The notes under the pieces: model-generated
Database searches by the model: none
What the model saw: only the letters and a program-made list of their open reading frames with translations
Told to the model about the DNA's origin: nothing
Shown here: positions 1 to 64,000 of the stretch, one piece after another
Layout of the letters: every line of letters starts with the position of its first letter
Position numbering within the stretch: the stretch's first letter is position 1
Position numbers and translations under genes: made by a program
NCBI GenBank assembly: GCA_947259365.1
Contig: CAMYMC010000015.1
Span: 128,599 to 192,598 of the forward strand
Reading direction: 5' to 3'
Length of the DNA stretch: 64,000 nucleotides
Source: an uncultured Acidimicrobiaceae bacterium
GTDB taxonomy: Bacteria; Actinomycetota; Acidimicrobiia; Spongiisociales; UBA5794

Positions 1-26
1 GGCGCCACCGGTTGAGGCGGGTCAAC

Positions 27-617
27 TCAGCGGGGGACGCGCGTCCTCTTGAACTCGTTGAGGCGCGTCCGGGGGAGAAGCGAGAGGACGTGCTCGATAT
101 CGTCGCGACGGTGGCGCTCCATCAGTCGCACGAACACTGCCTCCTCACCGGCGATGAACGTGGGGACGCCGAAGACGGCCCATCGCTTGACCGACTCCTG
201 GTGCTCGCGGGCGAGCGTGTCCATCGGCACGCCCGAGGCGACGACGTCTGCGACCCGGTCCGGGTCGAGACCGGCCGCGATGGCGACCCGGGTGAGCACC
301 TCCGGATCGTCGACGTCTGCGGCATCCCCGAAGCGGGCCTCATAGCATCCGACGTGCCAGGACCGGAACTGCCCCGGAAACTCGTCGCGCACTGCGATCG
401 CCCACTGCAATGCGCGCACCCCCCGGGTGCCCTCAGCCCCCGGCGGGCGCTCCCACACCGGGGCCTCTCCGTCCTCGACCTTCGTCTGGGAGAGCGAGAA
501 GGGGATGAACGTGACGTCCCACCCGACACCGTCCTCGAGCGCCTCCACGATCGTCTCGTTGGCGATCCGGGCGAAGGGGCAGAGGTAGTCGAACGTGATG
601 GCGAACCGGTCCGTCAT
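27..617 (-). CDS. DsbA/FrnE-family thioredoxin-fold oxidoreductase
   Basis: Encodes 196 aa of the DsbA-like family that includes FrnE and 2-hydroxychromene-2-carboxylate isomerase; probably a cytoplasmic thiol or isomerase-type enzyme since no signal peptide is visible. The start ATG at 617 follows GAGGAGA at good spacing and the protein opens MTDRFAITFDYLCPFARI; longer in-frame starts lack this. The active-site position reads CPFA (Cys13), so only the nucleophilic Cys of a CxxC motif is kept. A cis-Pro loop (GVPTF) is present in the C-terminal third, as in all thioredoxin folds. Single-cysteine forms are common in the isomerase branch, so disulfide oxidase activity is doubtful. It is divergent from lon and its substrate cannot be named. 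Confidence 0.8.
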   Translation of the reverse strand: MTDRFAITFDYLCPFARIANETIVEALEDGVGWDVTFIPFSLSQTKVEDGEAPVWERPPGAEGTRGVRALQWAIAVRDEFPGQFRSWHVGCYEARFGDAADVDDPEVLTRVAIAAGLDPDRVADVVASGVPMDTLAREHQESVKRWAVFGVPTFIAGEEAVFVRLMERHRRDDIEHVLSLLPRTRLNEFKRTRVPR

Positions 618-732
618 GCGATGTCTCCTCGTGGGGGCGTCGTCCGGGCCGAGGGTACCGGCCCGTCGCCCGGTCGGCGTCGCACCACCCGAAGCCCACG
701 CCACTGGGCCGAGAATGGGTACGTAGCATGCG

Positions 733-776
733 TATAATCTGAGTGCTGGTTTGGCATATCTTCCGTTCTGCCGGAA
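733..776 (+). promoter_or_regulatory. Candidate lon promoter and inverted repeat
   Basis: The 213 bp between the DsbA-like gene and lon contain a perfect TATAAT at 733-738, rare in DNA this GC-rich, and a short inverted repeat TTCCG/CGGAA (arms 761-765 and 772-776) between it and the start codon. No good -35 hexamer is seen 16-18 bp upstream of the TATAAT, and no HspR-type CTTGAGT repeat is present. The repeat could be an operator in the 5' UTR; that is inference. Confidence 0.35.
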
Positions 777-829
777 TACTCACCACGATTACAGCATTAC
801 ACTCGCGATCGTCTTCTCCGAAAGGGTGC

Positions 830-3148
<2,319 letters not shown>

Positions 3149-3166
3149 GAAGCGGCGTTTGGGGAT

Positions 3167-3802
3167 TCAGTCGTCGCCCCCGCCGCCCTCTTCGTTGATC
3201 TGGACGTCGAGCTCGCCGTCGTCGATCTTCGCCTTGAACGACCAGGTCATCGATGGGCTCTTGAACTTCAGCTCGACCTTCGGGGGCCCTTCGGATTCGA
3301 TATCGATCTCGTAGCCGCTCGCCACCGTCCAGCTGTGGAGGACGACGGCTTCCTCGTACACGAGGATGTTCACCCAGCCGCCGCCCGTCTCGTACGTCTC
3401 GAGCTCGCCCGGGTCGCCGGTCGTCGTCGGGGCGGCCGTGGTCGACGTCGTGGTCGTCGTCTCGGGCATGGTCGTCGTCGTGGCGACCGACGTCGAGCTC
3501 GACGGTGCCTCCGAGGTGTCGACCGCGGCGGTCGAGGCCGGTGCGGCGGTGGTTGCGGAGGTCGACGTTGTGGACGACGAGGCGCGAGGGACGTCGTCGG
3601 TGCTCGTGACCGGCTGCGCGGCGGCTGTCGTCGCGGTGACCGAGGTCGTGGAGCTGGCGAGGCGGTCGAGCGCGGCCGGGTGCAACGGTGACGGCCGCTC
3701 CGTCACCTGGTCCTGGACGGTGGCGACGGCGGCGGACGCGACGAGCACCGAGACGAGGGTCGCGGCGACCCAGCCGAGGATGGCTCCTACTCGACGTCTC
3801 AT
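3167..3802 (-). CDS. Exported membrane-anchored protein with Ser/Thr-rich linker
   Basis: A 211-aa protein of unknown function. Residues about 6-28 form a single hydrophobic segment (signal anchor or signal peptide) after a basic MRRR start. Residues about 48-130 are a low-complexity Thr/Ser/Ala linker, typical of actinobacterial extracytoplasmic stalks. A C-terminal folded part of about 75 residues is rich in Trp, Tyr, Lys and acidic residues and ends in a Gly-Asp tail. It is divergent from the response regulator gene and shares a 111-bp intergenic region containing two palindromes, so it may be a target or sensor partner of that two-component system. The linker makes the antisense strand look like a Val-rich open frame, which is not a gene. 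Confidence 0.65.
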   Translation of the reverse strand: MRRRVGAILGWVAATLVSVLVASAAVATVQDQVTERPSPLHPAALDRLASSTTSVTATTAAAQPVTSTDDVPRASSSTTSTSATTAAPASTAAVDTSEAPSSSTSVATTTTMPETTTTTSTTAAPTTTGDPGELETYETGGGWVNILVYEEAVVLHSWTVASGYEIDIESEGPPKVELKFKSPSMTWSFKAKIDDGELDVQINEEGGGGDD

Positions 3803-3822
3803 GCCGACATCATGGAACAGGA

Positions 3823-3850
3823 CGCCCGATCGGGCGATAACCCGGGGTTA
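3823..3850. promoter_or_regulatory. Two adjacent palindromes in divergent promoter region
   Basis: CGCCCGATCGGGCG (3823-3836) is a perfect 14-bp palindrome. One base later TAACCCGGGGTTA (3838-3850) is a second palindrome with a central G. They sit between the divergent exported-protein and response-regulator genes, where an autoregulated operator would be expected. Binding by the adjacent regulator is inference. Confidence 0.45.
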
Positions 3851-3913
3851 AGCGGGTGACAACACTTCGCCACGCGCTGCCGCCTCGGCCGCAGCTGCCG
3901 GTAACGTTCCCCC

Positions 3914-4597
3914 ATGGCATCGATCCTGATCATCGAGGACGACGTGCGGATCCGGGAGTCGGTCGCGCGAGCGCTCGCCGATCACGGCCACGACGTGCAC
4001 TCCGAACGCCTCGGCATGGATGGCGTCGCCGCAGCCGTCGCCGGGCAGGTCGACCTCGTCGTGCTCGACCTCGGTCTGCCCGACATCGACGGGGCCCGGG
4101 CGCTGCAGATGATCAGGGGCGTCTCCCAGGTGCCGGTCATCATCGCCACCGCCCGCGACGAGCAGGAGGCCGTTGTCGAGCTCCTCGACCTCGGTGCGGA
4201 CGACTACGTCGTGAAGCCGTTCACTGCGGCCCACCTGGAGGCGCGGATCCGGGCGGTACTGCGCCGCGCCTCCGACGACGACACCGGATCCCGGCTCAAC
4301 GTGGGCGGGCTCGACATCGACGTGGAAGCGCACGAGGCAACGCTCGACGGCGAACGGCTCGAGCTCACCGCGAAGGAGTTCGACCTCCTCGCCTACCTCG
4401 CCGCCCGGCCCGGGAAGATGGTCAGCAAACGTGAGTTGCTCGCCGAGGTGTGGCGCCAGCCCTATGGCGGCGCCGACAAGACGGTCGACGTCCATCTCTC
4501 CTGGCTGAGACGGAAGCTCGGCGAAACCGCCGCCGAGCCCCGGTACCTCCACACCCGGCGCGGCGTCGGGGTGAAGCTCGTCGCGCCGGAGACGTGA
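3914..4597 (+). CDS. OmpR/PhoB-family response regulator
   Basis: A 227-aa two-component transcription factor. The receiver domain (residues 1-120) has the acidic pocket IIEDD, the phospho-acceptor Asp52 in LVVLDLGLPD and the conserved Lys101 in YVVKPF. A winged-helix OmpR-type DNA-binding domain (about 130-225) ends YLHTRRGVGVKL, the usual wing sequence. No strong ribosome-binding site precedes the ATG. Its stop overlaps the GTG start of the histidine kinase by four bases (GTGA), so the pair is translationally coupled. The signal and regulon cannot be read from sequence; the palindromes upstream suggest autoregulation. Confidence 0.95.
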   Translation: MASILIIEDDVRIRESVARALADHGHDVHSERLGMDGVAAAVAGQVDLVVLDLGLPDIDGARALQMIRGVSQVPVIIATARDEQEAVVELLDLGADDYVVKPFTAAHLEARIRAVLRRASDDDTGSRLNVGGLDIDVEAHEATLDGERLELTAKEFDLLAYLAARPGKMVSKRELLAEVWRQPYGGADKTVDVHLSWLRRKLGETAAEPRYLHTRRGVGVKLVAPET

Positions 4598-5895
4598 GGA
4601 GCCGTCTGGTTCTCGTTGCCGCCGCCGTCACGACGATGGTGGCGCTGTCCTTCCTCATCCCCCTCGCCAGGCTCGTCGACCAGCTCGCCGCCGACCGGGC
4701 CCTCACCCAGGCCGAGCGCGATGCGCAGCTCGTCGCCCAGTTCGTCGGTGCTGCCTCGCCGACGCTCGGCGCCGAGCAGTCGTTCCGCGCCGTGACGAGC
4801 GGCGGGACGCTTGGGGGCAGGGCGACGAGCCTGCTCCTCCCGAACGGTCTGGTCATCGGTGCCGAGCCGACGCCCGGCGAGAACCTCTCCGATGCGCTCG
4901 CCGGCGCCGCAGTGAGGATCCCGGCCACGGGAGGCCAGGTCGTGGCGGTCCCGTCGGTGGCGGCGACCGGTGACGTGTCCGTGGTGCGCGTCTTCGTGAC
5001 TGACGAGGAGCTGGATCGCGGCGTAGCCCGCTCTTGGTTCCTCCTCGGGCTGCTCGGGTTGACGCTCGTCGCCATCGCCACCGCCGTCACAGACAGGCTC
5101 GGCCGATCGATGGTCGCACCCGTCGAAGACCTCTCCGGCGCGGCCGACGAGCTGGGTCGGGGCAACCTCGCAGTTCGGGTCACGCCGATGGGGCCTCCCG
5201 AACTCACCGCGGTCGGACGCGAGTTCAACCGGCTCGCCGACCGGATCGCGGCGCTGCTCCAGCGTGAGCGGGAGACCGCCGCCGACCTCTCCCACCGTCT
5301 CCGCACCCCGCTCGCCGCGGCCCGTCTCGACGCCGAGGCGATGGCGCCAGGCGAGGACAAGGACCGGATCCTCGCGGACCTCGACGAGGTGGACCGCACG
5401 GTCACTCACATCATCAGGCTGGCGAGACGCGAGCTCGACGCGACGACGGGGACATCGGACATCGTCGCTGCGGTCACGGACCGGTTCGAGTTCTGGGGGG
5501 CGCTCGCCGACGAGCAGGATCGCGCCACCGAGCTGGCCGCACCCCCGGTGCCGCTGTGGGTCGGACTCGATGGAGCCGACCTCGACGCGACCCTGGATGC
5601 GCTGCTCGGGAACGTCCTCGCCCACACCGAGTCGGCAACGCCCTACCGGGTCGAGTTGAGGCGCGACCGGGGTTTCGCCCGTCTGACGATCGACGACGAC
5701 GGTCCCGGGTTCGGCGACCCCGGTGTCCTCGAGCGCGGCGAGAGCACGGCGGGATCCACCGGGCTCGGGCTCGACATCGTGCGGCGACACGTCGAGGACG
5801 CAGGAGGCGAGGTCGTGATCGTCAACCGCGACGGGGGCGGCGCCAGGGTCGTCGTCAGGCTGCCCATCGTCGATGTCGGGCCGGCACCGGAATGA
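4594..5895 (+). CDS. Membrane sensor histidine kinase, HAMP type
   Basis: A 433-aa sensor kinase paired with the preceding regulator. The GTG at 4594 overlaps the regulator stop and places the first transmembrane helix at residues 5-27; a second helix is at about 147-165, giving an extracytoplasmic sensor of about 115 residues. A HAMP linker follows, then a dimerisation/phosphoacceptor domain with His234 in DLSHRLRTPL, and an ATPase domain with N-box GNVLAHTES, G1 DDDGPGFGD and G2 STGLGLDIV. Longer upstream starts overlap the regulator and lack membrane character. The stimulus is unknown. A strong stem-loop follows the stop codon. Confidence 0.93.
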   Translation: MRSRLVLVAAAVTTMVALSFLIPLARLVDQLAADRALTQAERDAQLVAQFVGAASPTLGAEQSFRAVTSGGTLGGRATSLLLPNGLVIGAEPTPGENLSDALAGAAVRIPATGGQVVAVPSVAATGDVSVVRVFVTDEELDRGVARSWFLLGLLGLTLVAIATAVTDRLGRSMVAPVEDLSGAADELGRGNLAVRVTPMGPPELTAVGREFNRLADRIAALLQRERETAADLSHRLRTPLAAARLDAEAMAPGEDKDRILADLDEVDRTVTHIIRLARRELDATTGTSDIVAAVTDRFEFWGALADEQDRATELAAPPVPLWVGLDGADLDATLDALLGNVLAHTESATPYRVELRRDRGFARLTIDDDGPGFGDPGVLERGESTAGSTGLGLDIVRRHVEDAGGEVVIVNRDGGGARVVVRLPIVDVGPAPE

Positions 5896-5923
5896 GGGAG
5901 GGCCGAGGCGGCGCCCGACGTGG

Positions 5924-5958
5924 GCCCGGCCGCCCCCCCCTGCGGGCAGCGGCCGGGC
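5924..5958 (+). terminator. Strong stem-loop after the two-component operon
   Basis: GCCCGGCCGC at 5924-5933 is the exact reverse complement of GCGGCCGGGC at 5949-5958: a 10-bp all-GC stem with a 15-nt C-rich loop, 28 bases after the kinase stop. There is no U-tract, as is common in high-GC actinobacteria, so termination is inferred from position. Confidence 0.55.
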
Positions 5959-6184
5959 ACCGCGCGCGTGCGTGCGCGGACTCACCCCAGGGTGCGGGCC
6001 GGAACATCAAGGATGCATCCGGCCACGGTTAAACCTCGGTCAAAACGATGGGCGCGAGCACGCACGGTCGGCGCGGTGGCGACGCGACGTAGTCGACCGG
6101 ACGGGGGTGCCTGTCCGACGACACCGGCCACCGACGGCCGAACCTGCGACTTCACTCCATCGGCTGCCGGCCGATACAGAAGAC

Positions 6185-7885
6185 ATGGAGCCATCACGAC
6201 CCGGGCTCGGCCACGTCGCGCGCAGAGGCGACCTCTCCAGTCTGGAACCGGAGGTCGTTCGACTCTTGACGATCATGGCGACGTTCGCCTCGATCGTCCT
6301 CTTCACACTGTTCATCGCGACCGGTGACGGCGAGTTCGCCCGACGGGGCATCGCCGCCGCCCTCGTCGGCCTGATCGGGACCGCCATGATCGCCGTCCGC
6401 CGGCCTCATGCGCTCGGGCTCTTCACGGCGACGACGGCGATCATCATCTTCGCCACCAAGCTCGCCGTCACGCCCGGCGGCGGGTCCGGGAGCGCCATCG
6501 CCCTCGTCATGATCGGGGTGGTCGCGAGCGCATTCGTCACCCGGGGTCGGCGGGTGTACCTCGCCGGATTCACCGGCGTCGTGATTGCGGCGCACATTCT
6601 CTGGACGGGCGAGTTCGCCTCCGGCGTCGCGGCGGGCTCGATAACCGCCACCGTGTTCGTGTTCGGCTCCGTCGTCTTCTCCTGGTTCCGGACCAGGGTC
6701 GGCCTCGATGCCAAGCGCTATGAGAACCTCTTCACCCGCGCCCCCGTCTCGATCTGGGAAGAGGATTTCACCGAGGTCGCCGGGTTCCTCGACGGCCTAC
6801 GGAGCGAGGGCGTCACCGACCTCGCCGCCTACCTCGACGAGCACCCCCAGGTCCTCCGCGTCGCCGCCGGCAAGATCCGGGTCGAGGCTGTCAACGACGC
6901 CGCCGTCGAGCTCATCGAAGCCGGCTCGAAGGCCGACCTGATCGGGCGACTGAACCCCGAGACGTTGACCGACGACGCCCTTCAATCGCTCGTTCCCCAG
7001 CTTCTCGGGGTGTGGAATCGCGACGACCACATCGTCCTCGAGGTCAGCGGCGGTCTCACTCTCGCCGGCAACCCGCTCGACGCCATCTTGTCCTGGACCG
7101 TGCCGAGCATCGGGGACGAGCTCGACCTGTCCCATGTCATCGTCGCCATCGTCGACGTGACGGCCATTCGTGCGGCCCAGGCGCAGACCGAGGCCCTCCT
7201 CCGATCGAAGGACGAGTTCGTCGCCTCGGTCAGCCACGAGCTCCGCACGCCGCTCACCGCCGTCGTGGGGCTCGCCGCCGAGCTGCGCGACTCGCTCGAC
7301 CGTTTCAGCAGGGAGGAGATGCGCGAGTTCGTCGGCCTCATCGCCAATCAAGGCGAGGAGGTCTCAACGATCGTCGACGACCTGCTCGCCGCGGCGAAAT
7401 CCGACGCCGGCACGCTGGACGTGCGGATCGAGCCGATCGAAGTCGTCGCCGAGCTTCGCGTCGTCCTGCGCGGGATGGGCCTCCAGAACCGGGTGCAGGT
7501 CGACACGAACGGCGCGATCCCTGCGATCGCGGCGGACGGAGCACGGTTCCGTCAGATCATCCGCAATCTCCTTGTCAACGCTCAGCGCTACGGCGGTGAT
7601 GACATCCGGGTCTCGGTGGGCAGGGCCGGCGATCCGGACGCCCGAGCCGTCTTCGTCGACGTTCGCGACACAGGACCGCCGTTGCCGTCCAACGTCAGGG
7701 CCGAGATCTTCGAGCGGTACTACCGGACGGGTCAGGTGCCGGGCCTCACCGCGTCGGTGGGCCTGGGCCTCACCGTTTCGCGGGACCTCGCCCGGCGCAT
7801 GGGTGGCGATCTCGGCTATGACCACGACGGCACCGAGGCCGTCTTCCGCCTCCTCATCCCGGCGGCGGAGCGGGTCGCCGCCTGA
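6185..7885 (+). CDS. Orphan membrane histidine kinase
   Basis: A 566-aa sensor kinase with no response regulator beside it. The ATG at 6185 follows AGAAG; upstream in-frame extension runs through the previous intergenic region and is rejected. Residues about 28-170 hold roughly five or six hydrophobic helices (multi-pass membrane input). A cytoplasmic PAS-like region (about 175-330) precedes the phosphoacceptor domain with His351 in ASVSHELRTPL. The ATPase domain has N-box IRNLLVNAQRYGG, a G1 box reading DTGPPLP and a G2-like VGLGLTVS. The G1 box is divergent (GPPLP instead of GxGI) but nucleotide binding still looks likely. A terminator-like hairpin separates it from the convergent molybdenum hydroxylase operon. 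Confidence 0.9.
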   Translation: MEPSRPGLGHVARRGDLSSLEPEVVRLLTIMATFASIVLFTLFIATGDGEFARRGIAAALVGLIGTAMIAVRRPHALGLFTATTAIIIFATKLAVTPGGGSGSAIALVMIGVVASAFVTRGRRVYLAGFTGVVIAAHILWTGEFASGVAAGSITATVFVFGSVVFSWFRTRVGLDAKRYENLFTRAPVSIWEEDFTEVAGFLDGLRSEGVTDLAAYLDEHPQVLRVAAGKIRVEAVNDAAVELIEAGSKADLIGRLNPETLTDDALQSLVPQLLGVWNRDDHIVLEVSGGLTLAGNPLDAILSWTVPSIGDELDLSHVIVAIVDVTAIRAAQAQTEALLRSKDEFVASVSHELRTPLTAVVGLAAELRDSLDRFSREEMREFVGLIANQGEEVSTIVDDLLAAAKSDAGTLDVRIEPIEVVAELRVVLRGMGLQNRVQVDTNGAIPAIAADGARFRQIIRNLLVNAQRYGGDDIRVSVGRAGDPDARAVFVDVRDTGPPLPSNVRAEIFERYYRTGQVPGLTASVGLGLTVSRDLARRMGGDLGYDHDGTEAVFRLLIPAAERVAA

Positions 7886-7895
7886 ACGGCGCGGA

Positions 7896-7925
7896 GGAGG
7901 GCCGCCGGTTGACCGGCGACCCTCC
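7896..7925. terminator. Bidirectional terminator hairpin
   Basis: GGAGGG-cc-GCCGGT-tg-ACCGGC-ga-CCCTCC forms a near-perfect hairpin (arms 7896-7909 and 7912-7925, with one symmetric 2-nt internal mismatch). It lies between the stop of the kinase (7885) and the convergent stop of the medium-subunit gene (7957), and a pyrimidine-rich run follows on the plus strand. Confidence 0.65.
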
Positions 7926-7956
7926 GTCCCTCTCCCTCTCGCAATCTCCTCGCGTC

Positions 7957-8820
7957 TCAGACGGCGTCGAGGGCACTCGTGAGCGCCCTGCGCGCGTACA
8001 CCTTGGCGAGATGGGCCTTGTACTCCTCGGACCCGTACAGGTCCTCGAGCACGGTGACCCCTTCCAGCGCGTGCTCGGCTGCGGCGACGACGGCATCGGC
8101 GGACCCGTCCGTCCCGACGATCGCGGCCGCCACGGCGGGGGCCAGCGTCGGCTTCGAGCCGACACCCGTGAGGGCGACACGAGCCTCCGCGACGGTGCCG
8201 TTGGCCTTGCGCACCCAGGCCGCGGCACCCGCCACGGCATAGTCGCTGTGACCTCCCCGCCGGCCGAGCTTGTCGTAGGCGGAGCCCTCGCCGGCCCCCG
8301 CCTTCGGCAGGCGGACCTCGACGAGGATCTCGTCGTCGTTGAGGGCCGACGTCAGCGTGTCGACGAAGAAGTCGGCAGCTGCGATCTCCCTACTCCCACT
8401 CGCCGACCTCGCCACCATCGTCGCCCCGCAGGCGAGCGCGCCCGCCGGCTGGTCGGCGGCGATGTCGGCGTGGGCGAGCGCGCCGCAGGTCGTTCCCCGG
8501 TTGCGCACCTGGGCATCGCCGGTCCACGCCGCCGCCTGAGCGAGCGCCGCTGCGTTCGCCGCCACGAGTGGGTCACTCGCGGTCTGGGCGTGGCGCACGA
8601 GCGCACCCACGGCGATGTGGTCCCCGTCGTCGGAGATGCCGTCGAGGCCGGGAATCCGGCCGATGTCGACGACGAGCTGCGGCGAGAACAGCCGCAGCTT
8701 CATCAACGGGATGAGGCTCATCCCGCCGGACATGACCTTGGCATTCGGGTTGTCGGCGAGCGCCTGAAGCGCTTCGTCGAGCGAGGTGGGGGCTACGTAG
8801 TCGAATTGTCTCGGGAACAT
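7957..8820 (-). CDS. FAD-binding medium subunit, form II CoxL-like hydroxylase
   Basis: A 287-aa subunit of the CoxM/XdhB type. It binds FAD and passes electrons from the Fe-S subunit to an acceptor. The FAD-binding fold shows SGGMSLIPLMKLRL near residue 32 (the AGGxSLxPxMxLR family motif) and GDAQVRNRGTTCGALAHAD (the RNxGTxGG-like loop); a CO-dehydrogenase flavoprotein C-terminal domain follows. The start ATG at 8820 has AGGAG directly upstream, overlapping the large-subunit stop region. It is the last gene of a three-gene operon in small-large-medium order, the order typical of form II clusters rather than genuine CO dehydrogenase. Confidence 0.9.
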   Translation of the reverse strand: MFPRQFDYVAPTSLDEALQALADNPNAKVMSGGMSLIPLMKLRLFSPQLVVDIGRIPGLDGISDDGDHIAVGALVRHAQTASDPLVAANAAALAQAAAWTGDAQVRNRGTTCGALAHADIAADQPAGALACGATMVARSASGSREIAAADFFVDTLTSALNDDEILVEVRLPKAGAGEGSAYDKLGRRGGHSDYAVAGAAAWVRKANGTVAEARVALTGVGSKPTLAPAVAAAIVGTDGSADAVVAAAEHALEGVTVLEDLYGSEEYKAHLAKVYARRALTSALDAV

Positions 8821-8823
8821 CTC

Positions 8824-11202
8824 CTACCCCCTCGCGTCCTGGATCGCCTGCCATACCTTCCTCGGCCGTAACGGCATGTCGATGTGCCGCACCCCCATGG
8901 GGGAGAGCGCGTCGACGACCGCGTTGACCACGGTCTGGGCGGCGCCGATGGTGCCGGCCTCACCGATCCCCTTGACGCCCATCGCGTTGATGTCGGTCGG
9001 GGTCGTGGTGCGGGCCAGCTCGTACGCCGGCAGGTCACCGGCGGTCGGGATCGGATAGTCGACGAGGGACCCGCTCAGCAGGTTGCCCGCTTCGTCGTAG
9101 ATCGCCTCCTCGAACAGCGCCTGTCCGATTCCCTGGGCGAGCCCGCCGTGGATCTGACCATCGACGATCATCGGGTTGATGACGTTTCCGCAGTCGTCCA
9201 TGCAGGCGTAGCGCAGGATCTCGACGTTTCCGGTGTCGGCGTCGACCTCGACCATGGCGAGGTGCGAGCCGAACGGCCACGTCGCGTTGGCCGGGCTGTA
9301 GACGACGTGGGTCTCGAGACCGCCCTCGGTGCCCTCCGGCAGCTTGTGCGGCTGGTAGGCAACCGAGGCGATGTCCGCCCACGGGACCGAGCTGTCGGGC
9401 GATCCGGCGACGTGGGCGGCGCCGTCTGCGAAGACGATGTCCTCCTCACTCGCCTCGAGGAGATGAGCGGCGATCTTCGCCGCCTTCTCCCTCACCCGGG
9501 CTGCCGCCTCGTAGGTCGCCGAGCCGTCAACGGCCGCCGAGCGCGACCCGAACGTCCCGACTCCCATCGGGGATTCGGCGGTGTCACCGTGACGGACCCT
9601 GATGTTCTCGAAGGGGATGCCGAGCTGGTCGCTGACGATCTGAGCCCACGTCGTCTGGTGGCCCTGGCCGGAAGGCCCGGTGCCGATGACGACGGTCGCG
9701 GTCCCGTCCGGGTTGACCCTGACGACACCGGACCCGTTGAACGCCGTAGGCAGCCCGTACGCCGACCACGAGAACCCCAGATCGGCGAGACCCGCCGGTG
9801 CAAACCCGCAGACTTCGACGTAGCTGGCGAGCCCGATACCGACGTTGCGGCCCTCGGCTCGCGCCGCCTCCTGCTCCGCTCTCCACCCCGCGTAGTCGTA
9901 GTGGTCGAGCAGCGCCTGGAGGTTCGTGGCGTAGTCCCCGGTGTCCATGGCGAACCCGAGCGGCGACGTCGCCGCAGGAAACTCGGCGGCAGGAACGAAG
10001 TTCTTCATGCGAACCTCGGCCGGATCCAAGCCGATCTCTCGCGCGTACATGTCGATGATGCGCTCGAGGTAGTAGATCGCCTCGGGGCGACCCGCGCCCC
10101 TGTAGGCATCGGTCGTCGCCGTGTTCGTCGCGACGCAGTCGATCTTCCAGTACGTCGGCATCTTGTATTGACCGGAACCCACGAACAGCCCCAGGAAGGG
10201 GATCGCAACCGTGAAGTTCTGGCTGTACGCGCCCATGTCGGCGAGTCCCTCGAGCTCGTAGCCGACGATCTCACCGTCGCGAGTGCCGACGAGGGTGGCG
10301 GTTGCCACCCAGCCCCGCCCCTGGATCGTCGAATTGCCCGCTTCCCGCCTCGACTCGGTCCACCGCACCGGCGCACCGAGATGGCGCGAAGCGAACGCGA
10401 CGAGGATCTCGTCGTTGTAGACGTTCAGTTTGCAGCCGAAGCCACCGCCGACCTCGGGAGCGACCACGCGGACGCTCGTCGTCGGCAACCCGAACATCGT
10501 CGCCACCGCACCGGCGAGGGCGTGGGGCATCTGGGTCGAGCTCCAGACGTTGAACGAGTTGTACCCGGCGTTGTAGTCCGCGAGCACCGCTCGCGGCTCG
10601 ATGGCCACGGGGATGAGCCGCTGATTCGTCATCTCCTGGGAGACGACGACGACATCGTCCCGCGCCTTGCCGGCGTCGATCCCCGCCTTGACCTCGGCGA
10701 TCTGGTCGGGCTCCATGCCGAAGGGGCCCGCCCAGGACATGAGGACGTTCGACTCGAGGCTGTCGTTGACCTTCACCCGATCGGACGCGGAGTCTTTCAG
10801 AGTGACGACGGCTTCGCGAGGCTCGTACTCGACGACGACCGCATCCGCCGCGTCCTGGGCGACGTAGCGATCGTCGGCGACGACCATCGCCACCGCCTCA
10901 CCGACGTGGTGGACCGCCCCGTCGGCGAGCAGGGGCCGCAACGCTCCGACCGGCACCTGGGCCAAGAGCGGGCCGAGGTCGCGCACGTCGTCGATCGTGT
11001 AGACGGCGCGCACGCCGTCCATGGCCAATGCGGCCGATGCGTCGACGGACGTGATGTCGGCCCTGGCGAAGGGGCTGCGAACGAAGGCGGCGTGCAGTTC
11101 CCCGGGCAGCTTGATGTCGTCGACGTAGGCTCCGGTGCCCTGGATGAGGGCCGGGTCCTCCCTCCTACGGACGATTCCACCGAGGACGCTGGTCGTGCTC
11201 AT
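8824..11202 (-). CDS. Molybdopterin large subunit, form II (CoxL-like)
   Basis: A 792-aa xanthine-dehydrogenase-family catalytic subunit that would carry the molybdenum-cytosine-dinucleotide cofactor. The active-site loop reads AYRGAGR (about residues 366-372), the hallmark of form II CoxL-like enzymes, which lack the AYxCSFR loop with the Cu-ligating Cys of true CO dehydrogenase. The catalytic Glu lies in GIGEAGTIG near the C-terminus, and cofactor-binding loops such as [10 protein letters not shown] are present. The substrate is unknown; oxidation of an aldehyde, purine or N-heterocycle is as likely as CO. ATG at 11202 follows GGAGGTGA and overlaps the small-subunit stop (ATGA); a start five codons upstream is less likely. 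Confidence 0.92.
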
Positions 11203-11699
11203 GCGCTCACCTCCCAATCGGGCGGCGGCGGCTCCTCACCCCGCATCTTCGCCCCGGCGTACTCGACGGCCCGCACGATGTTGTGGTATCCGGTGCAGCG
11301 GCAGAGGTTGCCCTCGAGCCCGTGCCGGATCTCGTCCTCGGACGGATTGCTGTTCGCATCCAGCAGGGCGACGGCCGACATGATCATGCCCGGCGTGCAG
11401 TAGCCGCATTGCAGACCGTGCCGCTCCCAGAACCCTTCCTGGACGGGGTGCAGGTCCCCATTGGAGGCAAGACCTTCGATCGTGGTGATATCGGCGCCGT
11501 CTGCCTGGACGGCGAGCATCGTGCACGATTTCACCGCGGTCCCGTTCACATGCACCGTGCACGCCCCGCAGTAGCCGGTCTCGCATCCGACGTGGGTGCC
11601 CGTCAACCTCAGGCGCTCACGGAGGAGGTGAACGAGGAGGGTGCGGGGCTCGACGTCGGCGGATACCTCCCGTCTGTTGACCTTGAGAGTGATCTCCAT
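11199..11699 (-). CDS. [2Fe-2S] small subunit, form II hydroxylase
   Basis: A 166-aa electron-transfer subunit with two [2Fe-2S] clusters. The plant-ferredoxin-type site has Cys39, Cys44, Cys47 and Cys59, and the helical C-terminal cluster has Cys98, Cys101, Cys133 and Cys135 (QCGYCTPG and [10 protein letters not shown]). Length and cysteine pattern match CoxS/XdhC-type subunits. It is the first gene of the operon and is coupled to the large subunit by ATGA. The 170 bp upstream, toward the divergent azlC, should hold its promoter, but no convincing hexamers were seen. Confidence 0.95.
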
Positions 11700-11869
11700 A
11701 GCGCCCCTTTCGTCCGAGATCCTGGGGCGAAGCTAGCAAAACCGACCCTCCGGATGTCGGGAGAGAAACCGGCGTCCCCGTCGGCGACGCCACCGAGTTG
11801 TCCACAGGCGCCGGCGGCGGCAGGCACGTCGCTCGAGCGTGTGTCGCGCCCGCGGCCAGCCGGCGCCGG

Positions 11870-12589
11870 GTGTGGTCCATAATCCCCGGCCTGGACAGGC
11901 AACAAACTCCCGCTCGCTCCGGTCTTCGCGACGGCATCTTCGCCATGGCACCGCTCATGGTCGGGGTGGCGCCGTTCGGGCTCATCCTCGGCGCCACCAT
12001 TGCGGCGACCGCCATCGACGACCTCCTCGGATGGGCGACGTCGTTCATCATCTTCGGCGGGGCAGCCCAGCTGGCAACGGTGGAGCTCTTCGACGAAGCC
12101 GCTCCGGCGCTCGTCATCGTCGCCACCGGGCTCGTCATCAACGGTCGTCACGCCATGTACTCGGCCGCGCTGGCAGCGCATTTTCGCGAGTTCCCCCCGC
12201 GGTGGCGCATCCTCACCCCCTACCTGCTGACCGACGATGCGTTCGCCGTGACGATCACCCGCTTCGGGAACGCCACCGACCCGACCTACAAGCGGTACTT
12301 CTATCTGGCCGCCTCGCTCACACTCTGGGTCGTGTGGCAGATCACGACCGGGGCCGGCGTGGTCCTCGGCGCCCGTGTCCCCGAGGCGTGGAACCTCGAC
12401 TTCGCCATCCCCCTCGTCTTCATCGCCCTTCTCGTCCCCGCAATGCGGACCCGCCCCGCCCTCGTCGCCGCCGTCGTCGGCGCCGCTCTCGGAGTGGCGG
12501 CACGGGACCTGACGAACGGCCTCGGCCTCGTCGCGGCCGCGCTCAGTGGCATCGCAGCCGGAGTCGCCGCGGAGCGGTGGGACCGATGA
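11870..12589 (+). CDS. azlC: AzlC-family branched-chain amino acid exporter, large subunit
   Basis: A 239-aa inner-membrane protein, the larger part of the two-component AzlCD exporter that expels branched-chain amino acids or analogues. The family signature RSGLRDGIFAMAPLMVGVAP is at the N-terminus, and conserved loops FGGAAQLATVELF and NGRHAMYSAAL follow, with about six hydrophobic segments. The start is uncertain: GTG at 11870 gives the usual family length, and a TTG at 11798 would add 24 unsupported residues. The stop overlaps the azlD start (ATGA). It is divergent from the form II operon with no evident functional link. Confidence 0.88.
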   Translation: MWSIIPGLDRQQTPARSGLRDGIFAMAPLMVGVAPFGLILGATIAATAIDDLLGWATSFIIFGGAAQLATVELFDEAAPALVIVATGLVINGRHAMYSAALAAHFREFPPRWRILTPYLLTDDAFAVTITRFGNATDPTYKRYFYLAASLTLWVVWQITTGAGVVLGARVPEAWNLDFAIPLVFIALLVPAMRTRPALVAAVVGAALGVAARDLTNGLGLVAAALSGIAAGVAAERWDR

Positions 12590-12900
12590 CGGGTTGGATC
12601 ATCGTCCTGGCCATCGGCGCCGGCACGTACCTTGCGAGGCTGTCGTTCATCGGCGCGTTCGCACGGCGGGACGTGCCCCGGGCGCTCGAGGCGCCGCTGC
12701 GCTACGTGGCCCCCGCGGTGCTCGCCGCGATCGCCGCGCCGGCGGTCATCGCCCCCACCGGCGCCTTCGACCTCACGCCGGGGAACCTCGAGCTCGTCGC
12801 CGCCCTCGGTGCCGGGCTTGCAGCGTGGCGGACGCGCAGCATCGCCGTCACGATCGTCGTCGGCCTCGTCGGCCTGGGGATCCTCGAGGCCCTGTTCTGA
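12586..12900 (+). CDS. azlD: AzlD-family exporter, small subunit
   Basis: A 104-aa membrane protein with about four hydrophobic helices, the small partner of AzlC. It opens MTGWIIVLAIGAGTYLARL; the TYLxR signature in the first helix and RYVAPAVLAAIAAP in the second match the AzlD family. The ATG overlaps the azlC stop by four bases, so stoichiometric synthesis is likely. A short perfect hairpin follows the stop. Confidence 0.9.
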   Translation: MTGWIIVLAIGAGTYLARLSFIGAFARRDVPRALEAPLRYVAPAVLAAIAAPAVIAPTGAFDLTPGNLELVAALGAGLAAWRTRSIAVTIVVGLVGLGILEALF

Positions 12901-12908
12901 CGGCGGAA

Positions 12909-12922
12909 CCGGCGCACGCCGG
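12909..12922. terminator. Short hairpin between convergent genes
   Basis: CCGGCG-CA-CGCCGG is a perfect inverted repeat in the 29-bp gap between the azlD stop and the convergent formate dehydrogenase operon stop. There is no T-tract, so a bidirectional terminator role is inferred from position. Confidence 0.4.
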
Positions 12923-12929
12923 CCCAGGC

Positions 12930-13886
12930 TCAGCGGGCAGCCGTCCCGCCCTCACCCCTCACCCCGGCGAGCACCTCGTCGATGGGCGTCGTCGCCAGGT
13001 CGCCCAGCTCCTGGACGTAGTCGTAGCCGAAGCGGCCCTTGATGCAGAGGTGGCCGGACGTGATGTCGTCGTCCATCGGTGACGTGACCTTCACGATCCG
13101 GTTCTCCTGGACGTGGAGCTCGAGGTTGCAGCCCACCCCGCAATACGAGCACACGGTGCGGGTGACGGACTGGGCGTCCTCGTCCCACAGGCCCGCCGCC
13201 CGCAGCTCGTGCTCGCTGCGGAACATGAGCGCTCCCGTCGGGCAGACGCCGATGCAGTTGCCGCAATAGACGCACGCCGACGCGGTGAGCGCAACGGCGA
13301 ACTCGGTCGAGATCGTCGCATCGAAGCCGCGCCCGGCCACGGTGATGGCGAACGTGTTCTGAGCGTCGACCCCGCACGCATCGACGCACTTGTAACAGAG
13401 GATGCATCGCGAGTAGTCGCGCACGTAGAGATCGTTGTCGACCTTGACATCCTGAGCGACGGTCTCGGCGCGCATCCCGTCGGGCACGGGGTGGTGGCCG
13501 GGGCGGCGGCCGTCCCGCGCCGAGGCTTCGGCCGGTGGCCCGTAGCGGCCGGGATCCGCCGCGTAGTCCTCGAGCCAGGCGTCGACGCCGGCGAGCGACA
13601 GGTCCGTCGAGGACGCGAGGAACTCGAGCACCATGCGCCGGCTGTGGCGAACCCGCTCGGAGTCGGTGGCGACGACCATCCCGTCCTCGGCTTCCCGGGA
13701 GCAGGCAGGCACGAGCGCCCGCGAGCCCTCGAGCTCGACGACGCACACGCGGCACGCATTCGCCGGAGTGAGGTTCTCGGCGTGGCACAGCGTCGGCTGC
13801 TCACGAGCAACGGCGCGGCACGCATCGAGGAGCGACGCCCCCTCGGCGACCTCGACCGCGACCCCGTCGATCGTCAGCGAGATCAC
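12930..13886 (-). CDS. Formate dehydrogenase detached Fe-S half (alpha N-terminal part)
   Basis: A 318-aa protein equivalent to the N-terminal half of NAD-dependent formate dehydrogenase alpha subunits. It carries a [2Fe-2S] domain (Cys34, 45, 48, 62), two ferredoxin-type [4Fe-4S] sites (Cys161/164/167/171 and Cys205/208/211/215) and the cofactor-proximal Molybdop_Fe4S4 domain (Cys246/249/253, Cys281 in HLCIKGRFGYDYV). The protein stops 28 residues after that motif, just where the molybdopterin domain normally begins. That domain is encoded by the first fdh gene of the operon (15693-17585). The His-Cys cluster region of NuoG-like proteins has no matching cysteines. GTG at 13886 follows GGAGG and overlaps the previous stop (GTGA). 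It presumably wires the active site to the NuoEF-like subunit. Confidence 0.88.
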   Translation of the reverse strand: MISLTIDGVAVEVAEGASLLDACRAVAREQPTLCHAENLTPANACRVCVVELEGSRALVPACSREAEDGMVVATDSERVRHSRRMVLEFLASSTDLSLAGVDAWLEDYAADPGRYGPPAEASARDGRRPGHHPVPDGMRAETVAQDVKVDNDLYVRDYSRCILCYKCVDACGVDAQNTFAITVAGRGFDATISTEFAVALTASACVYCGNCIGVCPTGALMFRSEHELRAAGLWDEDAQSVTRTVCSYCGVGCNLELHVQENRIVKVTSPMDDDITSGHLCIKGRFGYDYVQELGDLATTPIDEVLAGVRGEGGTAAR

Positions 13887-15688
13887 GTCGCCTCCACGAG
13901 ACCGAGCGCGACGGCCGACTCGACCGCGCCGGACGCGGTGTGGCCGAGGCCGCAGATCGAAGCGTCGCTCATGACCCGGGAGATGTCCGAGAGGAGCCCG
14001 GCATCGAGAGGCTCGCCGGACGCGAGGTGCCGGGCGAACAGTTCCTCCTGGCGGACCGTCCCCACCCGGCACGGCACGCACTGGCCGCAGCTCTCGTCGC
14101 GGAAGAACGCCGCGATCCGGCGCACGAGATCGCCGAAATCGGCGGCGGCGTCGAAGACCACGACGGCGCCGGATCCCAGCGAGACGCCGCGATCGGCAGC
14201 GGCCTCGAACGAGAGGGGCATGGCGAGCGCATCGGGGCCGACGAAGCTCCCCGCAGCTCCGCCGAGGAGGATCGCCGCCGGCTCTCCCCCATCGCGCGTC
14301 CCTCCCCCGGTCTCGATGAGCTCACCCAGCGTCGTACCGGACGCGACCTCGTACACCCCGCCCCTGGCAACGGCGCCCGACAGGCAGAACAACCGGGTCC
14401 CGGTGGTGCGGTCGGTCCCGGTCGCCGCGAACGCCCGGCCGCCGGACGTGACGATGTCGAGCACGTTGGCGAGGGTCTCGACGTTGTTGACGACGGTCGG
14501 CTTGCCGAACAGGCCGTGGCTCGTCGGAAACGGCGGCTTGTTGCGGGGCTCGCCCCGATGACCCTCGATCGAGTTCATGAGCGCCGTCTCCTCGCCGCAG
14601 ATGTAGGCGCCGGCACCGCGCCGCACGTCGATGTCGAACTCGACCGCAGAGCCGAGGAGCGAAGGCCCGAGAAGCCGGCCGCGGCGGGCCGCCTCGATCG
14701 CACCCACCAACCGGGACGCAGCGAGCGGGTACTCCCCTCGCACGTAGATGTACCCGCGGCGGGCACCGACCGCGAACCCCGCGATCGTGAGTGACTCCAC
14801 CACGGCGAACGGATCCCCCTCCATCAGCACACGGTCTTTGAACGTCCCGGGCTCGGACTCGTCGGCGTTGCAGATGACGTAGCGCTCCCGCTCGTCGGCG
14901 CCGGCGACGGCACGCCACTTCACTGCCGCCGGGAACGCGGCGCCTCCGCGCCCCCGCAGGCCCGACGTCTCGAGTTCGTCGATGATCCGCGCCGACCCGA
15001 GCTCCATCGCCCGCGGCAGCGCCTCGTACCCTCCGTGCGCCCGGTAGGCGTCGAGGCTCGTCGGGTCGGCAACACCCACCCGGCGGAGCAGGCGGAGCGC
15101 AGGGTCTCCGGCCTGGGGCACGGCGGCGCCGAGCAGCGGGCTCGTGTCGCCGGCGAGCACGGCGAGCACATCGGCGACGGTTGCCGCAGAGCGTGCCCGG
15201 TCGTTTTCGCCCGCCAGCTGGAAGAACACGGCCGGCGGCCGGTCGCATCGACCCAAACACGGGCTCGGCATCCAGGAGATACCGCCGCCGTCGGTGCCGG
15301 CCGGGCCCAGCTCGGCCTCGAGCCCGGCAATGAGGTCGGCGGCGCCGAAGCCGCGGCAGGCGACGTCATCGCAGACGTGGGCAACCCGCGGGGGCCTCTC
15401 CTCCACCGAGAGCAGCCCATAGAACGTGGCGACCCCGTATGCATCTGCAGGCGGCACCGAGAGGCGTCGGCAGATGTAGTCGAGCGCCCCTCGTGAGATC
15501 CAGCCGATGCGGTTCTGGGCGGCCTGGAGCGCCGGCAGCAGGAGGTGGCGGCGAGAGCGCGCCTCGCCCCCACCCCGCACGACCCGTAGGCCGGGCCCAC
15601 CGGGCGACCCCTCGGCTGGGCCCACGACGGCGTCGATCGCATCGCGCTCTTCCGGTGACGCCTCCGCATCGAGGAAGCGCAGATCCAT
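13883..15688 (-). CDS. NuoE-NuoF fusion, NADH-reactive formate dehydrogenase subunit
   Basis: A 601-aa diaphorase subunit. Residues about 45-180 form a NuoE-like thioredoxin-fold [2Fe-2S] domain (Cys106, Cys111, Cys144, Cys148). The rest is NuoF-like: an FMN/NAD loop GLRGRGGAAFPAAVKW, a SLBB-type middle domain and the [4Fe-4S] site SCGQCVPCR near the C-terminus. It would take electrons from the Fe-S subunit and reduce NAD+, as in FdsB/HoxF-type enzymes. ATG at 15688 lies 4 nt after the catalytic-gene stop, and its stop overlaps the Fe-S gene start, so all three subunits are coupled. Longer upstream starts invade the catalytic gene and are rejected. Confidence 0.93.
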   Translation of the reverse strand: MDLRFLDAEASPEERDAIDAVVGPAEGSPGGPGLRVVRGGGEARSRRHLLLPALQAAQNRIGWISRGALDYICRRLSVPPADAYGVATFYGLLSVEERPPRVAHVCDDVACRGFGAADLIAGLEAELGPAGTDGGGISWMPSPCLGRCDRPPAVFFQLAGENDRARSAATVADVLAVLAGDTSPLLGAAVPQAGDPALRLLRRVGVADPTSLDAYRAHGGYEALPRAMELGSARIIDELETSGLRGRGGAAFPAAVKWRAVAGADERERYVICNADESEPGTFKDRVLMEGDPFAVVESLTIAGFAVGARRGYIYVRGEYPLAASRLVGAIEAARRGRLLGPSLLGSAVEFDIDVRRGAGAYICGEETALMNSIEGHRGEPRNKPPFPTSHGLFGKPTVVNNVETLANVLDIVTSGGRAFAATGTDRTTGTRLFCLSGAVARGGVYEVASGTTLGELIETGGGTRDGGEPAAILLGGAAGSFVGPDALAMPLSFEAAADRGVSLGSGAVVVFDAAADFGDLVRRIAAFFRDESCGQCVPCRVGTVRQEELFARHLASGEPLDAGLLSDISRVMSDASICGLGHTASGAVESAVALGLVEAT

Positions 15689-15692
15689 CCGG

Positions 15693-17585
15693 TCAGCCCA
15701 CCTTCTCGATCCGCACCGCGGTCGCCTTGAACTCCGCGGTCCCCGACTGCGGATCCCAGGCCTCGATGGTGAGCCGGTTGACATCCGCCTCGTCGGGGAA
15801 GTGCAGCGACATGAACACGAGCCCCGGACGCAAACCCGGGTCGATGCGCACCGGAACCTCGACGGCTCCCCTCCGCGACACGACCCGCACCGTCTCGCCC
15901 TCTGCCACTCCCAGGGCGGTGGCGTCCGCAGGGCCGAGGTCGATCGTCCCCCCGATACGGAGTGGGGACTCGTACCCCCCGCTCTGGACGCCGGTGTTGA
16001 ACGAGTCGAGATACCGCCCCGTCGTCAGGCGGAGGGGGTACTCGTCGTCGAGGGCATCGACGGGGGGCGCGTGCTGGACGGCGGAGAACGGAGCCGGCCG
16101 CCCCTCGGGTGGATCCAGCCACAGGCGGGAGTGGAGGAACTTCTCGCCGGGATGGGTCTCGTCGTAGCAAGGCCACTGGATACCGCCGAGCTCCTCGAGA
16201 CGGGCGTAGCTCATCCCGGCGTGCATCGGGGAGAGACGGCGCAGCTCGTCCCACGCCTCCTGCGCGGTGACCGGGCCCCAGTTGTGGCCCATCTCGGCGG
16301 CGAGGGCGGCGATGACGGACAGGTCGGTTCGCGCTTCACCCGGCGGTTCGAGCGCCTTGCGCACCCGCTGCACCCGGCGCTCGCTCGAGGTGACCGTGCC
16401 CTCCGCCTCGCACCAATCTGCGGCGGCGGGGAGCACGACATCGGCGGTCTCGGCAGTCTTGGTGAGGAAGAGGTCCTGGACGACGAGGAAGTCGAGGTCG
16501 CCGAGCAGGCGGCGCGCCCTGCCGGCGTCCGCCTCCGACTGGGCCGGGTTCTCGCCGATGACGTAGAGCGCGCGGAGCTCGCCCGCTTCCATCGCGTCGA
16601 ACATGGCGGTGAGGTGCTTGCCGGCCTTGCCCGGGATGGTGAAGCCCCACTCGGCCTCGAACTTCCCCCGGGCATCGTCGTCCTCGACATCCTGGAAGCC
16701 GGGAAGCTTGTTCGGCAGCGCCCCCATGTCGCCGCCCCCCTGGACGTTGTTCTGTCCCCGCACCGGCACGAGCCCGGAGCCGTACCTCCCGACGTGACCG
16801 GTCAGCAGCGCGAGGTTGATGAGCGCGAGCACGTTGTCGGTGGCGTTGTGGTGCTCGGTGATGCCGAGCGTCCAGCAGAGTTGCGCCGTCGGCGCCGTCG
16901 CATAGGCGATCGCCAGCTCCTCGATGACGGCACCGGGCACTCCCGTGATCTCCTCCGCCCGCTCCAGCGTGTACGGCTCGACCGCAGCCGCGTACGCGTC
17001 GAAGCCGACCGTCGCCCGGTCGATGAACTCGGCGTTGACGAGTCCGGCATCGATGATGACCCGGCCGGCGGCGTTGGCGAGGGCGATGTCGGTCCCGACG
17101 TCGATGCCGAGCCACACGTCGGCCCACTGCGCCGACTCGCTGCGGCGAGGGTCCACGCAGTACATGCGTGCCCCGTTGTGGATGCCACGCAGCACATGAT
17201 GGAAGAAGATCGGGTGGGCGGCGCGGGCGTTCGAGCCCCACATGACGATGAGATCGGTCGTCTCGATCTCCTCGTAGGAGCTCGTGCCCCCTCCTGCTCC
17301 GAATACCTTCGCCAGACCGGCGACGCTGGGAGCGTGTCAGGTGCGGTTGCAGCTGTCGATGTTGCTCGAGCCCATGACGACCCGAGCGAACTTCTGGGCG
17401 AGGAAGTTCGTCTCGTTCGTCGCCTTGGAGCAGCTGAAGAGCCCGAACGCGGCGCCACCGTGTTCGTCGCGGACTGCCTCCAGGCCCGACGCGGCCCGGC
17501 GCAGCGCCTCGTCCCAGCCGGTGGGCACGAGTTCGCCGTTGCGCCGCACGAGCGGCGTGGCCAGGCGCGTGCGTCTGCGTGACAC
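15693..17585 (-). CDS. fdhA: Selenocysteine formate dehydrogenase catalytic subunit
   Basis: A 630-aa molybdopterin oxidoreductase read through an in-frame UGA (17337-17339, Sec83). The codon falls at the metal-ligand position: SCNRT-Sec-HAPSVAGL, where family members have Sec or Cys followed by the essential His. The frame stays open on both sides, and a hairpin matching a bacterial SECIS follows at once. The C-terminal molybdopterin-dinucleotide domain is present (residues about 510-625). The protein starts RLATPLVRRNGELVPTGW, i.e. after the [4Fe-4S] domain that normally precedes it; that half is a separate downstream gene. GTG at 17585 has a strong AAAGGAGG. It oxidises formate to CO2 and would bind the bis-MGD cofactor. 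Without Sec decoding it would be a broken gene, but conservation after the UGA argues against that. Confidence 0.9.
17296..17339 (-). promoter_or_regulatory. Bacterial SECIS element after UGA codon
   Basis: On the mRNA, UGA is followed 18 nt later by the loop GGUCU (17318-17314), closed by CGCC/GGCG (17322-17319 and 17313-17310). An outer stem GCUCC/GGAGC (17333-17329 and 17300-17296) encloses it. The 18-nt distance and the GGUCU loop are the same as in E. coli fdhF, where SelB binds the loop to deliver Sec-tRNA. Pairing was checked by eye only. Confidence 0.85.
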
Positions 17586-17656
17586 TCATCACCTCCTTTC
17601 GCCGGGTCGTGCGGCCGGAGCCGCTCGACTGGGACCCTAGTTGGGCGCTCGGAGCC

Positions 17657-19417
17657 TCAAGACAGGCCGACGACGTTGCCCGCGGCGTCGACGTCCACGT
17701 TCATGAACGCCGGTCTCGTCCCCAGACCGGGGAGCGTCCGCATGTCGCCGAGCAGCGGGTAGATGAACCCGGCGCCGACCGACGCCCGCACCTCCCGCAC
17801 GGGGAGCGTGTACCCGGTGGGAGCCCCCTTGACCGAGGGGTCGTGGCTGATCGACAGATGCGTCTTCGCCATGCAGATGGGCAGATAGCCGAACCCGGAC
17901 CGTTCGTGGTCCTCGATCTGGCGGGATGCGGTCGCGCTGTACTCGACCCTCGCTGCGCCGTAGACCTGTGTCGCGATCGTCTCGATCTTCTCCTTGATGC
18001 TGCGATCGAGCGGGTAGAGGAACGAGAACTCGGACGGCTCCTCGCACGCTGCCGCCACGGCGGCGGCCAGCTGTTCGGCGCCCTCGCCGCCGCGGGCCCA
18101 GTGGTCGGTGGGGACGGCGTCGTGCGCTCCTGCCTCGAGCCCCGCCTTGCAGACGAGTTCGAGCTCGCGCTGGGAGTCGGTGGCAAAGCGGTTCACCGCC
18201 ACCACGACGGGGACGCCGAAGCGGTGCACGTTGGCGATGTGCGACCTCAGGTTGGCGAGCCCGGCCCGCAGCAACGGCAGGTTCTCCTCGGTGTACACCT
18301 TGTCGAGCGGCCGCCCGGCGACGACCCGGGGCCCACCACCGTGGGTCTTGAGGGCGCGGACGGTGGCGACGAGGACGACGCAGTCGGGCCGCAGACCCGA
18401 CACCCGGCACTTGATGTCGAAGAACTTCTCCATCCCCATGTCGGCGCCGAACCCCGACTCGGTGACGACGAACTCACCGAGGTGGAGGGCGAGGCGGTCG
18501 GCGAGGATCGACGAGTTGCCGTGCGCGATGTTGGCGAACGGTCCGGCGTGGACGAACGCGGCCTGGCCCTCCAGCGTCTGCATGAGCGTCGGGTGGAGGG
18601 TGTCCTTCATGAGCACCGTCACGGCTCCGGCGACGCCGAGGTCCTCGAGGGTGATCGGCAGCCCGTCCTTCGAGAGGCCGATGACGACCCGACCGCAGCG
18701 CTCCCTGAGATTGCGCAGCGCCGAGACGTAGTCGGAGCCGTCGACGAGGGCGAGGATCGCCATGAGCTCGCTGGCGACGGCGATGTCGTACCCCGTCTCG
18801 CGGGGCCGCCCGTCCGCGGCCCCGCCGAGGCCGACGATGACGTTGCGCAGCGCCCGGTCGTTGACGTCGACGACGCGACGCCACGAGATGCGGTTGGCGT
18901 CGATGGCGAGCCGCTCGAGGCCGAGCGCACCGAGCCGGTCGTCGGTGAGACGGGTCTCGTGGTACCACCTCGCGTCGATCGCGGCCGAGACGAGGTTGTG
19001 GGCGACACCGATGGCGTGGATGTCGCCGGTGAGGTGGAGGTTGAACTCGTCCATCGGGATGACCTGGCTGTAGCCCCCACCGGCGGCGCCGCCCTTGATA
19101 CCGAACGTCGGCCCCATGCTCGGCTGCCGGATGCAGGCGATGGCGGTGTGCCCGAGCCGGCCGAGGCCCTGGACGAGGCCGACGCACGTCGTCGTCTTCC
19201 CCTCGCCGAGAGGCGTCGGAGTCACCGCCGTGACGTCGACGTACTTCCCGAAGGGAAGAGCACCGACCCGGCGCAGGGCGTCGAGGTGGACCTTCGCCTT
19301 CGTCGACCCGTACGGGATGAGCTCGCCTTCATCGATCCCGATGGTGGACGCGATGTCGATGACGGGCTTGACGTCCGCCGACTGCGCGATCGCGAGGTCG
19401 CTCGGCATGCTCACCAT
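17657..19417 (-). CDS. fhs: Formate-tetrahydrofolate ligase
   Basis: A 586-aa cytoplasmic enzyme joining formate to tetrahydrofolate with ATP to give 10-formyl-THF for purine, formyl-Met and one-carbon metabolism. The ATP-binding loop [10 protein letters not shown] lies near residue 75, and family motifs [20 protein letters not shown] and HLTGDIHAI follow. Length is slightly over the usual 555-560. ATG at 19417 follows GGAGG with 8-nt spacing; an ATG three codons later is also possible. It is the first gene of a co-directional set: 71 bp downstream begins the selenocysteine formate dehydrogenase, so formate may be partitioned between activation and oxidation. Co-transcription is inferred from spacing. 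Confidence 0.96.
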
Positions 19418-19550
19418 TGCTGTGCCTCCAGAGGTCGACGGCGGTTCCGCGGCGCGACTCACGCCGGTGCGTCTCAACGCTAACTGGGCTCGGCTGCGGC
19501 GCGCCGCTACAGCGCGAGCGCAGACCGGCCGATCCACATCACCACGACCC

Positions 19551-21026
19551 ATGAGCCCGGCCAACCGCATCAGGTACACCTCTACGGCGCTCGTCGCGTT
19601 CGCCCTCGTCGCCGCCTCGTGTGGATCCCAACACGACGTATCCGGCGGTGCCGCGGCGACCGCCACGACGACCACGGTGCCTCCACCGTCGGCCCCGGTT
19701 CTCGAGCCGACGCCGTCCGGGATCGGCGATCCGATGGCGCCGGGCCTCGGCAACGGCGGATACGACGTGACCCGCTACCGGATCGACCTCGAGGTGACGT
19801 CGAGCACCGGTGCCATCGAAGCCTCGACCACGATCGAGGCCATCGCCACCGACCTCCTCAGCGACGTGTACCTCGACTTCGCCCCGCTGCGAATCGACTC
19901 CGTCACCGTCGACAGAACCGAGGCCGGGTCGCGGTGGCAGAACGGCGAGCTCATCGTGACGCCGGCGTCGCCGATCTCCGCGGGAGACACATTCACCCTC
20001 GAGGTGAGCTACAGGGGATCCCCGCCCTCGCACCGCTCGGAGCTCGCCCGTCACGACGTGGGCTGGGTGACGACCGACGGCGGCATCCACTTCGTCCGCG
20101 CCGAGCCCGACGGCGCGCACCTCTGGTTCCCGGCCAACGACCACCCGCTCGACAAGGCCGAGTTCGTCATCGAGCTGACGGCGCCGCACGAGCTCGCAGC
20201 CGCGGCGAGCGGCACCCTCACCGGCAAGGTCAGGCGGGTGGGCGTCACCACCCACCGGTGGGAGACGGCCGAGATCGCGCCGCACACCGTCACCGTCGTC
20301 ATCGGTGACCTCCGTCTCGTCGAAGATCGCGCCGCGACAGAGGCGACGGGCGTGCGGATCCGGCATCTCCTCCCACCGGAGCTGGCGGACGATCCGCCAC
20401 CGGTTCTCGGGCTGATCGCCGAACAGCTCGGATTCCTCGAGCAACGGTTCGGGCCATACCCCTACGACGGGTTCGGCGTCGCCGTCGTCGACGAGGGCGC
20501 CCCGTTGCTGCCGGGCCACACCTGGACGATCGTCACCACCCGGGACCTCGAGGGCGAAGCGGCCGAGGCCCGCCTCGTGTCGGACCTCGCCCGCCACTGG
20601 TTCGGCGACTCGGTGGCACCGGAGACCTGGTCCGAGGTGTGGCTCTCGACGGCGATCCCCACCTACGCCGGCTGGCTGTGGGTCGAGGAGCGGAGGGGCA
20701 CGCAGGTGGCGGATCTCATCGCCCGCACGGCCCGCTCCGCCGTGGAGCGCTCCGGGTGGCCGCCGCCCGACCGTCCCGAGGCGGGCGACCTCTACGTGGA
20801 CAGCGTGTTCATCCACGGAGCGGCGTATCTCCACGCCCTGCGCCTCAAGATCGAGGACGGGCCGTTCTTCGACCTGCTCTCGGAGTTCTACCGAGACCAC
20901 GCCGGGGACACAGCATCGACGCGAGACTTCGTCGTCCTCGCGAACCGGGCCGGGGACCGGCCGCTGGGCTACTTCACCGACGCGTGGCTCCACGGCGACG
21001 ACCTGCCGGGCTTCCCCGACCGCTGA
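19551..21026 (+). CDS. M1-peptidase-like lipoprotein without metal ligands
   Basis: A 491-aa predicted lipoprotein: a hydrophobic N-terminus ends VAASC (Cys24), followed by a Thr/Pro linker. The fold resembles gluzincin (M1) aminopeptidases: an N-terminal beta-domain ([12 protein letters not shown], as in M1 saddles) and a catalytic-like region. The zinc motif HExxH reads [10 protein letters not shown], and the downstream WLNEG motif reads WLSTA, so both His ligands, the general-base Glu and the third ligand Glu are replaced. The GAMEN-type substrate loop is also changed (DEGAPLLPG). It is therefore probably a non-catalytic surface protein. Start ATG at 19551; divergent from fhs. A long hairpin overlaps its stop codon. 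Confidence 0.75.
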
Positions 21027-21088
21027 CGGCTACGCCCCGACCACGACCCTCCCATGCCGCTCGCGGCGCCGGTCGGGGCTAGCCGTCA
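21024..21088. terminator. Long bidirectional hairpin overlapping two stop codons
   Basis: TGACGGCTA (21024-21032) and GCCCCGACC (21034-21042) pair with GGTCGGGGC (21071-21079) and TAGCCGTCA (21080-21088): 18 bp with one bulged C and a 28-nt loop. The left arm starts with the TGA of the M1-like gene and the right arm contains the TAG of the convergent small gene. It is placed as a terminator for both. Confidence 0.75.
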
Positions 21089-21309
21089 TCCTGGAGCTCG
21101 GCGAAACGCCCCCGAATCTGTTCGAGCGCGTCGAGCGCACGCCGAGCGATTCCCGCTTCACGCTCCAGGAACACCCGGGTGAGGCGCACAGCGTCGCTCT
21201 CACCGCTGAGAAACGACATGCCCTCCTCGAAGCGGCTCAGCTCGGCGAAGAAGCGTTCCGGATCGAGCGCGGTGTGAACCGCGGCGAAGAGGTCGTCGGT
21301 GCTGCGCAT
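21079..21309 (-). CDS. Small helical hypothetical protein
   Basis: A 76-aa acidic, probably all-helical protein with no recognised domain (MRSTDDLFAAVHTALDPERF start, Arg/Glu-rich heptad-like C-terminal half). No strong ribosome-binding site is visible before the ATG, but the composition is protein-like and the gene ends exactly within the shared terminator hairpin, which supports a real 3' end. It follows coxG in the same direction with a 61-bp gap and could be the last gene of that run. Function unknown. Confidence 0.5.
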   Translation of the reverse strand: MRSTDDLFAAVHTALDPERFFAELSRFEEGMSFLSGESDAVRLTRVFLEREAGIARRALDALEQIRGRFAELQDDG

Positions 21310-21370
21310 TCCGCGACACTACTGGGGCCCGCCGGCCCGGCCCCGGCGTACCCCGACTACGGCCCCGCGG

Positions 21371-21946
21371 TCAGGACTCGCCGGAGCCGCTGCCGAAGAG
21401 CCGTTTGAAGAACTTCGCGATCGACGCGATCAAGCTGGAGAGGAACAGCGAGAACCCCTTCACCTCCCCCGCCTGGATCTGTGCGGCCTCCTCGGCCGTC
21501 CCGGCGCCGAGCTTGGCCTCGACGCAGGACACGAACTCACCGATGAGCCGGCTCGACATCTCCTTGATGAGACCGGTGCGCCCGAACTGGGCGGCGGCGC
21601 CGGAGAGGAGGACGTCGGCGTCGACGGTGACCCTCGTCCCGCCGTCGACCGGCTCGACCGTGTAGGCAACCATGACCTGGCCGACGCTGCCACCTGACTT
21701 GTCGACCCCTTTGCCCTTCACCGAGCCCGAACGGCTGGCCGGGTCGGCAGTCACCGTCGCCTCGCCCTCGAAGGTCGCGGTCATCGGACCCAGCTTCGCC
21801 GACACCGTTCCCGCATACGTGTTGTCACCTCGGTCCTCTGTGAGTTCGGCGCCGGGCAGGCATTGGGCGAGTTCGGGGACGTCCTGGAACAGCTCCCACA
21901 CACTCTCCGGTGGACGGCCTACTTCGATGATTTCGGTGATCTTCAC
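21371..21946 (-). CDS. coxG: CoxG-like SRPBCC protein, CO dehydrogenase accessory
   Basis: A 191-aa member of the CoxG branch of the START/SRPBCC lipid-binding fold (KITEIIEVGRPPESVWELFQ start; DVPELAQCLPGAEL is the family signature). CoxG is reported to anchor CO dehydrogenase at the membrane, and the C-terminal FLSSLIASIAKFFKRLF is an amphipathic hydrophobic tail that would suit this. GTG at 21946 follows GAGGAGG; an earlier start in frame is weaker. It is last in the coxM-S-L-XdhC/YHS-G order, supporting assignment to the form I enzyme rather than to an unrelated hydroxylase. Confidence 0.9.
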   Translation of the reverse strand: MKITEIIEVGRPPESVWELFQDVPELAQCLPGAELTEDRGDNTYAGTVSAKLGPMTATFEGEATVTADPASRSGSVKGKGVDKSGGSVGQVMVAYTVEPVDGGTRVTVDADVLLSGAAAQFGRTGLIKEMSSRLIGEFVSCVEAKLGAGTAEEAAQIQAGEVKGFSLFLSSLIASIAKFFKRLFGSGSGES

Positions 21947-22018
21947 GCATCCTCCTCGGCGCAGCCGCACGGGACTCTATCCCCGCCGGCGGCGCTGTGC
22001 GGGCAGGCCCGAGGCCGC

Positions 22019-22983
22019 TCACACGTACGCTGCGGGCTCGCTCTCGAACATCGTCTTGCAGGCCGGGCAGCAGAAGTAGTACGTCCCCGCCTCGTGCTCG
22101 ACGACGAAACGAGCGCCTTCGACGTCGACGTTCATCCCACACACCGGGTCCGCTGCAGTCTCCGGCGCGGCTGCCTCCACCGTCGTTGCGCCGCCGATAC
22201 CCCCCGAGGCGCGGATGGCGACGAGCTGGGCGAGGACGGCGACCGCGATCTCACGATGCTCGACGTGGCCAGGTCGAGCCCGGCCGGCGTGTGGATTCGC
22301 CGCAGCTCGGTGTCGGGCACCCCGCCGTCCCGAAGGTAGCCGAGGACCGTCTCCGCCCGGGCCGCCGAAGCGACGAGGCCGATGTATGGCGCCGGTGTTG
22401 CCAACGCCGCCTCGAGTGCCGGCTCGTCGTAGTGGCCCTGGGTGGCGACGACGACCGCGGTCGTGTCGTCGACACCGGCCGCGGCGAGATCCGCCACGCT
22501 CGTGAGCACGGTGGCAACGTCTGGGAAGCCGCTCCCGTCGCCACCGTCATCGACGACGCTGACCCGCCAGTCCATTGCGACGACCAGTCGGGCGAGGGCC
22601 CGCACCGCCGGGGAACGACCGACGACGACGACGTGGGGTTGGGGGAGGACGGGCTCCATGAACACCTCCAGCGCGCCCTCCGAGGCGCATGCGATGGGAA
22701 CCGTGACGACGCCGTCCCTGGTGTGGCCGTCGAGCTCCTCGGCGGGGCCGAGGTACATGAGGCGGGCCTCGCCGTCTTTGAGCACCCGGCGGGCCTCGGC
22801 GAGCACGGCCGGCTCGGCGCACGCTCCGCCGATCCAGCCGTGCACGGTGCCGTCGGCCTCGATGAGCGCCGCGCCGCCCTGCCTGCCTGAAGACGGTGCC
22901 CTGGCCCACACCACCGTCGCCATCACGAACGCTCGATGGCGACGGTGGAGGGCCGTCGCGAGCTCGAGGAGCTCGCGGTTCAC
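22019..22983 (-). CDS. XdhC-family Mo-cofactor chaperone fused to YHS domain, frameshifted
   Basis: Encodes an XdhC/CoxF-like cofactor maturation protein: N-terminal XdhC_CoxI domain (residues about 10-80) and Rossmann domain (about 105-240, HVVVVGRSPAV). The frame breaks near 22266-22270: after RRIHTPAGLDL the family end sequence GHVEHREIAVAVLAQLVAIR continues one frame over. That second frame runs on into a C-terminal YHS metal-binding domain (ADPVCGMNVD, TYYFCCPACKTMF). The total span is 965 nt, one short of 322 codons, so a single missing G in a CTGGGCC-like run explains it. It may be a sequencing error, a true mutation or programmed slippage. GTG at 22983, 19 nt after coxL. Confidence 0.8.
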
Positions 22984-23002
22984 CGGGGACCTCGAGGCTG
23001 GA

Positions 23003-25375
23003 TCACTCTGCGTGGTCCCGGATGGCCTGCCACACCCGGTCGGGCAGGACCGGCATGTCGATGTTCCTCACTCCAATGTGCGCCAGGGCGTCGATGACGG
23101 CGTTGACGTACGCCGCCGGTGACCCCACCGTCGCCGATTCGCCCACGCCCTTGGCGCCGATCGGGTGATGCGGCGAGGGCGTGACCGTCTCTCCCAGCTC
23201 GAAGCGCGGCGTCTCCCACGCCGTTGGGACGAGGTAGTCCATGAAGTTCGACCCGATGCAGTTGCCGGCTTCGTCGAAGGTGATCCACTGCATGTTCGAC
23301 ATGGCGAAACCCTCGGCGAGACCACCGTGGATCTGCCCGTCGACGATCATCGGGTTGATGCGAACCCCGCAGTCGTCGACGGCGACCATGCGGCGCACCT
23401 TCCACTCGCCCGTTCCCGAATCGAGGTCGACGACCACGATGTAGCTCCCGAACGGGTACGTCATGTTCGGCGGGTCGTAGTAGTGGACGCCTTCGAGCCC
23501 GGCCTCCATCCCCGGCGGGTGGTTGGTGTACGCGGCGAAGGCGACCTCCTGGATGGTCACCGACGACTCCGGCGAGCCGCGCACGTGGAACGCGCCCACT
23601 TCCCACTCGAGATCCTCCGGGGAGGCCTCGAGGAGATGAGCGGCGATCTCACGCGCCTTCGATCGCAGTTTGCGCGACACCATCGACGTCGCCGCCCCCG
23701 CCGTCGGCGTCGACCGCGACGCGTAGGTGCCGAGCCCGTACGGCGTGTTGTCGGTGTCGCCGTGGACGACCTTGACGTCGGTCGCCGGGATGCCCAGCTC
23801 CTCGGCGACGATCTGGGCGAAGGTCGTTTCGTGGCCCTGGCCCTGCGTCTTGACACCGAGCTTGAGGATGGCCTTCCCGGTCGGGTGGACGCGCAGCTCG
23901 GCAGAGTCGAACATCTTCAGGCCCAAGATGTCGTACTCCCCGGACGGGCCGGCCCCGACCACCTCGGTGAACGAGGCGATGCCGATGCCCATGAGCCGTC
24001 CCTCGGCTCGCGCCCGGGCCTGTTCGGCCCGCAGCTTCTCGTATCCGATCATGTCCATGGCCATGTCGAGCGCCGTCTCGTAGTCACCGGAGTCGTAGAC
24101 GAACCCGGTCGGTGAGTGGTACGGGAACTGATCCGGCTGGATGAAGTTCCTCTTGCGGAACTCGGCCGGGTCCATCCCGAGTTCGTACGCGGCGTTCTGG
24201 ACGAGGCGCTCGATGAGGAACGACGCCTCCGTCACCCGGAACGAGCACCGGTACGCCACGCCCCCGGGGGCCTTGTTCGTGTACACCCCCTTCGTCGTGA
24301 CGTGCGCCGCCGGGTAGTCGTAAGAGCCGGTGACGATGTGAAACAGCCCGGCCCGCGTCTTCGTCGGCTGGGCGTCCGCGTAGAACGCGCCCTGGTCCGA
24401 GACCATGTCCACTCTGAGTCCGAGGATCTTCCCTTCCGCGGTGACGGCGAGCTCGCCCTTCATGTAGTAGTCGCGGGCGAACCCGGTCGAGATGAGGTTC
24501 TCGGTGCGGGTCTCCACCCATTTCACCGGGGCGCCGAGCACGAGCGACGCCGCGGTGGCGACGACGTACCCGGGGTAGACCGGCACCTTGTTCCCGAATC
24601 CGCCGCCGACGTCGGGGGAGATGATCCTGATGTTGTGCTCCGGGAGCCCGGCGACGAGGGCGAAGACGGTCCGGTGGGCATGCGGGGCCTGCGACGTCAT
24701 GTAGATCGTGGCCTGGCCGGTCACCGGGCTCACGTCGGCCACCACACCGCACGTCTCGAGCGGCGATGGGTGCGAGCGCGGATAGTGGGTCTCGATGGTC
24801 ACGACCCGGTCGGCCGTGGCGAACGCCTCGGCGGTGGCGCCGGCATCCCCCGCCTCCCATTCGTAGGCGACGTTGTCGGCCTTGTCCTCGAGGTCGTCCC
24901 TGATGATCGGAGCATCCGGCTCGAGGCCTTGCATCGGGTTGACGATGGCGTCGAGCGGCTCGTAGTCGACCATGACGAGCTCTGCGCCGTCCCTGGCAAC
25001 GTAGGGGTCGGTGGCGATGACCGCCGCCACCTCCTGGCCCTGGAACCGGACCTTGTCGGTGGCAAGCACCGCCTGGGTGTCTCCCGACAGGGTCGGCATC
25101 CACGCCAGGTTGTAGCCGGCGAGCATCTCACCGGTGACGACCGCAACGACGCCGTCGAGGGCCTCGGCCGCCGAGGTGTCGATCGAGTTGATCGTCGCAT
25201 GCGCCAGCGGGCTCCGGACGAGAACCATGTGGAGCATCCGCGGCAGGACGATGTCGTCGAGATAGTTGCCGGCCCCTTGGATGAACCGGTCGTCCTCGAT
25301 ACGGCGGACGTTGTGGCCGATGCCTCCTACCTCGGGCGTGGTGATGGGAGCGTGATGATGCTGTGTCGTCGTCAT
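23003..25375 (-). CDS. coxL: Form I CO dehydrogenase large (catalytic) subunit
   Basis: A 790-aa molybdopterin-cytosine-dinucleotide subunit. The active-site loop VAYRCSFR (Cys377) is the diagnostic AYxCSFR motif of form I CoxL, where the Cys holds the Cu of the Mo-S-Cu site (Cys388 in Oligotropha). The catalytic Glu lies in GVGESATVGSP near the C-terminus, and the cofactor loop DVGGGFGNKV is present. The reaction is CO + H2O to CO2 + 2 e- + 2 H+, with electrons going to the respiratory chain. Gene order coxM-coxS-coxL on the minus strand is the canonical form I order. ATG at 25375 lies 13 nt after the coxS stop. This is the strongest evidence in the window for aerobic CO oxidation. Confidence 0.97.
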   Translation of the reverse strand: MTTTQHHHAPITTPEVGGIGHNVRRIEDDRFIQGAGNYLDDIVLPRMLHMVLVRSPLAHATINSIDTSAAEALDGVVAVVTGEMLAGYNLAWMPTLSGDTQAVLATDKVRFQGQEVAAVIATDPYVARDGAELVMVDYEPLDAIVNPMQGLEPDAPIIRDDLEDKADNVAYEWEAGDAGATAEAFATADRVVTIETHYPRSHPSPLETCGVVADVSPVTGQATIYMTSQAPHAHRTVFALVAGLPEHNIRIISPDVGGGFGNKVPVYPGYVVATAASLVLGAPVKWVETRTENLISTGFARDYYMKGELAVTAEGKILGLRVDMVSDQGAFYADAQPTKTRAGLFHIVTGSYDYPAAHVTTKGVYTNKAPGGVAYRCSFRVTEASFLIERLVQNAAYELGMDPAEFRKRNFIQPDQFPYHSPTGFVYDSGDYETALDMAMDMIGYEKLRAEQARARAEGRLMGIGIASFTEVVGAGPSGEYDILGLKMFDSAELRVHPTGKAILKLGVKTQGQGHETTFAQIVAEELGIPATDVKVVHGDTDNTPYGLGTYASRSTPTAGAATSMVSRKLRSKAREIAAHLLEASPEDLEWEVGAFHVRGSPESSVTIQEVAFAAYTNHPPGMEAGLEGVHYYDPPNMTYPFGSYIVVVDLDSGTGEWKVRRMVAVDDCGVRINPMIVDGQIHGGLAEGFAMSNMQWITFDEAGNCIGSNFMDYLVPTAWETPRFELGETVTPSPHHPIGAKGVGESATVGSPAAYVNAVIDALAHIGVRNIDMPVLPDRVWQAIRDHAE

Positions 25376-25388
25376 GTGGATCGTCCCT

Positions 25389-25859
25389 TCAGCTCGAGGC
25401 CGCGACGGTCTCGGCCGCGAGCCGGATCGCCTTGACGATGTTGATGTAGCCCGTGCAGCGGCACAGGTTCCCCGATATCGCCCACCGGATGTCGTCCTCG
25501 GACGGGTCGGGGTTCTCCTCGATGAGCACCGAGCCCACGAGCATCATCGCCGGGGTGCAGTAGCCGCACTGGAGACCGTGCGCCTCTTTGAAGGCAGCCT
25601 GGATGGGGTGCAGGTCGCCGTTCTGCTTGAGCCCCTCGACGGTCTTCACGGCGCGACCGTCGGCCTGGACGGCGAAGAGCGTGCACGACTTGACCGGGGT
25701 GCCGTCGAGGAGGACGGTGCACACCCCACAGCTCGTCGTGTCGCACCCGATGTGAGTTCCGGTCAGGCCGAGGCGGGTACGGAGGACGTCGACGAGCAGC
25801 ATCCGGGGCTCGACGTCGACGGTGTTGTCGGTGCCGTTGACGGAAATGGTGATCTCCAT
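25389..25859 (-). CDS. coxS: CO dehydrogenase [2Fe-2S] small subunit
   Basis: A 156-aa subunit with two [2Fe-2S] clusters: Cys39/44/47/59 (GCDTTSCGVCTV) and Cys98/101/133/135 ([18 protein letters not shown]). It links the Mo-Cu site of CoxL to FAD in CoxM. ATG at 25859 follows GGAGGGACC; the gene starts 10 nt after the coxM TAG stop and ends 13 nt before coxL. The cysteine positions are identical to those of the form II small subunit at 11199-11699, so the two are clear paralogues. Confidence 0.95.
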   Translation of the reverse strand: MEITISVNGTDNTVDVEPRMLLVDVLRTRLGLTGTHIGCDTTSCGVCTVLLDGTPVKSCTLFAVQADGRAVKTVEGLKQNGDLHPIQAAFKEAHGLQCGYCTPAMMLVGSVLIEENPDPSEDDIRWAISGNLCRCTGYINIVKAIRLAAETVAASS

Positions 25860-25869
25860 GGTCCCTCCC

Positions 25870-26739
25870 CTAGCCCTGGGCCGCCGCCAGCGAGGCGGTG
25901 AGGCCGCGTTCGGTGAACACCCGGACGACATCCCGCTTGTACTCCGCCGAGCCCCGGACGTCCGACGTCGGGTCGCATGCCGCTGCGGCGATACGCGCCG
26001 CCTCAGCGAAGAGCTCGACCGACGGTGCGTTGCCGACGAGGGCCTGCTCCGCGTCGGTCACCTTGAGGTTGTGGGCGTACACCGACGTGAGGGCGATGCC
26101 GGCGTTCGAGATCGAGCCGGCGTCGTCGAGCTCGAGATGGGTGGCAACGCCGACGGTCGCGTAGTCGCCGATCTTGCGCTCGAGCTTCTGATAGTTGCCG
26201 CCGCCCCGGCGGTACCGGGGGACGCGCACCTCGGTCACGAGCTCCGTCGGCTGCAACGACGTCGTGAACATGTCGACGAGGAACCCCGCGATCGGGATCA
26301 CGCGCTCGCCGCCGTCGCGGCTCTCGGCGACGACCTCGGCGTCACAGGCGAGCATGACCGACGCCCAGTCGCCCTCGGGGTCGTGGTGCGCCACCGAGCC
26401 GCACAGCGTGCCGAGGTTGCGCACGAGCGGGTCGGCGATCCACGGCGCCGCCGACGCCATCGCATCGTTCTCGGCGGCGACGACGTCGGAGCGCACGACG
26501 TCGGAGTGGCGGGCGAGGGCCTGGACCCGGAGATGACCGTTCTGGATGTCGATCGAGTCGAGGCCGCTGAGACGGTTGATGTCGACGAGCGTGCCGGGGC
26601 TGGCGAAGCGCAGCTTCATCATCGGGATGAGGCTCTGGCCGCCGGCGAGGACCTTCACCTCCCCACCGCGCTCGGCGAGGATGTCGAGGACCTCTTGTTT
26701 CGTCTCCGGGGCCACATAGTCGAAGGCTCTGGGGTACAT
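25870..26739 (-). CDS. coxM: CO dehydrogenase FAD-binding medium subunit
   Basis: A 289-aa flavoprotein subunit. It starts MYPRAFDYVAPETKQEVLD and has the FAD loops AGGQSLIPMMKLRFA (from residue 32) and RNLGTLCGSVAHHDPEGDW; the last residues of the latter (HHDPEGD) fit form I CoxM. ATG at 26739 follows GGGAGGTGG. It is the first of the coxMSL set. The 121-bp gap to phoU upstream contains inverted repeats but no clear promoter hexamers, so the set may be read from further upstream. Confidence 0.95.
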   Translation of the reverse strand: MYPRAFDYVAPETKQEVLDILAERGGEVKVLAGGQSLIPMMKLRFASPGTLVDINRLSGLDSIDIQNGHLRVQALARHSDVVRSDVVAAENDAMASAAPWIADPLVRNLGTLCGSVAHHDPEGDWASVMLACDAEVVAESRDGGERVIPIAGFLVDMFTTSLQPTELVTEVRVPRYRRGGGNYQKLERKIGDYATVGVATHLELDDAGSISNAGIALTSVYAHNLKVTDAEQALVGNAPSVELFAEAARIAAAACDPTSDVRGSAEYKRDVVRVFTERGLTASLAAAQG

Positions 26740-26791
26740 GCCACCTCCCGGGGAACGCGTCGGGACCGGCCAGTCGGGATGGCCGGCGGAG

Positions 26792-26838
26792 CACCAAGGG
26801 TGGAGGGATCGGCGCAGCTGCGCCTGGTGTCCTTGGTG
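26792..26838. repeat. Nested inverted repeats between phoU and coxM
   Basis: CACCAAGG (26792-26799) pairs with CCTTGGTG (26831-26838) and encloses the perfect 14-bp palindrome GGCGCAGCTGCGCC (26811-26824). This lies in the 121-bp gap before coxM. It could be an operator, an RNA attenuator or a weak terminator for phoU; no U-tract follows on the minus strand. Confidence 0.45.
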
Positions 26839-26860
26839 GGTTTTCGCGAGCCGGGACGGT

Positions 26861-27532
26861 TCAGACCCGGTCCTCTTTCGCCTCGTCGTAATAATCGAGG
26901 CGGTCGATCGGCATGACGAGAGACGTGAGCAGGTTCATGATGTGCGCGGTGATCCGCTTCAGGTAGCGGAAGTAGAGCGCCCTCGCCACCGCCTCGCCGG
27001 CAGCCGCGTCACTGCGGAACGCAGCCTTCACCCCGGCGTCGTGCTCGTCGAGGAAGTCGTCGGCCTTGTCGATGAGCTGCTGGGCCCGATCGGAGTCGCG
27101 AGCCTCGAACACGGCGGCCGCCTCGTCGATGAGCCCGACGACGGCGTGGCGGTACCGGTCCAGCTCCTCCCGGTCGGGTGCGTCCGAGAAGTCGGCCCCG
27201 TACCGCACGAGGTCGTAGAGATTCTTGGCGTAGTCACCGATGCGCTCCGCGTCCTTGACGATGCTCATGTAGGCGAGCACGAGCGGCAGATCGACCGTCT
27301 CGCGGACGGAGGCGTGGAGCATGAGGTCCCGCCGCACCTCCTGCTGGGCGACATTGATCCCGCGATCCGTCGAGTGGACTTCGCGCTTGGTCGCTTTCGA
27401 CTTCCCCCCACCGAAGAGAGCGTCGGTGGCCGCCTCGTACACATCTCGGCCGTCGCGCAGCATGCCGGCCAGCTTCTCCTCGACGGCCTCGACGGCGCCG
27501 TGGCCGGTGCTGCGGAAGAAATCGAAAACCAT
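26861..27532 (-). CDS. PhoU-domain protein
   Basis: A 223-aa all-helical PhoU-family protein. Both PhoU three-helix repeats are visible, with the metal-binding-type ExxxD stretches SIVKDAERIGDYAKNL and a matching KRITAHIMNLL in the second half. PhoU proteins modulate phosphate transporters or kinases. It begins 13 nt after the Na/Pi symporter gene, so it most likely regulates that transporter. It is sandwiched in the cox run without an obvious biochemical link to CO oxidation. Confidence 0.85.
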   Translation of the reverse strand: MVFDFFRSTGHGAVEAVEEKLAGMLRDGRDVYEAATDALFGGGKSKATKREVHSTDRGINVAQQEVRRDLMLHASVRETVDLPLVLAYMSIVKDAERIGDYAKNLYDLVRYGADFSDAPDREELDRYRHAVVGLIDEAAAVFEARDSDRAQQLIDKADDFLDEHDAGVKAAFRSDAAAGEAVARALYFRYLKRITAHIMNLLTSLVMPIDRLDYYDEAKEDRV

Positions 27533-27545
27533 ACGCTGCCCCCTT

Positions 27546-28691
27546 CTACCTCAAGATAGCCACACCCAGGATGGGCACGGCAAGGAAGAACACCGCCACG
27601 TAGGCGAGCGCCAACGGCTTGCGCTCCATCGCCGTCGCCGCCAGACCCTCCGCCAGACGCACCGGGACGAACCGGGTGATCCGCCACGGGTACAGCAGGA
27701 GGATGCCGGCGAGGTTGAAGAGCGTGTGGACGAACGCGATCGTCAGGCCGTCGACGGTGCCGGCGCCGAGTGCCGCGAGGAGGGCGGTGATCGTGGTCCC
27801 AACGTTGGCGCCGAGCGTGATCGGGTATGCGTTGCGAATGGCCAGCACCCCGGACGCCACGATCGGGATGAGGATCGACGTCGTGATGCTCGACGATTGG
27901 ACCGCGACCGTGACGATGGCCCCGACGACCATCCCGACCAGGCCCGACCTGGCGAGCACCGCGTTGAGGGAACGCTCGATCCGCTCGGCAACGAGCACTC
28001 GCATGTTCTTCGTGATGAACGTCAGCGTGAGGAAGATGAGCCCGATCCCGAGGACGATCATGGCGACGGCGAGGGCCGTGTCGTTGCCCATGACGACGTC
28101 GACGGCGTCCTCGAAGAGACCGGCCAGCCATTTGACTGCGCCCTTGATCGGGCTTTCGAACGTCAGCCCTGCCTCCCCTCCCGACAGGGTCTCGGAGATG
28201 CCGCGGGCGACCGAGGCCAGCACACCGGTTGCCGCCTCTATGGGGAGGAGCACGGCAACGACGATGACGTTGAAGAAGTCGTGCATCGTCGCCGCGGTGA
28301 ACGCGAGCCGGAACTCGTTGGAGCGGCGCATGTGGGCGAGCGAGACGAGCGTGTTCGTGACGGTCGTCCCGATGTTGGCGCCCATGATCATCGGAACGGC
28401 CGTCTCGACGTCGACGACACCCGCAGCGACGAGGCCGACGATCGTGGCCGTCGTCACCGAGGAGGACTGGACGAGGACGGTCGCCAGCACACCGACGAAC
28501 AGGCCGGCCACCGGGTTTGACACGCCCTCGAAGAGGGCATCGGTGAAGTCGCTGCCGAGGCCCTTGATGCCACCTTCGAGCAACCGCACCCCGGCGAGGA
28601 AGAGGTAGAGGAGCGCAATGACGAGCGCGGCGCGCAGCGCCGGGTGAATCGGGCGCCGCCGGGTGTCCACTCTGTCTGTCACACCGCTCAC
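27546..28691 (-). CDS. Na+/phosphate cotransporter (NptA/PNaS family)
   Basis: A 381-aa polytopic membrane protein with the duplicated family signature QSSS: LVQSSSVTTATI in the first half and AVQSSSITTSIL in the second, each followed by a GANxGTTxT motif (GANIGTTVTN and GANVGTTITA). It imports inorganic phosphate with Na+. The start is uncertain: GTG at 28691 keeps the protein just upstream of the first helix, while ATG at 28796 would add 35 non-hydrophobic residues and overlap the upstream permease gene by 29 bp. The separate PhoU protein downstream takes the place of the C-terminal PhoU domain fused in many homologues. Confidence 0.85.
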   Translation of the reverse strand: MSGVTDRVDTRRRPIHPALRAALVIALLYLFLAGVRLLEGGIKGLGSDFTDALFEGVSNPVAGLFVGVLATVLVQSSSVTTATIVGLVAAGVVDVETAVPMIMGANIGTTVTNTLVSLAHMRRSNEFRLAFTAATMHDFFNVIVVAVLLPIEAATGVLASVARGISETLSGGEAGLTFESPIKGAVKWLAGLFEDAVDVVMGNDTALAVAMIVLGIGLIFLTLTFITKNMRVLVAERIERSLNAVLARSGLVGMVVGAIVTVAVQSSSITTSILIPIVASGVLAIRNAYPITLGANVGTTITALLAALGAGTVDGLTIAFVHTLFNLAGILLLYPWRITRFVPVRLAEGLAATAMERKPLALAYVAVFFLAVPILGVAILR

Positions 28692-28767
28692 GTGGCCCCG
28701 GGTCGTGGACGCGCCGGGATACTTGCCGATCAGGGCGCCGTCGACAATTCGGACCGGCGCGTCGGCG

Positions 28768-29538
28768 TCAGCCGGGGAGCGGCTCGTATCTCGCATCGGC
28801 GGTGAACGCCCGGGCGGAAACGGCAAGGACCACGACGAGCACACTCACCGCAACCGCCCCGAGGATGAGGTACATGACGGCGAGCTGCACCGCAACGGCG
28901 TCGATCGGGTCGACCCCGGCGAGGAGCAGTCCGGTCATGGCACCGGGAAGGGCGACGAGTCCGACGACCTTCGTCCGCTCGATCTGGGGGATCAGCGCCG
29001 TTCGCGCTGCGAGCCGGATGGGCCGGCGCCGCGCCTCGAGCGAGCTGAATCCGAGGGCGAGCATCGCCTCGATCTCCCCCCGCTTCGCGTCGAGCTCCTC
29101 GAGGGTGCGGCGTACGGCGAGCACCGTCGACGGCATCGTGTTGCCGACGAGGATGCCGGCGATGGGGATGAGCGCGATCGGCTCCAGGGGCAGGATGCCG
29201 AGGCCGAACACCACGAGCAGGCTCGTCGCTAGTGAGGAGCCGATCGCAAGCAGGCCGATCGAGCGCAGGCCGGGGACCCCGGGAGCGCGATGGCGCACGG
29301 TCTCGGCGGCGATGACGACCATCGCCACGACCCAGAGGAACGACAGCCCGAGCGGAGCATCGGCGGCGAGGACGGGGACGAGCACGAGACCCACGACGAG
29401 AAGCTGAACAGCGGCGCGGAGGCTCGCCCACGAGATCGTCGCGGAGAGGCCGAGCTTCCGCCACGCCGAGAGGGCGACGGCCACCGCGACGAGCACGAAT
29501 GAGGCGACGACTCCCCAGAGGCCGATGGGATCATCCAC
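28768..29538 (-). CDS. FetB-like (UPF0014) ABC transporter permease
   Basis: A 256-aa membrane protein of the FetB/YbbM family, about seven hydrophobic helices, with the family segment GNTMPSTVLAVRRTLEEL and the conserved LPGAMTGLLLAGVDPIDAV. E. coli FetAB exports iron. No FetA-type ATPase is encoded nearby, so the partner must lie elsewhere or the permease works differently. GTG at 29538 begins VDDPIGLWG directly before the first helix. It follows the XdhC Rossmann gene by 31 bp in the same direction. Confidence 0.82.
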   Translation of the reverse strand: MDDPIGLWGVVASFVLVAVAVALSAWRKLGLSATISWASLRAAVQLLVVGLVLVPVLAADAPLGLSFLWVVAMVVIAAETVRHRAPGVPGLRSIGLLAIGSSLATSLLVVFGLGILPLEPIALIPIAGILVGNTMPSTVLAVRRTLEELDAKRGEIEAMLALGFSSLEARRRPIRLAARTALIPQIERTKVVGLVALPGAMTGLLLAGVDPIDAVAVQLAVMYLILGAVAVSVLVVVLAVSARAFTADARYEPLPG

Positions 29539-29569
29539 GCCGCGATTATGGCCCGCGACGGAAGCTCGC

Positions 29570-30352
29570 TCAGGCGGTGCCCTCTTCCTCGCCCCGCTGG
29601 AGGTGGATGCGGCCCTCCCTCCCCCGCAGCGAGGTCCCGGTGCCGTGCCCGTACCGCACCCGGATGATCTCGGCAAGGATCGAGATCGCCACCTCGGACG
29701 GCTGCTCGGCGCCGATGTCGATGCCGATCGGCCCGTGGATGCGTCCGATCTCGTCGTCGGTCCAGCCGTCGTCGCGCAACCGCTCGACTCGGGCCCGGTG
29801 GGTGCGTCTGCTCCCCAGCGCCCCGATGTAGCGGACCGGCGCGTTGCGCACCGCCGGGAACACCGGGTCCTCGAAGCGGGCGTCGTGGTTGAGGAGGACG
29901 ACGTAGGTGCGGTGGTCGAGGGGCACTTGCTCGAAGACGGCGTCGGGCCAGCCGACGACGAGGCGGTCGACGTCGGGAAACCGTTCTTCGGTCGCCCACG
30001 TCTCGCGGGCGTCGGCGACGATGACGCGGAACCCGAGCTCGCGGGCGATCTTCGACAGCGGCTGCGCGATGTGACCGGCGCCGAAGACGAGCATCAGGGG
30101 CTGGGGGGCGACCGTCTCGATGAAGACCTCACGCTCGCCGTAGGCGAGGGTGCGGCTCTGCTCGTGCTCCATGAGCGAGGCGGCGTCGGCGAGGACGTCG
30201 TCTTCGATGGCAGAGGGCAGGGACCCGGCGACGATGCCGTCTTCGGCGTCGACGACGGCCTTCGCCCCGGCGTCGGGGCCCTCGACGACGGTGACGACCG
30301 CCCCGAGGCGTTCGCGCTTGGTGAGATCGCGGATCGCGGCGACGACCGACAT
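29570..30352 (-). CDS. XdhC Rossmann-domain protein (Mo-cofactor maturation)
   Basis: A 260-aa protein matching the C-terminal part of XdhC: a Rossmann NAD(P)-type motif LVFGAGHIAQPL near residue 100, the conserved GALGSRRTHRAR and the end signature IHGPIGIDIGAEQPSEVAISILAEI. XdhC proteins bind the molybdenum cofactor, guide its sulfuration and insert it into xanthine-dehydrogenase-family enzymes. ATG at 30352 overlaps the preceding stop as TGATG. The usual N-terminal XdhC_CoxI domain is encoded separately upstream, so the two form a split chaperone. Confidence 0.85.
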   Translation of the reverse strand: MSVVAAIRDLTKRERLGAVVTVVEGPDAGAKAVVDAEDGIVAGSLPSAIEDDVLADAASLMEHEQSRTLAYGEREVFIETVAPQPLMLVFGAGHIAQPLSKIARELGFRVIVADARETWATEERFPDVDRLVVGWPDAVFEQVPLDHRTYVVLLNHDARFEDPVFPAVRNAPVRYIGALGSRRTHRARVERLRDDGWTDDEIGRIHGPIGIDIGAEQPSEVAISILAEIIRVRYGHGTGTSLRGREGRIHLQRGEEEGTA

Positions 30353-30660
30353 CACCACTTCTCGATGAACACCTGGATGGTGCCGCCGCACGTCAGCCCG
30401 ACCTCGAACGCATCCTCGTCGGCGATCCCGTAGGTCACGAGCCGCGGCTCACCCGTTTCGAGGACCTCCTGGGCGTGGAGGAACACATCGCTCTCGACGC
30501 AGCCTCCGGACACCGAGCCCTCCATGTCCCCCGCCGACGAGACGAGGAACTTCGAGCCCTCGGGTCGAGGGGCCGACCCCTTGACCCGCACCACGGTGGC
30601 GGCGGCAACGGCCTTGCCGTCGGCGGTCCAGCGTTCGTAGATGTCGAGCTCGTCCAGCAC
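30352..30660 (-). CDS. Standalone XdhC/CoxI N-terminal domain
   Basis: A 102-aa protein that is only the XdhC_CoxI domain: [20 protein letters not shown] and the Cys motif [11 protein letters not shown] are both family signatures, with a second cysteine in [16 protein letters not shown] at 30660 follows GGAGGATCG. It is coupled to the Rossmann partner by TGATG. Split forms occur in Cox accessory operons (CoxI-like). It lies 63 bp after the VWA gene in the same direction. Confidence 0.85.
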
Positions 30661-30723
30661 GTCGATCCTCCGCCAAAGAACTCTAGCGGTGCCCCGGCGG
30701 TGCCACGGAGGAGGGCGCGAGGG

Positions 30724-31920
30724 TCACGCCCCGCTCGCCGCGGCCGCGCCGGAATGGGGAACGGGTCGCGCCGCCGGCCTCGTCCCGACCGTCTCGAGGA
30801 GCCGCACGACGGCGCGCAGGTCGGTGAGGCGCCCGGCGGCGAGGAAGTCGTCGACGTAGGGCATGGCGGCTCGCATCCCTCGCGTCTCGGGTGCGAACCC
30901 CGGTCTCCCCGCGAGCGGGTTGAGCCACACGACGCGATGCACGGAGCGGGCGAAGCGGCGCATCTCCCGGTCGAGGAGGGCTGGGTCGCCCGTGTCCCAG
31001 CCGTCGGAGATGAGCAGCCCGATGGCACCTCCCCTCGTCACCCTGCGGCTCCATTCGCAGTTGAATGCCTCGAGCGCCTCGCCGATCCGGGTGCCCCCGG
31101 CCCAGTCCTTGACGGCGTACGACACCTGGCTGAGCGCGACCTCGGGCAGCTTGATCCGCATCTGTCTCGTGATGCGGCTGAGCCGGGTGGCGAAGACGAA
31201 GGACTCCACCCTGCCGAGGCGGCCCTGGGCGGCGTGGACGAAGTGGAGGAACATCTCGGTGTACCGCTCCATGGAGCCGGAGACGTCCGCGATGACCACG
31301 AGCGGGCGCTTGCGCATCTTGCGGTTCGCCATGGCGAGGGGCAGGAGATCGCCCTCGGGACGGACCGCGTTGCGGAACGTGCGACGCAGGTCGGGCCGGG
31401 AGCCGCCCTTGGTCCCCGCCCATCGCCGCGAGGGAGCATCGGCGGGTCGCCACACCATGCGAGCGATGAGCTTGCGCACCTCCTCCTGCTCGTCGATCGA
31501 GAGGTCGCGGAAGTCGCGGTGGGACAGCCGCTCGGTGTACGTGCCTCCGGTGATCTCGGTGACGTCTTCCTCCGGCTCATCGGCGGCGTCGGTGTGGCCG
31601 GGAGTGAGGATCGGGACCGCGGTCCGTGTCGTCTCAGCGGGACGGCGGGTCCTCGCCGTCACCTCGGTCCCCTCCCGCTCACCCCTCCGCACCTGGCCGG
31701 TGCCGAAGAACATCTCGAAGGCGTCGTCGAACGCCTGCATCTCGGTCGGGCGGACGACCGACAGCGAGCGCAGGGCGGCATAGACGTCGTCGCGGCGGTC
31801 GAGACCGACGACGCCGATGGCGGTGGCGAGATCGCGTGCCGTCGCCGGCACCACGGAGAGCCCCCGGGCGCGGAGGTAGCGGACGAAGTGGACGAGGTTG
31901 GCGGAAAAGGACTCGGTCAC
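30724..31920 (-). CDS. CoxE-like von Willebrand factor A protein
   Basis: A 398-aa CoxE-family protein. The N-terminal part (1-230) is the CoxE helical region; the VWA domain (about 230-375) has the metal-ion-dependent adhesion site DVSGSM and ISDGWDTGD. In Oligotropha, CoxE works with the AAA+ protein CoxD to build the Cu-S-Mo site of CO dehydrogenase. GTG at 31920 overlaps the moxR stop by four bases. Larger upstream starts lie in the moxR reading region and are rejected. The assignment to the form I enzyme rests on the shared strand and neighbourhood. Confidence 0.88.
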   Translation of the reverse strand: MTESFSANLVHFVRYLRARGLSVVPATARDLATAIGVVGLDRRDDVYAALRSLSVVRPTEMQAFDDAFEMFFGTGQVRRGEREGTEVTARTRRPAETTRTAVPILTPGHTDAADEPEEDVTEITGGTYTERLSHRDFRDLSIDEQEEVRKLIARMVWRPADAPSRRWAGTKGGSRPDLRRTFRNAVRPEGDLLPLAMANRKMRKRPLVVIADVSGSMERYTEMFLHFVHAAQGRLGRVESFVFATRLSRITRQMRIKLPEVALSQVSYAVKDWAGGTRIGEALEAFNCEWSRRVTRGGAIGLLISDGWDTGDPALLDREMRRFARSVHRVVWLNPLAGRPGFAPETRGMRAAMPYVDDFLAAGRLTDLRAVVRLLETVGTRPAARPVPHSGAAAASGA

Positions 31921-32810
31921 GCCGACTCGAGGACGTGCTCCACGCCGCCTTCCCGGATCCGGGCCACGTCCTCCTCGTACTTGAGCACCACCCCGATGGT
32001 GTCGTCCATGACCGGGGCAGTGAGCTCGGTGTGCCCGAGCACCTGGAGCGCCGCGGCCCAGTCGAGCGTCTCGGCGACGCCGGGAGGTTTGAACAGCTCG
32101 AGATCCCGCAGCCGTTGCATCGCCCCGGCGAGCTGGCGGGCGAGATCCTCCGAGATCCCGGGTGCCTTCTCCCGCAGGATCGCCACCTCGCGCTCGAAGG
32201 TCGGGTATTCGATCCAGTGGTACAGGCATCGGCGCTTGAGGGCGTCGTGGATCTCGCGGGTCCGGTTCGAGGTGATGACGACGATCGGCGGTTCGACCGC
32301 CTTGATCGTTGCCACCTCGGGGATCGTGACCTGGAAGTCGGAGAGGAGCTCGAGCAGATACGCCTCGAACTCCTCGTCGGCGCGGTCGAGCTCGTCGATG
32401 AGAAGCACCGGGCGACGGCCTCCGGCGCCGGCCTGGATCGCCTGAAGGAGCGGCCGGGCGACGAGGTACTCCATGGACATGATGTCGCGGATCTCGGTGC
32501 CCCCGGCATCGTGGCGCGCTTCGAGGAGACGAATGGCGAGCATCTGGCGGGCGTAGTCCCACTCGTAGAGGGCCTGGGCCACGTCGAGGCCCTCGTAGCA
32601 CTGGAGCCTGATGAGCTCTTCGCCGGTGGTGGCGGCGAGCACCTTGGCCACCTCGGTCTTGCCGACCCCGGCTTCGCCCTCGAGGAAGAGCGGCCGCCCG
32701 AGCTCGAGCGCGAGGTGGATGACGACGGCGAGAGATCGGTCGGCGACGTAGTGCTGGCGGGCGAGGGCGTCTCGCACCTCTTCGACGGAGGTCGGGATCA
32801 CGGGGTGCAC
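31917..32810 (-). CDS. MoxR-family AAA+ ATPase (CoxD-like)
   Basis: A 297-aa AAA+ ATPase: Walker A LEGEAGVGKTEVAK near residue 45, Walker B VLLIDELDRAD, sensor-1 ITSNRTREI and the C-terminal lid. MoxR proteins pair with VWA partners to remodel or mature metalloenzymes; with the downstream CoxE this matches the CoxD/CoxE pair. Start GTG at 32810 (MHPVIPTSVEEVRDAL); a GTG three codons later is possible. It is the first gene of the twelve-gene co-directional run ending at coxG or the small gene after it. Confidence 0.88.
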   Translation of the reverse strand: MHPVIPTSVEEVRDALARQHYVADRSLAVVIHLALELGRPLFLEGEAGVGKTEVAKVLAATTGEELIRLQCYEGLDVAQALYEWDYARQMLAIRLLEARHDAGGTEIRDIMSMEYLVARPLLQAIQAGAGGRRPVLLIDELDRADEEFEAYLLELLSDFQVTIPEVATIKAVEPPIVVITSNRTREIHDALKRRCLYHWIEYPTFEREVAILREKAPGISEDLARQLAGAMQRLRDLELFKPPGVAETLDWAAALQVLGHTELTAPVMDDTIGVVLKYEEDVARIREGGVEHVLESA

Positions 32811-32880
32811 GTTACCGCTTTCGCGATCGCCAGCCTTCGGGACGCCTCGGCTCTCGTGCTGACGCGAGCCGGGGAGGCGT

Positions 32881-33354
32881 CTACCAGGCGCCGGCGGCAA
32901 ACCCCGCCCCCGGCGCGTCCGCCGTCGTCGGGCACGTCGCCGGGATCGATGCCGGCACGGCGAACAGGGTCGGGCTCGACACGTCGAAGGGCGGCTCCCA
33001 GATCCCGAAGACGGTGTCGGTGGCGGAGATGCGCCACAGGCAGACTGCGCCGTCGGTGCTGCGATCGATGCGGGCCCCCGTCCTCGCCCCGGGATCGATC
33101 GCGGTGCCGGGGGCGATCTCGAGGACGCTGGCGACGATGTCGGGAGTCGAGGGGTTCTCGATGATGACCGCTTTCACGGGTGCCAGCGCTTCACGCAGCT
33201 CCGCCTTCGCCTCGGAGTCCTTCGCCTGGTTCGACACTCCGCCGAAGGTGGGAATGGCGATGGCGACGAGGACGATGAGGATTGCGACGACGGCGAGGAG
33301 CTCGGCAAGCGTCACACCGTCCTCGAGACGTCGCAGAGGGATGGCACGGCGCAC
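32881..33354 (-). CDS. Type IV pilin-like protein
   Basis: A 157-aa prepilin-like protein. A short basic leader ends in Gly and is followed by VTLAELLAVVAILIVLVAIA with Glu at +5, the type IV prepilin peptidase signature. The C-terminal part has two cysteines that could form a disulfide loop. GTG at 33354 follows GGAGAACGCC. No type IV assembly genes (pilB, pilC, pilT) are adjacent; the Tad cluster 4 kb away is a different system with class III prepilins. It may be a minor pilin or pseudopilin. Confidence 0.7.
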   Translation of the reverse strand: MRRAIPLRRLEDGVTLAELLAVVAILIVLVAIAIPTFGGVSNQAKDSEAKAELREALAPVKAVIIENPSTPDIVASVLEIAPGTAIDPGARTGARIDRSTDGAVCLWRISATDTVFGIWEPPFDVSSPTLFAVPASIPATCPTTADAPGAGFAAGAW

Positions 33355-33431
33355 GGCGTTCTCCGGTGCTCGCGGGAAATGAGCTGCTCTCGGTTAGATA
33401 ACGGCGGGTCCGCGGCCGGAGTCGAGCGGTT

Positions 33432-34880
33432 TCACCCCGACGCCGATGTGGGAGAGGAGGGAGGTCGCGCCACCGCGGCATCGTGGGGGAGATCGACCCG
33501 CCCCGCCCGCAGGAAGGCGTACGGTCCCGCGTACAGGAGGTTCGCCACCCGAGAGGTGTAGACGTCGGCGTAGCGCTCCACCTGTCTGGCGAACAGGCTC
33601 TTGTCGGCCCCGGCACGCATGAGCGGTCCCCACGTTGCGTTGCGCAGCTCGCCGGCGGCTCGAGCCAGCGGCGCGATTTCCTCGTCGAGGGCGCCGAGGC
33701 GCTCACGCGTCGCGGCGAGAGCCTCCGGCGACGGGTGCTCACCGTCGACCGCGGCATACCCGGCCCGGGCGCGCTGGTCGGCGAGACGGAGCCGGGCGAG
33801 CTCGCTCTCGAGGGCTTCTTTCTCCGCCATGAGGGCAACGAGGCGCTCCTCGGTGGGCCGGAACCCGAAGGCGGCGGAGATCTCGGACTCCAGCTCGCGC
33901 AGGATGAGCGCCGTCCGCCACCGCAGCAGGGCCTTGGAGTAGTGAACGTCGCCGAAGAGGTGATCGCCCACGTAGAGGATCTCGTCACCGGACAAGCCGA
34001 GGCTCGTCTCCACCGTCCGGGCGCAGCCCCCGAAGTAGATGCTTCCGGACTCCATCTCGCCGAGGTGGGGATGGAGGAGGGATTGCCGCTCGTCCATGAC
34101 CTTGTAGAGCGGGTTCGACGAGGTGAAGAACGCCGGCTTGTCCGCCGAGACGATGACGGTGTCGAACACGTCGCGCCAGGTGCCCGAAGGCAGGTAGGGG
34201 TCGAAGGCGTACGTCATCATCTGCTCGGCGTACGCCCACTCCGAGTTCGTGATGAGCATGAGCCGCTTGCCGGCGTGGAACTGGTCGAGAAGGGCGAGAA
34301 CGGTGTCCGGCTCCCGCACGACGAAACGGTCCGGGTCGGCGAGGATGTCCTGCTTGATGTCGCCGTCCTGGTGGGCGCCGCCGAGCGCCTCCCGCACCGC
34401 GGTGTAGAGCCCGGGGTAGCCGATGCCGCGCCCGATCGCACCGCGGTCGAGGAGATCGACGAGCTGGGAGTAGAGGCTGGCCTCGGACAGGGAGAAGAGG
34501 ACGTTGATGAAGACGAACCGGTCCTCCCCTAGATCGACGAGCGTGCCCTGGTACGTGGTGCGCAGCTCGTCGAAGTCGAGAAACCGGGTGCCGTGGGCGG
34601 CCCGGATGACATAGCCGAACCTCGTCGCCTTGACGAGGTTGCCCTCCTGGAGATCGATGGCGAGCCCGCGGATCACCTTCGACGCGTCGAAAGTGAGCTC
34701 GTCGACAGGCCATCCCCTCGCCGCCAGCCTTTGCCTGGCGTGCTCGAAGGCCCGGGCTTCCCAGCGGGCGACGTCGTAGTGGACGAGGGTGTAGTCGAGG
34801 TCGTAGCCGATGGCCTTGATGGAGCGCAGGTTGAGGGTGCGGTTGACGTAGACGCCGCGCTCGGGAGACGGCCCGGTCAC
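33432..34880 (-). CDS. HAD-superfamily 5'-nucleotidase
   Basis: A 482-aa protein of the cytosolic IMP/GMP-specific 5'-nucleotidase family. The HAD motif I reads GYDLDYTLVHYD near residue 20, motif II LMLITNSEWAYA, and the later acidic motif EILYVGDHLFGDV. It hydrolyses nucleoside monophosphates, probably purines. A coiled-coil-like Glu/Arg-rich segment sits at about 360-420. GTG at 34880 overlaps the malic-enzyme stop as GTGA, so the 5' extension (to 35267) is rejected. Why it is coupled to malic enzyme is unclear. Confidence 0.88.
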   Translation of the reverse strand: MTGPSPERGVYVNRTLNLRSIKAIGYDLDYTLVHYDVARWEARAFEHARQRLAARGWPVDELTFDASKVIRGLAIDLQEGNLVKATRFGYVIRAAHGTRFLDFDELRTTYQGTLVDLGEDRFVFINVLFSLSEASLYSQLVDLLDRGAIGRGIGYPGLYTAVREALGGAHQDGDIKQDILADPDRFVVREPDTVLALLDQFHAGKRLMLITNSEWAYAEQMMTYAFDPYLPSGTWRDVFDTVIVSADKPAFFTSSNPLYKVMDERQSLLHPHLGEMESGSIYFGGCARTVETSLGLSGDEILYVGDHLFGDVHYSKALLRWRTALILRELESEISAAFGFRPTEERLVALMAEKEALESELARLRLADQRARAGYAAVDGEHPSPEALAATRERLGALDEEIAPLARAAGELRNATWGPLMRAGADKSLFARQVERYADVYTSRVANLLYAGPYAFLRAGRVDLPHDAAVARPPSSPTSASG

Positions 34881-36589
34881 GCCGGGCGGTAGGGGACGTA
34901 CTCGGGGGACCACATCTCGGCGGCGACGACGTTGTCGAGGTCGTCGACCGGCTCGGCGACGCCTTCGGCCACGGCCTGGGCGGCAACGGCTCTCGCCACC
35001 TCGAGCGACGCGTCGCGCACCGAGGTGATCGATGGGTAGATCTGGCCCGTCTTCAGCATGTCGGACGTGACGGTGTCGGCGAGAGCCCGGGCAGCTGCGA
35101 GGAACATGCGGTCGGTGACCCGGGCCGCCCCGACGGCGAGGACCCCGAGGCCCATGCCGGGGAAGACGAACATGTTGTTCGCCTGGCCGATGACGCGGGT
35201 CTCGCCGTCGTAGTCGACGGGAGCGAAGGGGCTGCCGGTGGCGACGACGGCCTGCCCGTCCGTCCACCGCAGCGCCGCCGCCGGGGTGATCTCGGCGTGG
35301 CTCGTCGGGTTCGACAGCGGCATGATGATGGGGCGGTCGGTGTAGCGGGCCATCCGGGAGACGATCTTCTCGCTGAAGACACCGGGGACGCCGGAGACAC
35401 CGACGAGCACCGTCGCCCTGGCGTTGCGGACGACGTCGTTGAGCCCGATCGGGTGGTCCTCGATCTGCCAGTCGTGAATGACCTCGGTGCGGACGGCGAG
35501 CTGGCGCTTCGCCGCGGTGAGGTCGGGACGGCCCTCGACGACGAGGCCGCGGCTGTCGAGGACGAGGATCCGGTCGTGCGCCTCGGCGCTGGTTGCCCCG
35601 TCGTCGACCATCGCCATCGCCACCTGGTGACGGATCCCGACGCCTGCCGACCCGGCGCCGACGATGACGACGCGCTGGTCACGCATCTTCGTGCCGGCGT
35701 GGCGGGTAGCCGCCAGCAACCCGGCGACGACCATCGCCGCCGTGCCCTGGATGTCGTCGTTGAACGACGGGATGACGTCGCGGTACGTCTCGAGGTTGTG
35801 AAAGCTCGTCCTGTTGGAGAAGTCCTCCCACTGGAGCAGCGAACCGGGGAAGACACTCCGCACGGCGTCGACGGTCTCGGCGACGAGCTCGTCGTACTCC
35901 TCACCGCGCAGACGGTGTTCTCGGTACCCCACATAGAGGGGATCGGCGAGCAGCTCCGGGTTGTTCGTGCCCACGTCGAGCGAGATCGGCAGCGTCCGGG
36001 CGGGGTCGATGCCGGCGCCTGCGGTGTAGAGGGCGAGCTTGCCGATGGGAATGCCCATCCCGCCGGCGCCCTGGTCACCGATACCGAGGATCCGCTCGTT
36101 GTCGGTGACGACGATGACCGGGCGCTCCCCCGTCGGCCGCGCCGCCAGCACCGCGGCGATCCGGCCCCGGTCCCGGGGCGTGACGTAGATGCCGCGAGCC
36201 CTGCGGAAGATCCGGCTCCAATGGCGGCAGGCGTAGGCCACCGTCGGGGTGTAGATGATCGGCACCGTCTCCTCGAGGTGGGTGAGGACGAACCGGTAGA
36301 ACAGGGTCTCGTTGCGGTCCATGAGCCCGTTGAGGTAGATGTTGCGCTCCATCTCGGTGCCCTTGCGCAGGAACTGGTCGTGGACCCGCATCACCTGGTC
36401 GTCGAGGGTGGCGACGTGGTCGGGGAGCAGCCCGGTGAGCCCGAACGCCTCGCGCTCCTCCCGGGGGAAGGCGACGCCCTTGTTGAGCAGCGGGTTCTTC
36501 AACAGCTCGCTGCCTCGCACCCGAACCGCGAGGTGCACCTCGCCGGTGTCGGGGTCGATGTGCCGCTCGAAGTCGGTGAAACCTGCCAT
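34877..36589 (-). CDS. NAD-dependent malic enzyme
   Basis: A 570-aa malic enzyme of the long (SfcA/MaeA) type: oxidative decarboxylation of malate to pyruvate. The N-terminal domain contains IYTPTVAYACRHWS (conserved Tyr), the metal and substrate residues lie in VTDNERILGIGDQGAGGMGI and FNDDIQGTAAM, and the nucleotide-binding fold has VIVGAGSAGVGI. Length fits the family (about 560). ATG at 36589 starts MAGFTDFERHIDPDTGEVHL; a longer frame upstream overlaps the GNAT gene and is rejected. It is in an operon with the 5'-nucleotidase. Confidence 0.95.
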   Translation of the reverse strand: MAGFTDFERHIDPDTGEVHLAVRVRGSELLKNPLLNKGVAFPREEREAFGLTGLLPDHVATLDDQVMRVHDQFLRKGTEMERNIYLNGLMDRNETLFYRFVLTHLEETVPIIYTPTVAYACRHWSRIFRRARGIYVTPRDRGRIAAVLAARPTGERPVIVVTDNERILGIGDQGAGGMGIPIGKLALYTAGAGIDPARTLPISLDVGTNNPELLADPLYVGYREHRLRGEEYDELVAETVDAVRSVFPGSLLQWEDFSNRTSFHNLETYRDVIPSFNDDIQGTAAMVVAGLLAATRHAGTKMRDQRVVIVGAGSAGVGIRHQVAMAMVDDGATSAEAHDRILVLDSRGLVVEGRPDLTAAKRQLAVRTEVIHDWQIEDHPIGLNDVVRNARATVLVGVSGVPGVFSEKIVSRMARYTDRPIIMPLSNPTSHAEITPAAALRWTDGQAVVATGSPFAPVDYDGETRVIGQANNMFVFPGMGLGVLAVGAARVTDRMFLAAARALADTVTSDMLKTGQIYPSITSVRDASLEVARAVAAQAVAEGVAEPVDDLDNVVAAEMWSPEYVPYRPA

Positions 36590-36630
36590 CGCCCGCAGCT
36601 TATCGGTCGCCGCAGTCCACCCGGCTGCGG

Positions 36631-37137
36631 CTACACGATCCGCTCGTATTGGGTGACCATCCCGTCGGAGTCGGCGCACTCGTCCCTGCCGGGACGCAAC
36701 CCGACGAGCCAGAAGCCGGCCCGCTCCGCGACCCGTTGCGAGGCGAGGTTGCCGGGGTGCGTCTCGAGCTCGAGGCGCGACCTGTCGAACGTCGCCGCCG
36801 CCCAGTCGGCAGCTGCCGCCAGCGCCGAAGCGGCGACCCCCCGGCCGCGGGCACCGGGCGTCACCCAGTACGACAGCTCGATGGAGTGGGCGTGGACGGT
36901 CACGCCCACGTTGCCGAGGGGGGCGCCGGTGGCGGCATCGACGATGGCGAACGCCGCCCGGTCCGTGCTGTGGCGAGTCCTGTCGATCGCCTCCCGGCAG
37001 CGGGCGGCGTCGAGGCCGGGCCGTTCGCGCGTCCACCGGAACACGTCCACGTCGCGGGCCGCGACGTACCAATCGGCGTCCTCCGGCTCCCAGGCACGGA
37101 GACGGATCGCTCCGGCGTCGATGGTCGGCACCTCCAC
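36631..37137 (-). CDS. GNAT-family N-acetyltransferase
   Basis: A roughly 168-aa acetyltransferase of the RimJ/RimL-like GNAT group: AIRLRAWEPEDADWYV at the N-terminus, an acetyl-CoA loop PGARGRGVAASAL, and a C-terminal HPGNLASQRVAERAGF (the NxxSxxVxEKxGF motif of this group). The substrate is unknown; protein N-termini or small amines are possible. The start is ambiguous: GTG at 37137 or 37131, or TTG at 37155 with a closer GGAG. It is followed by malic enzyme 41 bp downstream. Confidence 0.8.
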   Translation of the reverse strand: MEVPTIDAGAIRLRAWEPEDADWYVAARDVDVFRWTRERPGLDAARCREAIDRTRHSTDRAAFAIVDAATGAPLGNVGVTVHAHSIELSYWVTPGARGRGVAASALAAAADWAAATFDRSRLELETHPGNLASQRVAERAGFWLVGLRPGRDECADSDGMVTQYERIV

Positions 37138-37203
37138 GCCAAACAGCGTACGCAACCTGCTCCGATTTGGAACCCCCGAAATACCACGGGCGCGGCGCCT
37201 TGC

Positions 37204-37641
37204 TCAGGGGTCCCCACCGCGCGCGAGCACCGCGGTAGCCGATGCCGCGATCTCGAACCGGCCGCCGCGGGCGTCGAGCCCGATCCGGCCGACGATGACG
37301 AGCTCGACGCTGCGAGCGGCGGCGACCGTGACGGTGTCGCCTCCGGTGACGACGGCGGCGTCGTCACCGGGGCAGCCCCCGACGTCGAGCGACGCGACGA
37401 GGACGTCACAGGCGTACGCCTCCGCCAGGGCGGGGTCGAGGCGGACGACGCCGGTTTCGCGGTACGCAGCCTCGTCGAGCGCCGCCGTCGCCGCGGTGGC
37501 GGCGGCATCGACGGCGCCGGCGAGGGTGCGGCGGGCGTGGAGGAGCCGCCACAAGTCGCTCGAGATGCCGGCCATGGCAAGGACGATCAGCGCAACGAAC
37601 ACGACGAGGAGCGGCGCGGCTGCGGCGCGGTCCCCCGTCAC
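37204..37641 (-). CDS. TadE-like pilus-locus protein (Rv3654c-like position)
   Basis: A 145-aa protein with one N-terminal hydrophobic helix (APLLVVFVALIVLAMAGISSD) and a small extracytoplasmic domain with a Cys pair. It is last in the Tad operon, the position of the helicase/secretion-neighbourhood TadE-like proteins in actinobacteria. GTG at 37641 overlaps the previous stop (GTGA). It is probably a minor pseudopilin or assembly factor. Confidence 0.75.
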   Translation of the reverse strand: MTGDRAAAAPLLVVFVALIVLAMAGISSDLWRLLHARRTLAGAVDAAATAATAALDEAAYRETGVVRLDPALAEAYACDVLVASLDVGGCPGDDAAVVTGGDTVTVAAARSVELVIVGRIGLDARGGRFEIAASATAVLARGGDP

Positions 37642-38054
37642 GGGAAGCTCCGGTAGCGGTCGACCGTCTCCCGATGCGTGACCCGGTGCTCGAACCCCCC
37701 GATGGTCCCGGCGAACGGAACAACGGCAACGGGGATGCGGACGGTGACCGTGGCGCTCACGCTCCCGCCCCGATCCAGGCGACCCGGCGAGGTCGAGGCG
37801 AGCTCGACTCGGATGCACCCCGGATCTCCAACACAACCGCGGGCTGCGATGGAGGCGACGACGCGATCCGCCGCGTCGACGGCGCCCGCCCAATCGTCGG
37901 CGAGAACCGCTGCCCGCGCCGCTTCCTGCGCCGCGAGCGATGCCATCCCCGCCCGCTCGTACCAGGGAGCGAGCGAGAGGACGGCAACGGCCGCCGGTAC
38001 GACGACGAGCCCGAGCCCCGCCACCCACTGCACCACGGCGAAGCCGCCGCTCAT
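37638..38054 (-). CDS. TadE/TadF-like minor pilin
   Basis: A 138-aa protein with an N-terminal hydrophobic helix (FAVVQWVAGLGLVVVPAAVA) after a Gly-Gly, a signature like TadE/TadF pseudopilins although the usual Glu is replaced by Gln. The periplasmic part has a Cys pair (GCVGDPGC). ATG at 38054 overlaps the previous stop (ATGA), which sets the start despite a much longer open frame. Confidence 0.75.
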   Translation of the reverse strand: MSGGFAVVQWVAGLGLVVVPAAVAVLSLAPWYERAGMASLAAQEAARAAVLADDWAGAVDAADRVVASIAARGCVGDPGCIRVELASTSPGRLDRGGSVSATVTVRIPVAVVPFAGTIGGFEHRVTHRETVDRYRSFP

Positions 38055-38482
38055 GGTGCGGGCTCGACGACCGACCTGCTCTCCTCGAGGATCCACACGT
38101 CGGGGACCCCCGGGACCAGTCCCGGCAGAGGGCCCTCCGCAACGGCGACCATCGCCGGCTCGCCCGCCACCGTCTCTTCGCGGCACCGCACCTCGATGCC
38201 GCGGCCGGCGACGCCGCCGAGCACTCCACCAGGCCCCCTGAGGACCGCCTCGCCGTGCTCGACGCACGCCTGGCCGTCGCGGCCGAGGGCGGCGCCGTGG
38301 CGGGCCGCTTCGTCGACGGCGAGACGCGCCGCGCCGCGGACGTATTGGATGACGACGACGTTGGCCACCAGGACGATCAACACGATCGCCAGCGCCATCG
38401 CCCCGATCCACTCCGCCGCAGCGAAGCCGGCTTCGCGGACTCCCCTCAGCTTCGGGGAACACCGAGCTGACCGCGCATCCAT
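38051..38482 (-). CDS. TadE-like pseudopilin
   Basis: A 143-aa protein with the class III-like sequence REAGFAAAEWIGAMALAIVL: Gly, then Glu at the expected position before a hydrophobic helix. TadE pseudopilins help assemble Flp pili. The start overlaps the Flp pilin gene by 37 bp; no shorter ATG or GTG leaves the leader intact. Confidence 0.78.
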   Translation of the reverse strand: MDARSARCSPKLRGVREAGFAAAEWIGAMALAIVLIVLVANVVVIQYVRGAARLAVDEAARHGAALGRDGQACVEHGEAVLRGPGGVLGGVAGRGIEVRCREETVAGEPAMVAVAEGPLPGLVPGVPDVWILEESRSVVEPAP

Positions 38483-38631
38483 TCGATGACGTCCACACCG
38501 AGCGTCTCCATGGCCGCGAGCACGGCGAGGAGCACGAGCAGCCCCACGGCCGCGATGCCGATCGCCTCTGCCGTCTGGAAGCCGGCCTCGTCGCCGAGCC
38601 GGGCCAAGAAGGCGTCCGTTCGTCTGATCAT
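38446..38631 (-). CDS. Flp-type major pilin candidate
   Basis: A 61-aa pilin precursor: leader ending DEAGFQTAEAIGIAAVGLLV, with cleavage expected at the Gly and Glu at the conserved +5 position, then one hydrophobic helix and a short C-terminus. Size and place (between TadC and TadE) match Flp pilins. It is not as Tyr-rich as proteobacterial Flp (no EY pair). Confidence 0.8.
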   Translation of the reverse strand: MIRRTDAFLARLGDEAGFQTAEAIGIAAVGLLVLLAVLAAMETLGVDVIEWMRGQLGVPRS

Positions 38632-38647
38632 GTCAATCCCTCTCCTT

Positions 38648-39580
38648 CTACGGAAGCCGTCCTATCGATCGAAGGACGATCCACGGCAGCGGCGCAACGA
38701 CGAACAGCACGAGCACAGGGCCAAGCACGCCGACGATCGGCACCAACATCGCAGCGCGCCTGCGAGTCGCCTCCCGTCGCACGGTTTCGCGCATGTCGGC
38801 TCGCACTGCGTTCGCCAGGGCCAGCAAGCCAGCGGCGACGTCGGTCCCGCGCTCTTCCGCCCCGGCCAGGGCCTGGTAACAACGCCTCGCATGCGGCTCC
38901 GGCGTGAGGTCTGCCAGCCTCCGGAAGGCCGTGCTGGCTGCCACGCCGCTGTGGTGGAGCCGCAACGCTTCTGCGATCTCGGTAACGATCTCTCCCCGAG
39001 CCCGCTCGACGAGCCGGGTTGTCGCAGCGACGACACCGCCTCCGGCCCGCACCCACACGGCGAGGAGCTGGCAGACCGTGGCGAGCTCGAGCCGCATCCG
39101 CCGCCTCCGCCGCCGCGTCGCCCTGTCGATCCGCCCCCGCCACAGCGACACGCCGCCGCCGACCCCGAAGACCGCGAGAACCCAGGTTCCAGCAGCGAGG
39201 GCGCCCGTCGCCATGGCGACGCCGGTGCCGCACGCCCCACCGGCGACCGCCGAACCGACCAGTCCGAGGCGGTAGCGCCGTGCCCGGTCGGCATCACCGA
39301 GGCCTGGCCACAGCCCGGAGCTGCGAAGCCGCCTCCGCAGTCGGATCTCGCCGGCGCCGCCGAGCCAGCCCCGCACCGTCTCGGCGATCGGCATGAAACC
39401 GGGCCGGCGCCCTGCAGCGACGGCCGACGCCTCCACACCCCTGCCCAAGCGTGCCCGGCTCCGTTGGAGGTAGGGCCGGAGCCGCCGCCGCAACGTTGGA
39501 GGCGGCGGGTAGAGCGTGGCCCCCAGCGAAGCTGCCGCAACGCCGGCGCACACAGATGCGAGCAGTAACGCCGGCGTCAT
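38648..39580 (-). CDS. tadC: TadC-like pilus assembly membrane protein
   Basis: A 310-aa type II secretion F-domain (GspF/TadC) protein with hydrophobic segments near both ends and the middle and a conserved cytoplasmic helical domain (LELATVCQLLAVWVRAGGGV, then GLLALANAVRADMRETVRRE). It forms the inner-membrane platform with TadB. The start ATG overlaps the TadB stop (ATGA). Confidence 0.88.
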   Translation of the reverse strand: MTPALLLASVCAGVAAASLGATLYPPPPTLRRRLRPYLQRSRARLGRGVEASAVAAGRRPGFMPIAETVRGWLGGAGEIRLRRRLRSSGLWPGLGDADRARRYRLGLVGSAVAGGACGTGVAMATGALAAGTWVLAVFGVGGGVSLWRGRIDRATRRRRRRMRLELATVCQLLAVWVRAGGGVVAATTRLVERARGEIVTEIAEALRLHHSGVAASTAFRRLADLTPEPHARRCYQALAGAEERGTDVAAGLLALANAVRADMRETVRREATRRRAAMLVPIVGVLGPVLVLFVVAPLPWIVLRSIGRLP

Positions 39581-40413
39581 CGCGACGCCTCTCCCAGCAC
39601 CCGCGGCTCGACGGGTTTGCGGCCCAACCGGGACACCAGCGCCGCGCCACCCATCGAGGCCAGCGCACCCAAGGCGAGGACGGCGAGCCCCGGCCGTGAC
39701 GTGTAGAACTCCCGGTACGGTCCCGGCCGCACGGTCAGCAGGCCCAGCAGCACCCAGGGGACGACGAAGACGATCCTGGCGTTGAGTTGCTGCTCGAGGA
39801 CCGAGGTCCTGATCTCCTCAGCGACGAGCAGATCGCCAGCCGTCGCGTCGGCGAGGTCGTCGAGGATGATGGGGACGATCGAGCCGCCGCGTTCATGGGC
39901 GAGCACCAATACCTCGACGACGCGATCGGTCGTCGCATCAGCCGCTTCGGCTCGCACCGCCTCGAGCGCGCCGACCACGCCGAGCATCCGGATCCGATTC
40001 CCGAACGGACCGAGCAGACGGCGCAGCGGCTCCGGACCGGCCGAGGCGAGGTCCTCGAGCGCTGTGGTGATGGACGATCCGCTGCGGATCGCGGCGACGA
40101 TGTGGCGGAGCCCATCGGGCCACGCCTCACGGACCGCGGCCCGGACCTGGAGCAGGCGCTTCGCCCGGACCCGACGGAACCCGGTCCACGCTACGGCGGC
40201 GCCGGCGAACAGCACCGGGGCCGATGCAGCGACGATGAGGGCGCAGGAGCCGGCGCCCAGCGCTGGAGCCAAGGTCCGGATCCCCATCCGGGGGAGCCGG
40301 CTGCGGAGGCGAGATGCGACCCGGCTCGGACCCGCCGGTGTCACCGCACCGGTGAGGAGCCCAGTACCGACGCCGAACGACACCGCGGCAAGGAGCGCAG
40401 CCAGCAGCCTCAT
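39577..40413 (-). CDS. tadB: TadB-like pilus assembly membrane protein
   Basis: A 278-aa GspF-domain protein, paralogous to TadC: N-terminal hydrophobic helices, a cytoplasmic F-domain (WPDGLRHIVAAIRSGSSITT, LVLAHERGGSIVPII) and C-terminal helices. It forms the platform with TadC. Coupled at both ends by ATGA overlaps. Confidence 0.88.
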   Translation of the reverse strand: MRLLAALLAAVSFGVGTGLLTGAVTPAGPSRVASRLRSRLPRMGIRTLAPALGAGSCALIVAASAPVLFAGAAVAWTGFRRVRAKRLLQVRAAVREAWPDGLRHIVAAIRSGSSITTALEDLASAGPEPLRRLLGPFGNRIRMLGVVGALEAVRAEAADATTDRVVEVLVLAHERGGSIVPIILDDLADATAGDLLVAEEIRTSVLEQQLNARIVFVVPWVLLGLLTVRPGPYREFYTSRPGLAVLALGALASMGGAALVSRLGRKPVEPRVLGEASR

Positions 40414-41681
40414 CGCGGGCTCCCGTCACAGATGGCCCGCAGCGAGACCCCGGCGGCGTCCTCGATGCGGGCGACGAGGGCGGCGGGGGGAAGGGCGCCG
40501 CTCCAGGCCAGCTCGGCACCGAGGCTCTCCCTCGTGAAGATCGGCTCGGTCGCGAAGTCGTCACCGAAGGAAGGTTGGACCGCGAGGATCTCCATCGTCC
40601 TCCTCCGCGGCCCCCGTTCCTCCCTCGCCACGGCATCGCGGTCGAGGTGCACCAGCAGATCGATCGACGAGCCGAACACCTTTCGTACGACGTGCTCGGT
40701 GACGTTCTCACCCGCCATCAACGCCGCGTTGACGAGCGCTTCGAGCGCGTCCCGGGCGGAGTTCGCATGGACCGTCGCGCAGAAACCGCACCCCGCGTTC
40801 GACGCCCGCGTGAGTTCGAAGGCCTCGGGGCCCCGGACCTCGCCGACGACGATCCGGTCCGGCCGCATCGCGAGGACGAGCTTGACGAGGTCCCGCAGCG
40901 TCACCTCACTGCGGTCGTCCACACCGGGCGGCCTCGCTTCGTAGCACGACGAGTGGGGTCCCAGCGCGACGTTCAACTCCCGCACCTCCTCGACACATCT
41001 CACACAATGGGCCGGCGGTGCCGCAGCGAGGAGCGCGGCGAGCAGCGAGGTCTTCCCCGCACCGGGCGGGCCCGAGACGAGCACCGAGGTCGAGGCCTGC
41101 ATGGCGGCCGCGAGGAAGTCGCCCGCGGCCCGGCTCAGCGAACCGAGTTCGACGAGGTGCGACAGCGAGTCGCGGCGCAGCGCATATCGCCGCAGAGTGG
41201 CTGAGATCCTGTCCGAAACAGGAGGAATCACCGCCGTGAGCCTGGCGGTACCGTCGAGGACCCTGGCCTGGACGACGGGACTCGACGCGTCGAGCCTGCG
41301 GTCGGTGCCGGCGAGGAGCCGTGCAACGAGGTGCTCCGTCTCCGGAACCGTGATCGGGTCGGGGAGGCTGCGGAGCCGGCCTGTTCCGTCGAGAAACGTC
41401 ACCCGGTCTCCTTCGATGAAGATCTCCTCGAGGTCGCCATCCGCGAGCAGCGCGGTGACCGGGCCGAAGGCAGCGATCGATTCGATGACGCGTTCCGTCA
41501 TCCCGCCCGGGTCGCGAAGCCGGTGGAGCTCCGAACCGCCGTCGGCGTGGCGCTGGTATCGATCCACGGTTGCCGCGGCGACCGACGCGATCGCGGCGGC
41601 GTCTGCGTCGGGGTCGAGTCCCTGATTCTCGACCTCCTCGATCACGAGCTGCCGGATCCGCTCGTAGGCGCTTGCGCTCAT
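40410..41681 (-). CDS. tadA: TadA/CpaF pilus assembly ATPase
   Basis: A 423-aa secretion ATPase of the CpaF/TadA (VirB11-like) family that powers Flp pilus assembly. Walker A SGPPGAGKTSLLAAL lies near residue 215, Asp and His boxes follow (CVRCVEEVREL, MRPDRIVVGEVRGPEA) and GFCATVHANSARDALE is the family His box. Start ATG at 41681 overlaps the TadZ stop. It corresponds to Rv3659c in mycobacteria. Confidence 0.93.
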   Translation of the reverse strand: MSASAYERIRQLVIEEVENQGLDPDADAAAIASVAAATVDRYQRHADGGSELHRLRDPGGMTERVIESIAAFGPVTALLADGDLEEIFIEGDRVTFLDGTGRLRSLPDPITVPETEHLVARLLAGTDRRLDASSPVVQARVLDGTARLTAVIPPVSDRISATLRRYALRRDSLSHLVELGSLSRAAGDFLAAAMQASTSVLVSGPPGAGKTSLLAALLAAAPPAHCVRCVEEVRELNVALGPHSSCYEARPPGVDDRSEVTLRDLVKLVLAMRPDRIVVGEVRGPEAFELTRASNAGCGFCATVHANSARDALEALVNAALMAGENVTEHVVRKVFGSSIDLLVHLDRDAVAREERGPRRRTMEILAVQPSFGDDFATEPIFTRESLGAELAWSGALPPAALVARIEDAAGVSLRAICDGSPR

Positions 41682-42826
41682 CGGCCACCTGCCGCCGCCG
41701 CGACCCGGTCGATGGCGCGGGTGAACGGCCCGGGCTGGACGAGCTCACCCTGCCACTCTGCCTTCGGCACCCTGGGGTCGTACGGTGCGACCGACGCCGC
41801 AGCGAGGGGCCACGCTCTGGAGAGCTCGGCGATCAGGGACGCGGCGGCGAAGCGCCCGCCGCTGTTGCGGTTGAGGACGACATGGAGCGCCCCGCTCTTG
41901 CGCAAAGGCCGAGCGTGCACCGCCCACTCGAGGAGACGGCAAACCCCACCCGGAGACGCGACTGCGACCACAACGAGGACGTCGGCGGAGGCAACGATGC
42001 TGCGGGCGAGGCCGAACCGGGCCCTCGAATGCCCCGGCAACAACTCGATCCTCGGGCCGGCGTTGGCGACGACGAGCGCCCAGCGGTCTCTGAGCTCGGT
42101 GAGCAGCTCGAGGACGTCGCCGCTGCGCAGCTTCTCCCACTCGTCGGGAGCGGCGATGCCCGGCATCGTCGCGATGCCCCCAGATGGCGAAGCGTGAACG
42201 GCCGAGTCGATCGTGCCGCTCCGGCGGAAGTGGGCGTCGAGCGCCGTGGCGACGTTGGGAGCGAGCGGCAGCCGCAGTCGAGCGGCGAGTCCGGGGGACT
42301 GGTCATCGGTGTCGATGAGCAGCACGCCGCCTTCTCTCGATCGGTTCGCCGCCGCGATCGCGATCGCGACCTCGGTCGCACCCGAGCCGCCACCGGCCGA
42401 GGCAACGACGACGAGGCGACCGGCTGACCGCTCCTCGCCGGACGGATTCCGGGGCATCGCTGGCTCCGCCCTCTGATCACGGGCCCTCGAGATCTCGGCG
42501 GCGAACGCCTCCGGTGGAGACGAGGCCGGCACGACGCCGTCCGCGCCGAGACCCAAGAGCCACCACTTGCCGGGATCGCCCTCCAGCTCTTCGTAGACGC
42601 CGACGACGGCGATGCCACGTTCGTGTAGCCGCTCCATCGCGAGCGCCGACATCCACGACGTGACGTCGTCGACGATGACGACGTCGACGGCCTCGGCGAC
42701 CGCCTCGTCGAGCGACATGGCGTATCCGCGTACGACTGCGCCGCCGTGGTCCATGACGAAGAAGTGGAGCTGCTGGGCCCAGGGGCGCAGCGTGTGGGCG
42801 AGCACGACGGCGGGGTCACGGCTCAT
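41678..42826 (-). CDS. TadZ/CpaE-like ParA-family localisation ATPase
   Basis: A 382-aa protein with an N-terminal receiver-like domain (about 1-115) and a MinD/ParA ATPase domain starting LVVVASAGGGSGATEVAIAI, a deviant Walker A (GGSGAT instead of GGxGKT; the usual Lys is replaced by Ala). It corresponds to CpaE/TadZ and mycobacterial Rv3660c, which place the pilus machinery. ATG at 42826 follows GAGG and overlaps the CpaB-like gene by 11 bp. Loss of the Walker Lys suggests a weak or non-hydrolysing ATPase, as in some TadZ. Confidence 0.88.
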   Translation of the reverse strand: MSRDPAVVLAHTLRPWAQQLHFFVMDHGGAVVRGYAMSLDEAVAEAVDVVIVDDVTSWMSALAMERLHERGIAVVGVYEELEGDPGKWWLLGLGADGVVPASSPPEAFAAEISRARDQRAEPAMPRNPSGEERSAGRLVVVASAGGGSGATEVAIAIAAANRSREGGVLLIDTDDQSPGLAARLRLPLAPNVATALDAHFRRSGTIDSAVHASPSGGIATMPGIAAPDEWEKLRSGDVLELLTELRDRWALVVANAGPRIELLPGHSRARFGLARSIVASADVLVVVAVASPGGVCRLLEWAVHARPLRKSGALHVVLNRNSGGRFAAASLIAELSRAWPLAAASVAPYDPRVPKAEWQGELVQPGPFTRAIDRVAAAAGGR

Positions 42827-43514
42827 CGCCGCCCTCTTCGCCGGGCTCGATCGGGTCGGCGCCGGTGGAACGCACGAGGAACAGCTCGCCGGCGCCAAGC
42901 GCGGCCGCGATCTCGAGGGCCTCCCCGGCGCCGACGGCGAGGCTCAACGTGACCACGTCCCGCCCGGGTCCTCCGCCCACCCCTACCGACGCGATCTCGA
43001 CCCCCGTCGCCGCGTACTCGGCCATACCAGCGGAGACCCGGATGACGTCGACGACGTCGCCTCGCTCCAGGGCGCCGCCGGCCGCTCTCGAACGGTCGAC
43101 ACCGATGCTCATCACCCTTCGGGGCGCACCGGGAGGCGGAATCGCCAGATCGCCGGAGCGGATCGGCGTTCCGGCTTCGACGTCGACCGTGAGGACCCGG
43201 CCTGCGGGGGCGGCGGGACCGATGTCATCCGGGCCGAAGAGCCCGCCGAGGGACGCAACACCGGCGGGCACCTCGACGAGGCGGAACATCGATGGCGCGG
43301 CCGGTTCGCCCGCGGCGAGATCGCGCCCGGCCACCGCCACCTGGAGCGTCGCCGTCCGGTCGCGCAGCACGGCGAGGACGAGGAGGAAGGCGAGGGCGCC
43401 GGCCACGATCATGACGACGTGAGGCGCCGACAGCAGGCTCGCCACCGGTCTCCGCACCGCTGTCCCACCGTCCCCCGCCTCAAGAGCCGATCCTGTGCGC
43501 GCACTCACTCTCAT
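42816..43514 (-). CDS. CpaB/RcpC-like SAF-domain pilus protein
   Basis: A 232-aa protein with one N-terminal transmembrane helix (VVMIVAGALAFLLVLAVL, about 34-51) and a SAF domain (VAVAGRDLAAGEPAAPSMF) typical of Flp pilus CpaB. It is first in the Tad operon. The ATG at 43514 lacks a clear ribosome-binding site and lies next to an unusually AT-rich block, so the operon may be nearly leaderless. Confidence 0.78.
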   Translation of the reverse strand: MRVSARTGSALEAGDGGTAVRRPVASLLSAPHVVMIVAGALAFLLVLAVLRDRTATLQVAVAGRDLAAGEPAAPSMFRLVEVPAGVASLGGLFGPDDIGPAAPAGRVLTVDVEAGTPIRSGDLAIPPPGAPRRVMSIGVDRSRAAGGALERGDVVDVIRVSAGMAEYAATGVEIASVGVGGGPGRDVVTLSLAVGAGEALEIAAALGAGELFLVRSTGADPIEPGEEGGDEP

Positions 43515-43519
43515 CTCAG

Positions 43520-43547
43520 TTTACAATGTAATAAGATTGTTTATGAT
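43520..43547 (+). promoter_or_regulatory. Sigma-70-like promoter in AT-rich divergent region
   Basis: TTTACA (43520-43525), 16 bp, then TATGAT (43542-43547) reads as a promoter for the plus-strand gene at 43631. The same block holds ACAAT-N9-ATTGT (43523-43541), an inverted repeat that could be an operator for both the Tad operon and the divergent gene. This AT-rich tract stands out in a 70% GC window. Confidence 0.5.
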
Positions 43548-43630
43548 TTGTCTACTCGGATCACGATCAGAGGAACGCACCAGCGCCCGCCATCGCGTCG
43601 CGCGACAATGCGGAGCAGCGAAGGGAGCCG

Positions 43631-44176
43631 ATGGACCGGGGTGAGGACCCGCTCGAATCGCTGCGACGAGAGCTGCGCGAGAGCGTCGGCGACGAGTTCC
43701 GCCGTTCGTCCGAGGAGGACGAGGCGGCCGCCCGCAAGCTGCTGCTGAGCCGCCGCACCCTCGCCGATGTCGCGCTCGAGCTCGTCTCCCGCGGCGACAC
43801 CGTTCAGCTCAACGTGGGCGCCGAGCGCTTCGTCGGCGTCATCACATATGCCAGGGGCTCACTGGCGACCCTCGAGACGTCGAGCGGCGACGTCGTCCAC
43901 GTCAACCTCGCCGGGCCCATCGCCATCCGGGTCACGAAGCGGTCTACCTCGGGTGGCCGGTCCCCCGACGAGCTCGGGCCCGACTCATTCGAGGCCCGCC
44001 TCCGCGAGCTCGAGCACGACGAACAGATGGTCGTCCTGGCGATGCCGATCATCGGCGAGGCCTTCCCCTGCCGGATCGAAGCGGTCGCCGCCGACCATGC
44101 GTTGGTCCTCGACCGTACCGGACAGGAGTGGTTCGTCCCCCTGCACCAGGTCGCCACCGCGACGCGACGGAACTGA
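43631..44176 (+). CDS. Hypothetical protein, divergent from Tad operon
   Basis: A 181-aa protein with no recognised domain. The N-terminal third is charged and helical (LRRELRESVGDEFRR), the middle is beta-rich (VQLNVGAERFVGVITYARG), and the end has LEHDEQMVVLAMPIIGEAFP. ATG at 43631 follows AAGGGAG. It looks like a real cytoplasmic protein. Shared intergenic regulation with the Tad operon is possible but no function is suggested. Confidence 0.7.
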   Translation: MDRGEDPLESLRRELRESVGDEFRRSSEEDEAAARKLLLSRRTLADVALELVSRGDTVQLNVGAERFVGVITYARGSLATLETSSGDVVHVNLAGPIAIRVTKRSTSGGRSPDELGPDSFEARLRELEHDEQMVVLAMPIIGEAFPCRIEAVAADHALVLDRTGQEWFVPLHQVATATRRN

Positions 44177-44195
44177 CGGGGTCAGATCCCGCGGA

Positions 44196-45029
44196 TCAGA
44201 CGGAGAGGTGACCCACCTCGGCCACGACCCCGGTGAGCTCGGCGAGCCGGGATGCAAACCCGTCGGGATCGGCCGTCGTCAGGTACACCGTCGTCCCGGA
44301 GCCGCCACGGTTGGGGGTGACGACACGGCGCACCTGGCGGGCCACGGCGGTCGAAGGGTCGACGACGGGCACCTCCGGGCCGGCAAGCCGGGTGATCCGG
44401 TCGGCGACGAACGAGAAGTGGGTGCAGCCGAGCACGATGCTCGTGGCACCCTCGCCGAGGAGCGCACCGATCTCGTCGCGGAGGATCGCGTCGACCCGGG
44501 CGTCGTCGCCTCCCTCGATCGCCTCGACGAGGCCCGCCGGGGCCGCTTCCACGATCCGCGCCCCGCCGGCGTGGCGGTCGACCACCGACGCGTAGAGCTC
44601 TCCCTGAAAGGTGGCCGCCGTCGCCAGGACCCCCACCGCGCCCCCGTTCGCCCGCGCCGCCGCCGGCTTCACCGCGGGCTCCATCCCGACGAACGGCACC
44701 TCGGGATGAAGGCCACGGAGGTGGTGCAGCGCCGCCGCCGATGCGCTGTTGCAGGCCACGACGACCGCCTTCGCCCCGCGACCGAGCAGCATCCCGGTGA
44801 TCGCCACCGCCCGCTCCCGCACCTCCTCCAGCGACCGCCGCCCGTAGGGCGCCCACGCCCGGTCGGCGACGTAGACGACGGTCTCGTCCGGCAGCAGCCG
44901 CCGGATCTCGGTGAGAATCGCCAGGCCCCCGACGCCCGAGTCGAAGACTCCGATGGGGCGCTGCGAGCTCGCAACGGTCCACGGGAGGCGCCGCCACCGG
45001 CGCGACCCCATCCGGCCGCGGGCCGGCAT
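44196..45029 (-). CDS. murI: Glutamate racemase
   Basis: A 277-aa cofactor-independent racemase making D-glutamate for peptidoglycan. It has IGVFDSGVGGLAIL, the catalytic Cys pair in VVACNSASAA and VLGCTHFSF, and the Tyr-containing ADRAWAPYGRR. ATG at 45029 lies 7 nt after the metX stop; an ATG at 45047 would overlap metX and one at 45011 is also possible. Family length is about 265. It is placed after metX in the same direction. Confidence 0.95.
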   Translation of the reverse strand: MPARGRMGSRRWRRLPWTVASSQRPIGVFDSGVGGLAILTEIRRLLPDETVVYVADRAWAPYGRRSLEEVRERAVAITGMLLGRGAKAVVVACNSASAAALHHLRGLHPEVPFVGMEPAVKPAAARANGGAVGVLATAATFQGELYASVVDRHAGGARIVEAAPAGLVEAIEGGDDARVDAILRDEIGALLGEGATSIVLGCTHFSFVADRITRLAGPEVPVVDPSTAVARQVRRVVTPNRGGSGTTVYLTTADPDGFASRLAELTGVVAEVGHLSV

Positions 45030-45036
45030 GGACTGC

Positions 45037-46197
45037 TCAGAGCGCATTCGTGAGAGTGTCGACGAGGTGCGGGTAGTAGAGGCTCGGCTCGAGGAGGAAC
45101 GAGTCGTGACCCTTGTCGGAGTGGACCGTGACCCACCGGTAGGGGACGTCGGCGACCTCGAGATAGCGGACGAGCTCCTCCTGCTCCTCCGGGTAGAAGC
45201 ACACGTCGGAGTCGATCGAGAACACCATGTAGCGCTGGTGCTTGCAGTCGATGAAGAGGTCGCCCAGGTCGTCCCTGCCCGCCTCCCCGACGAGGTCGTA
45301 CGTGTTCCAGGCGTGCATGATCCGCAGGTAGCTGTTGGCGTCGAAGCGGGCGACGAACTTCTCGCCCTGGTGGCGCATATAGGACTCGAGGGGGTTGTTG
45401 AGCCGGTACATTCCGGCTCCGTCCTCCTGGTCGATGACCTCGTCGCGGGCCCGTTGCCACAGCGCCTGGAGCGAGACGAAGGTCTTGTGGCCGATCATCC
45501 GCGCCAGGGCGAGGCCACCGTCGGGGCCCGGTCCTCCGTAGTAGTCGCCGGAGGAGAAGCGGGCGTCGTTCTGGATGGCGTTGATCTGCTCGAAGTTGTG
45601 GATCCGCTGCAACGCCGTCGTCTGGACCCCGGCGGAGATCGGGATCGCGATGTCGACCTTGTCCGGATAGCGGGTGGCGAGCGAGAGCACCATGACCCCG
45701 CCCGTCGAGCCTCCGATGGCGGCATGGAGCTTGTCGATACCGAGATGCTCGAGCAGCCTCAGCTGGGAATCAACCATGTCGGCGAAGCACAGCCACGGGA
45801 AGTCGTGGCCGTAGGGCCGGCCGGTCGCCGGGTTGACCGACGCCGGCCCGGTGGAGCCGTAGCAGCCGCCGAGGTAGTTGGCGCAGACGACGAAGAACCG
45901 GTCGGTGTCGATGGCCCTACCCGGTCCGACGAAGCCATCCCACCAGCCGACGTGGTTCTCCTCGGTCCAGCGTTCGCCGACCTCCGGGATCGCCGGGTTG
46001 TAGCCGGCGGCGTGCTGACTGCCGCTGAGGGCGTGGAAGAGGAGGATCGCATTCGAGCCGTCGGCGTCGAGCGAACCGTACGTCTCGTAGGCGAGCGTCA
46101 CCTCGGCGAGCTCGGTGTCGCAGTGGAGCACGAACGGGTCGTCGGCAGACCCGAAGGTGAAGAACTGTGTCTCGACGAGCCCGACGCTGTCACCCAT
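45037..46197 (-). CDS. metX: Homoserine O-acetyltransferase
   Basis: A 386-aa alpha/beta-hydrolase that acylates L-homoserine from acetyl-CoA in methionine synthesis. The nucleophile Ser164 is in IGGSTGGVMVL, followed by the Asp in DSDVCFYP and His364 in SDKGHDSFLLE. The GCYGSTGP motif near residue 112 is typical of MetX. ATG at 46197 follows GGGAG. Its product is used by MetY at 49884, which is on the other strand. Acetyl versus succinyl specificity is not decided by sequence here. Confidence 0.93.
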   Translation of the reverse strand: MGDSVGLVETQFFTFGSADDPFVLHCDTELAEVTLAYETYGSLDADGSNAILLFHALSGSQHAAGYNPAIPEVGERWTEENHVGWWDGFVGPGRAIDTDRFFVVCANYLGGCYGSTGPASVNPATGRPYGHDFPWLCFADMVDSQLRLLEHLGIDKLHAAIGGSTGGVMVLSLATRYPDKVDIAIPISAGVQTTALQRIHNFEQINAIQNDARFSSGDYYGGPGPDGGLALARMIGHKTFVSLQALWQRARDEVIDQEDGAGMYRLNNPLESYMRHQGEKFVARFDANSYLRIMHAWNTYDLVGEAGRDDLGDLFIDCKHQRYMVFSIDSDVCFYPEEQEELVRYLEVADVPYRWVTVHSDKGHDSFLLEPSLYYPHLVDTLTNAL

Positions 46198-46285
46198 GTC
46201 ACTCCCGGCACCCACCTCGCGCCGCGCCACGATAGAGCGGGCAGCGGCACATCCGGGCGAAAACCCGTGAGCGGCCGCCGGCCCG

Positions 46286-47737
46286 TCAGCCGGATCCGCC
46301 GTCGTCGCCGGAGGGGGCGACCGCCCTGCCGGCGGCGAGCACGAGGTAGACGACGAGCACCAGCGTGACGTGAACGAGCATCCGGTTGCCGGAATCCCCC
46401 GTCCCGGTCCGGTAGCCGCCGCCGCGGAGGTACGCGAAGACGAACAGGGCGACCCCGTAGGTGAGCAACGGCACCGCCCAGATGCCCGACAGCGGCGGTC
46501 TGGCGACGAGCACGGCACCGACCGCGAACAGCGGCACGACCCACCAGAACACACCCCACATCCCATCGAACGCGATGTTTGCCCCGGTCGCCGACAGTGC
46601 GACCTCGAGAATGTCGGAGTCCTCGAGCGCCCTCACCGCGAGGTAGAAGGCGACGGCGGCGAAGGTGAGCCACGGTGCGGCGCGGCCTGCCGCCGCCCCG
46701 ATCCGGGGCAGCGCCGAGACGGCGATTGCAGCGGCGACACCGGCCGCGACGATGAGATTGCCGTAGATGGGCCCGGTCAGCCCGAGATCGGTGGCAACGG
46801 CATGAGGGCGATAGCCCACCCCATACCACGCGACCGTCGCCGCCAGGTACGGCGCCGCCATCATCCATCGATACGGGACCGGGATCCGGTGCGACGTGAC
46901 GGCGGGGATGAGGAAGATCGCGGAGGTGATCACGGCCTCCGGGCGCAGCACCGGCGTCGCCGCAACCGCCAGCGCCGCCGGGACGAGAAGCCTGAGCTCA
47001 CCTCGCCCCAACGCGAGCCACACCGAACCGGCGAGGATGACGATGAGCACCGCGAACACCATGTGGCCGTTGACGTAGAAGGCGTGGTACACGATCCGGT
47101 TCGTGGTCAGCACGAGAAACGCCGCTGCGGCCAGCAACGAGATGCGCCACCGTCGCGGCGTCGCCATCGCGACGAGACCCTCCCAGGCGAACCATCCGGC
47201 TGCAACGAAGCCGCTCAACGCGAAGAGCGGCGTCGCCGAAGCCGCGTAACCCCTCCCTCCGATCACCCCGGCGGTGTGGAGGAGAGGCACGAAGAACTGG
47301 CGCATCCGCAAATCGCCCCGATGGACCGCGTCGAGGGTCCCGGTGCGCTCGAGCGCCTCGGCGGTCAGCAGGTTCCGGATCGAGTCCACGGTGAGCCGGG
47401 TGAGGTGCACGCCCTGGAAGACCAGGGAGAGCAGGCCGGCGGCAGCGACCACCCCGCCGAGCGTGAAGATCACCGTGCGCACCGCTCCCGGCTCAGCCAG
47501 CCGCCGCCGCCCGAAGCTCGCCGCGACGGCGCCCGCCGCTACCGAGGCGACGACGAGAGCGGCGAGCGTCGAGAACGCATCGACGAGAACGAGGCCGAGC
47601 CCGGCGAGCACGTACGTGGAAGCGCCTATGGGGAATGCCATCGCCGCCAGGCCGACCGGGCGGACCCGCGTCCACAACGGCGACATCGCCGCGTAACCGA
47701 TCGCGGCCAGCCACGCCATGACCCCCGCCTCGATCAT
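46286..47737 (-). CDS. Polytopic membrane protein, unknown function
   Basis: A 483-aa hydrophobic protein with about ten to thirteen transmembrane helices, resembling glycosyltransferase-type (GT-C) or other multi-pass proteins in composition. No catalytic motif was recognised. It is coupled to the upstream membrane gene by a 4-bp overlap and lies 88 bp before metX. Function is unknown. Confidence 0.7.
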   Translation of the reverse strand: MIEAGVMAWLAAIGYAAMSPLWTRVRPVGLAAMAFPIGASTYVLAGLGLVLVDAFSTLAALVVASVAAGAVAASFGRRRLAEPGAVRTVIFTLGGVVAAAGLLSLVFQGVHLTRLTVDSIRNLLTAEALERTGTLDAVHRGDLRMRQFFVPLLHTAGVIGGRGYAASATPLFALSGFVAAGWFAWEGLVAMATPRRWRISLLAAAAFLVLTTNRIVYHAFYVNGHMVFAVLIVILAGSVWLALGRGELRLLVPAALAVAATPVLRPEAVITSAIFLIPAVTSHRIPVPYRWMMAAPYLAATVAWYGVGYRPHAVATDLGLTGPIYGNLIVAAGVAAAIAVSALPRIGAAAGRAAPWLTFAAVAFYLAVRALEDSDILEVALSATGANIAFDGMWGVFWWVVPLFAVGAVLVARPPLSGIWAVPLLTYGVALFVFAYLRGGGYRTGTGDSGNRMLVHVTLVLVVYLVLAAGRAVAPSGDDGGSG

Positions 47738-48705
47738 CCCGACCCCTTCGACGCCCGGTATTCGGCGTCGTCCACCACGATGACCGACCCGTCGACGAGG
47801 AGCAGCCGGAGCACGGCGGGTTCTCTCCCTGAGGGGGCGGCCACGATGTACGGGCGGGTCTCGCCGCCGAGCTCGGTCTCGGTCTCACCGGTGAACAGGA
47901 CGCCGTCGAGAAGCGGCGCGGCCACCTCCCCGCTCAGCTCGGGGTCGTAGTCCTCGGTGCGCACCTCGAGGAGCGACAGGCCCTCGAGGGTGTACGACGC
48001 CAGGATCTCAGCGGGCGGGACCACGATTGCGCCCCCGGCGGCGAGCTCGCGCAGCTCTGCGTACAGCCGGTAGTTGTTGGACAGGTGCGCCTGTTCGGTG
48101 GCGATGAGGTGGTCGAGCGCAGCCTCGTCGTGAGGGCGCACCGGTTGAGACACGAGCGGCGTCGGAATCGCAGCGTTGACGAGGGCGGCACCGAGCGAGC
48201 CGAAGACGACAAACCTGGCGAATCGGCCCGGCTGGGGCGCGCCGCCGTCGGGCGCAGATCCGTCGAGGATTGCTCCATAGCCTGCAAGGCCGCCGATCAG
48301 ACGGTCGAAGGCGCCGCCGGCGACGAGACGCGGGACGAACACGACACCGACCCCGGCGGCGACACCGGCGCCGAGGACGAGCCACTGCAGCCCGCCAAGC
48401 CGGCTGAGATCGTCCACGTCCGGAGCGATGGCGACCACGACGAGGGCAACGGCCGGCACGGCGAAGCCCGCCCTCACCGTTCCGACCGCCGGCCCGTCGA
48501 CACCGCCGACGGTCCGATACCGGGAAGCAGCGATGGTGACTCCGACGAGACAGATCGCTCCCAAGACGAGGAGGAGGAGCGAGGACCGAGCGGGAAACGA
48601 CCCGCCGGCAAGCCCCCAGGCTGCCCGAACCGCGCCGACCGAGAAGAAGACGACGCACAGAACACCGAGTGCAACGAGGGAGAGGAGTTGTCGACGACCG
48701 GGCAT
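47734..48705 (-). CDS. Membrane protein with extracytoplasmic domain, unknown
   Basis: A 323-aa protein: four to five hydrophobic helices in residues 5-160 (LLSLVALGVLCVVFFSVGAV first), then a soluble C-terminal domain of about 130 residues after LVNAAIPTPLVSQPV. ATG at 48705 follows GGAAG. Its stop overlaps the next gene start by 4 bp (ATGA), so the two are probably partners. No function can be assigned. Confidence 0.7.
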   Translation of the reverse strand: MPGRRQLLSLVALGVLCVVFFSVGAVRAAWGLAGGSFPARSSLLLLVLGAICLVGVTIAASRYRTVGGVDGPAVGTVRAGFAVPAVALVVVAIAPDVDDLSRLGGLQWLVLGAGVAAGVGVVFVPRLVAGGAFDRLIGGLAGYGAILDGSAPDGGAPQPGRFARFVVFGSLGAALVNAAIPTPLVSQPVRPHDEAALDHLIATEQAHLSNNYRLYAELRELAAGGAIVVPPAEILASYTLEGLSLLEVRTEDYDPELSGEVAAPLLDGVLFTGETETELGGETRPYIVAAPSGREPAVLRLLLVDGSVIVVDDAEYRASKGSG

Positions 48706-48818
48706 GGAGCTTCCGGGACGGGTGCAGGGCGGATCGTACCCAGCGCGCCGCGGTGACTCGGCTCCGCCGGCGGCGCCGAGCGCTCGGCCTCGTCTCGACG
48801 CCACGGAGGGTGACCGCG

Positions 48819-49574
48819 ATGCAGCCACTAGCGTCCCCGACCGTGGATCCGATCGTCGTGAGCTCCCGCTTCGTCGGCCCCCCGGCGCGAGGCCAGGGTG
48901 GCTACACGGCGGGGCTCGTCGCCGCCCGGCTCGGCACACCGGTCACGGTGTCGGTGTGGGCACCCATTCCCCTCGACATCCCGATGTCGCTCCGCATCGA
49001 CGGGGCACAGACCCATCTCGAGCGCGACGGGGTGAGGATCGCCACGGCGACGCCCAGACGTCACTCACCGGTCGCGGTCTCGCCGGTGACGCCGGCCCAA
49101 GCCGAGGACGCCCGGTCGCGATACCCGGGGCTGAAGAACAACCCCGCCCCCGACTGCTTCTCGTGCGGCATCCGCGGGGACACGTTCGGGGTCCATGCCG
49201 GGCCGGTCTCCGGCGGCGGCGGACTGTTCGCCACGCCGTGGATCCCACCCGATTGGACCGCGGGCGACATGGGGCACGTCGAGGACCCGTATGTGTGGAC
49301 CGTGCTCGACTGCTCGGCCGGATGGCGGGTCTCCGCCGACCCCGTGGACCGTCCCGCGTTCACGGGGGCGATCGGCGTCGACGTTCTGGTCCCTCCCCGC
49401 CCCGGCCGGACCTATGTGGTCGTCGCTGCCGCAACCGGAGACTGGGACGGCCGGAAGCGTCCGGGGGCCAGCGCCCTGTACGACGATTCCGGCGAACTGG
49501 TTGCCGCCTCCGAGTCGCTGTGGATCTCGGCTACGGAACAGGACTCGAACCTGCCGATCGGCGCGGTGACTTGA
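48819..49574 (+). CDS. FSCG-motif protein A, likely hotdog-fold
   Basis: A 251-aa cytoplasmic protein with the conserved central motif DCFSCGIRGDTFGVHAGPV and a C-terminal VAASESLWIS. It is clearly paralogous to 51246-51932, sharing RFVGPPxxGxGGY at the N-terminus and FATPWxPPxWT after the FSCG motif. The overall pattern resembles acyl-CoA thioesterase-like hotdog proteins, but a thioesterase active site was not proven. ATG at 48819 follows GGAGGG. Its stop codon overlaps the -35 box of the metY promoter. Confidence 0.75.
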   Translation: MQPLASPTVDPIVVSSRFVGPPARGQGGYTAGLVAARLGTPVTVSVWAPIPLDIPMSLRIDGAQTHLERDGVRIATATPRRHSPVAVSPVTPAQAEDARSRYPGLKNNPAPDCFSCGIRGDTFGVHAGPVSGGGGLFATPWIPPDWTAGDMGHVEDPYVWTVLDCSAGWRVSADPVDRPAFTGAIGVDVLVPPRPGRTYVVVAAATGDWDGRKRPGASALYDDSGELVAASESLWISATEQDSNLPIGAVT

Positions 49575-49599
49575 CAGCGCACGTGCCTCCACCTACAAC
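49571..49599 (+). promoter_or_regulatory. Promoter for metY riboswitch transcript
   Basis: TTGACA (49571-49576), 17 bp, TACAAC (49594-49599): a near-consensus sigma-70 promoter just upstream of the riboswitch. Transcription would start near 49606. The -35 overlaps the stop codon of the preceding gene. Confidence 0.75.
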
Positions 49600-49651
49600 C
49601 GGCCCCTCGCAGCGAGGAGGCACAGCCGGACGAATCGACACGGCCAACTGA

Positions 49652-51203
<1,552 letters not shown>

Positions 51204-51245
51204 TCACGGGCGGCCTCCGGCGGCTTCAGGTCTAGGTTTCCCGCC

Positions 51246-51932
51246 GTGGAGACCCTGACGATCGGCTCGCGCTTCGTCGGCCCGCCCGGCATCGGTCACG
51301 GCGGCTACGCAGCCGCGATGCTCGCCGGCTTCGCCGACGGCCCGGTGATGGTCAGACTGCGCAGGCCGGTGCCCCTCGACCGCGAGCTTCGAGTCGAGCA
51401 TCGCGAGACCGGCCCCGGCCTCAGCGACGGAGATGTACTCATCGCGACCTGTGAGCCCCACCGCGGCGAGCTCGACGTCGGCGGACCGGTCTCGCTCGAG
51501 GCGGCCGAAGATGCCCGCCGCCGTTGCGCCGGTACCCGAGGACTGCATCTCGCCCCGACCTGTTTCTCCTGCGGGGTGGGTGAGAGCAGCTTTCGGGTGC
51601 ACGCCGGGCCGGTGACCGGCACCGGCGTGTTCGCAACCCCGTGGACACCGCCGGCGTGGACGGCAAGCGGGGGCGTGGTCGGCGAAGCCTTCCTCTGGGC
51701 CGCGATGGACTGCGCCGCCGGCTGGAAGATCATCACCGACGCCGAGGGAAAGAGGGCCGTGACCGGGGAGATCACCGCCCGCATCCTGGGCGAGGTCCGG
51801 CCGGAATCCACCTATGCACTCGTGGCATGGGCCGGGCCGTGGGAGGGGAGGAAGCGCACGGCAGGTAGCGCAACCTACGACGATCGGGGCGCCCCGGTTG
51901 CCGTCTCCGAATCATTGTGGATCTCGATCTGA
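51246..51932 (+). CDS. FSCG-motif protein B, paralogue of 48819-49574
   Basis: A 228-aa protein sharing RFVGPPGIGHGGY, TCFSCGVGESSFRVHAGPV, FATPWTPPAWT and VAVSESLWIS with the protein before metY. It begins with GTG 42 bp after the metY stop, without an obvious ribosome-binding site, and may be co-transcribed with metY under the riboswitch. A hotdog thioesterase-like function is a guess from the overall pattern. Confidence 0.72.
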   Translation: METLTIGSRFVGPPGIGHGGYAAAMLAGFADGPVMVRLRRPVPLDRELRVEHRETGPGLSDGDVLIATCEPHRGELDVGGPVSLEAAEDARRRCAGTRGLHLAPTCFSCGVGESSFRVHAGPVTGTGVFATPWTPPAWTASGGVVGEAFLWAAMDCAAGWKIITDAEGKRAVTGEITARILGEVRPESTYALVAWAGPWEGRKRTAGSATYDDRGAPVAVSESLWISI

Positions 51933-51996
51933 TCCCGGATCGGCGCGGATCCGCACGACGGTGCGGACGACGCCGGATCGGGCCATACTCGCGTGG

Positions 51997-52350
51997 ATGA
52001 GGCGGCGGAAACGACAGCCCGAGTTCTCTTTCGAGCAGTTTCGCGTCTTCGCGTTCGGTAGCGACGAAGAGCTCATCGCGGCCTTCGGGTCGCTCGCGAA
52101 CGCGGAGCAAGCCTGGCAGGCCGCCCGCGACGGTTTCCTCGAGCGATGGGACCTGTGGGGCATGCCGGAGGCGTGGTGGCGCTTCGAACCGGGCGTCCCG
52201 GACCACATCCGCTCGGGTCCGGATGCGATCACCACCGACGCCGACGCGAAGGAGTGGGATCGGATCGAGATGGAACGCCGCCGCTACCTCGTGACCCTCG
52301 GCATCGACCCTGCACCCGAGCGCCGCTACACCGCGTTCGGCTCCGACTGA
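51997..52350 (+). CDS. Small hypothetical protein
   Basis: A 117-aa protein, rich in Trp, Glu and Arg (ERWDLWGMPEAWWRFEPGVP), with no signal peptide. It does not resemble a family I recognise. ATG at 51997 (MRRRKRQPEFSFEQFRVF) is the first good start. It is convergent with a nitroreductase gene. Confidence 0.6.
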   Translation: MRRRKRQPEFSFEQFRVFAFGSDEELIAAFGSLANAEQAWQAARDGFLERWDLWGMPEAWWRFEPGVPDHIRSGPDAITTDADAKEWDRIEMERRRYLVTLGIDPAPERRYTAFGSD

Positions 52351-52363
52351 TCGGAGCAGCGTC

Positions 52364-52858
52364 TCAATAGCGCTCGTCGTGGACCAGCTCGTCGATCGGC
52401 TTGCGACCACCGAACCGCGCCGGACCCGATGCCGCAGCCGGGTAGCCGAGGGCGATCGCATACCGGCAGCGGTGACCCTCGGGGAGTTCGAGGACCCGGG
52501 CGGCATCGTCCTCGCGGTGGAGGGTGATGGGACACGACGCGACGCCGATGGCGTCCGCAGCGAGCATGAGGTTCTGGGCGACCCTTCCCGTGTCGAACTC
52601 GTAACCGCCGGGCTCCTGGACGAGCGCGATTGTCGCCGGTGCCGCTCGCAACGGGGTCGTGAAGTCGCCGCATGAGGAGAGACGGCGCTTCTGGGCCGGA
52701 TCACGGACGACGACGAACGCCCAGTCCTGAAGGTTCTTCGAGCTCCCCGTCCAGCGCGCAGCCTCGAGGATCGCATCGAGGTGCTCGGCGGCGAGCGGCT
52801 CGTCGGTGAAGTCGCGGATGGCTCTGAGCCGGAGGATCCGCTCATAGGTGTCGGCCAT
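52364..52858 (-). CDS. Nitroreductase-family flavoprotein
   Basis: A 164-aa FMN-dependent nitroreductase-family protein: LRAIRDFTDEPLAAEHLDAI (N-terminal RxxRxF motif), then AAADAIGVASCPITL and a C-terminal RFGGRKPIDELVH. Such proteins reduce nitroaromatics, quinones or flavins; some short actinobacterial ones bind F420. ATG at 52858 starts MADTYERIL. Confidence 0.85.
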   Translation of the reverse strand: MADTYERILRLRAIRDFTDEPLAAEHLDAILEAARWTGSSKNLQDWAFVVVRDPAQKRRLSSCGDFTTPLRAAPATIALVQEPGGYEFDTGRVAQNLMLAADAIGVASCPITLHREDDAARVLELPEGHRCRYAIALGYPAAASGPARFGGRKPIDELVHDERY

Positions 52859-52909
52859 GGCTGCGACCCTACCGCGACGTGGCGGATCGGCCATCCCGCA
52901 GTGCGGGCC

Positions 52910-53431
52910 TCAGCTCACCACACACGCCCCGGGCACGTCGTCGACATCCAGCGACGGGAGCCGGTCGACGAGGCGGTCGCATGCAGCGAAGAACTCGGCG
53001 ACGGCCGCGGCAACGGTGGGATCGGCGTTGAGGCCGTCGAAGGTGAACCCGGCCTCGAACTTCGCCTTGTCGAGGTACACGCCGACCTCGTCCTGCATCG
53101 CCGTGAAGCGGGCCACGAGGTCGTCCTGTTCCGCCGCCACCTCCGGCGGTGGACTGATGGCGCGAACGGTGTCGAGGCTGTTCTGGTAGGCGCCGAAGAC
53201 CCCTGCGGCCTCGATGAGCTCCTCGTCGAAGGGGTAATCCTCGGCGACGGCGGCTGCTCGTTCCTCGTCGAAGCGGTCGACCGTTGCGCTCATCGCCGCG
53301 GCGTACTCGCCGATGGTGCCCGGAGCCTTCGATTCGGTCGAGCCCCCGCAGGCCGCGACGGCGACGGTCACCGCGACGCAAGCCGCGAGGTACCTCCTAC
53401 ACGACCTCCGCGTCGGGATCTGGAGAGCCAT
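52910..53431 (-). CDS. Secreted lipoprotein, unknown function
   Basis: A 173-aa lipoprotein: a basic N-terminus, hydrophobic core and lipobox VAACGGS (Cys28). The mature part is acidic and helical, with no domain recognised (helices around EEYAAAMSATVDRF-like spacing and a Cys pair near the C-terminus). It is in the same direction as, and 52 bp upstream of, the nitroreductase gene. Confidence 0.7.
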   Translation of the reverse strand: MALQIPTRRSCRRYLAACVAVTVAVAACGGSTESKAPGTIGEYAAAMSATVDRFDEERAAAVAEDYPFDEELIEAAGVFGAYQNSLDTVRAISPPPEVAAEQDDLVARFTAMQDEVGVYLDKAKFEAGFTFDGLNADPTVAAAVAEFFAACDRLVDRLPSLDVDDVPGACVVS

Positions 53432-53524
53432 TCGAGAGAACGTAGCGCCCGGGCCTCGCCTCCTGTCCCGGCGCGGACCCGACGGGGACCGGCGGGCGGC
53501 CGGTGTCGGTGGGGCCGGCGCCGC

Positions 53525-55330
53525 TCAGAACGCCGCGTCCTCCATCACCATGAGGGCGCCGTCCTCAGCCTCGGCCGCTTCGCGTCGGGCGTGGGCCTTC
53601 GGGAGCGCATGCCTGGCGAAGAACCTCGCCGCGGCGATCTTGCCCTCGTAGAAGGGCCGGTCGGCGACGTCGGCACCGTCGAGGGCCGCGAGCGCGACCT
53701 CGGCGTGGCGCAGCAGAAGCCACCCGATGACGACTTCGGACAACGACTCGAGGAGGGCGTTGAGGTGGAGCCCCGTGCGGTACAGCTCCTCCGGATCCTC
53801 CTGGGAGGCCATCGTGTGCTGGACGAGCACGGCGATGTGCGCCTGGGTGTCCTCGAGCGCGGCGCCGAGCAGCTCCCGCTCCGTCGCGAACTCGTCGAGG
53901 CCACCTTTGACGAGCTCCATGATGTCCTCACCGAGCGCCGTGACGGTGCCGCCCCGATCCCGAATGATCTTGCGGAAGAACAGGTCGAGAGCCTGGATCC
54001 CGGTTGTTCCCTCGTAGAGAGAGTCGATCTTCACGTCTCGGATGTACTGCTCGATCGGGTAGTCCTGGGTGAATCCGGACCCCCCGAAGACCTGGAGCGA
54101 CTGGCCCAAGAGCTCGTAGGACTTCTCTGATGCATACCCCTTCAACAGCGGGAGCAGCAGGTCGCCGCGCGCCCCCCAGGGCCCCTCGGGCTCGAGGCGG
54201 GCGTGGTCGAGCACCCATGCCGTGTAGTAGAGCAGGGCCCGCATCCCCTCGGCGTGCGACTTCTGCAACATGAGCATGCGCCGCACGTCCGGGTGGCGGA
54301 TGATCTCGACCCGTGGTGCCTCCCGGTCGCGAGCCCGGGTGAGGTCGGCCGACTGCACGCGCTGTTTGGCGTATTCCAGGGCGTTGAGGTAGCCGGTCGA
54401 CATCGTCGTCGCCGACTTGCAGCCGATGAGCATCCTGGCGTCCTCGATGACGTGGAACATCTGCTTGATGCCCTCGTGGACACCACCGACGAGGTACCCG
54501 ACGCAGGGTCGGTCGACCCCGAACGTGAGCTCGGTCGTCGTCGAGCCCTTGATCCCCATCTTCTTCTCGAGCTTCGTGGCAACGACACCGTTGCGTTCCC
54601 CGAGCGTCCCGTCGTCGTTCACGAGGAACTTGGGGACGATGAACATGGAGAGCCCTGGTGTGCCCGGCTCGCCTCCCTCCCGCCTGGCGAGGACGAGATG
54701 CACGATGTTCTCGGCGTGGTCCTGCTCGCCGGACGTGATGAACCGTTTCACCCCCTCGAGGTGGTAGACGCCGTTTTCCTCGTCGACGGCGATGGCTTTC
54801 GTCGTCCCGGCGCCGACGTCGGAACCGGCATCGGGCTCGGTGAGGACCATCGTCCCTCCCCACCTGCGCTCGATCATCGGCTTGGCCCACTTCTCGACCT
54901 GCTCCGGCGTCCCGACGAACCCGATGACCGCCGCCATGAGGATCCCGGAGACGTAGAAGAACAGCGCCGGGTTCGCCCCGACGAGCATCTCCTGAGCTGC
55001 CCACCTCACGAGCCCGGGTGCGCCGAGGCCTCCCAGCTCCTTCGGCGCCCCGAGGAGGTGCCAGTCGCCGTCGAAGTAGGCATCGAGGCTCCGCTTCATA
55101 CCGTCGGTGAGACGGACCTCGCCGTCGACGAGCTCGAGCGGCGTCTGGTCGGCCTCGACGAAGCTCGCGGCGAAGTCGTCGCGGGCGAGGCGCTCGATCT
55201 CGCGAAGGATGTCCATGACGGTGTCGCGGGCGAAGTCCTCGAACGGAGCGTCTCCCAGATACGACTCGAGATCGAGTACTTCGAAGAGGTTGAACTGAAC
55301 ATCGCGGAGGTTGCTCTTGTAGTGGCTCAT
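53525..55330 (-). CDS. FadE5-type acyl-CoA dehydrogenase
   Basis: A 601-aa flavoprotein of the FadE5 branch. It starts MSHYKSNLRDVQFNLFEVL, the same opening as mycobacterial FadE5, has the FAD segment VLTEPDAGSDVG and the catalytic Glu in SLYEGTTGIQALDLFF. It catalyses the first step of beta-oxidation of acyl-CoAs. ATG at 55330 follows AGAGGAC and gives the usual length (about 610 aa). It is divergent from a TetR regulator with a shared AT-rich promoter region. Confidence 0.93.
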   Translation of the reverse strand: MSHYKSNLRDVQFNLFEVLDLESYLGDAPFEDFARDTVMDILREIERLARDDFAASFVEADQTPLELVDGEVRLTDGMKRSLDAYFDGDWHLLGAPKELGGLGAPGLVRWAAQEMLVGANPALFFYVSGILMAAVIGFVGTPEQVEKWAKPMIERRWGGTMVLTEPDAGSDVGAGTTKAIAVDEENGVYHLEGVKRFITSGEQDHAENIVHLVLARREGGEPGTPGLSMFIVPKFLVNDDGTLGERNGVVATKLEKKMGIKGSTTTELTFGVDRPCVGYLVGGVHEGIKQMFHVIEDARMLIGCKSATTMSTGYLNALEYAKQRVQSADLTRARDREAPRVEIIRHPDVRRMLMLQKSHAEGMRALLYYTAWVLDHARLEPEGPWGARGDLLLPLLKGYASEKSYELLGQSLQVFGGSGFTQDYPIEQYIRDVKIDSLYEGTTGIQALDLFFRKIIRDRGGTVTALGEDIMELVKGGLDEFATERELLGAALEDTQAHIAVLVQHTMASQEDPEELYRTGLHLNALLESLSEVVIGWLLLRHAEVALAALDGADVADRPFYEGKIAAARFFARHALPKAHARREAAEAEDGALMVMEDAAF

Positions 55331-55412
55331 ATCGGTCCTCTGGTCATCTGCCGTCGTCAACGAGCAAGCAGAACTCCCCGGGCGGGCTCCGTCGTCCTGC
55401 CGACGTTCATAT

Positions 55413-55447
55413 TTTGAGCATACACTCTAATTTGAGCTTTCGGTCAA
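55413..55447. promoter_or_regulatory. Divergent fadE/tetR operator region
   Basis: Two direct TTTGAGC repeats (55413-55419 and 55431-55437) with GAGCATACACTC between, and a -35-like GGTCAA (55442-55447, TTGACC on the minus strand) upstream of fadE. The block is AT-rich. Binding of the divergent TetR is the natural guess. Confidence 0.5.
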
Positions 55448-55483
55448 TTACTCGGGAGCGAATCGGCTACCGTTCGGCGGGTC

Positions 55484-56041
55484 GTGGCGAGATATCAAGC
55501 GGGGTTGAGAACCGAGGCCCGCATCATCGAGGCGACCCGCGCCCTCCTCGGTGAGATCGGCCTCGAAGGCACGACGCTGAAGGCGATCTGCGAGCGAGCT
55601 CGCGTTCGCGCCGGCAGCTTCTACAACCTCTTCGACTCGAAGGAAGAGGTGGTGCTCAAGGTCGTCCGCGAGGCGATCACAGCGGTCGACCCGGACCCCG
55701 CGGGCGAGACGGACACGCTCGAAGAGCTCGTCGGCGCCTATGTGGCCTTCGTGACCGGCCAGACCCACCTCGCCCGCATCTACCTCCAGATCGCCGTCGC
55801 CGGTGCGTTGAGCCACGACAGCGTCGGCAGGCGCGTGCTGCGCGGTCACGAGGCCCGGGTCGCTCGGTTCCGGACTGCGATGCTCCGAGAGCAAACGGAG
55901 CTCGGCCACGACGAAGCGACACGACGGACCGAGGTGCTGCTCGCGATGCTGAATGGGCTGGCGTTCCGCTGGACCCTCGAGCCCGATTTCGCATTCGCCG
56001 AGCACGCCAGACTCGCGCTCGAGGAATCCCTCTTCGGCTGA
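55484..56041 (+). CDS. TetR-family transcriptional regulator
   Basis: A 185-aa regulator with a TetR helix-turn-helix (LEGTTLKAICERARVRAGSFYNLF, residues about 25-50) and a helical ligand domain. It is divergent from FadE5 and so may sense acyl-CoA and regulate that gene and itself. GTG at 55484 follows GGCGGG. Confidence 0.9.
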   Translation: MARYQAGLRTEARIIEATRALLGEIGLEGTTLKAICERARVRAGSFYNLFDSKEEVVLKVVREAITAVDPDPAGETDTLEELVGAYVAFVTGQTHLARIYLQIAVAGALSHDSVGRRVLRGHEARVARFRTAMLREQTELGHDEATRRTEVLLAMLNGLAFRWTLEPDFAFAEHARLALEESLFG

Positions 56042-56216
56042 TCCCGCCGGGGGTGGCGACGGCCGACGCCTCAGTCGAGACGGCGGGCTGTCCGGCGAGG
56101 TGGCTTGGGCCCGGCTCCGTTGGACCCGCCGAGCAAGAGGCCTCGCAATGCAGTTTCACCCTCGCCCCGGGAGACGACCTCGAGCCCGGCTCCACCCGCC
56201 AGGCGTGAAGTGACTC

Positions 56217-56458
56217 ACCGCGAAGGAGGAGAAGCTCGCGGCCGCCGCACCCGAGGGCTGGACGTACATGGGCACGTACTTCGCGGTCCCCTCCTCCGAG
56301 AAGAACGCCGGGAGCACGCTCCCGCTGTGGGCCTCGACGCCTACGGGGCCCAGGATGCGCTCGCCGAGGCCGGCAAGGGCGGCCCGCCAACGGATCTCAC
56401 CTGGAGCAACATCCTCCTCGAGTCCGCGGTCGAGGCAACGCTTTGGGACCCCGAGTGA
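56217..56458 (+). pseudogene. Frameshifted remnant of an unknown gene
   Basis: Plus-strand frame LTAKEEKLAAAAPEGWTYMG continues to ...KNAGSTLPLW, then the protein-like sequence jumps to the next frame (LDAYGAQDALAEAGKGG, then TDLTWSNILLESAVEATLW) and ends at a TGA. A stop also lies just before the first part. Together it looks like one domain with one frameshift and a lost 5' end. No family was identified. The region 56042-56216 is otherwise empty. Confidence 0.4.
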
Positions 56459-56483
56459 GTAGTGCCCGCCGATCTCGAGCCGT

Positions 56484-56930
56484 TCAGCGATAGACCTCGG
56501 CGAACACGTCACCGAACTCCCACCGCTCCGGTTGTCCGGTGACGGGCGCCGTCGAAGCCGGGTTCACCGGCCGGGCCCGATCGAGGCCCGCCCCTGCTGC
56601 GGCGAGCCCGGCGAGAAGCGACCGCAGCTCGTCGATGCGGCGGTTCAGATCGCGATGGACCCCGTAGAGATCCGTCGCTGAGTCCCGCACGTCGACGACG
56701 AGCATTGGCTCGGGCGGGGCCTCGAGTGCTGCGATCTGCGCCCCGGCGCGAACGAGGACGCCGTCGCGCAACTCGTCGGCCATGGCAACGGCAGCGTCGA
56801 GCTGCTCGCGTGCGGATCCGGCGTCGAGGTCTTCCCGCAGCCGCCGGATCCTGCGCTGCGCCGTCTGCGCCGCTGCGACGAGCTCATCGAGGTCGGCCGA
56901 CTCGACGACGTCGGTGTTGGGGCTGGTCAC
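56484..56930 (-). CDS. Hypothetical coiled-coil protein
   Basis: A 148-aa protein, mainly helical with Arg/Ala/Leu/Glu repeats (AAAQTAQRRIRRLREDLDAG). No transmembrane segment or known domain. GTG at 56930 follows AAGGGAGAG; upstream GTGs at 56954 and later are less likely. Confidence 0.55.
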   Translation of the reverse strand: MTSPNTDVVESADLDELVAAAQTAQRRIRRLREDLDAGSAREQLDAAVAMADELRDGVLVRAGAQIAALEAPPEPMLVVDVRDSATDLYGVHRDLNRRIDELRSLLAGLAAAGAGLDRARPVNPASTAPVTGQPERWEFGDVFAEVYR

Positions 56931-57023
56931 CGGCTCTCCCTTCACGCGCACCACAGCAACATCGGTCGCCCGACGTGACCCTTGAGGGCCGGTATGAGGA
57001 GCCGCAAGTCCGTTGACGCCGGC

Positions 57024-57332
57024 CTAACCGCCGACGTCCCCGTCGTCACCAGGGCCGCCGATGCCGCCGACGTCACCACAGCTGAGGCCGACCAGCTCGT
57101 GATCCGACCTACCGTTCTTCTCGTGATGGGTGTGGTCGTTGGCGCCGTTACCGTCCCACGCCGCCCGATCGATCGTGATGACAACCCACGGATTCCTCGC
57201 AGAGCCGGTGACGTGACAGATCGTCACCTTGTGGTCGCCGTGGGCGGGAGGTTGGGCACGTCCCGGCGCTGGCGAAGCCGCACCCACGACGGCGACGGCG
57301 GCAACGAAGAGCGCCAGCTTCCGCTTCTTCAC
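57024..57332 (-). CDS. Small secreted protein with CHVTGS motif
   Basis: A 102-aa secreted protein: MKKRKLALFVAAVAVVGAAS signal peptide, cleavage near APGRA, then DHKVTICHVTGSARNPWV and NDHTHHEKNGRSDHELV. The KVTICHxTGS domain recurs in actinobacterial surface proteins. The His-rich part may bind metal. GTG at 57332 follows GGAGGTCG. A Gly/Asp-rich C-terminus ends the protein. Confidence 0.75.
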   Translation of the reverse strand: MKKRKLALFVAAVAVVGAASPAPGRAQPPAHGDHKVTICHVTGSARNPWVVITIDRAAWDGNGANDHTHHEKNGRSDHELVGLSCGDVGGIGGPGDDGDVGG

Positions 57333-57502
57333 GATCGACCTCCTACCTCGAAAGCCCCGGATCCCCGATGTCGTAGCCACTACAGCGAAGGATCCTGCAG
57401 CTGGAGTATTGCCCACGAACCACGAATCGTGGTGGCACCATCTCACGAGACACCGGCACGGATCTGCCGGCGACACGATGCGACGTCGAGGAGGTGGCGG
57501 CG

Positions 57503-58084
57503 TCAGCGCGTGAGGCGCTCGTAGTCGGCGGGGGTGTCGACGTCGATCGGCCGATCCCGGTCTGCCGGTACGCGGAGCACATCGCCGGGCGGGGCAGACT
57601 CGAGCAGGCGCCACAGCGCGTTCGGCGGGCGGAGTTCGCCGAGGCGTGCCAGCGTGCCGGCGCCGAGGACGAGGGGGTGCCCGGACCCATCGCGGTACTC
57701 GGTCACCGCGATCGGGTGGGGATCGTCGAGCCAGGCTGCGACGACGACATCGATGAGCGCCGCACCGACGTCGGGCATGTCACCGAGGAGGACGACGACG
57801 GCGTCGACGTCCCCCGCAGCCTCGACACCAACTCGCAAGGAGCTCAGGTTGCCCTCGTGGTAGTCGAGGTTCCTCACCACGACGGCCCGGGTCGGACGTA
57901 AGGATGCTTCGATCTCCACGGCGGCGGCGCCGAGCACGACGATGACCGGGTCGAGGCGGGAGCTCTCGGCCGCGGCGAGGGAGTGACTCAGCAGCGTCCC
58001 GCCCCGGTAGGCGAGGAGCTGTTTGGGCGTCCCCATCCGCTCGGAGAGCCCGGCGGCGAGCACGACACCGGCGACGGTGGTCAT
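57503..58084 (-). CDS. MocA-like molybdenum-cofactor nucleotidyltransferase
   Basis: A 193-aa MobA-like NTP transferase with VVLAAGLSERMGTPKQLL at the N-terminus and the metal-binding loop VVVLLGDMPDV. MocA makes the cytosine dinucleotide form of the cofactor for xanthine-dehydrogenase-family enzymes, fitting its coupling (ATGA at 58081-58084) to the large subunit of such an enzyme. Confidence 0.85.
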   Translation of the reverse strand: MTTVAGVVLAAGLSERMGTPKQLLAYRGGTLLSHSLAAAESSRLDPVIVVLGAAAVEIEASLRPTRAVVVRNLDYHEGNLSSLRVGVEAAGDVDAVVVLLGDMPDVGAALIDVVVAAWLDDPHPIAVTEYRDGSGHPLVLGAGTLARLGELRPPNALWRLLESAPPGDVLRVPADRDRPIDVDTPADYERLTR

Positions 58085-60303
58085 GGCAAGACGATGTGCT
58101 CGGGTCGGACCGGCGCCCGGATGAGCTCGAGACCGGTCGCGTCCCGGATGGCGGCGACGACCGCCGGCGTCGACGAGATCGTCGGCGGCTCGCCCACCCC
58201 CTTCGCCCCGAAGGGTCCCCACAGGCCGGGCTCTTCGACGAGGCGACACTCGACGTCGGGTGCATCGGCGAAGGTCGGCAGCAGGTAGTCGGTGAAGTTG
58301 GCGTTGAGCATCCTCCCCTCGTCGAGGACGAGCTCCTCCATGACGGCGAGGCCGAGGCCCTGCATGATCCCGCCCTCGATCTGGCCCCGTATCGACATCG
58401 GGTTGAGGGCGGTCCCGACGTCCTGGGCAGTGTCGACGCGCACGACCCGGACGAGGCCGAGCTCGGGGTCAACGTCTACGACGGCGCGATGCGCGGCGAC
58501 GGCGAAATCGGCGTGGGGCGCACCCTGGCCGTTCTCGTCCGTCGAGAACGTCTCGGGGTGGCGGAACACGACGCGGTGCTCGATCGGGCCGGAGGCGCAG
58601 AGCTCCGCCAGCGTGGCCACCACCTCGCCTCCGCGGACGACGCCGTCGTCCGTGAGGTCGTCACCTCCGTGCTCGGTGAGGATCCGGTCGCGGAGCTCCT
58701 CGCACGCCTTGAGCACGGCTCCCCCGGTCATCTGTGTCTGGCGGGACGCGCTCGTCGAGCCGGCGGAGCCGATCTCGGAGGTGTCGGTGAACACGACGGC
58801 GACGTGGTTGAGCCCGAGCGCGGTGCGGGCGATCTGCTGGCACACCATGGCGAGACCCTGGCCCACCTCGCACGCCGCCGTCCGTACCTCCGCTCCCATA
58901 GGCGTCAGGATCACCGATGCCTCGCACGAGTCGTCGAAGGCCTCCGAGAAGGCGAGGTTCTTGATCGAAAGCGCATACCCGATGCCTCGCCGGATGTCCC
59001 CCGGGTCGGTGGTGAGGCCGGTGCCGCCGGGACGGTTTCGAACGTCGGCGGGATCGGCCGGGTCGGGCACGGGGATCGCGGCGAGCTCGTCGATGACCCG
59101 CACCGTGGGTAGAGAGCCTTCGATGATCTGGCCGGTCGTCGCGTTCGGGTCCCCCGATCCGAGTGCGTTGCGGCGCCGCAGCTCGAGGGGGTCCATCTCG
59201 AGGCGGGCCGCCAGTCGATCCATCTGCGATTCGTGGCCGAAGCACGCCTGGACCGCACCGAAACCGCGCATCGCTCCCGCCGGCGGGTTGTTCGTCCTGG
59301 CGCCGTACCCGTCGACGGAGACGTTGTCCACCCGGTACGGGCCCACCGCGAAGTAGGCCGCGTTGGCGATGACCGCCGAGGTCGTCGATGCGTACGCACC
59401 GCCGTCGAGGATGATCTTCGCCTCCACCTTGACGAGGGCGCCGTCCTCGTTCGCTTCGTGGCGGTACCACATCCGGGCGGGATGCCGGTGGACATGCCCG
59501 GTGAAGGACTCGGCGCGGTCGTACACCATCTTCACCGGGCGCCCGGTGCGCAACGCGAGCATGCAGAGGTGGATGTGCATGCTCATGTCCTCACGGGACC
59601 CGAACGCGCCTCCGACGCCGACAGGGTGACACCGCACCTGGTCGGGAGCGACGCCGAGGCTGAGATGGATCTGCTCGTGGTCGGCGTGGAGCCACTGACT
59701 GACGGCCCAGAGGTCGACACCGCCCTCTCCGTCGGGGATGGCGAGGCCCGCCTCGGTGCCGAGGGGGGCCTGGTCCTGCTGGCCGACCTCGTAGTACCCC
59801 TCGACGACGACCGCTCCCGAGGCGTCGGGCTCGCCGCGGCGGATACGGATGTGGCGCACGACCGAGCCCTGCTCCACGGCGACCTCCGGGTCGCTGAGCG
59901 GTGGGAGCTCCTCGATGTCGACGCCGATCGCGGCCGCGGCGCGCCGTGCCGTGTCGGGGTCGTGGGCGGCGACAACGGCGATCGGCTCGCCCCAGAAGCG
60001 GACGGCGCCTGCGGCGAGGACCGGCTGGTCGGCCTCCTCCAGCCCGAACGTCCGTCGGCCCGCCGTGTCGGCCTGGGTGAGGACGGCAACGACCCCGGGC
60101 ATCGCGAGCGCGGCACCGATGTCGACCCTCCGGATGCGGCCGTGGGCCACAGGGCTGCGTCGGGTGGCCCCCCACAACATGCCGTCTGCGTAGAGGTCGG
60201 AGGCGAACGCGAAGTTCCCCGTCACCTTGGGAATCCCGTCGGGGCGCATCGTGCTCTCGCCGACGCCGCCGCGGACGGGGACCTTCACGGTCGTTCCGGT
60301 CAT
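58081..60303 (-). CDS. Purine-type molybdenum hydroxylase large subunit
   Basis: A 740-aa xanthine-dehydrogenase-family catalytic subunit. The active-site loop reads AMRGFGAVQACFGHE and the catalytic Glu is in GVGEPPTISS, both typical of purine hydroxylases rather than CO dehydrogenases. It binds the molybdenum cytosine dinucleotide (VGGAFGSREDM). Gene order is FAD, small, large, mocA. With an 8-oxoguanine-deaminase-like gene upstream, xanthine or hypoxanthine oxidation is the best guess. ATG at 60303 overlaps the small-subunit stop. Confidence 0.9.
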   Translation of the reverse strand: MTGTTVKVPVRGGVGESTMRPDGIPKVTGNFAFASDLYADGMLWGATRRSPVAHGRIRRVDIGAALAMPGVVAVLTQADTAGRRTFGLEEADQPVLAAGAVRFWGEPIAVVAAHDPDTARRAAAAIGVDIEELPPLSDPEVAVEQGSVVRHIRIRRGEPDASGAVVVEGYYEVGQQDQAPLGTEAGLAIPDGEGGVDLWAVSQWLHADHEQIHLSLGVAPDQVRCHPVGVGGAFGSREDMSMHIHLCMLALRTGRPVKMVYDRAESFTGHVHRHPARMWYRHEANEDGALVKVEAKIILDGGAYASTTSAVIANAAYFAVGPYRVDNVSVDGYGARTNNPPAGAMRGFGAVQACFGHESQMDRLAARLEMDPLELRRRNALGSGDPNATTGQIIEGSLPTVRVIDELAAIPVPDPADPADVRNRPGGTGLTTDPGDIRRGIGYALSIKNLAFSEAFDDSCEASVILTPMGAEVRTAACEVGQGLAMVCQQIARTALGLNHVAVVFTDTSEIGSAGSTSASRQTQMTGGAVLKACEELRDRILTEHGGDDLTDDGVVRGGEVVATLAELCASGPIEHRVVFRHPETFSTDENGQGAPHADFAVAAHRAVVDVDPELGLVRVVRVDTAQDVGTALNPMSIRGQIEGGIMQGLGLAVMEELVLDEGRMLNANFTDYLLPTFADAPDVECRLVEEPGLWGPFGAKGVGEPPTISSTPAVVAAIRDATGLELIRAPVRPEHIVLP

Positions 60304-60761
60304 GAGGCTCCTTTCGCCAGCGACTCGAGGGCGCGGAGGATCGCGCCGTAGCCGGTGCACCGGCACACGTTGCCGGCGAGCGCCTCCCTGATGTCTCCAG
60401 CGTCGGGGGTCGGATTCGTCTCGATGAGCCGGGCGGCGGCGACGACGAACCCGGGCGTGCAGAAGCCGCACTGGACGGCGCCGGCGTCGAGCATCGCCTG
60501 TTGAACGGGATGGAGGTGCTCATCGGTGCCGATTCCCTCAACGGTGACGACGTCGGACCCGTCGCAGTCCGCCGCCATCACGAGGCATGCGCACACGAGC
60601 TCCCCGTCGAACAGCACCGAGCACGACCCGCACTCGCCCTGCTCGCAGGCGTTCTTCGAGCCCGGGAGGGCGAGCTCGTCGCGCAGGACGGTCAGCAGGC
60701 TGACGGAGCCGGGCACGGTCGCCACGCGCGGCTCCCCGTTGACGGTGAGCTCGACGATCAC
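60300..60761 (-). CDS. [2Fe-2S] small subunit of purine hydroxylase
   Basis: A 153-aa subunit with the two [2Fe-2S] clusters: Cys39/44/47/59 (ACEQGECGSCSV) and QCGFCTPGF with NVCRCTGYG. GTG at 60761 follows GGAGG and overlaps the FAD-subunit stop (GTGA), so the GTG at 60770 is rejected. Confidence 0.93.
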   Translation of the reverse strand: MIVELTVNGEPRVATVPGSVSLLTVLRDELALPGSKNACEQGECGSCSVLFDGELVCACLVMAADCDGSDVVTVEGIGTDEHLHPVQQAMLDAGAVQCGFCTPGFVVAAARLIETNPTPDAGDIREALAGNVCRCTGYGAILRALESLAKGAS

Positions 60762-61561
60762 GCCGCGCACCTCCCGACGAGGCGGCGCACCAGAACGCCC
60801 GACGCGTGCCTTCGATACGCTTCGGTAGCGCGGTGATCGGTGATCGGGCGCACCTCGGCCGCAACCGCGTCGGCCACCTCGGCGAGGAGGGAGCCGCGGG
60901 GCGCAGCAGTCGTTCCGAGGAGCTCCTCAGCGCGCCGTGCCCGGATGACCGTGGGTGCGACGGACCCGAGCGCGATCCGCCACGTCGAATCCGGCATGCG
61001 CATGACGCACGCCGAGACCGTCGAGATCACCATGGCGTTGCGCACCCCGACCTTGGCGAACTCCTCGGCCACCGGCATCACCTCGGGAAGGATCGCCGCA
61101 ATGATGATCTCGTCCGGCCGGAGCGCCGTCTGTTTCACCCCGACGAGGAACTCGTCCCAGCGGAGCCGGCGGACGCCCCGTCCGGCCGACGCCACCTCGA
61201 TCTCGGCGTCGAGCGCCGCCAGATACGGCAAGCCGTCGCCGGCCGGGCTGGCGGTGCCGATGTTGCCGCCGATCGTGCCGGCGTTGCGGATCTGCGGGGA
61301 ACCGACCGTCCGGGAGAGCTGGGCCAGTGCCCGCAGCGGGCCCTTCTCCATCCGGGTCCACGTGACCCCGGCGCCGATCCTGCGCCCTTCCCACCCGGCG
61401 ATCTCGGAGACCCGCCGCAGCGCGATGACGTGCTCGGGTTCGCGGTGGTGGAAGTTGACCTCGACCATGAGGTCGGTGCCGCCGGCGAGGAGATCGGCTC
61501 CGGGCAAGGCATCCCGGGCCGCGAGCGCATCGTCGAGGGTCGTGGGCCGGACGATCTCCAT
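60758..61561 (-). CDS. FAD-binding subunit of purine hydroxylase
   Basis: A 267-aa FAD subunit: LLAGGTDLMVEVNF near residue 24 and SPQIRNAGTIGGNIGTASPAGD are the FAD-binding loops. It starts MEIVRPTTLDDALAARDAL at the ATG at 61561. It is the first gene of the hydroxylase set and follows the amidohydrolase gene by 40 bp. Confidence 0.93.
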   Translation of the reverse strand: MEIVRPTTLDDALAARDALPGADLLAGGTDLMVEVNFHHREPEHVIALRRVSEIAGWEGRRIGAGVTWTRMEKGPLRALAQLSRTVGSPQIRNAGTIGGNIGTASPAGDGLPYLAALDAEIEVASAGRGVRRLRWDEFLVGVKQTALRPDEIIIAAILPEVMPVAEEFAKVGVRNAMVISTVSACVMRMPDSTWRIALGSVAPTVIRARRAEELLGTTAAPRGSLLAEVADAVAAEVRPITDHRATEAYRRHASGVLVRRLVGRCAA

Positions 61562-61601
61562 CGCCACCAAGCTAGCTGGCGGGCGTGAGCCGCCGCCCGC
61601 G

Positions 61602-62969
61602 TCAAACGAGCAACGTCGCGGCGAGTTCGTTGTGCTCGGCGATGAGAGGGGGGAGCTCTGCCGTAGTGAGCGCGCCATCGACGACGACGGCGCGCCCGCC
61701 CACGTAGCTGCGGTCGACGCCGACGGGTGCGGCGAACACGAGCGCGGCGACCGGGTCGTGGAGCGCCCCCGCGTACTCGAGACGGTCGAGGGAGATTGCG
61801 ACGAGATCGGCGCACGTGCCCGGCTCGAGCGAGCCGAGGTCGGCCCGCCCCAGGACGTCGGCGCCTCCCCTCGTAGCGATCTCGAGCGCCTGCCGCGCCC
61901 TCAGGAGCTCGCCGGACTCGAGCGACGGCGATGCATCGAGCCGGGCGAGCAGCATCGCCTGCCGCGCCTCGCCCAACATGTGGTTGCCGTCGTTGGATGC
62001 CGAGCCGTCGACGCCGAGGCCGAGCGGGACACCAGCGGTGAGGTACCGCCGCACCGGGGCGATGCCGGACGCGAGACGCATGTTCGACGACGGGCAGTGA
62101 GCGATCCCGGTCCGGGTTGCCGCCAGCCTCCCGACCTCGGCGTCGTCGATGAAGACGCCGTGAGCGAACCACACGTCGTCTCCGATCCAGCCGAGGTCCT
62201 CGGCGAGTTCGACCGGCCGCATGCCGTGGGTCGCGAGGCAGTACGACTCCTCGTCCATCGTCTCGGCGAGGTGGGTGTGGAGCTGGACCCCGTGCCCCCG
62301 GGCGAGATCGGCGGCCTCCCGCATCGCGTCCGTCGTGACCGAGAACGGCGAACAGGGGGCGAGCACGATCTGGGTCATCGAGCCCGGCGACGGGTCGTGA
62401 TACGCCTCGATGAGGCGCTGGGAGTCGGCGAGGATCTCGTCTTCCGGTTGGACGACGGAGTCCGGCGGCAAGCCGCCATCGCTCTCGCCGAGGCTCATCG
62501 AGCCTCTCGACGCGTGGAAGCGAAGCCCCATCGTCGCGGCGGCCTCGATCTCGTCATCGAGCCGCGACCCGTTCGGAAAGAGGTAGAGGTGGTCGAAGAC
62601 GGTCGTGCACCCGCTGAGGGCGAGCTCGGCGAGCCCGATCCGGGTCGAGACCCTGATGTGATCGGGAGTCATCTTCGCCCACACCGGGTACAGCACCCGC
62701 AGCCAGTCGAAGAGACCGGCGTCCTGGGCCCGGGGCAGGGCGCGGGTCAGCGTCTGGTACAGGTGGTGGTGCGTGTTGATCAACCCGGGGAGAACGACGT
62801 GGCCGGCGGCGTCGAAGACCTCGTCCGCGGTGCCGGGGAGATCCGCGGTCGGACCGACCCGGGTGACGAACCCGTCCTCGGCGTAGAGGCCTCCGCCGGG
62901 GATCTCGCGCCGCTCACCGTCCATGGTGACGAGCACGGCGGCGTTGCGAACGAGGAGCGACCCCATGAC
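61602..62969 (-). CDS. 8-oxoguanine deaminase-like amidohydrolase
   Basis: A 455-aa metal-dependent amidohydrolase of the guanine/8-oxoguanine deaminase/SsnA/AtzA group. Zn ligands lie in GLINTHHHLYQT and VQLHTHLAE and at the Asp of GVDGSASNDGNHMLGE, the last being typical of 8-oxoguanine deaminases. ATG at 62969 begins MGSLLVRNAAVLVTMDGE. Genomic context with a purine hydroxylase fits purine degradation. Confidence 0.88.
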   Translation of the reverse strand, partial: VMGSLLVRNAAVLVTMDGERREIPGGGLYAEDGFVTRVGPTADLPGTADEVFDAAGHVVLPGLINTHHHLYQTLTRALPRAQDAGLFDWLRVLYPVWAKMTPDHIRVSTRIGLAELALSGCTTVFDHLYLFPNGSRLDDEIEAAATMGLRFHASRGSMSLGESDGGLPPDSVVQPEDEILADSQRLIEAYHDPSPGSMTQIVLAPCSPFSVTTDAMREAADLARGHGVQLHTHLAETMDEESYCLATHGMRPVELAEDLGWIGDDVWFAHGVFIDDAEVGRLAATRTGIAHCPSSNMRLASGIAPVRRYLTAGVPLGLGVDGSASNDGNHMLGEARQAMLLARLDASPSLESGELLRARQALEIATRGGADVLGRADLGSLEPGTCADLVAISLDRLEYAGALHDPVAALVFAAPVGVDRSYVGGRAVVVDGALTTAELPPLIAEHNELAATLLV

Positions 62970-63052
62970 CGGGACGCTAGCTCGGCGGACCGAGGCGCTC
63001 ACCAGGGTCTGCGGCGCAGGGGGAGCGTCCGGCCCGCCGCGAGACCCTCCGC

Positions 63053-63463
63053 TCAGACGACGAGTTCGAGGCCCTCGTCCTTCCAGCCCTCGACGCCGCC
63101 GATCATCTTCTTCACCGGCCGACCGAGCCGGGCAAGGCGCGCCGCGGCCTTGTCCGCACCGTTGCAGTGGGGCCCGGCGCAGTACACGACGAACGTCGCC
63201 CCGGGCGGGTACTCGACCAGGTTCCGCTCGACGATGCGCCCGTGGGGAAGATTCACCGCCCCGGGCACGTGGCCCTCCGCATAGAGGTCGGGGCTGCGCA
63301 CGTCGAGGAGCACGAAGTCCGTGGCGCCGCCGGTCGTGGCGAGGTGGACGTCCCAGCAGTCGGTCTCGAACCGGAGCCGAGACTCGAAGTGGGCGAGGGC
63401 TGCTCCTGGATCTGCGGCCGGCACTTCCGTCACAACGGAAGGATCCCCGGTCGACTCTGCCAT
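63053..63463 (-). CDS. Rhodanese-domain protein
   Basis: A 136-aa single rhodanese domain: LLDVRSPDLYAEGHVPGAVN, the active-site loop VVYCAGPHCNGADKAA with the catalytic Cys, and GGVEGWKDEGLEL. It may carry sulfur as a persulfide. It is in the same direction as the following peroxiredoxin-like gene. Confidence 0.9.
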   Translation of the reverse strand: MAESTGDPSVVTEVPAADPGAALAHFESRLRFETDCWDVHLATTGGATDFVLLDVRSPDLYAEGHVPGAVNLPHGRIVERNLVEYPPGATFVVYCAGPHCNGADKAAARLARLGRPVKKMIGGVEGWKDEGLELVV

Positions 63464-63510
63464 CTGCTCTCCTCGGCTCCGTGGCGCCTCGCAGAGGCGG
63501 GCCGTCGGCG

Positions 63511-64000
63511 CTACCCGGCTTCGGCCGCCGCTCTCTTGATGCGGTACATCGCGGTGACGTCCTCCATGTACCGGTCCATGAGCTCGGCGTACCGCTGCGC
63601 CTCGACTTTCGAGTCGGGAAAGCGCCTCGCCATCGCCAGCGCGGCGCCCTTGGCACCGCGGAAGTAGGACCGCATGTCTGTGAACGGCATCGCCGTCGGC
63701 GAGGGGTCCGGCTCGCCCGGTGTCGGGGCCGGCTGGGAGACCGGGTCGAGCCAGAGCGCCTTCACCACATCGAGGGCCTCGTCCTCCACCGGCCGGTCCG
63801 CATAGTCACGACTGACGCTGCGCCAGATCTCGGCGCCGTCGGGGCCGATCACGATCGTCGCCGGGATCGCGAGGTCGCGGCGGTCGTCCTCGTCGACGAG
63901 ATCGAACGGCGCAATGGAGAGGCTGCGGTCGGGGTCCGACAGCATCGGGAACGGAAGATTGAGCTTCTCCACCATCGCGGCGTGCCGACCGGGATCGTCG
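63511..64000 (-). CDS. Peroxiredoxin-like (AhpC/TSA) protein, truncated by window end
   Basis: The C-terminal 162 residues of a thioredoxin-fold peroxiredoxin-type protein whose 5' end lies beyond 64000. The visible part starts in DDPGRHAAMVEKLNLPFPML, then SDPDRSLSIAPFDL, and contains IPATIVIGPDGAEIW (cis-Pro loop). A C-terminal helical extension of about 75 residues follows. The peroxidatic Cys is not in the window. An internal ATG at 63975 is not the true start. Confidence 0.75.
   Translation of the reverse strand, partial: DDPGRHAAMVEKLNLPFPMLSDPDRSLSIAPFDLVDEDDRRDLAIPATIVIGPDGAEIWRSVSRDYADRPVEDEALDVVKALWLDPVSQPAPTPGEPDPSPTAMPFTDMRSYFRGAKGAALAMARRFPDSKVEAQRYAELMDRYMEDVTAMYRIKRAAAEAG

Follow-up and report, generated by a model that had tools for sequence, protein, structure and literature searches.

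A split selenocysteine-containing formate dehydrogenase predicted in Acidimicrobiia, with a proximal iron-sulfur domain encoded by a separate gene

Introduction

Two selenoproteins are the most widespread in bacteria, and the selenocysteine-containing FdhA is one of them; the use of selenocysteine in actinobacteria has been published (PMC1794560, PMC5029168). Work from 2025 describes the proximal iron-sulfur cluster as ubiquitous in Mo-dependent formate dehydrogenases and assigns it to their catalytic subunit (PMC12176258). The locus considered here lies in a 64,000-nucleotide stretch of the genome of an uncultured Acidimicrobiaceae bacterium (hereinafter the window) and raises a question on both counts: its gene for a formate dehydrogenase catalytic core, fdhC (15693..17585, minus strand), contains an in-frame UGA and codes for a protein that begins only beyond the position of the Fe4S4 domain. 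Is this UGA read as selenocysteine, and which polypeptide holds the proximal cluster? Our analysis indicates that the gene cluster very probably specifies a cytoplasmic, NAD(P)-linked selenocysteine formate dehydrogenase of split layout, with selenocysteine inserted by way of a GGUCU stem-loop and the proximal cluster borne by a distinct protein, FdhN.

A catalytic subunit divided between two genes

The predicted FdhC protein of 630 amino acids, with selenocysteine at residue 83 (U83), runs from a GTG start at 17585 to a TGA stop at 15693, and an AGGAGG ribosome-binding site can be recognized by its sequence at 17592..17597 of the same strand. An earlier note on this DNA, made from the sequence alone, had taken this reading frame for the catalytic gene of a formate dehydrogenase. 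This holds for the selenocysteine-bearing core, but the gene as a whole is an incomplete FdhA, the Fe4S4 domain being encoded in fdhN. FdhC displays only the PF00384 and PF01568 domains, with the Fe4S4 domain absent, and aligns with the TIGR01591 model only at its positions 50-672 (638 bits); positions 1-57 of the same model are matched by the C-terminus of FdhN (53 bits). The fdhN gene (12930..13886, minus strand) codes for a 2Fe-2S and two 4Fe-4S ferredoxin clusters followed by the C-terminal Fe4S4 domain, and matches PF13510, the Fer4 families and PF04879, the molybdopterin-oxidoreductase Fe4S4 domain. Between fdhC and fdhN lies nuoEF (13883..15688, minus strand), a fusion of a NuoE-like [2Fe-2S] protein to a NuoF-like FMN/NAD(H)-binding diaphorase (PF01257, PF01512, SLBB and PF10589; 416 bits with TIGR01959), whose stop codon overlaps the GTG start of fdhN in the tetranucleotide GTGA.

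On the FdsA-type alpha subunit of the structure 9wxb, residues 2-293 of FdhN align with 25-305 and residues 4-626 of FdhC with 305-931; on the FdsA of Rhodobacter capsulatus (6tg9), the corresponding segments are 25-305 for FdhN and 323-931 for FdhC. Judged by these alignments, FdhC and FdhN together are one FdsA-type alpha subunit. The NAD-dependent formate dehydrogenases of the FdsABG type (those of R. capsulatus, R. aestuarii and Methylorubrum, the last being FDH1) have the same set of parts as the split enzyme: a NuoE-like and a NuoF-like component, a NuoG-like Fe-S arm, the Fe4S4 domain and the catalytic core. The two differ in how these parts are arranged and equipped. FdsA is a single polypeptide, in which the Fe-S arm precedes the core, whereas the split enzyme has a separate core gene that is placed first. 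Moreover, in the split enzyme NuoE and NuoF are fused, selenocysteine occupies the site where Cys is usual, and the His-Cys3 cluster motif of the NuoG and FdsA arms was not found in FdhN, so the electron path would differ in detail from that of NuoG and FdsA. E. coli FdhF, which shares a homologous catalytic fold with FdhC (38% identity), has its own N-terminal Fe4S4 domain and no diaphorase, whereas FdhC is without this domain and is accompanied by a diaphorase gene.

This layout recurs well beyond the window. In 62 loci the sequence continues for 3.1 kb or more downstream, and in 60 of them fdhC, nuoEF and fdhN follow one another in this order on one strand. When 80 fdhC genes were examined for an in-frame Fe4S4 motif ahead of the core, where contiguous control formate dehydrogenases carry this domain in one frame with it, no gene had one. 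Hence, the layout is no assembly accident. In the locus L114, nuoEF and fdhN adjoin fdhC on the opposite strand, and in L118 fdhC and nuoEF were found, with no fdhN within the 17.9 kb locus. Across 21 FdhN sequences, the cysteines of the 2Fe-2S cluster, the two ferredoxin 4Fe-4S clusters and the Fe4S4 cluster are invariant.

The linkage of the genes and the complementarity of their domains suggest that FdhC and FdhN associate physically, and FdhC, NuoEF and FdhN are predicted to assemble into an active complex. The main alternative is that FdhC uses the cluster of another partner, or has none in a proximal position, with the Fe4S4 domain of FdhN serving a different enzyme or a structural, NuoG-like role. 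This view draws on the similarity of FdhN to NuoG, which has the same domain and does not oxidize formate, and on the fact that the FdhC-FdhN complex is itself deduced. We nevertheless consider it unlikely, as fdhC and fdhN are linked in those 60 of 62 loci, as the electron-transfer genes of L114 remain beside fdhC even when inverted, and as the Fe4S4 domain retains its four Cys and the Lys of its CxKG motif (K283) in 21 of 21 FdhN sequences. With the proximal cluster assigned to FdhN, these loci would probably represent a widespread class of metal-dependent formate dehydrogenases, in which one polypeptide carries the selenocysteine/Mo(W) site and another the neighboring [4Fe-4S] cluster, including its conserved Lys. 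If this is true, the first electron step in this class crosses a subunit interface. Such a division would allow the selenocysteine/Mo core and the proximal cluster to be handled as separately expressed, mixable proteins, and would thereby make the role of the cluster in formate/CO2 catalysis directly testable.

Neither a split formate dehydrogenase nor a proximal cluster provided in trans was found in the literature searched, which lay mostly outside subscription journals, and priority is uncertain. A Pelobacter genome paper goes no further than to mention an Fe-S protein that resembles a noncatalytic portion of a formate dehydrogenase, beside a fused diaphorase.

Enzyme identity and the proposed electron path

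Could FdhC be a different molybdopterin oxidoreductase, for instance a nitrate reductase? Its 638 bits with TIGR01591 fall slightly below the cut-off of that model (666), and the NasC and NasA models also match it, with 402 and 380 bits. Against this, the Fdh-alpha model is the best by far, and the 53 bits that fall to FdhN raise the sum to about 691, above the cut-off. The AlphaFold model of FdhC (pLDDT 78.8) matches formate dehydrogenase structures over its full length: in Foldseek comparisons the TM-scores by query length are 0.83-0.89 for the eight best matches and 0.87-0.88 for the formate dehydrogenases 1fdi, 6tg9 and 7vw6; the corresponding model of FdhN is poor (pLDDT 56.7). With formate dehydrogenases ranking first by both sequence and fold, a U-H ligand, an fdhD gene in the host genome (on contig C21, above its curated cut-off) and the gene fhs adjoining fdhC, an enzyme other than a formate dehydrogenase appears improbable.

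For this formate dehydrogenase we propose the following sequence of events. SelB with Sec-tRNA would decode the UGA at codon 83 by recognizing the GGUCU stem-loop 18 nt downstream and, going by what is known of the family, Sec83 would ligate the Mo or W of a bis-pterin cofactor held by FdhC. Electrons from formate would then pass to the [4Fe-4S] cluster in the C-terminal domain of FdhN, on a separate polypeptide, and from there via the ferredoxin clusters of FdhN and the FMN of NuoEF to NAD(P). The most likely direction is formate oxidation or a balance with tetrahydrofolate one-carbon metabolism. A tie to the latter is suggested by fhs (17657..19408, minus strand; PF01268, 813 bits), which encodes formate-tetrahydrofolate ligase directly upstream of fdhC; the Fhs protein itself starts near residue 116 of a longer ORF. 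Of the 59 loci with room for it, 13 have fhs no more than 3.5 kb upstream, so that fhs accompanies the split enzyme only occasionally and is not a fixed partner.

Predicted decoding of the in-frame UGA

The UGA of codon 83 (17337..17339, minus strand) lies in the motif SCNRT-U-HAPSVAGL and is directly followed by a His codon, as is the UGA that encodes the selenocysteine of E. coli FdhF. Its assignment by the earlier note to the site that formate dehydrogenases fill with selenocysteine or Cys before His agrees with the alignment: the U83-H84 ligand pair is invariant, with Cys as the counterpart of U83 in four homologues (L158-L161) and selenocysteine elsewhere. A GGUCU apical loop (17314..17318, minus strand) begins 18 nt after the UGA. 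As already pointed out in that note, this spacing is identical to that in E. coli K-12 fdhF. The two strands of the window together contain 1214 TGA triplets, of which only this one has a GGTCT at such a distance. Covariation and folding delimit a bSECIS upper stem-loop (17309..17323, minus strand), with the 23-nt segment forming five pairs that close the loop at -7.6 kcal/mol. The stem of the E. coli fdhF SECIS carries a bulged U, whereas the five pairs of the fdhC stem are continuous and without it.

It could be argued that this hairpin is a by-product of the conserved SVAGL peptide and that the UGA is decoded without its help: the loop encodes a conserved Gly-Leu, the folding energy of the single sequence is unexceptional (z -0.9, and z +0.4 in a 41-nt context), and the Rfam SECIS models match neither the hairpin nor any other part of the window, whereas E. 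coli fdhF does match SECIS_2/3. As folding energy and Rfam give no proof, we turned to comparative evidence. In all 117 distinct TGA-bearing homologue sequences the loop Gly is written GGT and the Leu after it CTG, whereas at the 32 other conserved Gly columns of the same sequences all four codons are mixed. In the four Cys-containing split homologues the SVAGL peptide is unchanged, but this Gly is written GGG or GGA, and GGT occurs in 0 of 4. Thus, the same peptide keeps GGT with selenocysteine and loses it with Cys, which amounts to a near-ideal natural experiment. The stem pairs are retained in 99-100% of 115 sequences and undergo compensatory exchanges, from C-G to G-C between nt 15 and 27 (104:11) and from G-C to A-U between nt 16 and 26 (seven sequences). 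At the level of codons, Val+5 and Ala+9 covary synonymously: 104 sequences combine GTC with a GCG-type codon and 11 combine GTG with GCC, with no mixed combination, and in seven sequences a Thr ACC pairs with a Val GTG. The Fisher value (1.4e-15) is not a probability, the sequences being related; what counts is that pairing is preserved at each change. A mere by-product of the peptide is therefore very improbable, and we regard the SECIS element of fdhC as established by sequence comparison. Accordingly, the hairpin put forward in the earlier note stands on synonymous codon constraint, on compensatory exchanges and on the disappearance of its loop from the Cys-containing homologues, and not on its energy or on Rfam.

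That the UGA is a true stop, arising from a sequencing error or the decay of a pseudogene and leaving the gene in two fragments, of which automatic ORF calling indeed yields only the downstream one (15693-17243), has next to no chance of being right, since the same TGA is kept in 110 of 110 loci of the first set inspected, which cover a wide range of assemblies and phyla and preserve an unbroken frame at 67-78% identity, since synonymous constraint is limited to the loop codons and since the host genome carries the selenocysteine machinery. This conservation across loci rules out a sequencing error, including a misread TGC or TGT, as well as a pseudogene; the frame, open in the window on both sides of the TGA (17339-17337), is conserved as the earlier note had claimed. 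Hence, on sequence grounds a selenocysteine reading of the in-frame UGA of fdhC is almost certain, and fdhC is a well-supported addition to the known selenoproteins.

Selenocysteine machinery of the host

The selenocysteine system that such a reading presupposes is encoded in the same genome, a draft of 50 contigs that is 94% complete. A tRNA-Sec with a UCA anticodon (RF01852, 72.9 bits against a gathering threshold of 47; tRNA-SeC (tca) in ARAGORN) is matched at C41:77748-77838 and at C37:5-95. The ends of these two contigs overlap, so the two matches are one gene; the contigs are probably adjacent, with selC some 25 kb from selD. On contig C31, selA (TIGR00474, 420 bits; cut-off 268) and selB (TIGR00475, 321 bits; cut-off 242) are neighbors with about 24 nt between them. 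The selD gene (C37:25583-26506; TIGR00476, 391 bits, above the curated cut-off) has an in-frame TGA of its own at HGAG-U-ACK, presumably the usual Sec/Cys active site of selenophosphate synthetase, which makes selD a selenoprotein gene too.

The earlier note had expected this system and was right in that; it had further called such systems patchy in actinobacteria. In the host order selA is present in 114 of the 138 genomes, which makes selenocysteine use less remarkable here than the note implied. A relative of the FdhC protein occurs in 100 of these 138 genomes. Among the listed genomes that are at least 90% complete and carry the split TGA-bearing gene, selA is absent in only two (G033 and G098). 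A selA homologue in another genome (G055:C24:10358-11668) contains one in-frame TGA. In the literature searched, no paper treats Acidimicrobiia, selenocysteine and formate dehydrogenase together, and three that mention both selenocysteine and Acidimicrobiia or related names appeared, from their titles and abstracts, to concern other matters.

Distribution and ancestry of the split enzyme

Matches to the split formate dehydrogenase come from metagenome-assembled genomes labelled Actinomycetota (Acidimicrobiia and Nitriliruptorales), Chloroflexota, Acidobacteriota, Myxococcota and Eremiobacterota, of which labels single cases may be binning errors. In a plasmid collection, all homologues were under 60% identity. 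In the tree of the catalytic cores, the 47 split cores form one clade (100/100), which implies that the split arose once, and their sister group consists of short contiguous selenocysteine FdhAs from another Actinomycetota family (100/99). The Cys-containing split cores (L158-L161; g107 in f37) are nested inside the selenocysteine clade, and thus selenocysteine was replaced by Cys there. They have the same succession of fdhC, nuoEF and fdhN at 64-66% identity, but with Cys (TGC/TGT) and no GGTCT in place of the selenocysteine and GGTCT of fdhC in the window; their hosts are actinomycetes with large genomes (6-10 Mb), probably Streptomyces. The tree of the Fe4S4 domain, with 56 columns, does not discriminate between fission and a chimeric origin. 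The split enzyme may have arisen when an FdsA-type electron-transfer arm was joined to a short core resembling FDH-H.

The short contiguous FdhAs of the family f30 (L162-L165, L183 and L184) likewise have selenocysteine, and all four loci inspected show the GGTCT loop; unlike in the split FdhC, their Fe4S4 domain is fused in front, and no diaphorase genes were found alongside. Further contiguous selenocysteine FdhAs with open frames of about 900-1100 amino acids are present within the order and phylum of the host (L172, L173, L175 and others), and the one from the same family (L172) is also without the His-Cys3 cluster motif. In one Actinomycetota family, two FdhA homologues (G332:C48 and G321:C6) carry TAA or TAG in frame, either in place of TGA or in addition to it.

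Annotation pipelines can miss the split enzyme twice, once at the UGA and again at the missing N-terminus. Given these two pitfalls, formate metabolism in Acidimicrobiia and their relatives may be under-reported.

Other genes in the window

The window further codes for a form I aerobic CO dehydrogenase, with the large subunit at 23003-25375 (minus strand; AYRCSFR motif; TIGR02416, 1219 bits against a cut-off of 991), and beside it a small Fe-S subunit at 25389-25931 and a likely medium FAD subunit at 25870-26739. By its gene content, the host may oxidize CO as well as formate. A second CO dehydrogenase-like operon extends over 7957-11699 (minus strand), and its large subunit (8824-11217) has the AYRGAGR motif of the form II type and scores below the CO dehydrogenase cut-off.
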